DNA from: a bacterium
Lineage (GTDB): Bacteria; Patescibacteriota; UBA1384; VFKW01
Direction: 5' to 3'
NCBI GenBank assembly: GCA_030647355.1
Contig: JAUSIS010000013.1
Span: 1-48,352 of the forward strand
Length of the DNA stretch: 48,352 nt
Shown here: positions 1 through 48,352 of the stretch, piece by piece
How the letters are laid out: every line of letters begins with the position of its first letter
Numbering within the stretch: the stretch's first letter is position 1
The notes under the pieces: model-generated
Database searches by the model: none
The model's input: only the letters and a program-made list of their open reading frames with translations
What the model was told of the DNA's origin: nothing
Program-made: the position numbers and the translations under genes

Positions 1-144
1 GAGCGAAGTCGAACCAAGTCGAGGGGATAAAAACCCGCCCAGTTTACCCCTTCGTAGCCCACAGGGCGAAGTGGGGCCCGAATTCTTGAACCTTAACAAT
101 TTTTTAATTCGAGTTTATCGAGAATCCAGTTTTTCTTTGGCGGC

Positions 145-951
145 CTATGAATCTATATCACTAATAGCCCTCAAATTTACATCAACACCCTCATTGGGTA
201 ATTTACCAAGCGATTCAGAGCTATTTGGTTCTGGAATTGATCGGCTTTTGATGACTACATAAAGCCAGTTTTTCTTCGTTTGAAGTAGTGTAGGGTAGAT
301 TTGTTCGGCTGGTATAAAACCCTTTTCTTGAGCAAATTTACTCAATGCTACTCGATAATCTTTTTCCGAGTCGACAGATCCCGACAAATATAAAATTGCT
401 ACATCATTGGGATATAGTGTAGTTCTAAGTGTTTCAGAAGTACTCGGTATATTTTTACCGCGATCGGAGCTAATAACATTAGTCGCCTGAACCCTGGTTA
501 GGGTTACTTGATATTGACTATATGAAAGCTTGTAAATATTTTCCTTACCCTTTAGTTTAAAAACAATTTCTTTCTCACCGTTGTCCTTTAGCCAATTACT
601 AGCAAGCTTGACCTTGGTCTGAGATTCCAAAATAACGGCAGGGCATACCTCACCCGAACCTTTAGTAAAATTATATCCTAGTATTTCTACAAGTAATTCG
701 TTACCAGAAAATGTTTCTTTCGTTTGTAAATCCGATGCAGAATCACATCCTCCTCCAGTCACTGTCGATAAAACTAAAATTGGAATTTTTTCTCCATTTT
801 CAACTGAAGTCTCAAGATACAAACTTACTTTTTCTGGAGTAACTAATCCACTATCCCGAGCTGACTTATACCATACAAATAATAATATTCCTATTGTTAC
901 AACAACTAATATTAAAAGGCTAATCAATAACCATTTTCTATTCGTTCTCAA
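145..951 (-). CDS. hypothetical protein with N-terminal transmembrane anchor
   Basis: 268-aa ORF, MRTNRKWLLISLLILVVVTIGILLFVW signal anchor; no family recognised. Confidence 0.75.
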   Translation of the reverse strand: MRTNRKWLLISLLILVVVTIGILLFVWYKSARDSGLVTPEKVSLYLETSVENGEKIPILVLSTVTGGGCDSASDLQTKETFSGNELLVEILGYNFTKGSGEVCPAVILESQTKVKLASNWLKDNGEKEIVFKLKGKENIYKLSYSQYQVTLTRVQATNVISSDRGKNIPSTSETLRTTLYPNDVAILYLSGSVDSEKDYRVALSKFAQEKGFIPAEQIYPTLLQTKKNWLYVVIKSRSIPEPNSSESLGKLPNEGVDVNLRAISDIDS

Positions 952-1097
952 CTCCCCTCTAAAAAATTTTCTTTTACAAAATGTGGTTCGAGCCGATGGA
1001 TTCGACTTCGCTCACCACAGGTATTTTTTTCAGGTTCGGCGCCTGTCCTGAGCTTGTCGAAGGAGCAGTTTTTCTAAGGTTCGCAATTTGGGCGGTA

Positions 1098-1319
1098 TTA
1101 TCGGACATTAAGCCCGAGTTTTCTCTCAACGATGCGCAAACGATAATCCAACTCTTCTATCTTATTTATTACCGCTCTATTAATATCAGCTAAATCATTA
1201 ACTTCGCGACTTATGGTTGTAATAATTTCATTTTTTACCAAATCGATTTTCTTATCCAATTTCTGTTCAGAAGCATCAACAATTTTTTTAATCTCTTTTA
1301 GGTCATTTTTATCCAACAT
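1098..1319 (-). CDS. small coiled-coil hypothetical protein
   Basis: 73-aa ORF with heptad-like charged repeats (DKKIDLVKNEIITTISREVNDLADIN); upstream AGGAG. Confidence 0.6.
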   Translation of the reverse strand: MLDKNDLKEIKKIVDASEQKLDKKIDLVKNEIITTISREVNDLADINRAVINKIEELDYRLRIVERKLGLNVR

Positions 1320-1383
1320 ATATTCTCCTTATTTTCAACTTACTAGCTTTTTAAATTATTGTCAAATCTTTGACATTTCCTAT

Positions 1384-1469
1384 GTGGCGGACCCGACAGG
1401 ACTCGAACCTGCCACCTTCCCGATAAACATCGGGACGCTCTACCAGATACAATCGGGACTAACGGTCCC
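1384..1469 (-). pseudogene. degenerate tRNA (intact T arm and 3' acceptor half; anticodon and D regions disrupted)
   Basis: Minus strand GGGACCG...GGTAGAGC...GGCAGGTTCGAGTCCTGTCGGGTCCGCCA; good T arm and CCA, but the anticodon arm is a TCCCGAT-AAAC-ATCGGGA palindrome without a proper 7-nt loop, the D arm is aberrant and the acceptor stem has a mismatch. Confidence 0.55.
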
Positions 1470-1482
1470 AAGTAAGAATTTT

Positions 1483-1559
1483 TGGTGGACCCTAGGAGAT
1501 TCGGACTCCTGACCTCCTCCGTGCAAGGGAGGCGCTCTAGCCAGCTGAGCTAAGGGCCC
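1483..1559 (-). tRNA. tRNA-Ala (anticodon TGC), CCA encoded
   Basis: GGGCCCTTAGCTCAGCTGGCTAGAGCGCCTCCCTTGCACGGAGGAGGTCAGGAGTCCGAATCTCCTAGGGTCCACCA folds as a cloverleaf; loop TTGCACG. Confidence 0.92.
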
Positions 1560-1570
1560 ACCGAAAATTC

Positions 1571-1840
1571 TTAACTACTAATTATCAATTTTATTGTCCC
1601 ATCTTCAATTATCTTTTCGATAATCTTCCTACTTTTCATCTTCTTTAATTTATGTTCAACCTTTCTTGTGTCAGAAAAACTATTATATTCTTGTTGAAAT
1701 ACCAACTCAATATTCTTACTGTATCTAGTTCCTGCTTTAATACCTTTCTTGTGTTCCTCTATGCGTCGATCAATATTTGTAGTCGATCCAATATAATATT
1801 GACCATTATCTAACTTTAAAATATAAATGTAAGATTGCAT
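1571..1840 (-). CDS. GIY-YIG domain nuclease (small UvrC-N-like)
   Basis: MQSYIYILKLDNGQYYIGSTTNIDRRIEEHKKG...; YIYIL / YYIGST motif; start taken at the internal Met of the 1571..1870 ORF. Confidence 0.85.
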   Translation of the reverse strand: MQSYIYILKLDNGQYYIGSTTNIDRRIEEHKKGIKAGTRYSKNIELVFQQEYNSFSDTRKVEHKLKKMKSRKIIEKIIEDGTIKLIISS

Positions 1841-1856
1841 ATATTCCCCAGATGAG

Positions 1857-1916
1857 TCCCGATGAAGCAAAGCTTATCGGGATCCCGCATTCCCGACACA
1901 ATGTCGGGAATGCGGG
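1857..1916. repeat. two tandem short palindromes
   Basis: TCCCGAT-N12-ATCGGGA (1857-1882), then CCCGCATTCCCGACA-CAA-TGTCGGGAATGCGGG (1884-1916, perfect 15-bp arms). Confidence 0.85.
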
Positions 1917-1930
1917 CCCATACAAGAAAT

Positions 1931-2134
1931 TTATTTTAAAACATATATAACAGTTCCCACAATCACAATCGTTCCAAGTAAAACCCAAAATGTATAACTC
2001 CCGCCTGCTCCTAAATACTTCTCTGCATAATAATTCTTTCCGACCATTCTCACCAGCTTCTCTCGATACTTAATCATGGCACTTCCAACAACAAACGCCG
2101 CAATAACCATTAATAACTTAACAACAAAACCCAT
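1931..2134 (-). CDS. small membrane protein
   Basis: MGFVVKLLMVIAAFVVGSAMIKYREKLVRMVGKNYYAEKYLG...; two hydrophobic segments; start at internal Met, overlaps the upstream CDS by about 25 nt. Confidence 0.65.
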   Translation of the reverse strand: MGFVVKLLMVIAAFVVGSAMIKYREKLVRMVGKNYYAEKYLGAGGSYTFWVLLGTIVIVGTVIYVLK

Positions 2135-2607
2135 ATTCCTCCTATCGTTATTAGCCACTGAAATGTCAGAATAGAAATCAACCCTATCCCAGTTGTCTCT
2201 TGCAGATGGTAATGACCAAATTGGTGAATCCGATGCCATCTTCGACCAATCCAAGTAGCTCGAAAACGATCTTTCCACCATGGTACTAAATCCAAAAAAT
2301 CTGTTAATACTCCACCTGCCGCTCCTGACAAGACTAATAATTTATTATCTGTCAGCACAAGAATAGTCCCAATAATCAATGCCGTAATTATTACATCAAT
2401 ATAAGCAAGAAAGAACAAATTCTCGGACCACTTTGAACTCTTCTCGTAGACATATTTGTTATCTTGATTTTTAACGATCACACCATCAATATGTGGTAAA
2501 TCATCAAGTAATTGATGACTCGCCAATGCCGCGAAAAACCCTAATATCGGATTACCGGTTGCTACAGCGACCGCCGATCCGGCCACAGCATGTTGTGATA
2601 AAAACAT
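2110..2607 (-). CDS. multi-pass membrane protein, possibly related to metal-dependent membrane hydrolases (YdjM/DUF457-like)
   Basis: MFLSQHAVAGSAVAVATGNPILGFFAALASHQLLDDLPHID... with conserved His/Asp; start trimmed from ORF 2110..2742 because the N-terminus is read-through of a tRNA relic; GAGG before ATG. Confidence 0.6.
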   Translation of the reverse strand: MFLSQHAVAGSAVAVATGNPILGFFAALASHQLLDDLPHIDGVIVKNQDNKYVYEKSSKWSENLFFLAYIDVIITALIIGTILVLTDNKLLVLSGAAGGVLTDFLDLVPWWKDRFRATWIGRRWHRIHQFGHYHLQETTGIGLISILTFQWLITIGGIWVLLLSY

Positions 2608-2611
2608 ATTT

Positions 2612-2668
2612 CCTCGGTGGGCGGCACAGTCCGCCAGCTGGCGGATCGAACCCGTGACCTCGTCATTA
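2612..2668 (-). pseudogene. partial tRNA-Ile duplicate carrying a 16-bp palindrome in the T arm
   Basis: cctcggtgggcggcacag + tccgccagctggcgga + tcgaacccgtgacctcgtcatta versus intact copy at 2701-2780. Confidence 0.75.
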
Positions 2669-2706
2669 GACGCTTCGCCCAAGCTTGCTAATAATTTGTC
2701 CCTCGG

Positions 2707-2780
2707 TGGGCGGCACAGGACTCGAACCTGTGACCTCGTCATTATCAGTGACGCGCTCTAACCAGCTGAGCTAGCCGCCC
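2707..2780 (-). tRNA. tRNA-Ile (anticodon GAT)
   Basis: GGGCGGCTAGCTCAGCTGGTTAGAGCGCGTCACTGATAATGACGAGGTCACAGGTTCGAGTCCTGTGCCGCCCA; followed by CCG, so CCA is not encoded. Confidence 0.93.
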
Positions 2781-2852
2781 ATACATCAATCAGATTTCTA
2801 TACACAAAAACCTTTAATAACAGATAAATTATAGTCGAAATCTCCCCTCAGG

Positions 2853-5348
2853 TCAAGAACCAGTACCACCAGAAGATAAATCTGCCAAAGTTAGGTTTAT
2901 CACCGCGCCTCTTTCCGTACCCTCGACCAGCATTTTCTTCGCCAGAAAATTCTCCAGCTTTTCTTGAATGACCCTCCGCATCGGTCTGGCGCCAAAAACA
3001 GGATCATAACCAAGTTTAACTAAATAATCCAAAGCATCAGGAGCCACCTGGATTGTTATGCCTTTGTCCTCTAGCTGCTTATTTAACCCGTCTATCATCA
3101 GCTGAGCCACTCTTGCAATCTCATCCTGCATAAGAGGTCTAAAGACGATTATCCCGCCAAAACGATTCAAAAACTCCGGTCTGTATATCCCCTGTTCCTG
3201 CAGATAATTAAGCAAATTAGTCTTCAACTCTTCAACATTACTCTGACCAGACGCCAGATATTCTCTCACCACCTCGGAACCAGCATTGGATGTAGCGATA
3301 ATAATAGTATTGGTAAAATCAATCGTCTTGCCATTTCCACCAGTCAGACGTCCATCATCAAACACCTGGAGAAACAGAGTAAGTAAATTAGGATGTGCCT
3401 TCTCAAGCTCGTCCAATAAAAGCAAACTAAACGGATTATCATGGACCGCTGAAGTCATCAACCCCGGCTGTCCTTCTGCTCCGGGACCAGCCGGTGAACC
3501 GATTAAATTATAAATAGATGCTGCATCCTGATATTCCGACATATCAAACCTAATCATCTTCTCTTCGTCACCAAAATATGCTTCCGCCAGAGCTTTTGCC
3601 ATCTCGGTTTTACCGACACCGGTCGGCCCGACAAATAAAAATGTCCCAATCGGCCGATGTTTGTCTGAAAGCCCCGATCTCGACCGTCTCATAGCATTTG
3701 CTACCGCCTCCACCGCCTCGTTTTGCCCGACAATTCTGTTATGAAGAATATTTTCCAAATTCAAAAGTCGATCTTTCTCACTGGACTGGACCGCTCCCAG
3801 CGGTACATGCGTTCTCGCGCTCACCGTATCCTCAACATCTTTATTAGTCACTATCCGATTCTTGGTCGCCGACACCTTTACAGCCACCTCGCTAGCCAAA
3901 TCAAGCGCCTTTTGAGGAAACGGCTTATCATGTATGTACCTTTCAGATAATTTTACAATTTCGTGCAATGCCTGATAGATAAAAATGACCCCATACCTAC
4001 CCTCCAAAAGAGGTACAGATTCCTCCAACATTTTCAAAGCTTCCTCGGCACTCGGCTCGGGAACATCTATTTTCTCAAATAATTCAATAATTCCCGTAGC
4101 TGTTTCTATATCTTTGTGATAACGCTCAATTGTCGTCGAGCCGATAACCTGCAAAGCCGAACCCTGTAAATATGGTAAAATAATCTCTGCCGCATTAACA
4201 CTGCCAACACTCTGCTCCGAACTAACCATTGCGTGAAAGTCATCAAAAAACAGAATCATATTTCCCGCTCTCGCTGCCTCATTCAATAGCATCTGGACTC
4301 GTCCCACTATATCCCCTTGAGTTTGACTGCCTGCCAAAAGCGCCCCTACATTAATTTGCATAATTTGCTTGTACCGAAGTGCCGGATGTACTGCTCCTCC
4401 ACTGATTTTCTGCGCCAACGCCATTATCATCGTCTTCTTTCCTACCCCATAATCCCCCACTAGAAGCACATTATTCTTTTCCGATTTTGCCAGCAATCTT
4501 TCCATCTCCTCTACATACGAACTGCGACTAAAAAGCTCGACATGCACCCCTGAATAGCCCGCCGTTTTCGTTAAATTTAATCCATACTGCTGAAGCATTT
4601 GAGTATATCCATACGCCCAATCCTGTCCGACTCCCCCGATAACCGGTTCTTCCCAAAATGGTACCTTAACCCTTTCTTTTCTCACCCTCTTATGCCAAAG
4701 GGCTACATCTATCACTGCTTTTTCGTCAATGTCCGCCATCTTGATAAGTGACTTAAAAAATTCATCCGTTTTTACTAAGCCCACTATCAAATCCTCCACC
4801 TCAAGATACGTACCTCCGGAGCTAGAAGCAAACTCCGCCGAACTTGCCAGAAGTCTTTCCATAGCACTGCTATCAAGCCGAATGTTATTTTTAACACTTT
4901 CCAGATTATTTGCATTAATGAAAATCCCCATTCTTATAAAAAGCTCACGAGATTCATTATCTTCTAGAAATCCGTACATCAGCCAAAAAGGAGACATAAC
5001 TGAATTATTCTTTTTGGCATAGCCCTCGCCTACAATAACAACTGAAATCGCCGATGTATTTGCTGCCAGCGCCAGATTAAGATTTTGGTCATTCAAGCAA
5101 TCGCCTAACAACTTGCTCGGCTTTCCATTAATAAAAGCTAATCGAAAATACACCAGAGGAGGAATTACCAGCATTAACAAAGTACCAACCAATGCCATAC
5201 TATTATTTTTTAAAATAATAGCCAATGCAAGAACCAATAATAACAAAAAGATCGCCAGAGGCAAAAAAATCTTTGCTGTCTTAAAAATATTACTCTTTTG
5301 GTACCTTACGCTTGTGGCAATATCAGTTTTATCTATCTCAAAAACCAT
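2853..5348 (-). CDS. membrane-anchored Clp/Hsp100 family AAA+ ATPase (ClpB/ClpC-like)
   Basis: Two AAA+ modules: D1 GDYGVGKKT / ILFFDDFHAM, D2 FLFVGPTGVGKTEMAKALAEAYFG / LLLLDELEKAHPNLL; RPEFLNRF; ClpB D2-small-like C-terminus; two N-terminal hydrophobic segments. Confidence 0.9.
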   Translation of the reverse strand: MVFEIDKTDIATSVRYQKSNIFKTAKIFLPLAIFLLLLVLALAIILKNNSMALVGTLLMLVIPPLVYFRLAFINGKPSKLLGDCLNDQNLNLALAANTSAISVVIVGEGYAKKNNSVMSPFWLMYGFLEDNESRELFIRMGIFINANNLESVKNNIRLDSSAMERLLASSAEFASSSGGTYLEVEDLIVGLVKTDEFFKSLIKMADIDEKAVIDVALWHKRVRKERVKVPFWEEPVIGGVGQDWAYGYTQMLQQYGLNLTKTAGYSGVHVELFSRSSYVEEMERLLAKSEKNNVLLVGDYGVGKKTMIMALAQKISGGAVHPALRYKQIMQINVGALLAGSQTQGDIVGRVQMLLNEAARAGNMILFFDDFHAMVSSEQSVGSVNAAEIILPYLQGSALQVIGSTTIERYHKDIETATGIIELFEKIDVPEPSAEEALKMLEESVPLLEGRYGVIFIYQALHEIVKLSERYIHDKPFPQKALDLASEVAVKVSATKNRIVTNKDVEDTVSARTHVPLGAVQSSEKDRLLNLENILHNRIVGQNEAVEAVANAMRRSRSGLSDKHRPIGTFLFVGPTGVGKTEMAKALAEAYFGDEEKMIRFDMSEYQDAASIYNLIGSPAGPGAEGQPGLMTSAVHDNPFSLLLLDELEKAHPNLLTLFLQVFDDGRLTGGNGKTIDFTNTIIIATSNAGSEVVREYLASGQSNVEELKTNLLNYLQEQGIYRPEFLNRFGGIIVFRPLMQDEIARVAQLMIDGLNKQLEDKGITIQVAPDALDYLVKLGYDPVFGARPMRRVIQEKLENFLAKKMLVEGTERGAVINLTLADLSSGGTGS

Positions 5349-5724
5349 TTGTCCCCCAGATAACCATCAAAACTATAAGCAAAGGAAACGCTAAATCTAT
5401 TACAATTAATGTAATACCAAAGATAAAAATAAATCCCACCATAAAAAATCCGATAATAATAGTAAACGATCGGATAATAAAAGCAACAAACCGAGTGGCT
5501 AGATTTCCCACCCAGACATGAAATTTATCACCCAATGACAAATTATCAGTCGGTACTTCATCTCTTTTCCAGGGAGAAAATAATGTCCTAAATAATTCTG
5601 GAACGGAAAAACTATGGTAAATCCTTTTACACTCCCCCATAGTTATCATCCAAAGATAAGTTGGTAGTGACACAAACCAAAATAATACAGGGTTTCTAGA
5701 AAATCGAAATGTCGCCGAGTTCAT
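5338..5724 (-). CDS. membrane protein, overlaps the start of the Clp-like ATPase
   Basis: 128 aa, two or more hydrophobic segments; GGAGGGG upstream of ATG; translationally coupled by a ~10-nt overlap. Confidence 0.75.
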   Translation of the reverse strand: MNSATFRFSRNPVLFWFVSLPTYLWMITMGECKRIYHSFSVPELFRTLFSPWKRDEVPTDNLSLGDKFHVWVGNLATRFVAFIIRSFTIIIGFFMVGFIFIFGITLIVIDLAFPLLIVLMVIWGTNGF

Positions 5725-5733
5725 ACCCCTCCT

Positions 5734-6012
5734 CCCTCACCCTTAAATTAAGCCAATCCTCTTTTTGAGCATCGCATAAGACTTAGCAAATCTTTTTAAC
5801 TGTAACTCCCTACGTTTAGCCAGGGTGAGGGTTAAATATGCTTCGTAGTATATTAATTTCCACGGACAGTAAAGCTTGGTAAACTGACTTTCCCCACTGT
5901 TATGTTCTTTCAATCGTTGCTTCAAATCTTTAGTCTGGCCTATATACAGCTTACCATTCTTTTCACTTTGTAGTAAATAAAGATAGAACATAATTTAATT
6001 TAAGGGTGAGGG
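5734..6012. repeat. perfect 18-bp inverted repeat enclosing a GIY-YIG ORF
   Basis: ccctcacccttaaattaa (5734-5751) and ttaatttaagggtgaggg (5995-6012). Confidence 0.9.
5743..5991 (-). CDS. GIY-YIG domain nuclease
   Basis: MFYLYLLQSEKNGKLYIGQTKDLKQRLKEHNSGESQFTKLYCPWKLIYYEAY...; YLYLL / LYIGQT motif; stop TAA lies in the left repeat arm. Confidence 0.88.
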   Translation of the reverse strand: MFYLYLLQSEKNGKLYIGQTKDLKQRLKEHNSGESQFTKLYCPWKLIYYEAYLTLTLAKRRELQLKRFAKSYAMLKKRIGLI

Positions 6013-6059
6013 ATCCGCTCTTCTTAATATTAAATATAACACATACGCGTGGAAAGAAA

Positions 6060-6086
6060 AGACAAAAGAAGGCGCCGAAACGCCTT
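6060..6086 (-). terminator. rho-independent terminator
   Basis: Minus strand AAGGCGTTTCGGCGCCTT followed by CTTTTGTCTTTTC. Confidence 0.7.
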
Positions 6087-6089
6087 GTA

Positions 6090-6464
6090 TTAATAGGGAT
6101 AGAAAAAGTCCGGCTGGGTAAAATGGTATTTATCCTTGCAAGTAGCAAGAAACTCATCATGCCCCGCCCAATCTTGCGGGATTAGTATAGTTGCGATTGC
6201 TTGCCGCCTGCGTGTTACTACCTGCCCGTTAGCCAGAAGCCCCCACCCTTCCGCATGTAGGTATATAACTGTAAGACCCTCTGATACCATACAAATATAC
6301 CTGGTTGCCAAGTAGAGAACGCCGTTCACTTCAAGCGGTTGCCGGCATTTCTCTAACACTGTGAAGTGTGAGAGAATCTCATCGCTATAGCATCGAGCAA
6401 GTTTTACGCCGGTCAAGCCATAGAAATCCTTCGTCAAGATAGTCTTGCCTTCGATTTCCTGCAA
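6090..6464 (-). CDS. hypothetical protein
   Basis: ORF 6090..6527; TTGAAA-N17-TATATT promoter-like sequence lies inside the ORF 5' end, and GAGGTGAGAGG precedes TTG at 6464, so the shorter start is preferred. Confidence 0.55.
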   Translation of the reverse strand: MQEIEGKTILTKDFYGLTGVKLARCYSDEILSHFTVLEKCRQPLEVNGVLYLATRYICMVSEGLTVIYLHAEGWGLLANGQVVTRRRQAIATILIPQDWAGHDEFLATCKDKYHFTQPDFFYPY

Positions 6465-6557
6465 TCCTCTCACCTCTTCCGTATTTAATCTGTTGCATAA
6501 TATAACAAAAATCGGACCGATTTTCAACCCTCTAGCTTATTTTACTTATCAAATATG

Positions 6558-6582
6558 AAAAAAGGGTGCGTTGCGGCACCCA
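6558..6582 (-). terminator. rho-independent terminator
   Basis: Minus strand GGGTGCCGCAACGCACCCTTTTTT. Confidence 0.8.
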
Positions 6583-6606
6583 GAACCTAATAACACATCG
6601 CCTACC

Positions 6607-7047
6607 TCACCTCGCCAGTATCGGACGAGCAATGGCCACAACCGCTATAGCGATCAAACACCAATTCAGTCGTCCGACCGCGCCCTCGAACCCTGAATAT
6701 GCCTCGTCATACGATCGGTTATTCATGGCCTTCTGGCCGCGAACAACCCCGGGAATTGCCATAATAGCTAAGGCACTGGCAGTTACGACCGCCAGCTCGA
6801 ACAGGTTAGCCCGCAACCCCCAAGCAAACGACCAGTAAGCAATCGCCGCCGTCACAACCATGAATAGGCAGATGCCAATCCAACTTATGGCCAACAGCAT
6901 ACATTCGCATGCCCTAAGATACCACCTCATTTCCCAGTTCATCTTGGCATGCCAGGAGAACCATCTCCCCATTACTAGGCCCAACGGACACGCCACACAA
7001 ACAGCAATCCAATATACAACAATCAAAGCAACCGGCATTGCGATCAC
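6607..7047 (-). CDS. multi-pass membrane hypothetical protein
   Basis: 146 aa, four predicted hydrophobic segments, own terminator. Confidence 0.65.
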   Translation of the reverse strand: MIAMPVALIVVYWIAVCVACPLGLVMGRWFSWHAKMNWEMRWYLRACECMLLAISWIGICLFMVVTAAIAYWSFAWGLRANLFELAVVTASALAIMAIPGVVRGQKAMNNRSYDEAYSGFEGAVGRLNWCLIAIAVVAIARPILAR

Positions 7048-7262
7048 CCACTTTCCAGAATTTAGTTAATATTACCATAGAAAATGAAATTTATCAATCA
7101 GGACCACGTTGACTATCGTCACTAAAGAATCAACAAAACAAAAAGCCGCCTATTTCTAAGCAGCCATTTGCGAGGATCGATCCCCACTGTCACTTGCGTA
7201 ACCTTGGAAATACCACCAACATATCGAGTATAACCTGTTTATCAGATAAAAGCAAATCCAAT

Positions 7263-7293
7263 GAAAAGAGCCCTTTCGAAAAAGGGCTTCTAC
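7263..7293 (-). terminator. rho-independent terminator
   Basis: Minus strand GAAGCCCTTTTTCGAAAGGGCTCTTTTC. Confidence 0.75.
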
Positions 7294-8021
7294 GAACGAA
7301 GATAGGCTTCCAGCTGATCAGGAAAATCTATATCTGTGCCGACTTCCGGATCAGCTTCTATCGCTCTGACCTGTATGCCGAGAATTTCCGATGCCCGACG
7401 CTCCACATCTTCCAGCCCTAGCACTCCAGGCCAAAGCCTCGCCAGAGCCAAACGGATAAAATACCCCCAGCCAAACATCTTAGCCAGTTTGAGCGGCTTC
7501 TTCCGCAACTCATACAGCCGTCCTATCTTGTCGAGCTTAGGCAATATCTCATCTCGCTGGACAAGGACAAGATTGCCTCCGGTAAATCTGCCTTCCCGAA
7601 GCCGAACCACCGTCCGCCTCATTCTGGGGAATTTCCGTTCGCATTGTTCAGCTTTGCAGATAGAGTAGCCAACACTTAACTTCTGCCAAGCTTGGTAATC
7701 ACGGATAAAACGCTCTACCGCCTCGGGAGTTAATGCCGGCAGATCGCACGTGGCGATAAGGACAGTCGAGCATTGAGCGACCTCAAGCCCAGCTGCAATA
7801 TTGTCAATGAAACTGCCCCTCGCCAGTACTTTGCGATAGCCCATACTTGTATCGAGGAAGTTACCTACCACAATGATGTCGTCGATCTCCGCATTCCAAC
7901 AAGCATCCACAACATACCTGAACATCGGCTTACCTTCCACCGGAACAAGCGCCCTGCAGCTAGCTATGCTCCCCCATTTTGGATCTTTACCGCCACACAG
8001 AATCACTGCCGAAACTGCCAT
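7290..8021 (-). CDS. MobA-like NTP transferase domain protein
   Basis: MAVSAVILCGGKDPKWGSIASCRALVPVEGKPMFRYVVDA...IATCDLPALTPEAV: nucleotidyltransferase (NTP_transf_3-like) signature. Confidence 0.8.
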   Translation of the reverse strand: MAVSAVILCGGKDPKWGSIASCRALVPVEGKPMFRYVVDACWNAEIDDIIVVGNFLDTSMGYRKVLARGSFIDNIAAGLEVAQCSTVLIATCDLPALTPEAVERFIRDYQAWQKLSVGYSICKAEQCERKFPRMRRTVVRLREGRFTGGNLVLVQRDEILPKLDKIGRLYELRKKPLKLAKMFGWGYFIRLALARLWPGVLGLEDVERRASEILGIQVRAIEADPEVGTDIDFPDQLEAYLRS

Positions 8022-8094
8022 ATCTTAGCCACCCCTTCCCTGAGATCATAAGAACATACTACTCAATCACCCAACTCCAGTCAAATAATTAAGC

Positions 8095-8138
8095 ATAAAA
8101 AGAAGCGCCGACCGAAGTCATGCGCTTTTGGAAAACGT
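8095..8138 (-). terminator. rho-independent terminator
   Basis: Minus strand AAGCGCATGACTTCGGTCGGCGCTTCTTTTTA. Confidence 0.65.
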
Positions 8139-8585
8139 TCAGACGACCCAGAGGTAGAGATGGTAGATGGCCACAATGATGTAAATGGCAACGAAACACC
8201 ACCAGTTAACGGCCATTCCCTGTAAGGCCCAATACAGTGACGTCTTGTACGAACCCCCTTCGTCGTCCAACGCCTTTGCTCTATTGTATGACGGCAAGCT
8301 AACCATGAGAATACACACGCCGTCAAGAAAGACTGCCAGAGCAAAGATCATACTCACCTCTTGGCGCAGGAGATGATACCCAAAGGTGAGAAAGGTCAGG
8401 GCTAGCCAAGTGATGAAAGTACACTTCCATCCCTGAAGACATAAGTGGCAGGCATAGTATAGGCCACCCTTACCTACATGCTCGCGAATGTCCTTTCGGT
8501 ACCCATAATACCAAGAGTACCCAAGAAAGGCACAGACAGCGAGGACTATCACATAGACAACCTGCAACACATGCACCATGCACAA
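8139..8585 (-). CDS. multi-pass membrane hypothetical protein
   Basis: 148 aa, several TM segments; GGAGGAAT upstream; consensus-like promoter upstream. Confidence 0.65.
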   Translation of the reverse strand: MCMVHVLQVVYVIVLAVCAFLGYSWYYGYRKDIREHVGKGGLYYACHLCLQGWKCTFITWLALTFLTFGYHLLRQEVSMIFALAVFLDGVCILMVSLPSYNRAKALDDEGGSYKTSLYWALQGMAVNWWCFVAIYIIVAIYHLYLWVV

Positions 8586-8616
8586 ATTCCTCCTTCAAAA
8601 GACTTGCTAATTTGAA

Positions 8617-8645
8617 AGAATAGCACCATTTCCCCCAAAAGTCAA
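8617..8645 (-). promoter_or_regulatory. sigma70-like promoter TTGACT-N17-TATTCT
   Basis: Direct reading of the minus strand upstream of the 8139-8585 CDS. Confidence 0.65.
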
Positions 8646-8762
8646 GGAGTTAGCAGGTTAACAAAGGCTTTCATTACTTCGAAATCGCCACTGAACTCTT
8701 GAGATTTGTTATTGGTAGTATTACAATTGCCTCAAACGTTATTCTGGAAGGGGTGATCCTTA

Positions 8763-9278
8763 ATGGAACGAAAAAAAGGATCGGTTTCGAGTAACACGGC
8801 TGGGAGCAAGATTCATCAATTCTATGCCGTAACCAAAAGTGGCTCCCTCTATTTGGCTACCGACAAGTGGGATGACGAGCAGAAGGGACCACATGTCGAG
8901 AAGATCGCTATGGTTGGTGATAGTAGACTTGGTCCTGGCCATAAACTCAATGGCGGACCACTCCTCGGCATCACTTTCAGCAGCGGCTTGGTGACATTCT
9001 TTTCAGACAAGCACAACAGTCCAGCTAGTTATGTAACCAACAACCGTTGGCAGAGCTGGACATCATCGCTCATCGCCCTTTTCCAAGACGAGAAGAAGGC
9101 CCGGGCGTGCGTCAACTCACCCGATCTGCAGGAGTGGGATCCCCGCTGGTGGGCAGAGACAGATGAGATCCTGATACAAATCGGACCGAACCACCGCATC
9201 TTCCGGCTCGATCCCGAACTCCTCGAGAGAATTGGGCTCGACAGCGGATACCCTCTTGCCAAGATACACATGAACTAA
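8763..9278 (+). CDS. hypothetical protein
   Basis: 171-aa ORF, higher-GC codon use, no family recognised. Confidence 0.6.
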   Translation: MERKKGSVSSNTAGSKIHQFYAVTKSGSLYLATDKWDDEQKGPHVEKIAMVGDSRLGPGHKLNGGPLLGITFSSGLVTFFSDKHNSPASYVTNNRWQSWTSSLIALFQDEKKARACVNSPDLQEWDPRWWAETDEILIQIGPNHRIFRLDPELLERIGLDSGYPLAKIHMN

Positions 9279-9466
9279 TGAACATCTGGCACAACTCCAA
9301 GCGGGCATAACTACAAGTTGTACCCGCTCTTTTAATTTCACGATCTCGCACAATCACCCCGATAGAGGGACGATTAATGTTCCCCTGTCCCCCTTCATTG
9401 ACAACAAACCTTTTAATAAGTATCTTCGAAAAGAAGTTACCGAAAAGCCAAAGGGGGAATTTGACA

Positions 9467-9985
9467 ATGAAGCCATTTGTCGCGATTATCAGTGGCAGTC
9501 GAAGCGATTTGAATATCGTGAAGAAATCGGGTCTGATACCAACCCTGCAGTCCAGGGGGATTCGGATAGAATTCTCGATTATCTCTGCCCACCGCAATCC
9601 GGACGATCTCACCAAGTACTGCCACAGTGCCCTGCAGCGAGGGGCTAAGGTATTCATCGGCATAGCTGGGATGGCAGCGGCACTGCCCGGCGACATCGCC
9701 GCTCGGATAAAAGGCAAGCGACCTGTCATAGGCGTTCCGCTCATGGCAAAGGATGGATTCCTGAACGGCCTTGATGCCGTCCTTGCAATGTTCCGCATGC
9801 CGCCCGGAATGCCCGTCGCAATCGCTGGAATCGGCAAATCAGGCCTCGAGAATGCAGCCATCCTGGCCATCCAGATAATGGCGCTGATTGATCCTGCGGT
9901 TGATGCCGAAATGGATGAGTGGGCACGAAGAAGCACCAAACCGGCTGAAGTTAATATCGGGCTAGAAGAGCTCGCCAAGAGCTGA
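9467..9985 (+). CDS. purE: N5-carboxyaminoimidazole ribonucleotide mutase / AIR carboxylase (PurE)
   Basis: SGSRSDLNIVKKSG...EFSIISAHRNPDDL...AKVFIGIAGMAAALPGDIAA...PVIGVPL; start taken at the ATG after aaaggggga. Confidence 0.88.
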   Translation: MKPFVAIISGSRSDLNIVKKSGLIPTLQSRGIRIEFSIISAHRNPDDLTKYCHSALQRGAKVFIGIAGMAAALPGDIAARIKGKRPVIGVPLMAKDGFLNGLDAVLAMFRMPPGMPVAIAGIGKSGLENAAILAIQIMALIDPAVDAEMDEWARRSTKPAEVNIGLEELAKS

Positions 9986-10028
9986 TCTCAGCCCACACAT
10001 CCACAAACTACTTTTCTAAACCCTCCCC

Positions 10029-10052
10029 AGCCCCTAACCGGGCTCTTTTTTT
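10029..10052 (+). terminator. rho-independent terminator after purE
   Basis: AGCCCCTAACCGGGCTCTTTTTTT. Confidence 0.75.
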
Positions 10053-10578
10053 GCTTTCAAAACCACTCCCCTTGAGCTCAAATAATTTCACAAAAAAATG
10101 GGATCCGAGATGGAATACCCAGCCAACGAGAGAATACCAGCCGTGCCATTATGAGGCCCGCTTCTTTCGCCGATTGGGCGAAGCAAGGATCATTGCCTGA
10201 TCGTTCGGCATACCGGGAATCAGTTCCCTATCCGTATTGGCTTCGTACGCCGCAGAACCTCATCGAGTACCTGATTAAGATACTCTTTATCTCCTTTTGC
10301 CATACCAATCACCCCCTCAGACAGAAGACAAAACAATAGATTAAAATTATTATACAACACCACCTAATAAAACAAAGTAGCCAAAACCCTTTCCGAACAC
10401 TTCCACCCGCGAAAAACGACCGGTCCTTTGCTTCTTCAGAAAGTTGAATATCTTGAGCGCTCCACGGAAAAACGAATGCTTGACCCAGCCCTTTTCGAAA
10501 AAGAGCTGGGGAGTTTTATTTCCCTGGAAGCGAAAGGTATTCCTACGCTTCAAAAGAAGTCGTGCAGGGTATGGGTTC

Positions 10579-10625
10579 GTAAGGGATATAGGGGGCGGCA
10601 TCGAAACGAGCCCCCTTACCCCTTA
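10579..10625. repeat. strong hairpin in the spacer downstream of 16S
   Basis: GTAAGGGATATAGGGGGC-N13-GCCCCCTTACCCCTTAC. Confidence 0.6.
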
Positions 10626-10760
10626 CATAACCTGGCGCTGTCAGCACCAAAACCTAGCATATCCAAAATGCCAAAACTTTTATATCAAAAAAGCTCGGAA
10701 ATATACACTTGCGTGAAACGCTCAATAATTTTGGGATTTGAAATTTGGATTTTGAAATTT

Positions 10761-10802
10761 GAGCAACAAAAAAAGACATGTTAATGTCAATTTTTGTTGC
10801 TC
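10761..10802. repeat. perfect hairpin downstream of 16S (terminator or processing site)
   Basis: GAGCAACAAAAA / TTTTTGTTGCTC 12-bp outer arms and GACAT/ATGTC inner arms. Confidence 0.75.
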
Positions 10803-10827
10803 AGTCTCTATGTGGTTATAAGAATAC
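10799..10827. repeat. 3' arm of long-range inverted repeat bracketing pre-16S rRNA
   Basis: gctcagtctctatgtggttataagaatac; 25/29 complementary to 14014-14042, including 17 contiguous bp. Confidence 0.85.
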
Positions 10828-10976
10828 AATTATTGGTCAAAGTTCAACCAATACCGACCTGCCATGCTTCCCGCTCTTTCTCAGAAAGGGCTGGAGGCTG
10901 GCTGCCCATGTTATTACATGGGGTCTCCTTAGAAAGGAGGTGATCCATCCGCAGATTCCCCTACGGATACCTTGTT

Positions 10977-11718
10977 CATGTTTATCCTCGTGTTTCCAGA
11001 GGCATGGACTATATCTTCATCCTAAGTTGCAATATCTTCCTCTTGCGAGGATGCCAAGATCCGATTATCTGCGCGAAATCTCGATGAGATTTACGCGAGA
11101 TGAAAAACCGATAATAATCTGGATCAACCTTGGCGCTTGGGATATGGATTTTCCCGCATTGTATATTCAACGATTCGAGAATATTTTTCACTTTTACTAG
11201 CTCCTCATGGTTTTTCTGCGAAATCTGAATATAAAACCAATGAGAACTGTCTCGTGGAATGCCGCCTTCGGCATCGAAATATCCTCTGACATATGCAATC
11301 CTCAAATTCTTGGAAGCAAGATTATCCGGATCGTATTTCAGATCAAGAAACTTTGCCGTAGTTTCAAGTGCATGCACACTTCTCGTTTTACCTTCTCTGT
11401 AAATCCACGCTTTATATTCTAGTTTTTGAAAGCATTCTTGAAGAAACTTTAACCAATCAAGATTTGATTGGGTGATCCGAAATGTTTTATGTTTCGAACT
11501 GTAAGTTCCATCATGTAATGCCCCTAGAATATAGGCTTGGATTATTTGGATATCCATATCCCCCCTTAGGAGCCAACGTGTAGTCTCTACGGGGTCATCC
11601 CGCATTACAACGGGAGACTTCCCTCGGTATTACCATACTCTGATTGTATCAAAGATTAGGTTTCACCGATACAGTTGGATTTTCCTCGGCAATTACTCAC
11701 CGAGGTCGCAATAAGTTT
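10977..11718 (-). mobile_element. group I intron in 16S rRNA after E. coli position ~U1498
   Basis: Exon junction AAGTCGT^...G^AACAAGG; conserved core CGTAGAGACTACACG (P7 5') and GAAGATATAGTCC (P7 3'); terminal omega-G; LAGLIDADG ORF inside. Confidence 0.92.
11009..11557 (-). CDS. LAGLIDADG homing endonuclease (intron-encoded)
   Basis: Two motifs: YILGALHDGTY and YVRGYFDAEGGI; start at the Met after AAGGGGGG; stop TAG lies inside the GATATAGTCC core strand. Confidence 0.92.
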   Translation of the reverse strand: MDIQIIQAYILGALHDGTYSSKHKTFRITQSNLDWLKFLQECFQKLEYKAWIYREGKTRSVHALETTAKFLDLKYDPDNLASKNLRIAYVRGYFDAEGGIPRDSSHWFYIQISQKNHEELVKVKNILESLNIQCGKIHIPSAKVDPDYYRFFISRKSHRDFAQIIGSWHPRKRKILQLRMKI

Positions 11719-11804
11719 ACGACTTAGCCCTCCTCGCTGACCCCACCTTGGTACGACAAGTCGTACTTCTGGCGTTGCCAACTCGGCTGGCTTGACGGGC
11801 GGTG

Positions 11805-12199
11805 ATCGTGATCAGGTAATCTCTGTCACACCCCACTGTACGTGCGTGTCTAGCGCATACAGCGAGTCCCTAATATTAATTAGGGTTCATCCCTTCCCTG
11901 GAATATTACCAGGTACTATGGACTCAGCTGACTTCCTCGCATATTCAATGATTACTTACGTGCAAGGATCTCCTTGGGTCACATAATCGGCTATTTCTGA
12001 TATTCCTCTGAGTTTGTCAAGATTTCTTCCCCTGCGTACACCGCAGGGTCGAAATAACTCTTTTTAAAGAAGACTACCATTTGTTTATTGGACCCTTCAG
12101 ACTTTTCCTTACGAAAGAAGTCCTGTCCTCAACTTCACCAATAATATTGGGGTTGGATTTGCACCAACTAGTCAATTATGCTGCCAAGCGCATTTATTT
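11805..12199 (-). mobile_element. ORF-less group II intron (group IIC-like) in 16S rRNA after E. coli position ~A1396
   Basis: GAAGTCAGCTGAGTCCATAGTACC (conserved group II segment); domain V CGCTGTATGCGCTAGACACGCACGTACAGTGGGG with CGC triad; domain VI GTGACAG-loop-CTG-A-TCAC; 3' end GAT (AY). Confidence 0.87.
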
Positions 12200-12400
12200 T
12201 GTACAAGGATCGAGAACGTATTCACCGTGGCGTAGCTGATCCACGGTTACTAGCGATTCCGGCTTCATGTAGTCGAGTTTCAGACTACAATCCGAACTGA
12301 GGCACATTTTGGTGGGATTGGCTCCGCCTCACGGCTTAGCAACCCATTGTCTGTGCCATTGTAACACGAGTGTAGCCCAGGGCGTAAGGGCCACGCTGAT

Positions 12401-12431
<31 letters not shown>

Positions 12432-12778
12432 GACCGGCAGTCCCATGTGACATGTATAACACATGGTAAGGGTTGCGCTCGTTTACGGACTTAACCGCAC
12501 ACTTCACAGCACGAGCTGACGACAACCGTGCAACACCTGTCTTAGGGTTCCTTGCGGCACTCCTCTGTTTCCAGAGGATTCCCTAGATGTCAAGCCCTGG
12601 TAAGGTTCTCCGCTTAGCGTCGAATTAAACCTCATGTTCCACCGCTTGTGCGATCCCCCGTCAATTCCTTTGAGTTTTAGTCTTGCGACCGTACTTCCCA
12701 GGCGGCAGACTTAACGCGTTAGCTTCGCTACAAGAAGGGTCGATACTTCTGATAGCTAGTCTGCATAGTTTACGGCGT

Positions 12779-12812
<34 letters not shown>

Positions 12813-13041
12813 ACGCTTTCATGCCTCAGTGTCAGATTAACCTAGCAAGCTGCCTTCGCCATTGGTGTTCCTCCCGATATCAACGGATTTCACTCCTACA
12901 CCGGGAATTCCACTTGCCCCTGTTATACTCTAGTTTAAGAGTTTTGTCCGCGAGAATCAGGTTGAGCCTGAAGATTTAACGGACAACTTCTCAAACCACC
13001 TACGCATTCTTTACGCCCAATAATTCCGGATAACGCTTGCG

Positions 13042-13081
<40 letters not shown>

Positions 13082-13351
13082 CGCTTATTCCTAGGGTACC
13101 GTCATCATCGTCCCCTATAAAAGAAGTTTACAACCCGAAAGCCTTCATCCTTCACGCGGTGTCGCGACATCAGAGTTGCCTCCATTGTGTACGATTCCCA
13201 ACTGCTGCCTCCCGTAGGAGTATGGGCCGTGTCTCAGTCCCATTGTGGCTGACCATCCTCTCAGACCAGCTACCCGTCATCGCCTTGGTAGGCTATTACC
13301 CCACCAACAAGCTGATAGGACGCAGGCTTCTCCCGAACCGATAAATCTTTA

Positions 13352-13447
13352 CCCAGCCCCTTCTAAAACCACATAGTTCTACCGAGATGAAATGTTTTTA
13401 TTCGCTTCATCAGACAGTAAATATATGTAACTTTAGAAGGAGCTGGG
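13352..13447 (-). other. expanded V2-region helix of 16S (extension about 96 nt)
   Basis: cccagccccttctaaa / tttagaaggagctggg complementary arms enclosing a further GATGAA...TTCATC hairpin. Confidence 0.7.
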
Positions 13448-13541
13448 ACCATGGGACATTAGCCAGCCTTTCGGCTGGGTATTTCCCAGTTCGGGGCAAA
13501 TTCCTACGCGTTACTCACCCGTTCGCCACTAGCCGTCCATT

Positions 13542-13775
13542 CTACACTTGAAGAGATTCAAGCAATCGATTTTTTAGATGACCCAATCCAGAGCCAAAGT
13601 TTTTCAACTTTCTTTCTCTTTCTTGAGCATCCATTTTACTTCTATATGCTTCGTAATAGATCAATTCACAAGGATATTTATTCTTATGCTCAGATAATCT
13701 TCTCTTTAGATCGGAAGAAAATCCAATATAAATCGATTGCGAATTATATCTTTTAAGCAAATATACATAATACAT
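13542..13775 (-). CDS. GIY-YIG domain nuclease within the 16S V1 loop
   Basis: MYYVYLLKRYNSQSIYIGFSSDLKRRLSEHKNKYPCELIYYEAYRSKMDAQERERKLKNFG; YVYLL / IYIGFS motif; stop TAG at the V1 stem. Confidence 0.88.
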   Translation of the reverse strand: MYYVYLLKRYNSQSIYIGFSSDLKRRLSEHKNKYPCELIYYEAYRSKMDAQERERKLKNFGSGLGHLKNRLLESLQV

Positions 13776-13801
13776 ATTGCTATTATATCACCCTCAAATA
13801 C
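13544..13801 (-). mobile_element. GIY-YIG-encoding insertion in V1 apical loop of 16S
   Basis: Flanked by rRNA helix arms agccgtccattct (13531-13543) and agaatgggcggct (13802-13814). Confidence 0.8.
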
Positions 13802-13840
13802 AGAATGGGCGGCTCGTTCGACTTGCATGTGTTAGGCACA

Positions 13841-13876
<36 letters not shown>

Positions 13877-14013
13877 AATATTGATTTAGATCTTTCGCCA
13901 ACTGCTATATAAATACAACAACGGCGATCCCTCATCCTTCAAAGAAGGGTGAGAGGAGTTTTACTTCGCATCTTTCCAGCTCTTTCCGAAGAAAGTGCTG
14001 GATTATATCGAAG

Positions 14014-14042
14014 GTATTCTTATAACCACACAACTACTGAGC
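14014..14042. repeat. 5' arm of long-range inverted repeat bracketing pre-16S rRNA
   Basis: gtattcttataaccacacaactactgagc, complementary to 10799-10827. Confidence 0.85.
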
Positions 14043-14267
14043 TATGTGGTTTATCTTTTGCGTAATTTGTTTGTGTTACTGTTGTTTGATTCATTTTTTA
14101 ATGATCAGACTGCCGAACTTAACCAAAATTATTGCCACCTATTTTGGCAGTCAATAAAAACTTGTCGGCCTGTTCCTTACGCTTGCCTACCCGGCTTGCA
14201 TGCAGACCTAACAGATTTCTATCGGCTCCCTATTGTAAATACTCCTATTTCTTATTAGGACATAAAT

Positions 14268-14296
14268 ATAATATCACCGTGATTTTGCTTTGTCAA
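14268..14296 (-). promoter_or_regulatory. rRNA promoter TTGACA-N17-TATTAT
   Basis: Consensus -35 and near-consensus -10 on the minus strand upstream of 16S. Confidence 0.75.
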
Positions 14297-14486
14297 GAGA
14301 ATTATCCGCCATTTAACCCCGATATATAGAAATAGCTGAAACTGATCACAATAGTCAGTACAAGAAGTAAAATATAAATCCTCTTGGGTGGCTTCCATTC
14401 CGGTATGACTTTAAATTCATTCATTTCCACTCCATGACATTCCTATCATACAAAAACTACATGCCTTTTGCAAAGTCTTACTTCGA

Positions 14487-15092
14487 TTATTTCTTCTCTT
14501 TAGTTACTGTTTTATCTAAAACCTTATCTACAATCCCATAGTCTTTAGCTTCGTTAGCTGTCATGTAGAAGTCTCTATCCGAATCTCTCTCAATTTTTTC
14601 ATAAGCTTGCCCCGTATGCTTGGAGAGAATTTCCGTAATTTGCCGTTTTATTCGTATTATTTCTTTGGCCTGAATCTCAATGTCCGCCGCCTGCCCTTCC
14701 GCTCCTCCCATTACCTGATGAATCAGAACTCTCGAGTTTGGCAGTGCAAATCGTTTGCCCTTGGTTCCCCCGGCCAGCAGAAAAGCTCCCATCGAAGCAG
14801 CCATACCGATACAGATTGTCGAGACATCGGCTTTGACATATTGTATAGTATCGTAAATCGCCATCCCCGCAGTAACTACCCCGCCCGGACTATTTATATA
14901 TAGCTGAATATCTTTCTTATTATCTTCACTGTCCAAAAATAAGAGCTGAGCAATAATCAGATTCGCCACATGGTCATCTATCGCACCCCCAAGAAATATA
15001 ATCCTATCCTTGAGCAAACGCGAATAAATATCATATGATCTCTCCCCAAATTGTGTTTTTTCCAATACTGTCGGGACTAATATTGATGGCAT
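14487..15092 (-). CDS. clpP: ATP-dependent Clp protease proteolytic subunit
   Basis: [40 protein letters not shown]: ClpP catalytic Ser/His motifs. Confidence 0.96.
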
Positions 15093-15145
15093 TTTTTCTC
15101 CTCCCCCTCCTATTTTTCCTCCCCAATCCTGTGAAATGTCTAAGT

Positions 15146-15239
15146 ATCGGATATATTCTTATGAGGAGGGTTAAGCGTAGTGCCGTCCAAGTTGCTTGCA
15201 ACATGGACATAACGCCCTCCGAATAAGGATATATCCGAT
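15146..15239. repeat. 94-bp structured palindrome in tig-clpP intergenic region
   Basis: Outer arms atcggatatattcttat / ataaggatatatccgat (16/17), inner GGAGGG/CCCTCC and GTCCAAGTTGC-TT-GCAACATGGAC. Confidence 0.85.
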
Positions 15240-15247
15240 TATCCCTA

Positions 15248-16417
15248 CTATTTTGTCATATACTCCACTAATTTCTCAACAACTTTTTCAGTCACTTTCT
15301 CGTCTTTACTATCCATTCCTTCTCGCTTAACAACCTCACTTAAAGCCACACCAATTTTCACATTCCTTTCTGCCTGCCCTCTCCATTCTTTTCGTAACTC
15401 CTCTTGGGTTTTCTTCATCGAAAGCAAGTACTGCTCTAAGGTCAAGCCATAATTCTTCGCTTCATGCTCCAAATTATGGAAAATCCTATCAAGATCTTGC
15501 TCAACCAAAGCATCCGGCAATTCCATCTTGGCAACAGTCAGCAATTTATCCAATACCATATTCTCTGTCAACTGCTTTCTTTGGACCTCTTTTTCCTTCT
15601 TCAAACTCTCACTAATAGCTTTCCTTAATTCTGCCACAGAATTATGACCGAAATCTTTAGCAAAAATATCAGTCACTTCCGGTTTGATAACTTCTTTAAC
15701 CTGATGGACTTTGACTTTAAATTCCGCTTTCTTTCCGGCAATTGATTTTTCCTGATAATCCTTAGGAAAAGTAATATCAAAAGTCTCCTCGTCCCCGCCT
15801 TTCATTCCTTCCAACTTCTCCTCAAATCCAGGTATTAAAGTCTTGCTTCCCAATATGACCGGATGATTTTTACTAACCATATTCTCTTGAACAACCCCAC
15901 CCACCTTCCCCTCAAAATCAATCAAAACCCAGTCCTCATTTTTGGCAGGACGACCAATATCCTTGAGCTCGGATTTTTGCCTAACAAGATAGCTGATTAA
16001 ACGATCAATCTCTTCCTCTTTTACAGGTTCTTCGGCCGGTTTTTTCACTTTCAATTTTATATAATCCCCGACTTTCGCTTCTGGCCAGACATCCGCTTCC
16101 GCTGAATAAACTAAACCGTCAGTATCAGATTTGATATCAATTTTGGGCGGTCCCACGGAAATCATGTCGTGCTCTTTCAAGCCCTTGATATATGTATCCG
16201 TAAGAGCCTTATCAACCGCCTCTGCCTTTATACGACCCTCACCCAACTGGTTGGTAATAATATTTCTGGGCGCCTTTCCGGGTCTAAAGCCTTTGACAGA
16301 GACGCTGGGAGCAAGCTCGTCAAAAGCTTGATCAAAATATTTCTCCATCTCTGACTTATCAATCTCGATGGTTAAATTGATTCTCGATTTTGGAAGTTTT
16401 CTTATAGTAGTTTTCAT
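15248..16417 (-). CDS. tig: trigger factor
   Basis: MKTTIRKLPKSRINLTIEID...VKGFRPGKAPRNII...PPase-like domain ...; trigger factor N-terminal signature GFRPGKAP. Confidence 0.95.
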   Translation of the reverse strand: MKTTIRKLPKSRINLTIEIDKSEMEKYFDQAFDELAPSVSVKGFRPGKAPRNIITNQLGEGRIKAEAVDKALTDTYIKGLKEHDMISVGPPKIDIKSDTDGLVYSAEADVWPEAKVGDYIKLKVKKPAEEPVKEEEIDRLISYLVRQKSELKDIGRPAKNEDWVLIDFEGKVGGVVQENMVSKNHPVILGSKTLIPGFEEKLEGMKGGDEETFDITFPKDYQEKSIAGKKAEFKVKVHQVKEVIKPEVTDIFAKDFGHNSVAELRKAISESLKKEKEVQRKQLTENMVLDKLLTVAKMELPDALVEQDLDRIFHNLEHEAKNYGLTLEQYLLSMKKTQEELRKEWRGQAERNVKIGVALSEVVKREGMDSKDEKVTEKVVEKLVEYMTK

Positions 16418-16462
16418 GATTAATATAGTAGCAAAATTTAAGATATAATTCAACTCCTTTAA

Positions 16463-16489
16463 TAAAAAAGAGCCCCGCCTAAGCGGAGC
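16463..16489 (-). terminator. rho-independent terminator
   Basis: Minus strand GCTCCGCTTAGGCGGGGCTCTTTTTT. Confidence 0.8.
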
Positions 16490-16498
16490 ATGATACTG

Positions 16499-17182
16499 CT
16501 ATTCACTATTGTTGGTCTCCGGGTTGTTCAACGAGAGTAAACCTGGAGCCCACGCTTCGAAGATTGATCTCACCACCGGAGGAGCCCATGTCTTGAGACC
16601 CTCAAGAGACTTAGGATTGGATGGGTTCTCAGGATCTGCCATATAGAGTACCGCATCCACCACCACCTTCGTCCCGTATTCGGGTAACGGATGCTTGTGG
16701 TATGACCCGATTATGCCGACAATCTGATCTCCATCCCTGATCGGGGTCTTACCATATGGGTCTACCGCATGGCTGCCTCCTGCGTAAGCTCCTTTCGGCG
16801 GCTGACCATACCTCGCGAGTCGCTTAATGGCTCCAGCCATCAGCATAACTCGCTTAAGCCATTCGTCCATCGAGGATTCGGGCATAATGAGTTCCCGCGC
16901 AAAGTGAGAACCATGATATACATCCTCATTTGCTCGGTAGACCCCATAGCCGCGAATCTCTTCACTCACCAGGTAACCAGCAACCCATACCTGCCCGACC
17001 TTCACGAAATCCGGAACAAAGATCGGACGGGTCAGCCCAACCATGCTGGCTAGTACCTTCCCGCGAGCTACAAGTTCGCGAGTTTCTTTGGTCACTCCGG
17101 GAGCGATCTTCTCAGAGTTGGTCCGAATCCGAACCGGGACATTTCTGTCCTTTACAAACGCACGACACACTATTCGCTTCAT
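16499..17182 (-). CDS. hypothetical protein
   Basis: MKRIVCRAFVKDRNVPVRI...; higher-GC codon use, own terminator; start trimmed to second Met. Confidence 0.65.
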   Translation of the reverse strand: MKRIVCRAFVKDRNVPVRIRTNSEKIAPGVTKETRELVARGKVLASMVGLTRPIFVPDFVKVGQVWVAGYLVSEEIRGYGVYRANEDVYHGSHFARELIMPESSMDEWLKRVMLMAGAIKRLARYGQPPKGAYAGGSHAVDPYGKTPIRDGDQIVGIIGSYHKHPLPEYGTKVVVDAVLYMADPENPSNPKSLEGLKTWAPPVVRSIFEAWAPGLLSLNNPETNNSE

Positions 17183-17260
17183 GCTTCCGGCCCCCTTATA
17201 CATTTCAGTAAATTCAAAAACGTCAGCTTAACGTGATATTATCACATGAGTTTTATTTCA

Positions 17261-18460
17261 TCAAGCTTCGAGTGCTTTCACCCCCGGCAGTTCAAGCCCT
17301 GCTAGAAACTCAAGCGCCGCCCCGCCACCCGTAGATAGATAGGTCATTTTATCCGAAAGCCCCATATTATCCACCAAACCAGTCGTATCACCCCCGCAAA
17401 TAACTGTTTTAGCCCCAGCATCCGTCGCTTCTGCTAAAATCCCCGCCAGTTTCCTTGTTCCCTCATCAAATGGAGACACCTCGCTCATCCCCATATTACC
17501 ATTCCAAAAAATAGTCCTGGCTTTGAGAAGAATATCTCTGTATTTATCAACTGTAGATTGCCCAATATCCAACGCCTTCCAGCCAGCTTCATATTTATCC
17601 CCAACTGCCATAGTGATTATTTCGCCTGTTCCATCTAGGTTAGGCGAAACCACCAAATCACTTGGTAAATAAAGCTCTTTGCCATCTGATTTTAACTTAT
17701 TACAAATAGCCCGGACTTCGTCTAACCGATCTTTTTCTATCTTAGAAGAACCCAAGTCTTCCCCGTTTGCCGCCAAAAAAGTATCGGCTACTACACCCCC
17801 AAGCATTACTCCGTCAACCTGATTCTCCAAACGCATAATCACCGGGATCTTATCAGCCGCTTTAGCACCTCCCATTATCAAGACAAATGGATGGACTGGA
17901 TTTTTTATCAAACTGCTGAGGGTATTCAGCTCTTTCTCCATCAAAAAACCGGCATAACTTGGCAAAAAATGAGTAATCGCTTCCACTGACGCATGTGCCC
18001 GATGAGACACAGCAAAAGCGTCATTCACATATATATCCCCCAAAGAAGCAAGTTTTTTGGCAAATTCTTGATCGTTCTTTTCTTCCTCGCTATGGAATCG
18101 AAGATTTCCTAAACTTAAAACTTCCCCCTCTTTTAAATTATTGAGTGCTTCTTTCACAACTTTACTATCGCACTCCCCGCAATGTGTAATAACCGTGCCC
18201 AAAAGTTCCTGCAATCGCAATATGACAGGATCAAGTGCATATTCTTTCACCACCTTGCCATCCGGCCTTCCCAAATGAGATAAAATTATCACTTTCGCCT
18301 TTTTTTCTATCAAATACTTAATAGTCGGCAAAACAGCTCTTATTCGGCTGTCGTTCACCACTTCCTTGTTACCCATTTCGGTATCTTTCAACGGAACATT
18401 CAAATCAACCCTTACCAAAACCTTCTTGCCTTCCACATTAATATCTCTAACACTCTTCAT
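17261..18460 (-). CDS. pgk: phosphoglycerate kinase
   Basis: VLVRVDLNVPLK, LSHLGRPDG, VLIMGGAKAADK, CGGDTTGLVD-type motifs. Confidence 0.97.
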   Translation of the reverse strand: MKSVRDINVEGKKVLVRVDLNVPLKDTEMGNKEVVNDSRIRAVLPTIKYLIEKKAKVIILSHLGRPDGKVVKEYALDPVILRLQELLGTVITHCGECDSKVVKEALNNLKEGEVLSLGNLRFHSEEEKNDQEFAKKLASLGDIYVNDAFAVSHRAHASVEAITHFLPSYAGFLMEKELNTLSSLIKNPVHPFVLIMGGAKAADKIPVIMRLENQVDGVMLGGVVADTFLAANGEDLGSSKIEKDRLDEVRAICNKLKSDGKELYLPSDLVVSPNLDGTGEIITMAVGDKYEAGWKALDIGQSTVDKYRDILLKARTIFWNGNMGMSEVSPFDEGTRKLAGILAEATDAGAKTVICGGDTTGLVDNMGLSDKMTYLSTGGGAALEFLAGLELPGVKALEA

Positions 18461-18594
18461 GATTCTCCTTAATTCAAATAATTCGCAGTAAACTGTCACA
18501 TTAATTGTAGAGAAGAACCAGGGTATCTGTCAATGACAATCCCACTGACTTGCATGAAGATGATTTCTCCAATAAAATAGTTAAAGGAGGCCAA

Positions 18595-19590
18595 ATGCGC
18601 CGTTTTCTATTAGCACTACTCACCATAGCGATTGTACCAGTTACAATCGTCCTATCTATCACTTGGGTTACCCTTTTAACTATAAATAATCCCGATCTAA
18701 TTAAATCAACTGCTAAAAAAGAAAATGCCTATCAGAAAATTACTAATATTCTTCCGCAATACATAAGCCAAAGGGAAGATGATCCAATTATATTTTCCGA
18801 TGAAAATAAGTTACAGATCATCAAAAGCACTTTTCCCGAGAATTTCATGAAGAATAATATAGAAAATATATCCGACGATTTTTTTGCATGGTTGAATGGA
18901 AAGCAGAAGAATTTCAAGATATATATGGATTTTGCTACTGCTAAAGACAATGCCAAACAAGAAATTACTAGCATCTATAAAGAAAAGTACGCCTCTCTTC
19001 CCGAATGCACCGAAAGTGAATTAGTAGAACTTAGACTGCAAAGTCAAAAAAACTTTCCCACTTGCCGAATCCCACCCGAGAACTCTACCGAAAGCCGTTA
19101 TCAAACTTTCAATTCGCAGTTAGTCTCTACCGACGCTTTGAATTCCCTACCCGATAAATTGGAATTCCCCCTGCCAGATAACTTCAGACGAATACAAAAA
19201 GTTTTCAACCAATTCAAATTATTACTAACTATAGTCACCCTCGCCGATTTACTATTTATTTCATTGGCTATTTATCTGCTTAGACCTTTCAAAAAAAAGT
19301 TATTCCGCTTCTTAGGATCAATACTGATGATTGCCGGCTTGGCGCTCATAGCGTTCAATTATTTCATACTTGATATATTAAACAGCGAACTTGTCGAGAA
19401 ACTTCGCTACAGTCTATCAAAATCAACCCAAATAAAAGATTTAGTTTTATCAATCTACAACCAAATAATTTTAGATCTGAAAACTAATTTTCACTTCGCT
19501 ACTCTGGTACTAATAATATTGAGTATAATATTCTTACTTATTGGCATTATTCTCAAAAACAAACCAAACGAGCCGGAATCACACCCCTAA
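18595..19590 (+). CDS. membrane protein of unknown function
   Basis: MRRFLLALLTIAIVPVTIVLSITWVTLL... plus C-terminal TM segments; AAAGGAGG before ATG. Confidence 0.75.
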   Translation: MRRFLLALLTIAIVPVTIVLSITWVTLLTINNPDLIKSTAKKENAYQKITNILPQYISQREDDPIIFSDENKLQIIKSTFPENFMKNNIENISDDFFAWLNGKQKNFKIYMDFATAKDNAKQEITSIYKEKYASLPECTESELVELRLQSQKNFPTCRIPPENSTESRYQTFNSQLVSTDALNSLPDKLEFPLPDNFRRIQKVFNQFKLLLTIVTLADLLFISLAIYLLRPFKKKLFRFLGSILMIAGLALIAFNYFILDILNSELVEKLRYSLSKSTQIKDLVLSIYNQIILDLKTNFHFATLVLIILSIIFLLIGIILKNKPNEPESHP

Positions 19591-19594
19591 CCCA

Positions 19595-20386
19595 CTATCT
19601 ATACTCTCCGACAGCCTTACAAACTTGAAGAAAGTTATCTATCTTGAGCGACGCCCCTCCTGCCAATACTCCATCTATCTCGGTCTCAAACATATATTCT
19701 TTAATATTATCTGCAGTCGCACTGCCGCCATATAATATCGGAATATTCTCTGATACTGCCCTGCCATACTCTTTTTCCATATAACTTCTTATCTTACCGA
19801 CAACTTCGCCGGCATACTCGCCAGAAGCCGCCCTCTGACCCGAAGTATCACCCTTACTAATTGCCCAGACTGGTTCATAAGCAATAATAATTTTCTTCAA
19901 CTGCGCTTCTTCCAGACCAGCTAAACCTGCCTTTAATTGCTTCGTCAAACCTTCTACATCGCCTGACTCGGATTTTTTCCATTCACCAATGCATAATATC
20001 GGAGTGATATTATGATCAAGAGCGCTAATAACCTTATCATTAATCATCTCGTCAGTCTCGTTGAAATGATAGCGTCTTTCTGAATGGCCTAAAATTACAT
20101 ATTTAACTAAGTCTTTGAGCATTAAAGGAGAAATCTCACCAGTATAAGTTCCTTTTTCCTCCCAATGCATATTCTGCGCCCCCAACGATAGATTCGTTGG
20201 ACCCTGGCTAAACATTTCAGCCAAAGGATATAGCCATACAAAAGGCGGGCAAAGCACAACCTCAACCCCAGAGAGGCTCTCCACCCCATATTTAATTCCC
20301 TCTCCTAGAACAATGGCATCAGCTAGTTGGGTATTCATCTTCCAGTTGCCAACCACATACCGCTTCGTTCGATTAACATCCCCCAT
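19595..20386 (-). CDS. tpiA: triosephosphate isomerase
   Basis: VVGNWKMN, ILGHSERR, IIAYEPVWAI, ILYGGS motifs. Confidence 0.97.
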   Translation of the reverse strand: MGDVNRTKRYVVGNWKMNTQLADAIVLGEGIKYGVESLSGVEVVLCPPFVWLYPLAEMFSQGPTNLSLGAQNMHWEEKGTYTGEISPLMLKDLVKYVILGHSERRYHFNETDEMINDKVISALDHNITPILCIGEWKKSESGDVEGLTKQLKAGLAGLEEAQLKKIIIAYEPVWAISKGDTSGQRAASGEYAGEVVGKIRSYMEKEYGRAVSENIPILYGGSATADNIKEYMFETEIDGVLAGGASLKIDNFLQVCKAVGEYR

Positions 20387-20465
20387 ACGCCTCCTTAGTC
20401 AATAGATTTTAGCTCATAAATAACATCTATGTCTCTATCTTAGATAAGCAAAGTAGTGAAGTCAA

Positions 20466-21560
20466 TCACCTAAACAACGACACTATCCTATCCCAAACGC
20501 TAAAACGTAGGATATCACTATAGGTTGTAATTACCACCAAAAGCATAATAAAAGCCAGACCGGCCATACCCATCCACTGAAGCTGATTCTCGGTTAATTT
20601 TTTTCGCCTGACCGCCTCAATCCCCAGAACCAACAGATGACCACCATCAAGAGGTACAATGGGTAACAGGTTCATCACCGCCAAACTTAAACTAATTAAA
20701 GCAATAAACTGCAGTACATAAGTAAATCCAAGTCTTCGCACAACATCCGTAGCAAACCCCACTCCTACCATCCCGGATACATCTTTCGAAACTTCATGTT
20801 TAACAAATAAATTCTTAACAAAGTTGCCGAACGCGCCCACTGTCAATTCAGAAAGTCTGCCTACTTGATCTAATGCCACAAATGGCGCTTTATACCATAC
20901 TGTACCGATCTTGCCGCCGCTTAATTCAATACCTAGCGGACCTGTATCGGGCGGCGGATTCTTCCTGGGAGTAATATTTAATGACATTTCTTTACCATCT
21001 CGCCTAACTACTATAGTAGCCAACCTGCCATTTTTCTCATATATATTTGCTATTACCTCAAGAGACGAACCGACTGGCTGTCCATCTACCGACACAATCC
21101 GATCGTTGGTTTGCAACCCTGCTTTATAAGCTGGTGAATCTTCTTCAACCCCATTTATGACTACCGGCTCAACTACTTTTACCCCTCTTCCCTGTACCAT
21201 TCCGGGCACCAAAGGCTCGAAACCGGCAATAAAAATTGCTGTGAAAATAAGCCAAGCAAAAACAAAATTCATCATAACGCCAGAGAACAAAATAATTGCC
21301 CGCGCCCATCTCGGTTTACCCATAAAAGATCTACTTCCCCGATCTTTCTCTTCGCCATACATAGAAACATAACCACCCAAAGGTATGGCATTTATTGCAT
21401 AAGTTGTTTCCCCCTTCTTTATTCCCCATAGTCGCGGTTTAAATCCGAAAGCAAACTCATCAACTTTGACACCCAGCCTCTTCGCTAACGTAAAGTGACC
21501 AAATTCATGAACAAAGATCAGAATTCCTAAAATTAAAAGGAATATAATAAAAGTAACCAT
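20466..21560 (-). CDS. rseP: RIP-type site-2 zinc metalloprotease (M50)
   Basis: FVHEFGHFTLAK (HExxH), PDZ domain, NLLPIVPLDGGH. Confidence 0.93.
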   Translation of the reverse strand: MVTFIIFLLILGILIFVHEFGHFTLAKRLGVKVDEFAFGFKPRLWGIKKGETTYAINAIPLGGYVSMYGEEKDRGSRSFMGKPRWARAIILFSGVMMNFVFAWLIFTAIFIAGFEPLVPGMVQGRGVKVVEPVVINGVEEDSPAYKAGLQTNDRIVSVDGQPVGSSLEVIANIYEKNGRLATIVVRRDGKEMSLNITPRKNPPPDTGPLGIELSGGKIGTVWYKAPFVALDQVGRLSELTVGAFGNFVKNLFVKHEVSKDVSGMVGVGFATDVVRRLGFTYVLQFIALISLSLAVMNLLPIVPLDGGHLLVLGIEAVRRKKLTENQLQWMGMAGLAFIMLLVVITTYSDILRFSVWDRIVSLFR

Positions 21561-21595
21561 CTATCTCCCAACCTACCAATTTTATACGAACATCC

Positions 21596-22153
21596 CTATA
21601 TTGTCATTATTTCTTTATCTTTTTGTTTGACAATCTCATCAACTTCTTTGTTAAAATCATCAATCAAGCGATTTAATCTGTCCTCGCCGCGATACCTATC
21701 GTCTTCTGTCAGTTCGCCAACTTTTTGCCCGGCTTGTACCTTATCCCACGCTTCTTTTCTGATATTTCGAAGCAGTATTCTCGTCACTTCCGCTTTTTGA
21801 TTTACCGATTTAGCAAATTCTTTCCTGCGTTCTTCCGTCAACGGAGGCAGAACAATTCTCACCTGATGCCCGTCATTTATCGGATTGAAGCCCAAATTGG
21901 CATTTCGAATAGCGTTTTCTATATCACCCAGTATATTCTTATCCCAGGGTTGAATAGAGATCAAATTTGAATCCGGAGTCGTAATTGATGCCACTTGCTT
22001 CAAGGGGGTTGAGTTCCCATAATAAGCAACTGTCACATCGTCAACTAAACTAGCTGTCGCCCGCCCCGTCCTGATAGTTCTTAAATCATCCCGTAGATGC
22101 TCAATCGCTTGATCCATTTTCGGCTTTGCATCGTGTAAAATTTTATCTAGCAT
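21596..22153 (-). CDS. frr: ribosome recycling factor
   Basis: [34 protein letters not shown]. Confidence 0.97.
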
Positions 22154-22878
22154 TTCTTCTCCTTTCCTTTATTAGAAACAAAGGTGCCGATCTCTTCACC
22201 TATTACTGCTCTTTGAATATTGTCGTGCTTTAATAGGTTAAAGACTAATATTGATAAATTGTTGTCCTTACAGAGCGCCAAAGCCGTTCCATCCATTATT
22301 TTCAAATCCTTTTCCAATGCCTCCTTAAAAGTCAATTGCGAATAACACTTAGCGCCATCTTCATCCGGATGCCGATCATAAACACAATCCACTTTTGTCG
22401 CTTTGAATACTATCTCGGCGTGAAGCTCCAGCGCCCTAAGTGCCGCAGTAGTATCGGTTGAAAAATACGGATGTCCAGTTCCCGCTGCCAAAATCACGAT
22501 CCTGCCTTTTTCTAAATGCCGAATCGCTCTCCTTCTCACATACGGCTCACCTACCTGATTCATGTCAATCGAAGTCATCATACGAGTTTCTAAGCCAATT
22601 CTCTCCAGTGCATCTTGGATAGCCAGAGAATTCATACAAGTAGCCAACATTCCCATATAATCAGCCGTCGCCCTATCCATCCCATCGGCAGAAGCTGCAT
22701 AGCCTCGAAAGATGTTCCCGCCCCCGATCACGATTGCAATTTGCGTCCCTAAATCAACTGCTTCCTTGATCTCTTTAGCAATTCTCGAAGTCACATCGGT
22801 ATCAATTCCATACTCCTTTGCCCCCAGTAAAGCTTCACCGGATAACTTCAACAGCACTCGCTTATACTTAGTTTGCAT
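22147..22878 (-). CDS. pyrH: UMP kinase
   Basis: [15 protein letters not shown]...[11 protein letters not shown]...DYMGMLAT...[16 protein letters not shown]. Confidence 0.97.
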
Positions 22879-22996
22879 ATTATTCCTCAACTTTCTAGCT
22901 CATTGCTATTATAACATTCCGTCCCGACAAGACCAAGAACATTTCTTATAACAAAACCGTATCAGTTTTGCCAGTATAGTTTGATTTGAGAACCAA

Positions 22997-23455
22997 TTAT
23001 TCACCAAGAGCATAACGGGTAAAGCGGCCGATTTGGATGTTCTCGCCTAACTTCGCCACCTTTGATTCAATAAGTTGCTTAATAGTCAAAGAGGGGTCTT
23101 TTATATACTCTTGAGAGAGCAGCTCATCAACATTCACTGGATTCATAGCTGAGATCTGCATTGCAACATCATGAACCAATTCTATAAATTCAGGATTCCG
23201 AGCAACAAAATCTGTCTCACAATTAACCTCAACCATAACACCAATCCTTCCTTTGCCATGGATGTAGGCCTCTACTGAACCTTCCTTTGCCACTCTCTCG
23301 GACTTCTTGGCAGCAATAGTAGCTCCCTGCACGCTCAAAAAACCCACTGCCTTATCAAAATCTCCCCGCGTCTCATCTAATGCCTTCTTGCAGGCCATAA
23401 TACCAGCGCCCGTCTTTTCACGTAACTTTTGTATTAACTCACTTGAGATCGCCAT
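22997..23455 (-). CDS. tsf: elongation factor Ts (short form)
   Basis: LREKTGAGIMACKKALDET...EGSVEAYIHGKGRIGVMVEVNCETDFVARN. Confidence 0.95.
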   Translation of the reverse strand: MAISSELIQKLREKTGAGIMACKKALDETRGDFDKAVGFLSVQGATIAAKKSERVAKEGSVEAYIHGKGRIGVMVEVNCETDFVARNPEFIELVHDVAMQISAMNPVNVDELLSQEYIKDPSLTIKQLIESKVAKLGENIQIGRFTRYALGE

Positions 23456-24243
23456 TACTCCTCCTGCTTAACAGCCCCAACTCCCTTGTCGCCCTTCCGG
23501 ACTACCTCAACACTCTTTTCATCCTTTTTTTCCAATTTCTCCCCTTTGTCAACTTTCATTTTTTTAGCCCCTTCTTGATATGCTTTACTCACAAGAGCAA
23601 GAATAATCTCAATTGTTTTTTTAGCATCATCATTAGCAGGAATTGGATATTGAATCAGCTCAGGATTTGCGTTCGTATCAGCAATACCAATGACCGGAAT
23701 ATCCATTTTTTGGGCTTCGCAAATAGCTATCTTCTCACCTACAACATCCACAATAAACAAAGCATCCGGCAGTTTCTTTAAATTTCTGATTCCATCAAAT
23801 ACCTTGTGCAACTTATTTGCCTCTTCCTGCAATTTCGCTTTTTCTTTCTTTGTTAGAGATTGCAGGTTCTCTTCTGATAACTTACCGTCTAATTCATCTA
23901 AAAATTTAATGCGGCGCCTGATTGTTTCAAAATTAGTCAGCATACCACCAAGCCATCTGTAGCTTATGTATGGTAGATCAGCTGCCTTAGCATATTGCGC
24001 TACCAACTCTTGAGCTTGGCGTTTTGTGCCAACTATTAGCAAAGCCTTACCTTCGGTAGCCATCTTTTCAATATATTTTAAGGCTTCCTCAAGTTTCTCT
24101 CGAGTTTTTTCTAAATCAATGACATAAATCTGATCTTTGAGCATATAAGTATACTGTTTTGCTTTTGGATACGATCGCTCTTTCTTGTGCCCAAAGTGCG
24201 CCCCCGCATCCAGTAATTCTTTTAAGGATGGTAATTCAATCAT
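23455..24243 (-). CDS. rpsB: 30S ribosomal protein S2
   Basis: LLDAGAHFGHKK, GTKRQAQELV, RWLGGMLTNF, DTNANPELI. Confidence 0.97.
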   Translation of the reverse strand: MIELPSLKELLDAGAHFGHKKERSYPKAKQYTYMLKDQIYVIDLEKTREKLEEALKYIEKMATEGKALLIVGTKRQAQELVAQYAKAADLPYISYRWLGGMLTNFETIRRRIKFLDELDGKLSEENLQSLTKKEKAKLQEEANKLHKVFDGIRNLKKLPDALFIVDVVGEKIAICEAQKMDIPVIGIADTNANPELIQYPIPANDDAKKTIEIILALVSKAYQEGAKKMKVDKGEKLEKKDEKSVEVVRKGDKGVGAVKQEE

Positions 24244-24506
24244 TAATCATTCTCCTTAACATCTGCAGATTTTTCCTGCTTCGCTTTCGACTTACTTTTA
24301 TTTACTTGTTTAGCCAAACGAGTTTTGAAACGATCAACACGACCGGCAGTATCAACTAATTTTGCTGTACCGGTATATAAAGGATGGCAAGCACTGCAAA
24401 TTTCTACTCGAATTTCCGGCACAGTCGAGCCTATTGTATACGTTGCTCCACACCCGCAACTGACTTTAGTATCGAAGTACTTAGGATGTATATCTTTTTT
24501 CACCAA
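24243..24506 (-). CDS. rpmE: 50S ribosomal protein L31
   Basis: [28 protein letters not shown]...[10 protein letters not shown]. Confidence 0.96.
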
Positions 24507-24680
24507 AAACTCCGCTAAATATATATTAACTATTAGCCGAACAACTCCGGTCTAATTTAACTCTTAAATATCAAATAGATATTACCACATCTCAAAAATT
24601 CTTGCAAGATACAAGCCCAAGTCACCATTGCTAGAAAAGCCATCCCTATTCTGGTATGATACTACCAGCCAAGAGGACAA

Positions 24681-25583
24681 ATGAATTATAAAGACTTGCA
24701 AAAACAACTTAATGAAGCTACCCAGCTTTTCTCAAATACCGAAGATAAAGATCTCCGTCTTCTTGCGAGCGAAGAAATTCAACGCCTACAGAAAGAAATA
24801 GATTCCTCAAATCCAATTAATCAAAAAAACGTTATTCTGGAGATTCGCTCCGGTACCGGTGGAAATGAAGCCGAACTGTTTGCCTCTGAACTTTTTCGAA
24901 TGTACAGCCGTTTAGTGGAACGTAAGGGGTGGAGAGTAGAAATCATAGATATCAACCAGAGTGAGCTGGGCGGCATTCGATCGGTTGTTATGGAAATTTC
25001 CGGCAACATGGTATATCAATATCTTCGTTATGAAGGCGGGGTCCACAGAGTACAACGCATCCCCAGAACCGAAAAATCCGGTCGTATTCATACCTCTGCT
25101 GCTTCTGTTGTAGTGATGCCAAAAGCCAGCGAAGTGGACATTGAAATAAAAAGCGATGACCTACGCATAGATGTCTACCGTTCATCCGGTAAAGGCGGGC
25201 AAGGAGTCAACACAACCGATTCCGCCGTCAGAATAACACACATCCCCACTGGCATTATGGTTACCTGCCAAGATGAACGTTCTCAATTAAAAAATAAAGC
25301 CAAAGCTCTTGATGTACTGCGCTCTCGTCTGTTGGCTGATGAACAAGAAAAGCAAGAAAGACAGACAGGCAATGCCAGACGGATGATGATCGGTTCAGGA
25401 GACCGCAGTGAAAAAATAAGAACCTATAACTTTCCCCAAGACAGAATTACCGATCATCGGATCAATAAATCATGGTACAAAATTGATAAAGTCCTGGATG
25501 GCGACTTAGATCAGATAGTTCAAGAGTTAACAGACGAAGACCTTAAAGATAAATCAGAAATATATGACACCTACAATCTCTGA
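24681..25583 (+). CDS. prfA: peptide chain release factor 1
   Basis: [18 protein letters not shown] (PxT region), [20 protein letters not shown] (GGQ). Confidence 0.94.
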
Positions 25584-26424
25584 ATTGCATAGCTGGGGAA
25601 CTCATGAGCTCAATAAAAATAATGTCCCAAATCCGGCCAATGAAGCCGATAAATTACTCCGATATGCAATCAACGAAACCAGGCATCCACTAACTCTCAA
25701 CAATACATTCCCAGTTAGCTCAAGAAATATCCAAAAGTTCAAAAAGTTAATAAAGCGCCGATGCCAACACGAACCTTATGCCTATATCGCAGGCAAAGTA
25801 ACATTCCATGGACATGACATTAAAGTTACAAAAAACGTACTCATTCCCCGCCCGGAAACCGAGATATTAGTCAACCTGGTTATAGAGCACCTTAGGACAT
25901 CAAAAGGAATGAATAATTTAAAAATTGCCGATATTGGCACGGGTAGCGGCGCAATCGCTATCGCTTTGGCAAAAAGGTTACCTACAATAAGACTAATAGC
26001 ATCCGACAAATATACCAAAGCCCTTCAGATAGCCAAAGAGAATATCAAATTACATAAACTAAATTATAGAATTAAACTAATAAAGGGAGACTTGCTCGCA
26101 CCTTTTCCTAATAACTCCCTGGATCTCATTGTCGCCAATCTGCCCTATCTCTCGACTAATTCGATAAATGAAATCGCAAAAACTGTTAAGGATTTCGAGC
26201 CTAGCAATGCTTTATTTTCCGGACCGCAAGGTGTAAATGCAATCCTCCGCCTCATAAAACAACTAAAGAAAAAAGCTAAACCCAAAGCAACGATCTTTCT
26301 GGAAATAGAACCTAAGCAATACAATATAATAGAAAATCTCACAAATAATTTGTTTCCAAACTCCGAAATCAAAACCCATCCGGATATAACTGGAGTTATC
26401 AGGTTCATCTCGATAAGACTATAA
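25564..26424 (+). CDS. prmC: release factor glutamine methyltransferase
   Basis: [25 protein letters not shown] (NPPY variant), RPETEIL; overlaps prfA. Confidence 0.93.
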
Positions 26425-26432
26425 TTTTGAAC

Positions 26433-27638
26433 TTACTTCATCTCTGCTAATTTCACCTTAACAGTCTTCTCTTTTCTATCTCGCATTAGCTTTAGAGTAA
26501 CTTCGTCACCGGGTTTATATTTTCCAAGTATTGATCTTAACGAACTCTTTTCATCTATTCTATCTCCGTTGATCTCGATAATTATATCGCCTATTTGAAG
26601 CCCTGCTTTTTCCGCCGGACTTCCGGATACAATCGCTGTCTGACCCATAGGCGCATAGATCAATACTCCATAATCAACTGGTAAATTGTAATTCTTTGCC
26701 ACTTGAGCATTTACAGGCACAAAACTCACTCCCAACATCGGACGCACAATTTTTCCAGTATTTTTTACTGACTCTAAAGCATTTTTAATTGAATTGATGG
26801 GAATCGCAAAACCCAAACCTTGATCAGGCCCCTTGGCAGTATTAATTCCTACCACTTTTCCCTGTAGATTAACTAATGGACCCCCGCTGTTTCCCGGAAA
26901 TATCGAGGCATCAGTCTGGATTAATCCTTCTAATCTTTCAGTAACACCGGTTGACGGATCAGAAGGAGAAACTTGACGATTTTTTGCCGAAACCACACCA
27001 ACAGTTACAGAATTTTCATACTCACCTAAGGCATTGCCTACGGCAATCACCCACTGCCCAACCTTCAACTGATCCGAATCCCCTAAATCCGCCATCGGCA
27101 AGGATCGCTCATCAATCTTAACAAATGCTAAATCATCATAAGGATCGCGAGCAATGACCTTGGCAGAATATTTCTTTCCATCAGCCAGATAGACAGTATA
27201 ATTAGCATTCTCGTCACTTACAACATGTTTATTAGTAACAATAATTCCATCGCTTGTCACAATAAACCCGCTCGCCGCCGACTCACTAGAAGCAAAACTA
27301 TAAGGACTGGCTACTTCTTCTCCGGTTATACTGACAACCGATGGCTTGATAGTTTCTGCCGCCTTAATAATCGCCGAACTCTCTTCTACCACAATCCTCT
27401 CGGTCTTAGTTCGATTAATACTCAAAGGAGAATCGGCTTTTATCCCAAGTGCACTTCTCCACCTTGCCCCCGTAGTGGTTGAATTCAAAAAGACTAAACT
27501 GCCGAGAGAACCAAAAGCACCCGCAATAAATCCGGTAACGATCAAGGCTACCAATAGCCAAGTCCTGATTTTACCCGAAGAACGATTATGAACTTTGAAA
27601 GATCTTGATCCTTCTAGAGTAGTATCTTTAGACATCAA
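26433..27638 (-). CDS. HtrA/DegP-type S1C serine protease with PDZ
   Basis: TNKHVVSD, DPYDDLAFVKID, FPGNSGGPLVN catalytic triad; C-terminal PDZ; N-terminal TM. Confidence 0.94.
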   Translation of the reverse strand: MMSKDTTLEGSRSFKVHNRSSGKIRTWLLVALIVTGFIAGAFGSLGSLVFLNSTTTGARWRSALGIKADSPLSINRTKTERIVVEESSAIIKAAETIKPSVVSITGEEVASPYSFASSESAASGFIVTSDGIIVTNKHVVSDENANYTVYLADGKKYSAKVIARDPYDDLAFVKIDERSLPMADLGDSDQLKVGQWVIAVGNALGEYENSVTVGVVSAKNRQVSPSDPSTGVTERLEGLIQTDASIFPGNSGGPLVNLQGKVVGINTAKGPDQGLGFAIPINSIKNALESVKNTGKIVRPMLGVSFVPVNAQVAKNYNLPVDYGVLIYAPMGQTAIVSGSPAEKAGLQIGDIIIEINGDRIDEKSSLRSILGKYKPGDEVTLKLMRDRKEKTVKVKLAEMK

Positions 27639-27675
27639 ACACCTCTTAAGCCCACCCTTATTAATTTATAGTAAT

Positions 27676-27924
27676 TTATTTTTTATCTGCCTTTTTATGT
27701 TCAGCGATTTTAGACAATATTTCAGCAATCCCCTTGCCCACTACGGCTACATTCAACACAGCTGGGATAAGTCTTACCAGAGCATCGCTGGCTGTATCGG
27801 AAACTCTAGTCCAACTAGAAAGAACATGATTTGCTCGATATAAAGTAACTATCAGCATAACAATCACCACCAACAAACCAATAAGAGCTACAACAAATAG
27901 TGTATCAATTAACCCAAAAGACAT
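27676..27924 (-). CDS. small membrane protein
   Basis: 82 aa with single strong TM helix. Confidence 0.65.
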   Translation of the reverse strand: MSFGLIDTLFVVALIGLLVVIVMLIVTLYRANHVLSSWTRVSDTASDALVRLIPAVLNVAVVGKGIAEILSKIAEHKKADKK

Positions 27925-27961
27925 CTTTCCCTCCCCATTAACTTATATTACTAATGTATGA

Positions 27962-28483
27962 CTATTTCTTGTTGTCGTCAAGTACGACAAATGGACCTTT
28001 ATCCAATACCGAGTTGGGAATTACATGTAAATTGCCTTCATTGTCCCTAATTCTGACTTTCCTGATGTCAATATATTCGATCAATCCCTCGACATCCACC
28101 GTCTTAATCTTCTGACCTATCTTAAAATCTGGATCTTTGGTTAAAAATAACCCGGACAATATATCGGAAACTAGGTAATTGGCACCAGTTGCCAGTAAAA
28201 CACCAAAAATCGCCACCGATCCGGATAACGCTAAAGCAACCTGTGGTAACCCTAGACTCTGGAAAACCAGCGCCAAAAGAATTGCCCACAGAAGAATATT
28301 TACTACTGATAGAAAAATCTGCTTGACTGCCCTCGGTGTTTTAATAACACTAAAACCAAATTTAACCAGATGATTAATTATTATAAGCGCAATATAACCA
28401 ACGACCAAAGCAATCAGTGCCCCGGGAATTCTGGGCCAGGCATTCATTATTGGCTTGGAAAATGCATCTAATATACTATCCAC
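27962..28483 (-). CDS. small MscS-family mechanosensitive channel
   Basis: GVLLATGANYLVSDILSGLFLTKDPDFKIGQKIKTVDVEGLIEYIDIRKVRIRDNEGNLHVIPNS. Confidence 0.88.
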   Translation of the reverse strand: MDSILDAFSKPIMNAWPRIPGALIALVVGYIALIIINHLVKFGFSVIKTPRAVKQIFLSVVNILLWAILLALVFQSLGLPQVALALSGSVAIFGVLLATGANYLVSDILSGLFLTKDPDFKIGQKIKTVDVEGLIEYIDIRKVRIRDNEGNLHVIPNSVLDKGPFVVLDDNKK

Positions 28484-28489
28484 AAACCC

Positions 28490-29050
28490 TCACTCAACCT
28501 TATCCTGATAAATAACATTCCTTTTTAATGATGAATCTGCTAACTTAGCATTCCTTGTTGTAACTGTCGACTCGGAAATGATGAGAATAATGTCGTCACT
28601 GCCTAGCAGATTATCAGGATCGGTTACATCAACCTTTACCCCATCCAAACCTGCCCATTGTATGCCCACTTCTCCTGGATTAGGATCAGCTGGCTGACCC
28701 CAGTAATAATCATAAATACTACAATCCCCATTCTTCCAAAGATTGTCTTCGATCAGTTTCAGGGGAACAATCTCCTCAGAGCCACAAGAAGCACCAGCAT
28801 TAGCATCAGCTGGCCATTTAGTTGCCGAGAAAAGATTCCTGTTATGAAACTCGTTGATCGCCATACCATAAAATTTCATCTCGCTTTTTGCCTTTGCCAC
28901 CCTTGCCCTGTCTCGTCCAGCTTTAAGTCCATATACTATGGTGCTTGCTAAAATTCCGATAATACTCATAACTACTAACACTTCAACCAATGTAAATCCT
29001 AGACGATCGGTCTTCTTAGAATGTACACCCAGTTGGTGGACAATTTTCAT
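28490..29050 (-). CDS. type IV prepilin-like protein
   Basis: RLGFTLVEVLVVMSIIGILAS prepilin N-methylation motif. Confidence 0.85.
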   Translation of the reverse strand: MKIVHQLGVHSKKTDRLGFTLVEVLVVMSIIGILASTIVYGLKAGRDRARVAKAKSEMKFYGMAINEFHNRNLFSATKWPADANAGASCGSEEIVPLKLIEDNLWKNGDCSIYDYYWGQPADPNPGEVGIQWAGLDGVKVDVTDPDNLLGSDDIILIISESTVTTRNAKLADSSLKRNVIYQDKVE

Positions 29051-29735
29051 CCGACCCTCCTATTTTTAACAAAAAACTTCCCATATATTTATAATCTGAT
29101 GCCGAAACTACTTTATCACTAGGCAAAGCCAAACCATCGGGTATCGGCTTCTGCGCATACAGGACTAAAAACCCATTGTCCACATAAGCAGTGCTACCTG
29201 ATGCTAGTCCCAGGTCGTTATCCAACCCCGCCCAGTTAACTCCCACGTAAACTGTATCGTACGATGCCGCACAAGCATTTTTCCGATTACTGCCATTAGT
29301 AGCCAAGGCATCATTAAAATCCACTTGCTGATAATCAGCCGTCCACGGATCGGGAGGACTAGCTTCTTGGGTATCGCTTCTAAAATACTCTCCATAGTTC
29401 GGACTACAAGGAAACCTCTCGTACGCCAAACCGGTACTAATCGTCTCGCTTTTAGACCAAAACCCTCCGTCAGTCAATTCCCAGGGAACAGTATTTAATG
29501 CACCTGTAACCGTACTTCTCGGCCACACGCTATTCATATCCCTATCGTCGCTGTGAACCGAATTATAAGCATTGATCGCATAACCAAGCGATAACATATC
29601 GGATTTTGCTCTGGTAATTCTGCCTTTTTGCCTACTTTTATTCAGCCCATAAATTATTAAACTGACTAGTATACCGATTATAGAAACGACTACTATTAGT
29701 TCAATAAGTGTAAAGGCATCCCTCTTTTTTATCAA
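29016..29735 (-). CDS. type IV prepilin-like protein
   Basis: RDAFTLIELIVVVSIIGILVS prepilin motif. Confidence 0.86.
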   Translation of the reverse strand: MIKKRDAFTLIELIVVVSIIGILVSLIIYGLNKSRQKGRITRAKSDMLSLGYAINAYNSVHSDDRDMNSVWPRSTVTGALNTVPWELTDGGFWSKSETISTGLAYERFPCSPNYGEYFRSDTQEASPPDPWTADYQQVDFNDALATNGSNRKNACAASYDTVYVGVNWAGLDNDLGLASGSTAYVDNGFLVLYAQKPIPDGLALPSDKVVSASDYKYMGSFLLKIGGSDENCPPTGCTF

Positions 29736-31138
29736 TCATCCCTCCCGCTGGCAATTTTACTAACAATGATTTCCCGTGTCTTTATCGAATCCGCCTGCCC
29801 CCTTGTTTCTTTCATTACTTGCCCGACCAGATACCCAATCGCCATATCCTTACCCTTCTTACAATCATTAACTGCCTGGCTATTAGTCTTAAGAATACGA
29901 TCAATAATTTCAATTAATTCATTTGCCCCATTAAGAGTTCGAATGTCCATCTCTTCAACGATTTTTATTGGCGACTTCTCTGGCGAACTATTTAATCGCT
30001 TCAATACCTCTCTACCAATTGTAACATTTATTTTTTTATCATCAATTAACTGCATTAGATCGCCAAAAAACTCCGGCTTGATCTGAAAATTCACCTCTTC
30101 CTGGACTATCCAATTAGCCACACTTCTGGCATTTAAAGCTTTACAAATTCTCACTACCTTATCGAAATAATCTCCGGAGATTCCAATAGACGTCAATACT
30201 TCAGCATAATTAGCCGGCACGCCCATATTTTTATACCTTGTCCTGCGTTCGGCAGGCAGTTCCGGAATGATACTTTTGATTTGACTGAGCCATTCTTGAG
30301 AAATCTCCACCGGAGGCAAATCGGGCTCTGGGAAATAACGGTAGTCCATCGCCGTTTCCTTGGCCCTCTGTGAGAATGTTAATCTCTTATCCTCATTCCA
30401 ACCCCTGGTCTCTTGCACAATTTTTCCACCTTTCTGTAATATCTCAGTTTGTCTATGTATCTCAAAATCAACAGATTTCTCAACAGCCATAAATGAGTTT
30501 AAATTTTTGATTTCTACCTTTGTGCCAAAAGATTGCGCGCCCATTTCCCTAACCGAAATATTGACCTCTACCCGCATTTCCCCCTTTTCCATATTAGTTT
30601 TAGAAATTCCTAATGTACGAAGTATCAACTGCAACTCTTGGGCAAAATTCGCCGCTTGAAGCCCTGTCGTAATATCGGGTTCTGTCACCAACTCCATCAG
30701 AGGCACTCCAGAACGGTTAAAGTCCACCAGAGAATAATCCTCCCCTTTTGGATGAATCAATTTGCCAGTATCTTCTTCCAAATGGATTCTTGTAATACCA
30801 ATCTTCTTACCCCCCACTTCAAGAAAACCTTTATAAGCAAGTGGCAAATCATATTGCGAAATCTGATAACCCTTGGGTAGATCTGGATAATAGTAATTCT
30901 TGCGATCCCATTTACTGAACTTATTAATCTGACAATTCATCGCCAGTCCCGACATAATAACCCAATCCAAAGCTTTTCTATTCATAACCGGCAGCGTTCC
31001 TGGCAGACCCATACAGACTGGGCAAATATTTTTATTTGGCTCGCTATGAAAAGGGTCGTTTTTGCTACTACAAAACATCTTGCTTTCAGTGTTGAGTTCC
31101 GCATGTATTTCTAGCCCGATTACCGCCTCGTATTTCAT
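29732..31138 (-). CDS. gatB: Asp-tRNA(Asn)/Glu-tRNA(Gln) amidotransferase subunit B
   Basis: VIGLEIHAELNTESKMFC, CPVCMGLPGTLPV, DFNRSGVPLMELVTEPD. Confidence 0.97.
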   Translation of the reverse strand: MKYEAVIGLEIHAELNTESKMFCSSKNDPFHSEPNKNICPVCMGLPGTLPVMNRKALDWVIMSGLAMNCQINKFSKWDRKNYYYPDLPKGYQISQYDLPLAYKGFLEVGGKKIGITRIHLEEDTGKLIHPKGEDYSLVDFNRSGVPLMELVTEPDITTGLQAANFAQELQLILRTLGISKTNMEKGEMRVEVNISVREMGAQSFGTKVEIKNLNSFMAVEKSVDFEIHRQTEILQKGGKIVQETRGWNEDKRLTFSQRAKETAMDYRYFPEPDLPPVEISQEWLSQIKSIIPELPAERRTRYKNMGVPANYAEVLTSIGISGDYFDKVVRICKALNARSVANWIVQEEVNFQIKPEFFGDLMQLIDDKKINVTIGREVLKRLNSSPEKSPIKIVEEMDIRTLNGANELIEIIDRILKTNSQAVNDCKKGKDMAIGYLVGQVMKETRGQADSIKTREIIVSKIASGRDD

Positions 31139-31149
31139 AATTCCTCAAA

Positions 31150-31560
31150 TTAACTTAATGCTTGCAGCTCCTTAAGAACTGTCCGAAAGTTTTCGATTCC
31201 TTTTTTAACTTCAAAGTGCAATACATCAGCATCCAACTCATGCACTAAACGATTGCGTAACTTATGGCCATCCCACGCGGCTTGATACGACATTCTCGAC
31301 ATCATTTTCTCCGCAGATTTTAATCTTTCACCCATGGTTCCCCCCTGTAAACCCTTTGCCATAAGGGTATAATCTAGTAACTTGTCTGCTTCCAGTATCG
31401 CTGTCTTCAATCGGCTGGCTCCGCCCGCCTGAATAAGCATTTCAATTTCAGACCATTTATTTGCCACCATACTTCGATCAATAGAATAAGCCCCTCGCCT
31501 TTTCGTTTCTTTTTGTCCTCCCATGAATCTCAATATTTTTTTCAATCCTTTAAACATCAA
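31150..31560 (-). CDS. hypothetical protein with possible HEPN-like motif
   Basis: 136 aa, helical; HKLRNRLVHELDAD contains RNxxxH. Confidence 0.6.
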   Translation of the reverse strand: MMFKGLKKILRFMGGQKETKRRGAYSIDRSMVANKWSEIEMLIQAGGASRLKTAILEADKLLDYTLMAKGLQGGTMGERLKSAEKMMSRMSYQAAWDGHKLRNRLVHELDADVLHFEVKKGIENFRTVLKELQALS

Positions 31561-31563
31561 TCC

Positions 31564-32277
31564 TCACTTTGCTTTAGAAGCAATAGGAATATCAATTAAT
31601 TTAACTTCCGTCATAGTATCATCTTTGGTAATGCGCGGTACAACATCCATACCGCTGGTTACATGACCAAAAATAGTATAATCTTTAGGCAAGTTCGGCT
31701 GATCTGCTAGTGTTATAAAAAACTGACTGCCATTGGTATTTTTACCTGAATTAGCCATCGCCACAGTTCCTGCTTTATATCCCGACTTATAACTGTCTGT
31801 ATTCGGGTTCAGCTCATCATTAAAATAACCGCCCCAAGCGCTCTCTCCACCCGTGCCGTCGTTTGACGGATCGTTGTCTTTACTAAGTGGATCTCCGCCT
31901 TGTATCACGAACCCGGGCTCAACCCGATGGAATTTTGTTCCGTTATAATAACCTCTTTCAGCTAACAATCTGAAGTTCTCCACAGTTTTGGGCGCGTCTT
32001 TATCGTAGAAAGCAAACTGGATTACCCCTTTAGCTGTTTTGATCTCCACTCCCTTTATTGTCTCAAGCTTAGGCTTTTTAGCGTGGTCATCAAGTTTTCC
32101 AAAAACTACATTAGTACCCAAAACTATCAAAATAGTAAAGAGAAAAGCGGAAAAAATCCTTAAAATAGGATTAGCTACACTCCAAAATTTTTCCCTTCCT
32201 CTCTGCTTAACCTGCTGCTTAATACTCTTCCTGATTTCTTCTTTTTGATCTTTACGAATTCTCTGGTTTCTCCCCAT
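31564..32277 (-). CDS. membrane-anchored cyclophilin-type peptidyl-prolyl isomerase
   Basis: GYYNGTKFHRVEPGFVIQGGDP, GSQFFITLADQPNLPKDYTIFGHV; N-terminal TM. Confidence 0.93.
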   Translation of the reverse strand: MGRNQRIRKDQKEEIRKSIKQQVKQRGREKFWSVANPILRIFSAFLFTILIVLGTNVVFGKLDDHAKKPKLETIKGVEIKTAKGVIQFAFYDKDAPKTVENFRLLAERGYYNGTKFHRVEPGFVIQGGDPLSKDNDPSNDGTGGESAWGGYFNDELNPNTDSYKSGYKAGTVAMANSGKNTNGSQFFITLADQPNLPKDYTIFGHVTSGMDVVPRITKDDTMTEVKLIDIPIASKAK

Positions 32278-33737
32278 TACTCCCCTCCTATCTTACCACG
32301 GAGCATTTCATAACCTTTAGCAATTTGAAAAATCTTATTCTCTTCAAAAGACTTACCTATTAATTGCAACCCAACCGGCAATCCATTACTCATGCCACAT
32401 GGCATAACCAAAGCCGGAACACCCGCAATATTAATTGGTACAGTCATGACATCTTCCAAGTACATTGTCAGAGGATCGCTCGTCTTCTCGCCAATCTTAA
32501 ATGGCAAAGAAGGCGTCACTGGGGTCAGTAGCACATCAACCTTTTCCCATGCCCTGTCATAATCCGCTTTAACCAAAGTACGTACTTTCTGTGCTTTCTT
32601 ATAGTAGGCATCATAATATCCGGCCGAAAGCACATAAGTCCCCAGCATAATTCGTCTTTTTACCTCATTGCCAAATCCCTTTGCTCGGGTTTCTAAATAT
32701 CCATCAATTAAGTTCCTGCCCTCTTCGGACAATCCATACCTAATACCATCGAATCTCGCCAAATTAGAACTGACTTCAGCCGGCATAATAATATAATACG
32801 TAGCCAAAGCATAAGATGTGTGCGGTAACGATATATCTATAATCTCCGCCCCTGCCTTCTTAAAATCATTGATAGCATTCTCTACCGCTTTACGTACGTT
32901 ATCCTTGAGACCAAGACCAAAAAATTCCTTTGGGATACCAATCTTCTTGCCTTTCAAGTTTTCAACCAAATTATCACCATCAAGTTTTTTGTACTCATAG
33001 TTACTGCTGGTACTATCCATACTATCTTTACCGGAAATAATAGAAAATATTATCTCGGCATCTGCTACGTCTTTAGTCATCGGTCCCACCTGATCAAGAG
33101 ACGAAGCCATTGCCAGTAATCCATAGCGCGATACTGCTCCATAAGTCGGCTTCAATCCGACGATGCCGCAATACGCCGCTGGCTGGCGAATAGAACCACC
33201 CGTGTCAGACCCAAGCGCTCCCAAACACATATCAGCTGCTACTGCAGCAGCCGATCCTCCCGACGATCCTCCTGGCACTCGTTCCAAATCCCAAGGATTT
33301 TTCGTTGGACCAAAATATGAACTCTCTGTTGATGATCCCATCGCAAATTCATCCATATTTGTCTTGCCCAAAATAACCGCTCCCGCCTTTTTCAAGACAC
33401 TCACTACAGTTGCATCAAAAGGCGAAATATAATTCTCCAAAATTCTAGAACCAGCCGTTGTACGCACACCCTTTTGCGACAGAACATCTTTTATACCAAG
33501 CGGCACTCCATCCAGCACGCCTAGCCGTTTCCCAGACTTTATCCTCTTATCTGCAGCGGCTGCACTTTCTAGCGCCGCTTCTTTATCTACAGTTATAAAA
33601 GCATTAATTTCTTTATTCTTTTTCTCGATGCGATTCAAACAAGCATTAGCCAGATCTACAGAAGCCACCTCGTGCCTATCTAAAAGCTCGCCTGCCTGTA
33701 GAATGGTTAATTTATATAAACCTTCTCGCTCACTCAT
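32277..33737 (-). CDS. gatA: Asp-tRNA(Asn)/Glu-tRNA(Gln) amidotransferase subunit A
   Basis: GVPLGIKDV, GSSGGSAAAVAADMCLGALGSDTGGSIRQPA amidase signature. Confidence 0.97.
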   Translation of the reverse strand: MSEREGLYKLTILQAGELLDRHEVASVDLANACLNRIEKKNKEINAFITVDKEAALESAAAADKRIKSGKRLGVLDGVPLGIKDVLSQKGVRTTAGSRILENYISPFDATVVSVLKKAGAVILGKTNMDEFAMGSSTESSYFGPTKNPWDLERVPGGSSGGSAAAVAADMCLGALGSDTGGSIRQPAAYCGIVGLKPTYGAVSRYGLLAMASSLDQVGPMTKDVADAEIIFSIISGKDSMDSTSSNYEYKKLDGDNLVENLKGKKIGIPKEFFGLGLKDNVRKAVENAINDFKKAGAEIIDISLPHTSYALATYYIIMPAEVSSNLARFDGIRYGLSEEGRNLIDGYLETRAKGFGNEVKRRIMLGTYVLSAGYYDAYYKKAQKVRTLVKADYDRAWEKVDVLLTPVTPSLPFKIGEKTSDPLTMYLEDVMTVPINIAGVPALVMPCGMSNGLPVGLQLIGKSFEENKIFQIAKGYEMLRGKIGGE

Positions 33738-33740
33738 CCA

Positions 33741-34031
33741 TTACTCCAATACTGTTTTTACTTTGAAATAATCATCAAATAGTTCAGGAGCATTGCTCAT
33801 CAGCTCCTTAGGAGTAATGTCCTGCAATATTACTTTGTCTTCCCTAAACACATTACTTGACCCACTGACACTGGCTGTTTCCAAAACATTATTAGTATCC
33901 ACACTCTCGAGTTGACTCACGTAATTCAAAATCTCCGAGAGCTGCCCGGAAAAATTATTCTTTTCTTTATCAGTAATTTCTATCCGAACTAAATACGCAA
34001 TATGTTCGATATCTTCCCTGCTAAGTTCCAT
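33741..34031 (-). CDS. gatC: Asp-tRNA(Asn)/Glu-tRNA(Gln) amidotransferase subunit C
   Basis: MELSREDIEHIAYLVRIEI...LSEILNYVSQLESVDT; adjacent to gatA. Confidence 0.92.
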   Translation of the reverse strand: MELSREDIEHIAYLVRIEITDKEKNNFSGQLSEILNYVSQLESVDTNNVLETASVSGSSNVFREDKVILQDITPKELMSNAPELFDDYFKVKTVLE

Positions 34032-34203
34032 TATGCTCCTCATCACGTATATCCTATCACAAGAGAAACCAACTAACAATTATTTAAAAAGATTCAGCTC
34101 TTCTTTTACCCTACAAAAAAAGCTGCAAAATTTTACTTCTTTTTATGATATCCCACCAAGAATAAAGATATATATTTACTAGCATGTGATTTAAGCCGCA
34201 GTT

Positions 34204-34566
34204 ATGGGCCGAAAGGAGATGAGAACAATCAAAAAGGGAAGTAGTTGTAGTCTTTCTGTAGACTGGGACAAGCCGGAAGGACAGCCTACTACACTCAAAG
34301 TCCTCGGCGAAATAGATTTGTCAAACGCTGAAGTCCTGGAAGAAGCAATCAATGAGGGAATTCTATCCGGGGAAAAAGAAATCAGGATTAACTTCGACGA
34401 TGTCAGATATCTTGATTCTGAAGGCATTAAAGCCCTGCTCCGCGCACAGCGAAGAATCAAGGATCCCGAAGTCAAACTGGTTCTGTTTTCCCCCAGCGCA
34501 AGTCGTGTCAGCCGTCTCTTTAGACAAGTTGGCCTGACTGAAGTCTTCGACATAAACTTCACCTAA
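34204..34566 (+). CDS. STAS-domain anti-sigma factor antagonist-like protein
   Basis: LKVLGEIDLSNAEVLEEAI...INFDDVRYLDSEGIKALLRAQRRI; start uncertain (34204 or 34219). Confidence 0.82.
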   Translation: MGRKEMRTIKKGSSCSLSVDWDKPEGQPTTLKVLGEIDLSNAEVLEEAINEGILSGEKEIRINFDDVRYLDSEGIKALLRAQRRIKDPEVKLVLFSPSASRVSRLFRQVGLTEVFDINFT

Positions 34567-34584
34567 CCACTCAGATCCGTCTTT

Positions 34585-36630
34585 CTAAGCCCCCGGCTCA
34601 CCTAGGGGCTTTTCTATGAGTAGCTCCTTCAACTCCACTTCGCTAATTATTCTCACACCTAGTTTTCGTGCCCTCTCTAACTTTGACCCCGGCTCTTCTC
34701 CAGCTACTACATAATCCGTTTTATTACTTACAGACTCCGAAACTTCTCCACCTGACGCTCTTATCATATCCTTTGCTTCCTGCCTTGTTATTGAAGATAG
34801 ACTACCCGTTAGAACTAATACCTTACCAGATAATTTTTTATCCACTACTTTGTATCCTTCGTATATAATCTCAACCCCATTTTCCAACAATTGCTCAATA
34901 AATTTTATCCTATGACTATCATGGAAAAAGTCGTAAATACTTCTCGAAACTACAGGACCAATATCCGTCACTTTCTCTAATTCAACCTCGCTTGCTTTCT
35001 GGAGCTTCTCCAAACTCTCATACCTATTAGCTAAATCAATGGCTGTTTCTTCTCCCACATTTAATATTCCCAAGGCATAAATGAATCTGGCTAAACTAAT
35101 CTTTCGATGAGCTGCAATAGAATTAATCAAATTCTCAGATGATTTCTCACCAAAACGCTCCAAAGTAGCAATATCCCTTTCCTTTAACAAAAATATATCG
35201 GCAGCATCCTTTATCAAACCTTCACCAAGAAGTCTATCAACAATTTTCGGCCCAAGACCTTCAATATTAAAAGCCGGTCTCGAAACAAAATGTTCTATCT
35301 GGCGCCTGATAGTTGCAAAGCATTCTATATTTGCGCACCTATAAGCCACCTCTCCTGGGTTTCTAACTACCTCACCTTCGCACATGGGACATTTATCCGG
35401 CATTACAAAATCTTTTTCTCTTCCGGATCTCAATTCCAAAATCGGCTTTACCACCTCCGGAATAACATCCCCTGCTTTTCGAACTACTACCGTATCCCCT
35501 ATCTTTACCCCCTTTCGAACTATTTCATCCATATTATGCAAAGTCGCCCGACAGACAGTCGAACCAGCTACCTCAACCGGTCTAAGATGAGCCACAGGCG
35601 TCAGGACACCAGTCCTGCCAACATTCACAGTAATATCCTCAATAACAGTTATCGCCTCTTCTGCCGGCCACTTGAATGCCACAGCCCCTCGTGGCGCCCT
35701 ACCCACTACCCCTAAATCGGCAAATAGATTCTTATCATTAATATTAACTACCATGCCATCAATCTGAAATGGTAAATCCGGTCTTATTTTTTCCCAATCA
35801 TGCCAAATCTTAATGACCTCATCAATCGAATGGCAAAACTTATTCTGGCTGGCACTTTTAAAACCCAAATCCCTAACTACCAGATGCTCATCCTTATGTG
35901 TTCTCACCTCAACACCGATCGCGGCATAGGCCATAAAATCTAGATTTCTCAGAGCTGTAACTTTTGAATCCAATTGCCGGATAGAACCGGCGGCAGCATT
36001 TCGTGGATTCGCAAATAACTCCTCACCTGCCTCTTTTCTCTGAGCATTCAGCTCATCAAAGCTTTTCGTGGACATATAAACCTCACCCCGAATCTCAATT
36101 CTCTTGCCCTGAGTTTGATTGAAAAATTTTGACTCTTTCCTCAAAGTAAGCGGAATACTCTTTACTGTCTTTAAATTCTCCGTAACATTCTCCCCCACTC
36201 TGCCATCACCTCTTGTTACCCCGTAAGCTAATTCTCCATTCTCATACACCAAACTCGATGCCAGTCCATCCATTTTTAGCTCACAGTAGAAGCCAGACTT
36301 GTCTATCGCTTCCCCGCTGGCAATCTTAACAATCCTCTCGTACCAATCCCGTAATTCCTGCTCGTCAAAGGCATCGTTTAAAGACATCATAGGATATTGA
36401 TGGGTAATTTTTTCAAACTTATCAAGCGCCCTCCCTCCCACTTTCCGGGAAGGAGAATTTTTATCATAAAATTCAGGAAATTCTTGTTCTAATTTCACAA
36501 GCTCTCGCATCAAAGAATCGCGTTCGGCATCTGTTACTTTCGGATCATCCAAAACATGATACCGATAGCGTAGCTCGTCAATATAGGCTCGTAGTTTTTC
36601 GATTCTTTCTTTGGCTTGGCCTTTATTCAT
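34585..36630 (-). CDS. ligA: NAD-dependent DNA ligase
   Basis: YCELKMDGLASSLVYENG (KxDG), Zn finger CPMCEGEVVRNPGEVAYRCANIEC, HhH, BRCT. Confidence 0.97.
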   Translation of the reverse strand: MNKGQAKERIEKLRAYIDELRYRYHVLDDPKVTDAERDSLMRELVKLEQEFPEFYDKNSPSRKVGGRALDKFEKITHQYPMMSLNDAFDEQELRDWYERIVKIASGEAIDKSGFYCELKMDGLASSLVYENGELAYGVTRGDGRVGENVTENLKTVKSIPLTLRKESKFFNQTQGKRIEIRGEVYMSTKSFDELNAQRKEAGEELFANPRNAAAGSIRQLDSKVTALRNLDFMAYAAIGVEVRTHKDEHLVVRDLGFKSASQNKFCHSIDEVIKIWHDWEKIRPDLPFQIDGMVVNINDKNLFADLGVVGRAPRGAVAFKWPAEEAITVIEDITVNVGRTGVLTPVAHLRPVEVAGSTVCRATLHNMDEIVRKGVKIGDTVVVRKAGDVIPEVVKPILELRSGREKDFVMPDKCPMCEGEVVRNPGEVAYRCANIECFATIRRQIEHFVSRPAFNIEGLGPKIVDRLLGEGLIKDAADIFLLKERDIATLERFGEKSSENLINSIAAHRKISLARFIYALGILNVGEETAIDLANRYESLEKLQKASEVELEKVTDIGPVVSRSIYDFFHDSHRIKFIEQLLENGVEIIYEGYKVVDKKLSGKVLVLTGSLSSITRQEAKDMIRASGGEVSESVSNKTDYVVAGEEPGSKLERARKLGVRIISEVELKELLIEKPLGEPGA
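34588..34613 (+). terminator. rho-independent terminator after STAS gene, overlapping ligA 3' end
   Basis: AGCCCCCGGCTCACCTAGGGGCTTTT. Confidence 0.65.
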
Positions 36631-36700
36631 AATCTCATTTTACACCCTTTTTATACCTGATTGCAACATATATATAAGTTCTAAAGCAGCACCTGCTTCC

Positions 36701-36728
36701 TTGCTAAATTTCGAGAATTTGCTATAAT
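36701..36728 (+). promoter_or_regulatory. promoter TTGCTA-N16-TATAAT upstream of plsX
   Basis: Consensus -10 with reasonable -35. Confidence 0.6.
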
Positions 36729-36807
36729 CGCCTCACGTCCTTAAACAACCCTTTTTTAGGGATTATATACAAAATCAGCACAATGAAAGGAAAGCAGGGA
36801 ACCAGTT

Positions 36808-37815
36808 ATGCCAATCAGAATTGCAGTAGATTCGCAAGGTAATGATGGGAAGAAGGGGGCACTTCCAATCATCCAAGGAGCCTATGATGCTCTTCAGCAA
36901 AACCAAGAACTTGAAGTTGTTCTCGTCGGACCAGGAGAGCTGCTGGCTGAACAGATCACCTCTCTTGGCCTCAAAGACAATCAGCTATACATCTGCCATG
37001 CCCCAACCGTGATCACTATGAAGGATGTCCTCAGTAAAGCAATGCTGAAGGACACATCATCCTCAATGTCAGTCGCCCTCGAGCATGTCATAAACGGCAG
37101 TGCAAGGGCATGCATCAGTTGCGGCAACACTTCCGCTCTAGTCGCCCTGTCGCGCAGCCGTCTCAATCCGATCCTAAAGGGTCTCAAGCCGGTATTGACC
37201 ACCCACATGCCGACAGTAAGCGGTGTAGCAACCATCGCTGATGTCGGTGCCAACATCACCTGTGACAAGTTCGACATGAGAGACTGTGCCATCATGGCCA
37301 GGCTCTACGAACAACTCGTCTTAGGTGTCGAGTCTCCCAAGGTAGGGATCGTCAGCAACGGCACCGAGCCGAACAAGGGAACGGAACTTACCAGAGCCGC
37401 CCACGCTCTCTTCGAGCAAGAGATTCCGGGCTATATTGGCTACGTAGAGCCAAACGCCCTGCTCCTCCAAGGACATGCACATGTAGGTATCGGTGACGGC
37501 TGGGCAATGAACCTAGTCCTCAAGGCCATGGAGGGCATGGCTAAATTCGTCGGCCTCAACGTCAAGCAGATCCTCAAAGAAAACCTGGAGCCGGCCGTCG
37601 TCGCCGATCTCATGGGCAAGATGATGCTCAAGATCTACCCGGCAAACTATGCGCACGCATACTTGCTCGGAGTAGACCGGCTAGTTCTGAAAGTACATGG
37701 CGACTGCGAAGACCCCATAGTCTTCGCCAGCGCCATTCTATCCGCCCAGCGCGCCGCCAAGAACGACCTGGTTGGTCAAATCCGCACCGGTCTTCCGGAA
37801 CGGCTTGCTGCCTAG
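36808..37815 (+). CDS. plsX: phosphate acyltransferase PlsX
   Basis: IAVDSQGNDG, SCGNTSALVALSRSRL..., VSNGTEPNKGTELTRAAHALF, GYVEPNALLLQGHAHVGIGDGWAMNLVLK. Confidence 0.88.
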   Translation: MPIRIAVDSQGNDGKKGALPIIQGAYDALQQNQELEVVLVGPGELLAEQITSLGLKDNQLYICHAPTVITMKDVLSKAMLKDTSSSMSVALEHVINGSARACISCGNTSALVALSRSRLNPILKGLKPVLTTHMPTVSGVATIADVGANITCDKFDMRDCAIMARLYEQLVLGVESPKVGIVSNGTEPNKGTELTRAAHALFEQEIPGYIGYVEPNALLLQGHAHVGIGDGWAMNLVLKAMEGMAKFVGLNVKQILKENLEPAVVADLMGKMMLKIYPANYAHAYLLGVDRLVLKVHGDCEDPIVFASAILSAQRAAKNDLVGQIRTGLPERLAA

Positions 37816-37837
37816 GCATTCCACGATACCCACCTCA

Positions 37838-37866
37838 AAAGAGCGGACCCTCCGCTCTTATTTTTA
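37838..37866 (+). terminator. rho-independent terminator after plsX
   Basis: AAAAGAGCGGACCCTCCGCTCTTATTTTTAT. Confidence 0.85.
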
Positions 37867-37893
37867 TTAACCTGATCTTTATTTAAACTTTAT

Positions 37894-38748
37894 TCAATTA
37901 GACAAAATTTTATATGCAAAATCAGCCAATTTTCCTGTTCCCCTTACTCTCATTCTTGGTAATGTATAAAGATTAGATTTAGGACCCGCAAATCCCTCCA
38001 CTGTGGTCACAGCATTAGTATATCCAGCCGCTTTTAACAATCCCACCACCCGATCGTTGTACTTACCTGATGGATAGCAAAAACTTGTCACATTATATTC
38101 AAACATCGCGTCAAGATTTTTCTTACTATTCTCAATCTGCATCTGAGCATAATAGATACCGGCCGAAGCCAAATTAGGATGGGAAAGCGTATGGCTGCCA
38201 ATCTCAAACCCTGCATCAATTAATTCACTTATCTGTTTCTCTGACAGATACCCTTTTTTATTGATGTCATTAGTAATTAAGTAGATTACTCCTGCAAAAC
38301 CGTATTGCTTCATTATTGGAAAAGCTTCCGTATAAATATCTTCATAACCGTCATCAAATGTAATCACCAATTTCTTACCCTCATTTGCCTTCAAGGTCTC
38401 GTCCGTCATATCTTTCATCAGCATTGTCTCAAAACCTAAATCATGAATTAACTGCATTTGTTCTTCGAACATTGGTACGGGAACAGATAAACCTCGCTCA
38501 AGTGCATTAATGCTCTTATCTGTATTCTTAATATGATGATACATTAAAATCGGCATCGCTTCAGATAATGTTAGGTTACTCTTACTTTTAGGTTTAGTAA
38601 TGGAAGTTTTTGCCTTGTCGACAGGCTCAACAACTCGGGTATCATCTCTCTGACCAAAATAGTCATAATGAGTGGCCAAAACAAATACTCCACCAAAACC
38701 AACAATAATACCTAATAAAAAAATAAAAACCTTAGAAAGCCAATTTAT
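37894..38748 (-). CDS. polysaccharide deacetylase family protein
   Basis: PILMYHHIKN, LVITFDDGYEDIY, IGSHTLSHPNL (NodB motifs); in-frame extension to ATA at 38746-38748 adds an N-terminal TM anchor after a GGAGG. Confidence 0.88.
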   Translation of the reverse strand: MNWLSKVFIFLLGIIVGFGGVFVLATHYDYFGQRDDTRVVEPVDKAKTSITKPKSKSNLTLSEAMPILMYHHIKNTDKSINALERGLSVPVPMFEEQMQLIHDLGFETMLMKDMTDETLKANEGKKLVITFDDGYEDIYTEAFPIMKQYGFAGVIYLITNDINKKGYLSEKQISELIDAGFEIGSHTLSHPNLASAGIYYAQMQIENSKKNLDAMFEYNVTSFCYPSGKYNDRVVGLLKAAGYTNAVTTVEGFAGPKSNLYTLPRMRVRGTGKLADFAYKILSN

Positions 38749-38749
38749 A

Positions 38750-39664
38750 TTATCCTCCCGGTATCATTTCCCGCAGTTTCTTTATTCTCTCCCTAATCGG
38801 CGGATGAGTATTAAACAAATTCGCCAACCAGCCGCCTCTTCCGTTATTATCAAGCTTCATTGGATCGGCAATATACATATGCGCCATCGCTTTATTTGCC
38901 GCTTCTAGAGGATGCCTATCGCGCCCCAGTTTTTCCAGCGCCGAAGCTAAACCCTCTGGAAAACGAGTTAAAAGCGCTCCGGAAGCATCGGCCAAATACT
39001 CTCGTCTTCGGGAAATAGCCAGCTGTATAAGTGTTGCAAAAATCGGTGATAAAACAATCAGTACTATCGCTACAATTGCCAACAGCATTTGTATCTGTCC
39101 GCCTTCTCTATTATTACTTCTGCCGCGACCTCCCCAGATACTCCACCTTAAAAATAAATCAGAAATCAGCACGACTGTCCCAACCAATACTACAACTACT
39201 GTCATCAAGCGTATATCATAGTTGCCTATATGGCTCATCTCATGGGCAACCACACCCTCAAGCTCTGTTTTATTGAGCAATCCAAGCAAACCAGTCGTGA
39301 CCGCCAAAGAAGCATGATTCGGATCTCTCCCGGTCGCAAAAGCATTTGGCGAGTTATCCTCGATCACATATATCTTAGGTTTTGGCAAACCAGCTGTGAT
39401 CGCAATATTTTCCATCAACCGATGTAATTCTATATATTCTTCTCTGGGTGCCTCATGAGCTCTAGCAATACCCAGAGCAATCGAATCAGAATAATAGTAA
39501 CTGATTAACGCCTGAAAAACACTAAAGACGATAGCAAAAGGAAGAATCCATGGCCTGCCTAAAATATTAGATAGTGCCCAACCTACTGCAATTACCAAAA
39601 CTAAAAAAATAAAGATTAAAAGGAAAGTTCTACTTTTATTGGCGCTTATTTCGTTATACATCAC
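38750..39664 (-). CDS. htpX: M48 metalloprotease HtpX
   Basis: GVVAHEMSHIGNYDIR (HExxH), RRREYLADASGALLT, FNTHPPIRERIKKL. Confidence 0.95.
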   Translation of the reverse strand: MMYNEISANKSRTFLLIFIFLVLVIAVGWALSNILGRPWILPFAIVFSVFQALISYYYSDSIALGIARAHEAPREEYIELHRLMENIAITAGLPKPKIYVIEDNSPNAFATGRDPNHASLAVTTGLLGLLNKTELEGVVAHEMSHIGNYDIRLMTVVVVLVGTVVLISDLFLRWSIWGGRGRSNNREGGQIQMLLAIVAIVLIVLSPIFATLIQLAISRRREYLADASGALLTRFPEGLASALEKLGRDRHPLEAANKAMAHMYIADPMKLDNNGRGGWLANLFNTHPPIRERIKKLREMIPGG

Positions 39665-39740
39665 CTCTCCAAGTGCAATTATATCAAGAACCGAAAACGG
39701 CTACCATAGGCAGCCGTACAACCATCTATCTAAACGAAGA

Positions 39741-40292
39741 CTAGAAACCAACTTTGGGCGCTTGCTTCTCTTCGGTAGATTCTGTTTCGAAGAATTCTCT
39801 CAATCGAAAACCGAAAAACCGGGCTAATATATTGCTTGGAAATACCTGAACTGCAATATTGAATTCCCTGACATTACCATTATAGAACCTTCGAGCCGCT
39901 TCTATCTTGTTCTCCGTATCGGTAAGTTCATCCTGAAGTTTCTGGAAATTCTCACTAGAGCGTAATGTTGGATAGCTTTCAGCTACAGCAAACAACGATT
40001 TCAGCGTATCGGACAACATATTTTCCGCTTTCGCTTTATCGGCAATATTGCCAGCGCCCATTGCTGCTGACCGAGCCTTAGTGACTTCCTCAAAAACAGT
40101 TTTCTCTTGAGTAGCATATCCCTTCACAGTCTCAACTAAATTTGGAATCAGATCATACCTTCGCTTCAGCTGTACATCAATATCGCTCCAAGACTCATCT
40201 ACTCGAGTCTTCTTTTGTATTAGCCGATTATAAATAGCAACAACGGCAATAATAACAACTAGAGCCAACCCACCGGCAATGTAAAGATTCAT
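39741..40292 (-). CDS. lemA: LemA family protein
   Basis: YNRLIQKKTRVDESWSDIDVQLKRRYDLIPNLVETVKGYATQEKTVFEEVTKAR. Confidence 0.95.
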   Translation of the reverse strand: MNLYIAGGLALVVIIAVVAIYNRLIQKKTRVDESWSDIDVQLKRRYDLIPNLVETVKGYATQEKTVFEEVTKARSAAMGAGNIADKAKAENMLSDTLKSLFAVAESYPTLRSSENFQKLQDELTDTENKIEAARRFYNGNVREFNIAVQVFPSNILARFFGFRLREFFETESTEEKQAPKVGF

Positions 40293-40362
40293 ATAACCCC
40301 TTTCTTTAGTTACTTTAATATAGTAACAAAAATAAAACAATTTTCAACTATAAAATAAAATC

Positions 40363-41454
40363 TCACAGTTTAGACAATAATTCCTTAATATATTTCCAGC
40401 CAAATATGTAACCAAGCCCCAAGAGTACCAATATAACCGAAACTGTCAATAGAACCGTTGCAACCTTTTTCGATTTAATCTTTTTTAGTTGCTCGGGAGT
40501 ATAAGTACCATCTATCTGTATCGCCCCATACCTACCCTCACTCTCCTCTTTATCTTTATTTACCAGTGGAACAATAGGATTATCAATTGGCTTTGCCTGT
40601 CCAACAGTTGATGGATTATCATTTGGGGAAATACTTGATTCTCTGTGCCCTGCTTGCTCGGGACTCTTCGGCTGCTCACTTGAGAAATATCGCTGACCTC
40701 CATTCCCATCAGCCCCGTGAAGAAGCAAACCCGGTTGAGAATTCGAATTCAATTCATTTGGTTTGGAGAATTGTGACAACCCTTCAACCTGCTGCTTATT
40801 ACCCGGAATATTCACCTTAAAACTCTTTCCCGAGTCAATTACTTCACTATCTTTCATCAATTCTTCCCTAAAAGCCCCAATATCACTTCTGGAAGCGATA
40901 GTTGCTCCCACTTGCAACTTATCTTCAGATACTTTCTCCCGATCATCCAAAGTCTCTTTAGTATTCACATTCTTTATCGGTATGCTAGTACTACCTTCTT
41001 CCCTTGGGATAATAGACAAATTCACATCCTTACTTCGAATCAGCTGCTCATCCTTTATCCCCAAGGCCAAAGACACATCTTGCTTGCCCGTTGGCACGAT
41101 TTGTTCCTGTTTCTTCTCTAAAACCGGCAAAATCGTTGCCTCTTCATCCTTAACGACAATGCTTTTTTCTTCACTATCCTTTTCCAGAATGGATTCATGA
41201 AGCTCCTGGGCAGTAACCGGAGAGTCAGCTACCTCTTCTTTCCTTCCAATACTTAAGACAGAATGCCCATCCGGTCCATTGTCATCCTCATCATCACTAA
41301 CTTTATCGAAAGAAGAAACCCCGCTAGCTAGTTTACTAGCTGGTTTAATAGACACAACAATATTAGAGTTATCAGTATGACTCCCAAAATCGGAGTCTTG
41401 ATTTGGTTTTACAACCTTATCTTCTTCCAGTTCTTCTGGAGTTAAAATATTCAC
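40363..41454 (-). CDS. low-complexity protein with C-terminal TM anchor
   Basis: 363 aa, acidic/disordered region then KKIKSKKVATVLLTVSVILVLLGLGYIFGW. Confidence 0.7.
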   Translation of the reverse strand: MNILTPEELEEDKVVKPNQDSDFGSHTDNSNIVVSIKPASKLASGVSSFDKVSDDEDDNGPDGHSVLSIGRKEEVADSPVTAQELHESILEKDSEEKSIVVKDEEATILPVLEKKQEQIVPTGKQDVSLALGIKDEQLIRSKDVNLSIIPREEGSTSIPIKNVNTKETLDDREKVSEDKLQVGATIASRSDIGAFREELMKDSEVIDSGKSFKVNIPGNKQQVEGLSQFSKPNELNSNSQPGLLLHGADGNGGQRYFSSEQPKSPEQAGHRESSISPNDNPSTVGQAKPIDNPIVPLVNKDKEESEGRYGAIQIDGTYTPEQLKKIKSKKVATVLLTVSVILVLLGLGYIFGWKYIKELLSKL

Positions 41455-41493
41455 AACCCCTCCTAAACTGTATTAACTATATTGTAACACAAA

Positions 41494-41934
41494 CTAAATA
41501 TCTTTCTCGACCACAACCACAATGCTTGCATGTTTGCCATTAGAGAAAACCAATTCGACCTGATGCGAACCTGCTTGCTTAATCGGTACCCCAATTACTA
41601 AATCAGGAGAAACCCCATATTTTTCATTGACCTTTTTCTTAATTAATCCTTCACTCACCGATGCAAATAATTGATCTTTTTTATTGGTTCTTGCGGCAAT
41701 CGGTAGTGTAATCCCCTCAATTTCACTTATTGCTTTTTCCATTTCCTCCGACAGTTCTTTCTTCTTTAGTTGCCTCGACTCAACCTCTCTTAGGACCTTA
41801 TCGCTCCCTTGATCACCATACTGGACAGCCAATCCCTTAGGTAACAAATAATGCCTGGCAAAACCATCTTTGACTTGACAAATATCCCCAGAATTCCCAA
41901 CCTGCGGTACATTTTTTGTTAATACAACCTTCAT
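41494..41934 (-). CDS. rplI: 50S ribosomal protein L9
   Basis: MKVVLTKNVPQVGNSGDICQVKDGFARHYLLPKGLAV. Confidence 0.95.
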   Translation of the reverse strand: MKVVLTKNVPQVGNSGDICQVKDGFARHYLLPKGLAVQYGDQGSDKVLREVESRQLKKKELSEEMEKAISEIEGITLPIAARTNKKDQLFASVSEGLIKKKVNEKYGVSPDLVIGVPIKQAGSHQVELVFSNGKHASIVVVVEKDI

Positions 41935-41944
41935 AATACTTCCT

Positions 41945-43144
41945 TTACTTAAATTGCTCTAACGCTTTCGCCAATACTGGATCGGCCCCTGTTTCAGAAT
42001 CAGTCACTTTTATATCTGGTTCAACACCCATTCCGTCAATCGGCCGGCCCATAGGTGTCAGCCATTTTGCTATTGTCACTTTAACAGAAGAGCCATCCGG
42101 CAGAGGAATTAGATCTTGTACCGATCCCTTTCCAAAAGTCTTCTCACCTATAATAATACCTCGCTTATAATCCTGTATTGCCCCAGCAAAAATTTCACTG
42201 GCAGAAGCCGAGCCTCCGTTAACTAATACAACTAACTCTGTATTCAATAATATAGATTTCTGGGACGTTCGATCTTTTTCAATATGACCGTCCTTATACT
42301 TCCTCTGCACCACAACGCCCGATTTTACCATTAAGCTAGTCATATCAACCGCTGTATCGAGTAAACCCCCTGGATTGTTTCTCAAATCTATAATAATCCC
42401 TGACGCTTTCTTTTGGGATAAATCATTTATCGCCTGCTTAAACAACCCAAATGTATCTTCACCGAACTGGCTGACTTTTATATATCCAATATTTCCCTCT
42501 TTTACATCCCACTTCACACTTTTTACTGTGATAATACTTCTGGTTATCTTAAACCCTAGAGGATCCTGCGTTCCCTCCCTTATCACCTTAAGTGTCAAAT
42601 CAGTCCCCGATTTTCCTCGCATCATCTTAACAGCTTGCTCGACTGACATTTCTGCTGTTGATTTATTATTTATCTCGACAATAATATCTTGGGCTTTCAG
42701 CCCAGCTTTCTGTGCCGGTGAACTCTCAAGCGGCGATACTATTGTGATCATACCGTCTTTTGAGGTAACTTCGATTCCGATCCCATCAAAGTGACCGCTG
42801 ATATCTTCTCTGAATTGATCATTTATATCAGCCGGTAAGTACGTAGTATAAGGATCATCCAAACTGTTCACCATTCCGCCAATTGCCCCGTCAACCATCT
42901 TTTTTTCATCTAACTTCCCTACATAGTTCTTCTCGACTGAATCCCAAGCCTCCCAAAACAAAGAAAAATCAATTTTTTCAGATTTACCCTTAGTGATATT
43001 ATAGAGATTCCCCTTAATTGAGCCGACCTCTCCATCCCTAGCCACCAGAAAACCGAGTGAAAAAAAGATTGCACAAGTAATCAAAATTAGTATCGTTTGA
43101 AAAATATTCCTATAGAATCGAGTCTTTTGTTTTGGTTCCATCAC
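41945..43144 (-). CDS. ctpA: S41 family C-terminal processing peptidase
   Basis: PDZ domain, IIDLRNNPGGLLDTAVDM, VLVNGGSASASEIFAGAIQDYKRGIIIGEKTFGKGSVQ. Confidence 0.95.
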   Translation of the reverse strand: MMEPKQKTRFYRNIFQTILILITCAIFFSLGFLVARDGEVGSIKGNLYNITKGKSEKIDFSLFWEAWDSVEKNYVGKLDEKKMVDGAIGGMVNSLDDPYTTYLPADINDQFREDISGHFDGIGIEVTSKDGMITIVSPLESSPAQKAGLKAQDIIVEINNKSTAEMSVEQAVKMMRGKSGTDLTLKVIREGTQDPLGFKITRSIITVKSVKWDVKEGNIGYIKVSQFGEDTFGLFKQAINDLSQKKASGIIIDLRNNPGGLLDTAVDMTSLMVKSGVVVQRKYKDGHIEKDRTSQKSILLNTELVVLVNGGSASASEIFAGAIQDYKRGIIIGEKTFGKGSVQDLIPLPDGSSVKVTIAKWLTPMGRPIDGMGVEPDIKVTDSETGADPVLAKALEQFK

Positions 43145-43154
43145 TCTCCAAATC

Positions 43155-44264
43155 TTATTTACTTCCGGAAATTATCCCCCCGCCTATTAGTTTATCCTGA
43201 TTGTAAAAAACCGCTGATTGTCCTGGGGTAATGGCTCTCTGGGGTTCTTGAAAGCTAACTTTAATCTTACCATTTCCACAAGACGCAAGTAGAGCTTTTC
43301 TGGGTTTATGACCATACCGTATAGCAACCTCAAAATTACACGGTAATTTTGGCTTTTCAGCTATCCAATGGATATTATCGCAAATAAGTGAGCAAGCGTA
43401 AAGTGAACTATCGCCAGAAACAACCAAAGTATTAGTTTTTAATATCTTATCTTTCACATACAAAACTGGAATATCTCCGTCTGGCCAATTTATCCTATCA
43501 ACACCTAGCCTCTGGCCAATAGTATAAAAATAGACCCCTTCATGTTGAGCAATAACTGATCCATCCTCCAAAGCCACCGGTCCCGGTTTAGCATCAATCC
43601 TTGTCTTGAGAAATTTCCTTACTTTAATCAGCCCAATAAAACAAATGCCCTGACTATCTTTTTTGCCCGCTGTCGGCAAACCAAATTTTTTTGCTAACTT
43701 CCGTACTTCTTGTTTAGTCATCTCTCCTACTGGAAATAATATATCACTAAGCTCTTCTTGACCTAGGAGCCAAAGAAAATATGACTGATCTTTTTCACCA
43801 TCCAAACCCTTGTATAAATGAACTAAACCGGAAGATTCATCTTTAATTACCCGAGCATAATGACCGGTAGCAATGTAGTCACCCCCCAGTTCCTTAGCTT
43901 TTCGCCTAAAAACATCAAATTTTATCTCTTTATTGCACATCACATCGGGATTTGGAGTTCTGCCGGATGCATATTCTTCAAAAAAATATTCAACAACTTT
44001 CTCATAGTATTCTTTTTCGAAATTAAATGTATAACTGGGAATATTCAGCTTATCGCACACTTTTCTCATATCTTTTTGATCTTCCGCCCATGGACAAATT
44101 CCATTTACAGCTTGTCCCCAGTTACGCATAAAGACACCGATCACATTATAACCAGCTTCCTTGAGCAATGCAGCCGCGACAGACGAATCCACCCCCCCAC
44201 TCATCGCCACAACAACAGTCTTCCCTGCGCCCAATTGCCTACCTTTGCTTATTACCACAATCAC
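43155..44264 (-). CDS. mnmA: tRNA-specific 2-thiouridylase
   Basis: VVVAMSGGVDSSVAAALLKEAGYNVIGVFMRNW, NPDVMCNKEIKF, GQEELSDILFPVGEMTKQEVR. Confidence 0.97.
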   Translation of the reverse strand: MIVVISKGRQLGAGKTVVVAMSGGVDSSVAAALLKEAGYNVIGVFMRNWGQAVNGICPWAEDQKDMRKVCDKLNIPSYTFNFEKEYYEKVVEYFFEEYASGRTPNPDVMCNKEIKFDVFRRKAKELGGDYIATGHYARVIKDESSGLVHLYKGLDGEKDQSYFLWLLGQEELSDILFPVGEMTKQEVRKLAKKFGLPTAGKKDSQGICFIGLIKVRKFLKTRIDAKPGPVALEDGSVIAQHEGVYFYTIGQRLGVDRINWPDGDIPVLYVKDKILKTNTLVVSGDSSLYACSLICDNIHWIAEKPKLPCNFEVAIRYGHKPRKALLASCGNGKIKVSFQEPQRAITPGQSAVFYNQDKLIGGGIISGSK

Positions 44265-44456
44265 CTTTCGTTTACATATTGTAACATTTTATACCTGAAA
44301 AATAAACCCAATACTAAGTCGCTCTACGGCAATTTGATCTCAATCGTAAATTCATCTAAAAAAAATGCCAAATATAAATGATAACTATAGTTTAACCCGA
44401 TGACTAAAAAAACCTAAACATGTAAATTACTTTTGTAAGATAAGAAAGGAGTTTTT

Positions 44457-44660
44457 ATGGAAGAGAGCTATCCAAAAGATCAAATAGAAGATAGAAAGAC
44501 AAACAAAGAGGAACCACAAACATCAGAAGAACAAGAAAAGTTCGAGCGAGAATATTACAATTCGGCTGTTATTTCAAGAACAACTAATATTATAGGTTGG
44601 ACAATCGCCACTATTCTTTTTATCATTGCAATTTGGCTCCTCTGGGCCGCACTTCGATGA
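44457..44660 (+). CDS. small membrane protein
   Basis: 67 aa, C-terminal TM, AGAAAGGAG upstream. Confidence 0.6.
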   Translation: MEESYPKDQIEDRKTNKEEPQTSEEQEKFEREYYNSAVISRTTNIIGWTIATILFIIAIWLLWAALR

Positions 44661-44684
44661 AATATCATTCCTAACCGCAACAGG

Positions 44685-45251
44685 ATGAATATGAAAATTG
44701 CCTTAAATTCGATATACAATCCGATTTTCCCTTCTCGGGAAACCATAAGGGACTTCTTCTCCCTTCCTACTTTCATTTTTATTAGTATCCTAGTGTTAAT
44801 AACGGTTGGTTTTTGGAACATGTATAACAAAGAATACCCAACCCAACCGACTCCATTAGAGCCGAATATGTACAGCACAATCAGAGACATTACAAACTCA
44901 AAAGATATCATATTAAATCAATCCGTCACGTTAGGAAATGTGGGCATTATTGATAAAATACAAGAAAATTCATTTATTGTAAGCGACGGAGAAAGCATTC
45001 TACTCGTTATCGTTCCAAAGCAAATAAGTCAAGATACTGTCACCCAAAAAATATCTAAGATACCCGAATTTTTCACCATTAGAGGAAAAATTCGGGCTTT
45101 AGATGAAAATGCGATTCACAAATATCAGCTTTCCCTAGATAACAACCCCTTAGTAAAAAAACAAAAACTCTATTTAGAAATAAGCCAAGCGCCAGAGATC
45201 AACTTCTTAAATCCAGAAGACGAACTCTGGAATTCGGCTGAATCTATTTAA
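44685..45251 (+). CDS. hypothetical membrane-anchored protein
   Basis: 188 aa, N-terminal TM, no family recognised. Confidence 0.6.
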   Translation: MNMKIALNSIYNPIFPSRETIRDFFSLPTFIFISILVLITVGFWNMYNKEYPTQPTPLEPNMYSTIRDITNSKDIILNQSVTLGNVGIIDKIQENSFIVSDGESILLVIVPKQISQDTVTQKISKIPEFFTIRGKIRALDENAIHKYQLSLDNNPLVKKQKLYLEISQAPEINFLNPEDELWNSAESI

Positions 45252-45253
45252 CA

Positions 45254-46249
45254 TCAATCCTTGAATTCCTGAACAAACATCTTCCCATAAATTCCCCCAT
45301 CGATAACTCCTATCCCTACATGACCAAAGCTCGATTCCAAAATATTTGCTCGATGGCCCGGCGAATTCATTAGGCCATTATGTGCCAACAAAACAGTCGG
45401 CGCCAAAGCCAAATTCTCACCTGCCACTTGATATCCAATACCTGCTTCAGCCATTCTGTCAAAAGGAGTTTCACCGTCGGGAGATATGTGAGCAAAATAT
45501 CCGCGTTGAAACATATCGCGCGCATGCGTCCGAGCTAAATTCTGAAGCTGATCATCTGATATTAAAATTGATAATCCTCTTGTGGTCCTTCCATTATTGA
45601 CTAATTCCAACATTTTCGCCTCCGCTACCTGATCCACTTTCACATCGGTTGTTTTGTACCCCAAATGAAGTACTTCGGTGGGCTCTAGGATCCTGCCAGT
45701 AATTGAAGGACTCTCTTGCTTCAGCGGATTAACCGTTAAGAATGTAACCATCTCATTAGCAGCGCTACCAAAAGACTGCGAGACTACAGAATCTAGGTAT
45801 CCTCCCTTATTCACCATGCGACTGCCAATCGCCGAGTTATTAATTATGTCTCTCACCTTCGATGATATTGGCATTATGGTAATAAAAAGCAGGATTAGAG
45901 CAATAAATACTATCCCTCTGCAAAAAGAAATAAAGATCCCTCCGATTTTATTACCAAGTGATTCCTGTAATTCCTTAGCTAAAGATAGATGTAAGAATTT
46001 TTTTACAACCGATAGAATCAACTGAACCCCAAACCAAACAACCACAAAACCAAACGCCGGACCATAAACCTTTGGCAATCCCAACCAAAGAGCTACCTGG
46101 TGGCCAACAGGTCCGCACAAATAAAAAGCAGTAACAATGGCGATAATAAATACAACAAGCTCGGCAATAATATTCATAAAACCTCTTCTATATCCATCGT
46201 AAAGATAATAAATTAAGCCGGCAATGATCACTAAATCCAAATAATTCAA
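45254..46249 (-). CDS. CvpA-like membrane domain fused to CAP/SCP domain
   Basis: N-terminal LDLVIIAGLIYYLYDGYRRGFMNIIAEL (CvpA); C-terminal LVNNGRTTRGLSILISDDQLQNLARTHARDMFQRGYFAHISPDGETPFDRM...GENLA...SPGHRANILESSFGHVGIGV (CAP). Confidence 0.9.
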   Translation of the reverse strand: MNYLDLVIIAGLIYYLYDGYRRGFMNIIAELVVFIIAIVTAFYLCGPVGHQVALWLGLPKVYGPAFGFVVVWFGVQLILSVVKKFLHLSLAKELQESLGNKIGGIFISFCRGIVFIALILLFITIMPISSKVRDIINNSAIGSRMVNKGGYLDSVVSQSFGSAANEMVTFLTVNPLKQESPSITGRILEPTEVLHLGYKTTDVKVDQVAEAKMLELVNNGRTTRGLSILISDDQLQNLARTHARDMFQRGYFAHISPDGETPFDRMAEAGIGYQVAGENLALAPTVLLAHNGLMNSPGHRANILESSFGHVGIGVIDGGIYGKMFVQEFKD

Positions 46250-46259
46250 TTTATCCTCC

Positions 46260-47453
46260 TTACTTCTTCCCCCGTGAGATTATTTCAAAAACTTTCTCTA
46301 TTACAACGTCTATACTGTTTTCAGTCAACAAGTCATTAAAGCAAAACCTAATTGCACCTCCGTCATAGGGAGACTGCAAATCAATTGCCCTCATAACTTC
46401 CGATTTTTCTTGACTCCCGGAACTGCAAGCCGCTCCGCTTGAAACGCATATATTTACAAGATCTAAATTGATTACCACGCTAACAGAATCCCAGTTTGGA
46501 AAAACTACCGATGATATGCCCGGACTTCTCAAAGTATCCTTACCAACAATCATTATATCGGGTAGTTTACTGGTTAAACTTTTCTCAAAATACGCCTTGA
46601 GCGATGCCACTTTCTCCGCTTTTCCTTTCCAAAAATTTCTAGATACAATAGTCAATGCGTTTGCCATACCGACAATACCAGCAACATTCTCCGTCCCAGG
46701 CCGCATACCAAGCTCCTGACCACCTCCAAACATGAGCGGTAATAAATCAATACCGCGTTTAACATACAAAAGCCCCACTCCCTTTGGTCCACCAAATTTA
46801 TGGGCAGATAAGCTCATCAAATCAACATTCAGCTCATTGGTTTTCAAGGAAAAATATTCCGGAGCTTGTACGGCATCCGTATGAAAGACGATTGTACTTC
46901 CTCTAGTCGAATTAATTTCTTTAATCTTCTCGCCTATCTTTTGGATCGGCTGAACGGTTCCTATCTCGTTACTGACATAAATTACACTTACCAAAATGGT
47001 TTCTGGCCTAATTGCTTTTTCGACATCCTCCAAAGCGACTAATCCACTCGGAAGTACCGGCAGGTAAGTTACCGTAACTTCACTATTATCTTCTAGCTCT
47101 TTAATGGCAGCTAAAACTGCACTATGCTCTAACCGAGTTGTAATTATATGAGGCAACCCGCCTTCACCCTTCCTCTTAGCAGCCCTAACAACACCAAAAA
47201 TTGCTAAATTATCACTTTCCGTCCCTCCGGAAGTAAAATAAAGCTCTTGTTCGTCGCAACCCAGAATCTTAGTTATATCTTCTCTTGCATTATCCAGTGC
47301 CGATTTTGCTCTTCTACCAATAGCATGTACTGATGAAGGATTTCCAAATGCCGCTTCAAAATAAGGCGCCATTGCCATAATTACCTCGGGTCTAACTGGC
47401 GTGGTCGCAGCATAATCCATATAGATTACATTTTTTTCTAATTTGCTCATCAT
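46260..47453 (-). CDS. cysteine desulfurase (NifS/IscS family)
   Basis: YMDYAATTPVRPEV, FTSGGTESDNLAI, SLSAHKFGGPKGVGLLYV, SSGAACSSG. Confidence 0.96.
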   Translation of the reverse strand: MMSKLEKNVIYMDYAATTPVRPEVIMAMAPYFEAAFGNPSSVHAIGRRAKSALDNAREDITKILGCDEQELYFTSGGTESDNLAIFGVVRAAKRKGEGGLPHIITTRLEHSAVLAAIKELEDNSEVTVTYLPVLPSGLVALEDVEKAIRPETILVSVIYVSNEIGTVQPIQKIGEKIKEINSTRGSTIVFHTDAVQAPEYFSLKTNELNVDLMSLSAHKFGGPKGVGLLYVKRGIDLLPLMFGGGQELGMRPGTENVAGIVGMANALTIVSRNFWKGKAEKVASLKAYFEKSLTSKLPDIMIVGKDTLRSPGISSVVFPNWDSVSVVINLDLVNICVSSGAACSSGSQEKSEVMRAIDLQSPYDGGAIRFCFNDLLTENSIDVVIEKVFEIISRGKK

Positions 47454-47506
47454 TATAATTATACAATTAACTAAGCCCAGCTAACAAGATAAGATATTAT
47501 GTCTAT

Positions 47507-47535
47507 TTGAAATGTTTAATAAATTACAATACTAT
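47507..47535 (+). promoter_or_regulatory. promoter TTGAAA-N17-TACTAT upstream of gpmI
   Basis: Direct reading; AGGAGGGG follows just before ATG. Confidence 0.6.
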
Positions 47536-47551
47536 GGACTAGGAGGGGACG

Positions 47552-48352
47552 ATGCGACAACCCAAAGTGATTTTAATAGTACTTGATGGCTGGGGTTATA
47601 GTCTCACCAAAGACGGCAATGCTATTCTAAATGCTAAAAAACCAACTTTTGATTATTTATGGGACAATTTTCCTCATATCCTAATGAGCGCTTCCGGCGA
47701 AGAAGTCGGCCTGCCTTGGGGAGAACTGGGTGGATCCGAAGTTGGCCACTTAACAATCGGTAGTGGACGCATCCTCTACCAGAATCTACCGCGTATCACC
47801 CAAGCCATCAATGATAAAACTTTTTATAAAAATGAATATCTAAACAAGGCCATAGCAAATGCCGAAATTAAAAAAACTAATCTTCATCTGATAGGTTTAG
47901 TCAGTTCTGGCGGAGTTCATAGTCATATTTCCCACATCGAAGCCATCTTACATTTAATTAAAACTAAACATTTCACCGGCAAAACCTTCATCCATATGAT
48001 TACCGATGGTCGTGATACCCCCCAAAAAAGCGCCGGTATGTTCTTAGAAAAAATTCAAGATATTATTAACGAACTGAAGTTAGATGCCCATTTCTCGACT
48101 CTAATAGGCCGATATTATGCTATGGATCGCGATCACCATTGGGACAGAACTCGAGTTGCCTATTCGGCTATAGTAGAAGCCAAGGGCTACCAAGCTAATT
48201 CTGCCCAAGAAGCAATCAAACAAGCATATGATCGCTCGGAAACCGATGAATTCATAAAGCCGACAATAATATTAAATAAATTTAGAAAAAAGAGTCTATT
48301 TACCAATCTTCTGAATAAAGATAAAGGCGAAACTGCCGAATTCACGCCAGTT
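47552..48352 (+). CDS. gpmI: 2,3-bisphosphoglycerate-independent phosphoglycerate mutase, truncated by window end
   Basis: VILIVLDGWGYS, GSEVGHLTIGSGRILYQNLPRI, LIGLVSSGGVHSHISHI, MITDGRDTPQKS. Confidence 0.95.
   Translation, partial: MRQPKVILIVLDGWGYSLTKDGNAILNAKKPTFDYLWDNFPHILMSASGEEVGLPWGELGGSEVGHLTIGSGRILYQNLPRITQAINDKTFYKNEYLNKAIANAEIKKTNLHLIGLVSSGGVHSHISHIEAILHLIKTKHFTGKTFIHMITDGRDTPQKSAGMFLEKIQDIINELKLDAHFSTLIGRYYAMDRDHHWDRTRVAYSAIVEAKGYQANSAQEAIKQAYDRSETDEFIKPTIILNKFRKKSLFTNLLNKDKGETAEFTPV

Follow-up and report, generated by a model that had tools for sequence, protein, structure and literature searches.

What is a small nuclease gene doing between the arms of a perfect inverted repeat, directly beside the ribosome-binding site of another gene? 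The question is raised by a locus in a 48,352-nucleotide stretch of DNA, here called the window, from a bacterium of the Patescibacteriota whose genome is 1.04 Mb in size and 100% complete. Gene content, genome size and named relatives (Uhrbacteria, Gottesmanbacteria and Parcubacteria) likewise suggest a member of the Patescibacteria/CPR. The likely answer, on the evidence set out below, is that the locus is one copy of a palindrome-bounded mobile element of about 280–320 bp with a single GIY-YIG nuclease, which would drive insertion while a stem formed by the arms would spare the host.

The unit in the window

The arms are perfect over 19 bp (TCCCTCACCCTTAAATTAA and its exact reverse complement), one base pair longer than originally predicted. 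They are separated by 243 nt. As predicted, they enclose a 249-bp GIY-YIG open reading frame (ORF), stop codon included, and nothing else. The TAA stop (5743-5745) falls within the left arm and the ATG start (5989-5991) lies 3 nt from the right arm, where about 4 nt had been estimated. The expected contact between the left arm and the GGAGGGG Shine-Dalgarno sequence of the next gene was also found, the two being directly adjoining (Table 1). No other pair of perfect inverted repeats of at least 16 bp with a loop of at most 600 nt occurs in the window, and a search for further matches within 3 mismatches found none (0.13 expected).

Table 1. Features of the repeat-bounded unit and its surroundings, in window coordinates.
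Feature	Position	Strand	Remarks
Left arm	5733..5751		3' end of the element in the reading direction of the ORF; holds the ORF's TAA stop
GIY-YIG ORF, 82 aa, PF01541	5743..5991	-	Y5, Y16, G18, R26, H30 and E62 kept
Right arm	5995..6013		5' end of the element in the reading direction of the ORF
Whole mobile unit, 281 bp	5733..6013	-	Architecture common to 47/133 relatives; limits from same-genome paralogues in related genomes
Shine-Dalgarno GGAGGGG of downstream gene	5726..5732	-	Element directly upstream
Third CCCTCACCCT copy in ORF, coding TLTLA	5815..5831	-	On the coding strand, in the orientation of the 5' arm
Host gene, 128-aa membrane protein	5338..5724	-	Upstream of a ClpB/ClpA-like AAA+ gene; Shine-Dalgarno entered by the element

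The third CCCTCACCCT copy, inside the ORF, is absent from the nearest relative.

A family of repeat-bounded genes

GIY-YIG relatives and their flanks were gathered from the same class and phylum, giving 134 distinct loci. For each locus the best repeat hugging the ORF was scored (threshold at least 12), with equal-length spans shifted by 350–700 bp in the same loci as controls. Hugging repeats were found at 47 of 133 loci, compared with one of 760 shifted spans. An arm-only pattern searched in 380 genomes matched 11 places, seven of them with a GIY-YIG ORF, and the reversed pattern matched none. The shift control and the pattern search together rule out a chance repeat. The four remaining places are ORF-less, and two of these belong to a generic REP type (CCCTCACCC...CCCTCTCCC), whose signature the window arms do not carry.

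The arms match each other within each locus and vary between loci. Examples other than the window are CCCCTCACCCTTTAGA.. (L027), CCCAGCACCCTTGAGATTA (L028), CCCCGCACCCTTCGTGCTA (L029), CCCCGCACCTGAAAATGCTA (L063), CCCCGCTCTTTGGATTGCAT (L081/L096) and CCCCGTAGAGAAATTTAGGAT (L107/L109). Across the family they are about 13–22 bp long, often of the form CCC(C/T/A)(G/T/A)CACC(C/T)TT..., and surround one gene for a GIY-YIG protein of about 80–90 residues, in a unit of about 280–320 bp.

A conserved ORF without conserved arms had been named as the observation that would speak against the original prediction. All nine loci of the protein subclade nearest the window protein, a subclade with weak support (83), have arms, and since the sequences of these arms differ, the pair is maintained while its sequence drifts. 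More distant homologues do occur without arms, and about half of them adjoin a tRNA gene. Among viral contigs, a scan with the family alignment found one partial relative only (L226) and thus gives no sign that phages carry the element.

Boundaries, target duplications and empty sites

Evidence for the limits of the unit is provided by paralogues within one genome. Two copies in genome G039 (L056 and L061) are 89% identical over 1456-1772, where the arms span 1456-1767, and their flanks are unrelated. A second same-genome pair, L107 and L109 in G125, behaves likewise and matches over 835-1148 (arms 838-1146).

In 21 of 48 loci, direct duplications of at least 2 bp border the arms without a gap, whereas mismatched pairs of flanks would give about 4.8 such loci. 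For duplications of at least 4 bp the count is about a dozen (five untrimmed and eight with one complementary outer base removed, L074 being in both counts), compared with about 0.5 expected. The 4-bp duplication TTGA/TCAA recurs at L056, L061, L066 and L084, and at the ORF-less L213 and L224. In roughly half of the copies no duplication of the target is visible, which speaks against the model; most of these lie in RNA genes, with arms that take over from a hairpin of the host instead of interrupting it.

In the sister genome G001, the only other genome of the family that was searched, a 64%-identical ortholog of the gene downstream of the window element lacks the element. The empty site there reads tttGGAGGAGGGGAATGAACTCG, compared with GGA-element-GGAGGGGTATGAACTCG in the window; in a longer view of the leader, tttatttGGAGGAGGGGAATGAACTCG corresponds to aagagcGGA-element-GGAGGGGTATGAACTCG. 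A second GGA borders the opposite end of the window element, at 6014-6016, and the empty ortholog already has GGAGGAGGGG. Because GGA-GGA pre-exists in the sister genome, target duplication is ambiguous for the window copy, and its GGA is not claimed as a clean one. At the same leader site, genome G038 carries an ORF-less hairpin, GGGTAGTCAAATTTTCACTACCTGG, with the same sequence as the arms in a second subfamily of the element (L033-L035).

The unit is thus a discrete, arm-bounded one. Its copies are inserted at numerous unrelated positions, in many cases beside a short target duplication, and derivatives with the same arms but no ORF occur along with them. Its mobility and its boundaries are well supported by these comparisons of sequence, and the suggestion of a minimal mobile unit in the original prediction gains strong support from the arm-to-arm paralogues, the target duplications, the empty sites and the ORF-less copies with the same arms. 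As it had proposed, related genomes were searched for arms with and without the ORF and for empty sites, and both were found.

The GIY-YIG protein and a possible mechanism

The window ORF matches PF01541 with 60.2 bits against a cut-off of 22.6 (E=2.4e-16). Among 45 proteins of the family, Y5 and H30 are present in all 45, Y16 and R26 in 44, and E62 in all 44 proteins with a residue at that position. Between the paralogues L056 and L061, dN is 0.026 and dS is 0.656 (dN/dS 0.04), a sign of strong purifying selection, and the protein therefore matters to the element. The closest solved structures in a profile search are of the UPF0213/SLX1 type (PDB 1zg2, 1ywl and 7wme). The score against TIGR01453, the model for GIY-YIG endonucleases of group I introns, is 26.2 bits and lies below the curated cut-off of 56.05. 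A group I or group II intron was considered and rejected, as Rfam has no match at 5733-6013.

Boundary repeats, family-level target duplications and empty sites are all features of IS-like elements with terminal inverted repeats, but a known transposase of the DDE, HUH, serine or tyrosine type is not among the features found here. Pfam and NCBIfam identify neither a transposase in general nor a Y1/HUH transposase in the window unit, whose sole ORF is the GIY-YIG gene, and no second gene is shared among the elements.

We infer that the nuclease drives insertion. The GIY-YIG protein would recognise the hairpin formed by the arms, the target (TTGA/TCAA, hairpin tips, or Shine-Dalgarno and start sites), or both, and would make a staggered cut, after which the element would enter by joining or by copying. 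Once transcribed, the two arms would pair and present the ORF as a loop at the end of a stem, so that the host could still use its rRNA, RNase P RNA or mRNA leader. The window copy landed in the Shine-Dalgarno region of the downstream gene and did not disrupt GGAGGGG, which adjoins the stem. In this way the arms probably make the insertion tolerable for the host.

A wider version of this model can also be considered. Here the element's only protein, of about 82 residues, would itself carry out insertion by acting on the palindromic ends of its unit, and would also mobilise ORF-less and tRNA-carrying palindromes; it would prefer RNA hairpins, and its arms would join the structure of the host rRNA or RNase P RNA. 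The chances of this version are about even.

ORF-less copies

Arm matches without an ORF in the same loci number 46, compared with 6.8 expected, and 15 of the 46 come from another repeat class at L003. The pairs at L029, L063, L067 and L092 are perfect. Arms identical to those of the local element, again ORF-less, are found at helix P12 of RNase P RNA (L029 and L063), in 23S rRNA (L092), in 16S rRNA (L067) and near L035. The genome of the window itself has CCCCTCACCCTTTAG...AAGGGTGAGGGG at the P3 position of RNase P RNA. A pattern search for ORF-less pairs of 67–127 bp overall found them in 12 of 32 element-bearing genomes compared with 2 of 32 element-free ones, the matches including a few CCCTCTCCC-type REP or tRNA-enclosing pairs.

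Such copies are an argument for an alternative in which the element is mobile and the GIY-YIG gene is its cargo or a homing helper, the arms being moved by a different transposase or through recombination by the host. The same arms are often found without the ORF and also surround tRNA genes, so that no ORF in cis is needed for them to move or to be retained. In bacteria, the enzyme of a terminal-repeat element is normally of the DDE or HUH type, and another enzyme could act in trans, since to our knowledge no GIY-YIG protein acts alone as a transposase. On the other hand, the same ORF is the sole gene in elements from many genera, its catalytic residues are kept in nearly all 45 proteins, dN/dS between the paralogues is low, and the elements have no second gene in common. 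This makes the alternative unlikely, and an element moved by its own nuclease is preferred.

Two candidates were set aside. The nearly identical ORF-less pair L211/L212 is not taken as an independent mobile derivative, as its flanks are homologous too and the pair belongs to a larger duplication. The CATTGCGAG/GCAATCT repeats around L003 were excluded as a different repeat class. Dense CATTGCGAG..GCAATCT repeats of a different class also surround another GIY-YIG gene at L014 (1480-2320, G000:C5).

Further palindromes were observed along the way. Two genomes of the class have short CCCCGCACCC hairpins whose interiors resemble each other (GGAACACGGA..ATA.TCCGAG), L219 in G046 and L221 in G003, and the one at L219 lies within a 16S rRNA gene. 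In the window, an ORF-less palindrome, CCCAGCCCCTTCT...AGAAGGAGCTGGG, occupies 13352-13447 in the 16S gene (12186-13882, minus strand). Arms similar to it are found at 10485-10894, in RNase P RNA (L013, 1340-1430) and at L014.

Association with tRNA genes

Whole tRNA genes lie within CCCCGCACC/CCCCTCAC-type arms at L214-L217 and L222 (in G225, in G186 and at C12:106019 in the window's own genome). It looks as if the acceptor stem had been extended or the tRNA were cargo, and a simple terminal-repeat transposon does not explain these arrangements.

A tRNA gene on the same strand within 100 nt past the stop codon is found at 37 of 89 arm-less loci compared with 2 of 45 arm-bearing ones. Examples of arm-less loci are L016, L041, L057, L091, L113, L138 and L141. 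At several of them an apparent duplicate of the 5' tRNA fragment, with a palindrome, lies upstream of the ORF. This looks like a second mode of insertion, into tRNA genes.

In the window, at 1473-1870 (minus strand), a GIY-YIG ORF at 1571-1870 is followed after 11 nt by a tRNA-Ala gene (1486-1559), which is enclosed by 21-nt complementary arms (1473-1493/1553-1573).

Insertion targets

The window copy lies outside rRNA, as judged with Rfam. It is at a Shine-Dalgarno or start codon, as are L033, L035, L085, L107, L109, L129 and L147. Other copies are in RNase P RNA (L027, L028, L029, L062, L063, L081 and L096), in 16S rRNA (L031, L068, L078, L112 and L067) or at its 3' end (L064), in 23S rRNA (L065 and L092), and at the edge of tRNA genes (L069, L074, L090 and L117). 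Of these, the start-codon placings and the RNase P placing of L029, L081 and L096 come from manual reading of the sequence. Where the host RNA is structured, the arms stand in for its own stem.

Some sites recur, namely helix P3 of RNase P RNA in seven loci and the helix-6 region of 16S rRNA in three. The RNase P RNA genes of genus g189 share a near-identical leader, AAGCAA(A/G)(C/T)CGAATAATCG, which is followed by the element in G318 and by a short P3 hairpin in G213, G384, G399 and G325; after the element or hairpin comes AGGAAAGTCC.

Recurrent sites, together with presence and absence at P3 within one genus, are what a homing process would produce. The nuclease would cut element-free hairpin alleles (RNase P P3 or 16S helix 6) and spread by gene conversion, and the arms would be kept for the host RNA stem. 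However, the sister proteins of L062 (RNase P) and L064 (16S 3' end) are at different sites, and L056 and L061 sit in unrelated flanks in the same genome. Nor is an RNA stem needed at the many copies that lie between genes or at start codons and have target duplications. Homing is thus an improbable explanation.

A third GIY-YIG ORF in the window, at 13542-13775 (minus strand), lies near the 5' end of the 16S gene and has degenerate arms. Its site is apparently the helix-6 region matched in L031, L068 and L078.

The predicted RNA stem

On the RNA strand, the fold that had been proposed is also predicted by computation: all 19 bp are paired with the ORF in the loop, and the whole fold has z = -2.29. 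Such a stem is plausible because many copies lie in rRNA or RNase P RNA with their arms replacing a host hairpin. The idea that the repeat is only a regulatory stem, which governs how the nuclease or the downstream gene is translated and involves no mobility, draws on this fold and on the arm adjoining the next gene's Shine-Dalgarno, but as a sole explanation it is contradicted and very improbable, as the positions of the arms agree with the limits of the element, the target duplications and the empty sites, and the context is different in every genome.

Relation to known systems

GIY-YIG ORFs have been reported in insertions within 16S and 23S rRNA genes of CPR bacteria, and these insertions do not resemble introns of group I or of group II (PMC11270868, 2024). 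They are at the tops or bases of stem-loops and are unclustered by site, and homing is not apparent. The text of PMC11270868 contains no occurrence of inverted repeats, hairpins or palindromes, and therefore no defined unit is described there. The present analysis adds copies in RNase P RNA, beside tRNA genes and at Shine-Dalgarno sequences, as well as copies that lack the ORF. In the open-access library that was searched, no description of repeat-bounded GIY-YIG units, of their target duplications or of these other targets was found. The family is widespread and, it appears, undescribed.

A similar organisation is seen in the REP/RAYT system (REPtron), in which a small nuclease gene has palindromes on both sides and such palindromes are also scattered singly over the genome. 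The RAYT enzymes belong to the Y1/HUH type and their palindromes carry a GTAG tag, whereas here the enzyme is of the GIY-YIG family, the arms are the outer ends and duplications of 4 bp occur. Intervening sequences (IVS) of 23S rRNA with an IVP/S23 ORF are likewise stem-forming insertions into rRNA helices with a small ORF, but the present elements encode another protein family, are also found at non-rRNA sites and have target duplications. An IVS is located in rRNA and excised by RNase III, and the window copy does not lie in an rRNA.

GIY-YIG homing endonucleases, both of the I-TevI type and free-standing, share the catalytic domain and the principle of a gene promoting its own spread. They differ from the present elements, which have neither a DNA-binding tail beyond the roughly 82 residues nor an intron, and which do have ectopic sites and terminal inverted repeats. 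Proteins of the UPF0213/SLX1 type are host proteins. SLX1 cuts branched DNA, and we know of no repeat-bounded member of this group. Finally, Rickettsia palindromic elements and yeast mitochondrial GC clusters are short palindromes tolerated in genes, but they have no nuclease gene inside.

Significance

The unexplained GIY-YIG insertions in the rRNA of candidate-phyla bacteria thereby gain an identity, and their range now also takes in RNase P RNA, positions beside tRNA genes and Shine-Dalgarno sequences. Part of the expansion of rRNA and RNase P RNA in these bacteria is explained, an expansion that complicates their 16S-based detection. If the nuclease is indeed the mover, the unit, at 281 bp here, would be among the smallest protein-coding mobile elements, and a hairpin-recognising nuclease together with palindromic ends could suffice for mobility.
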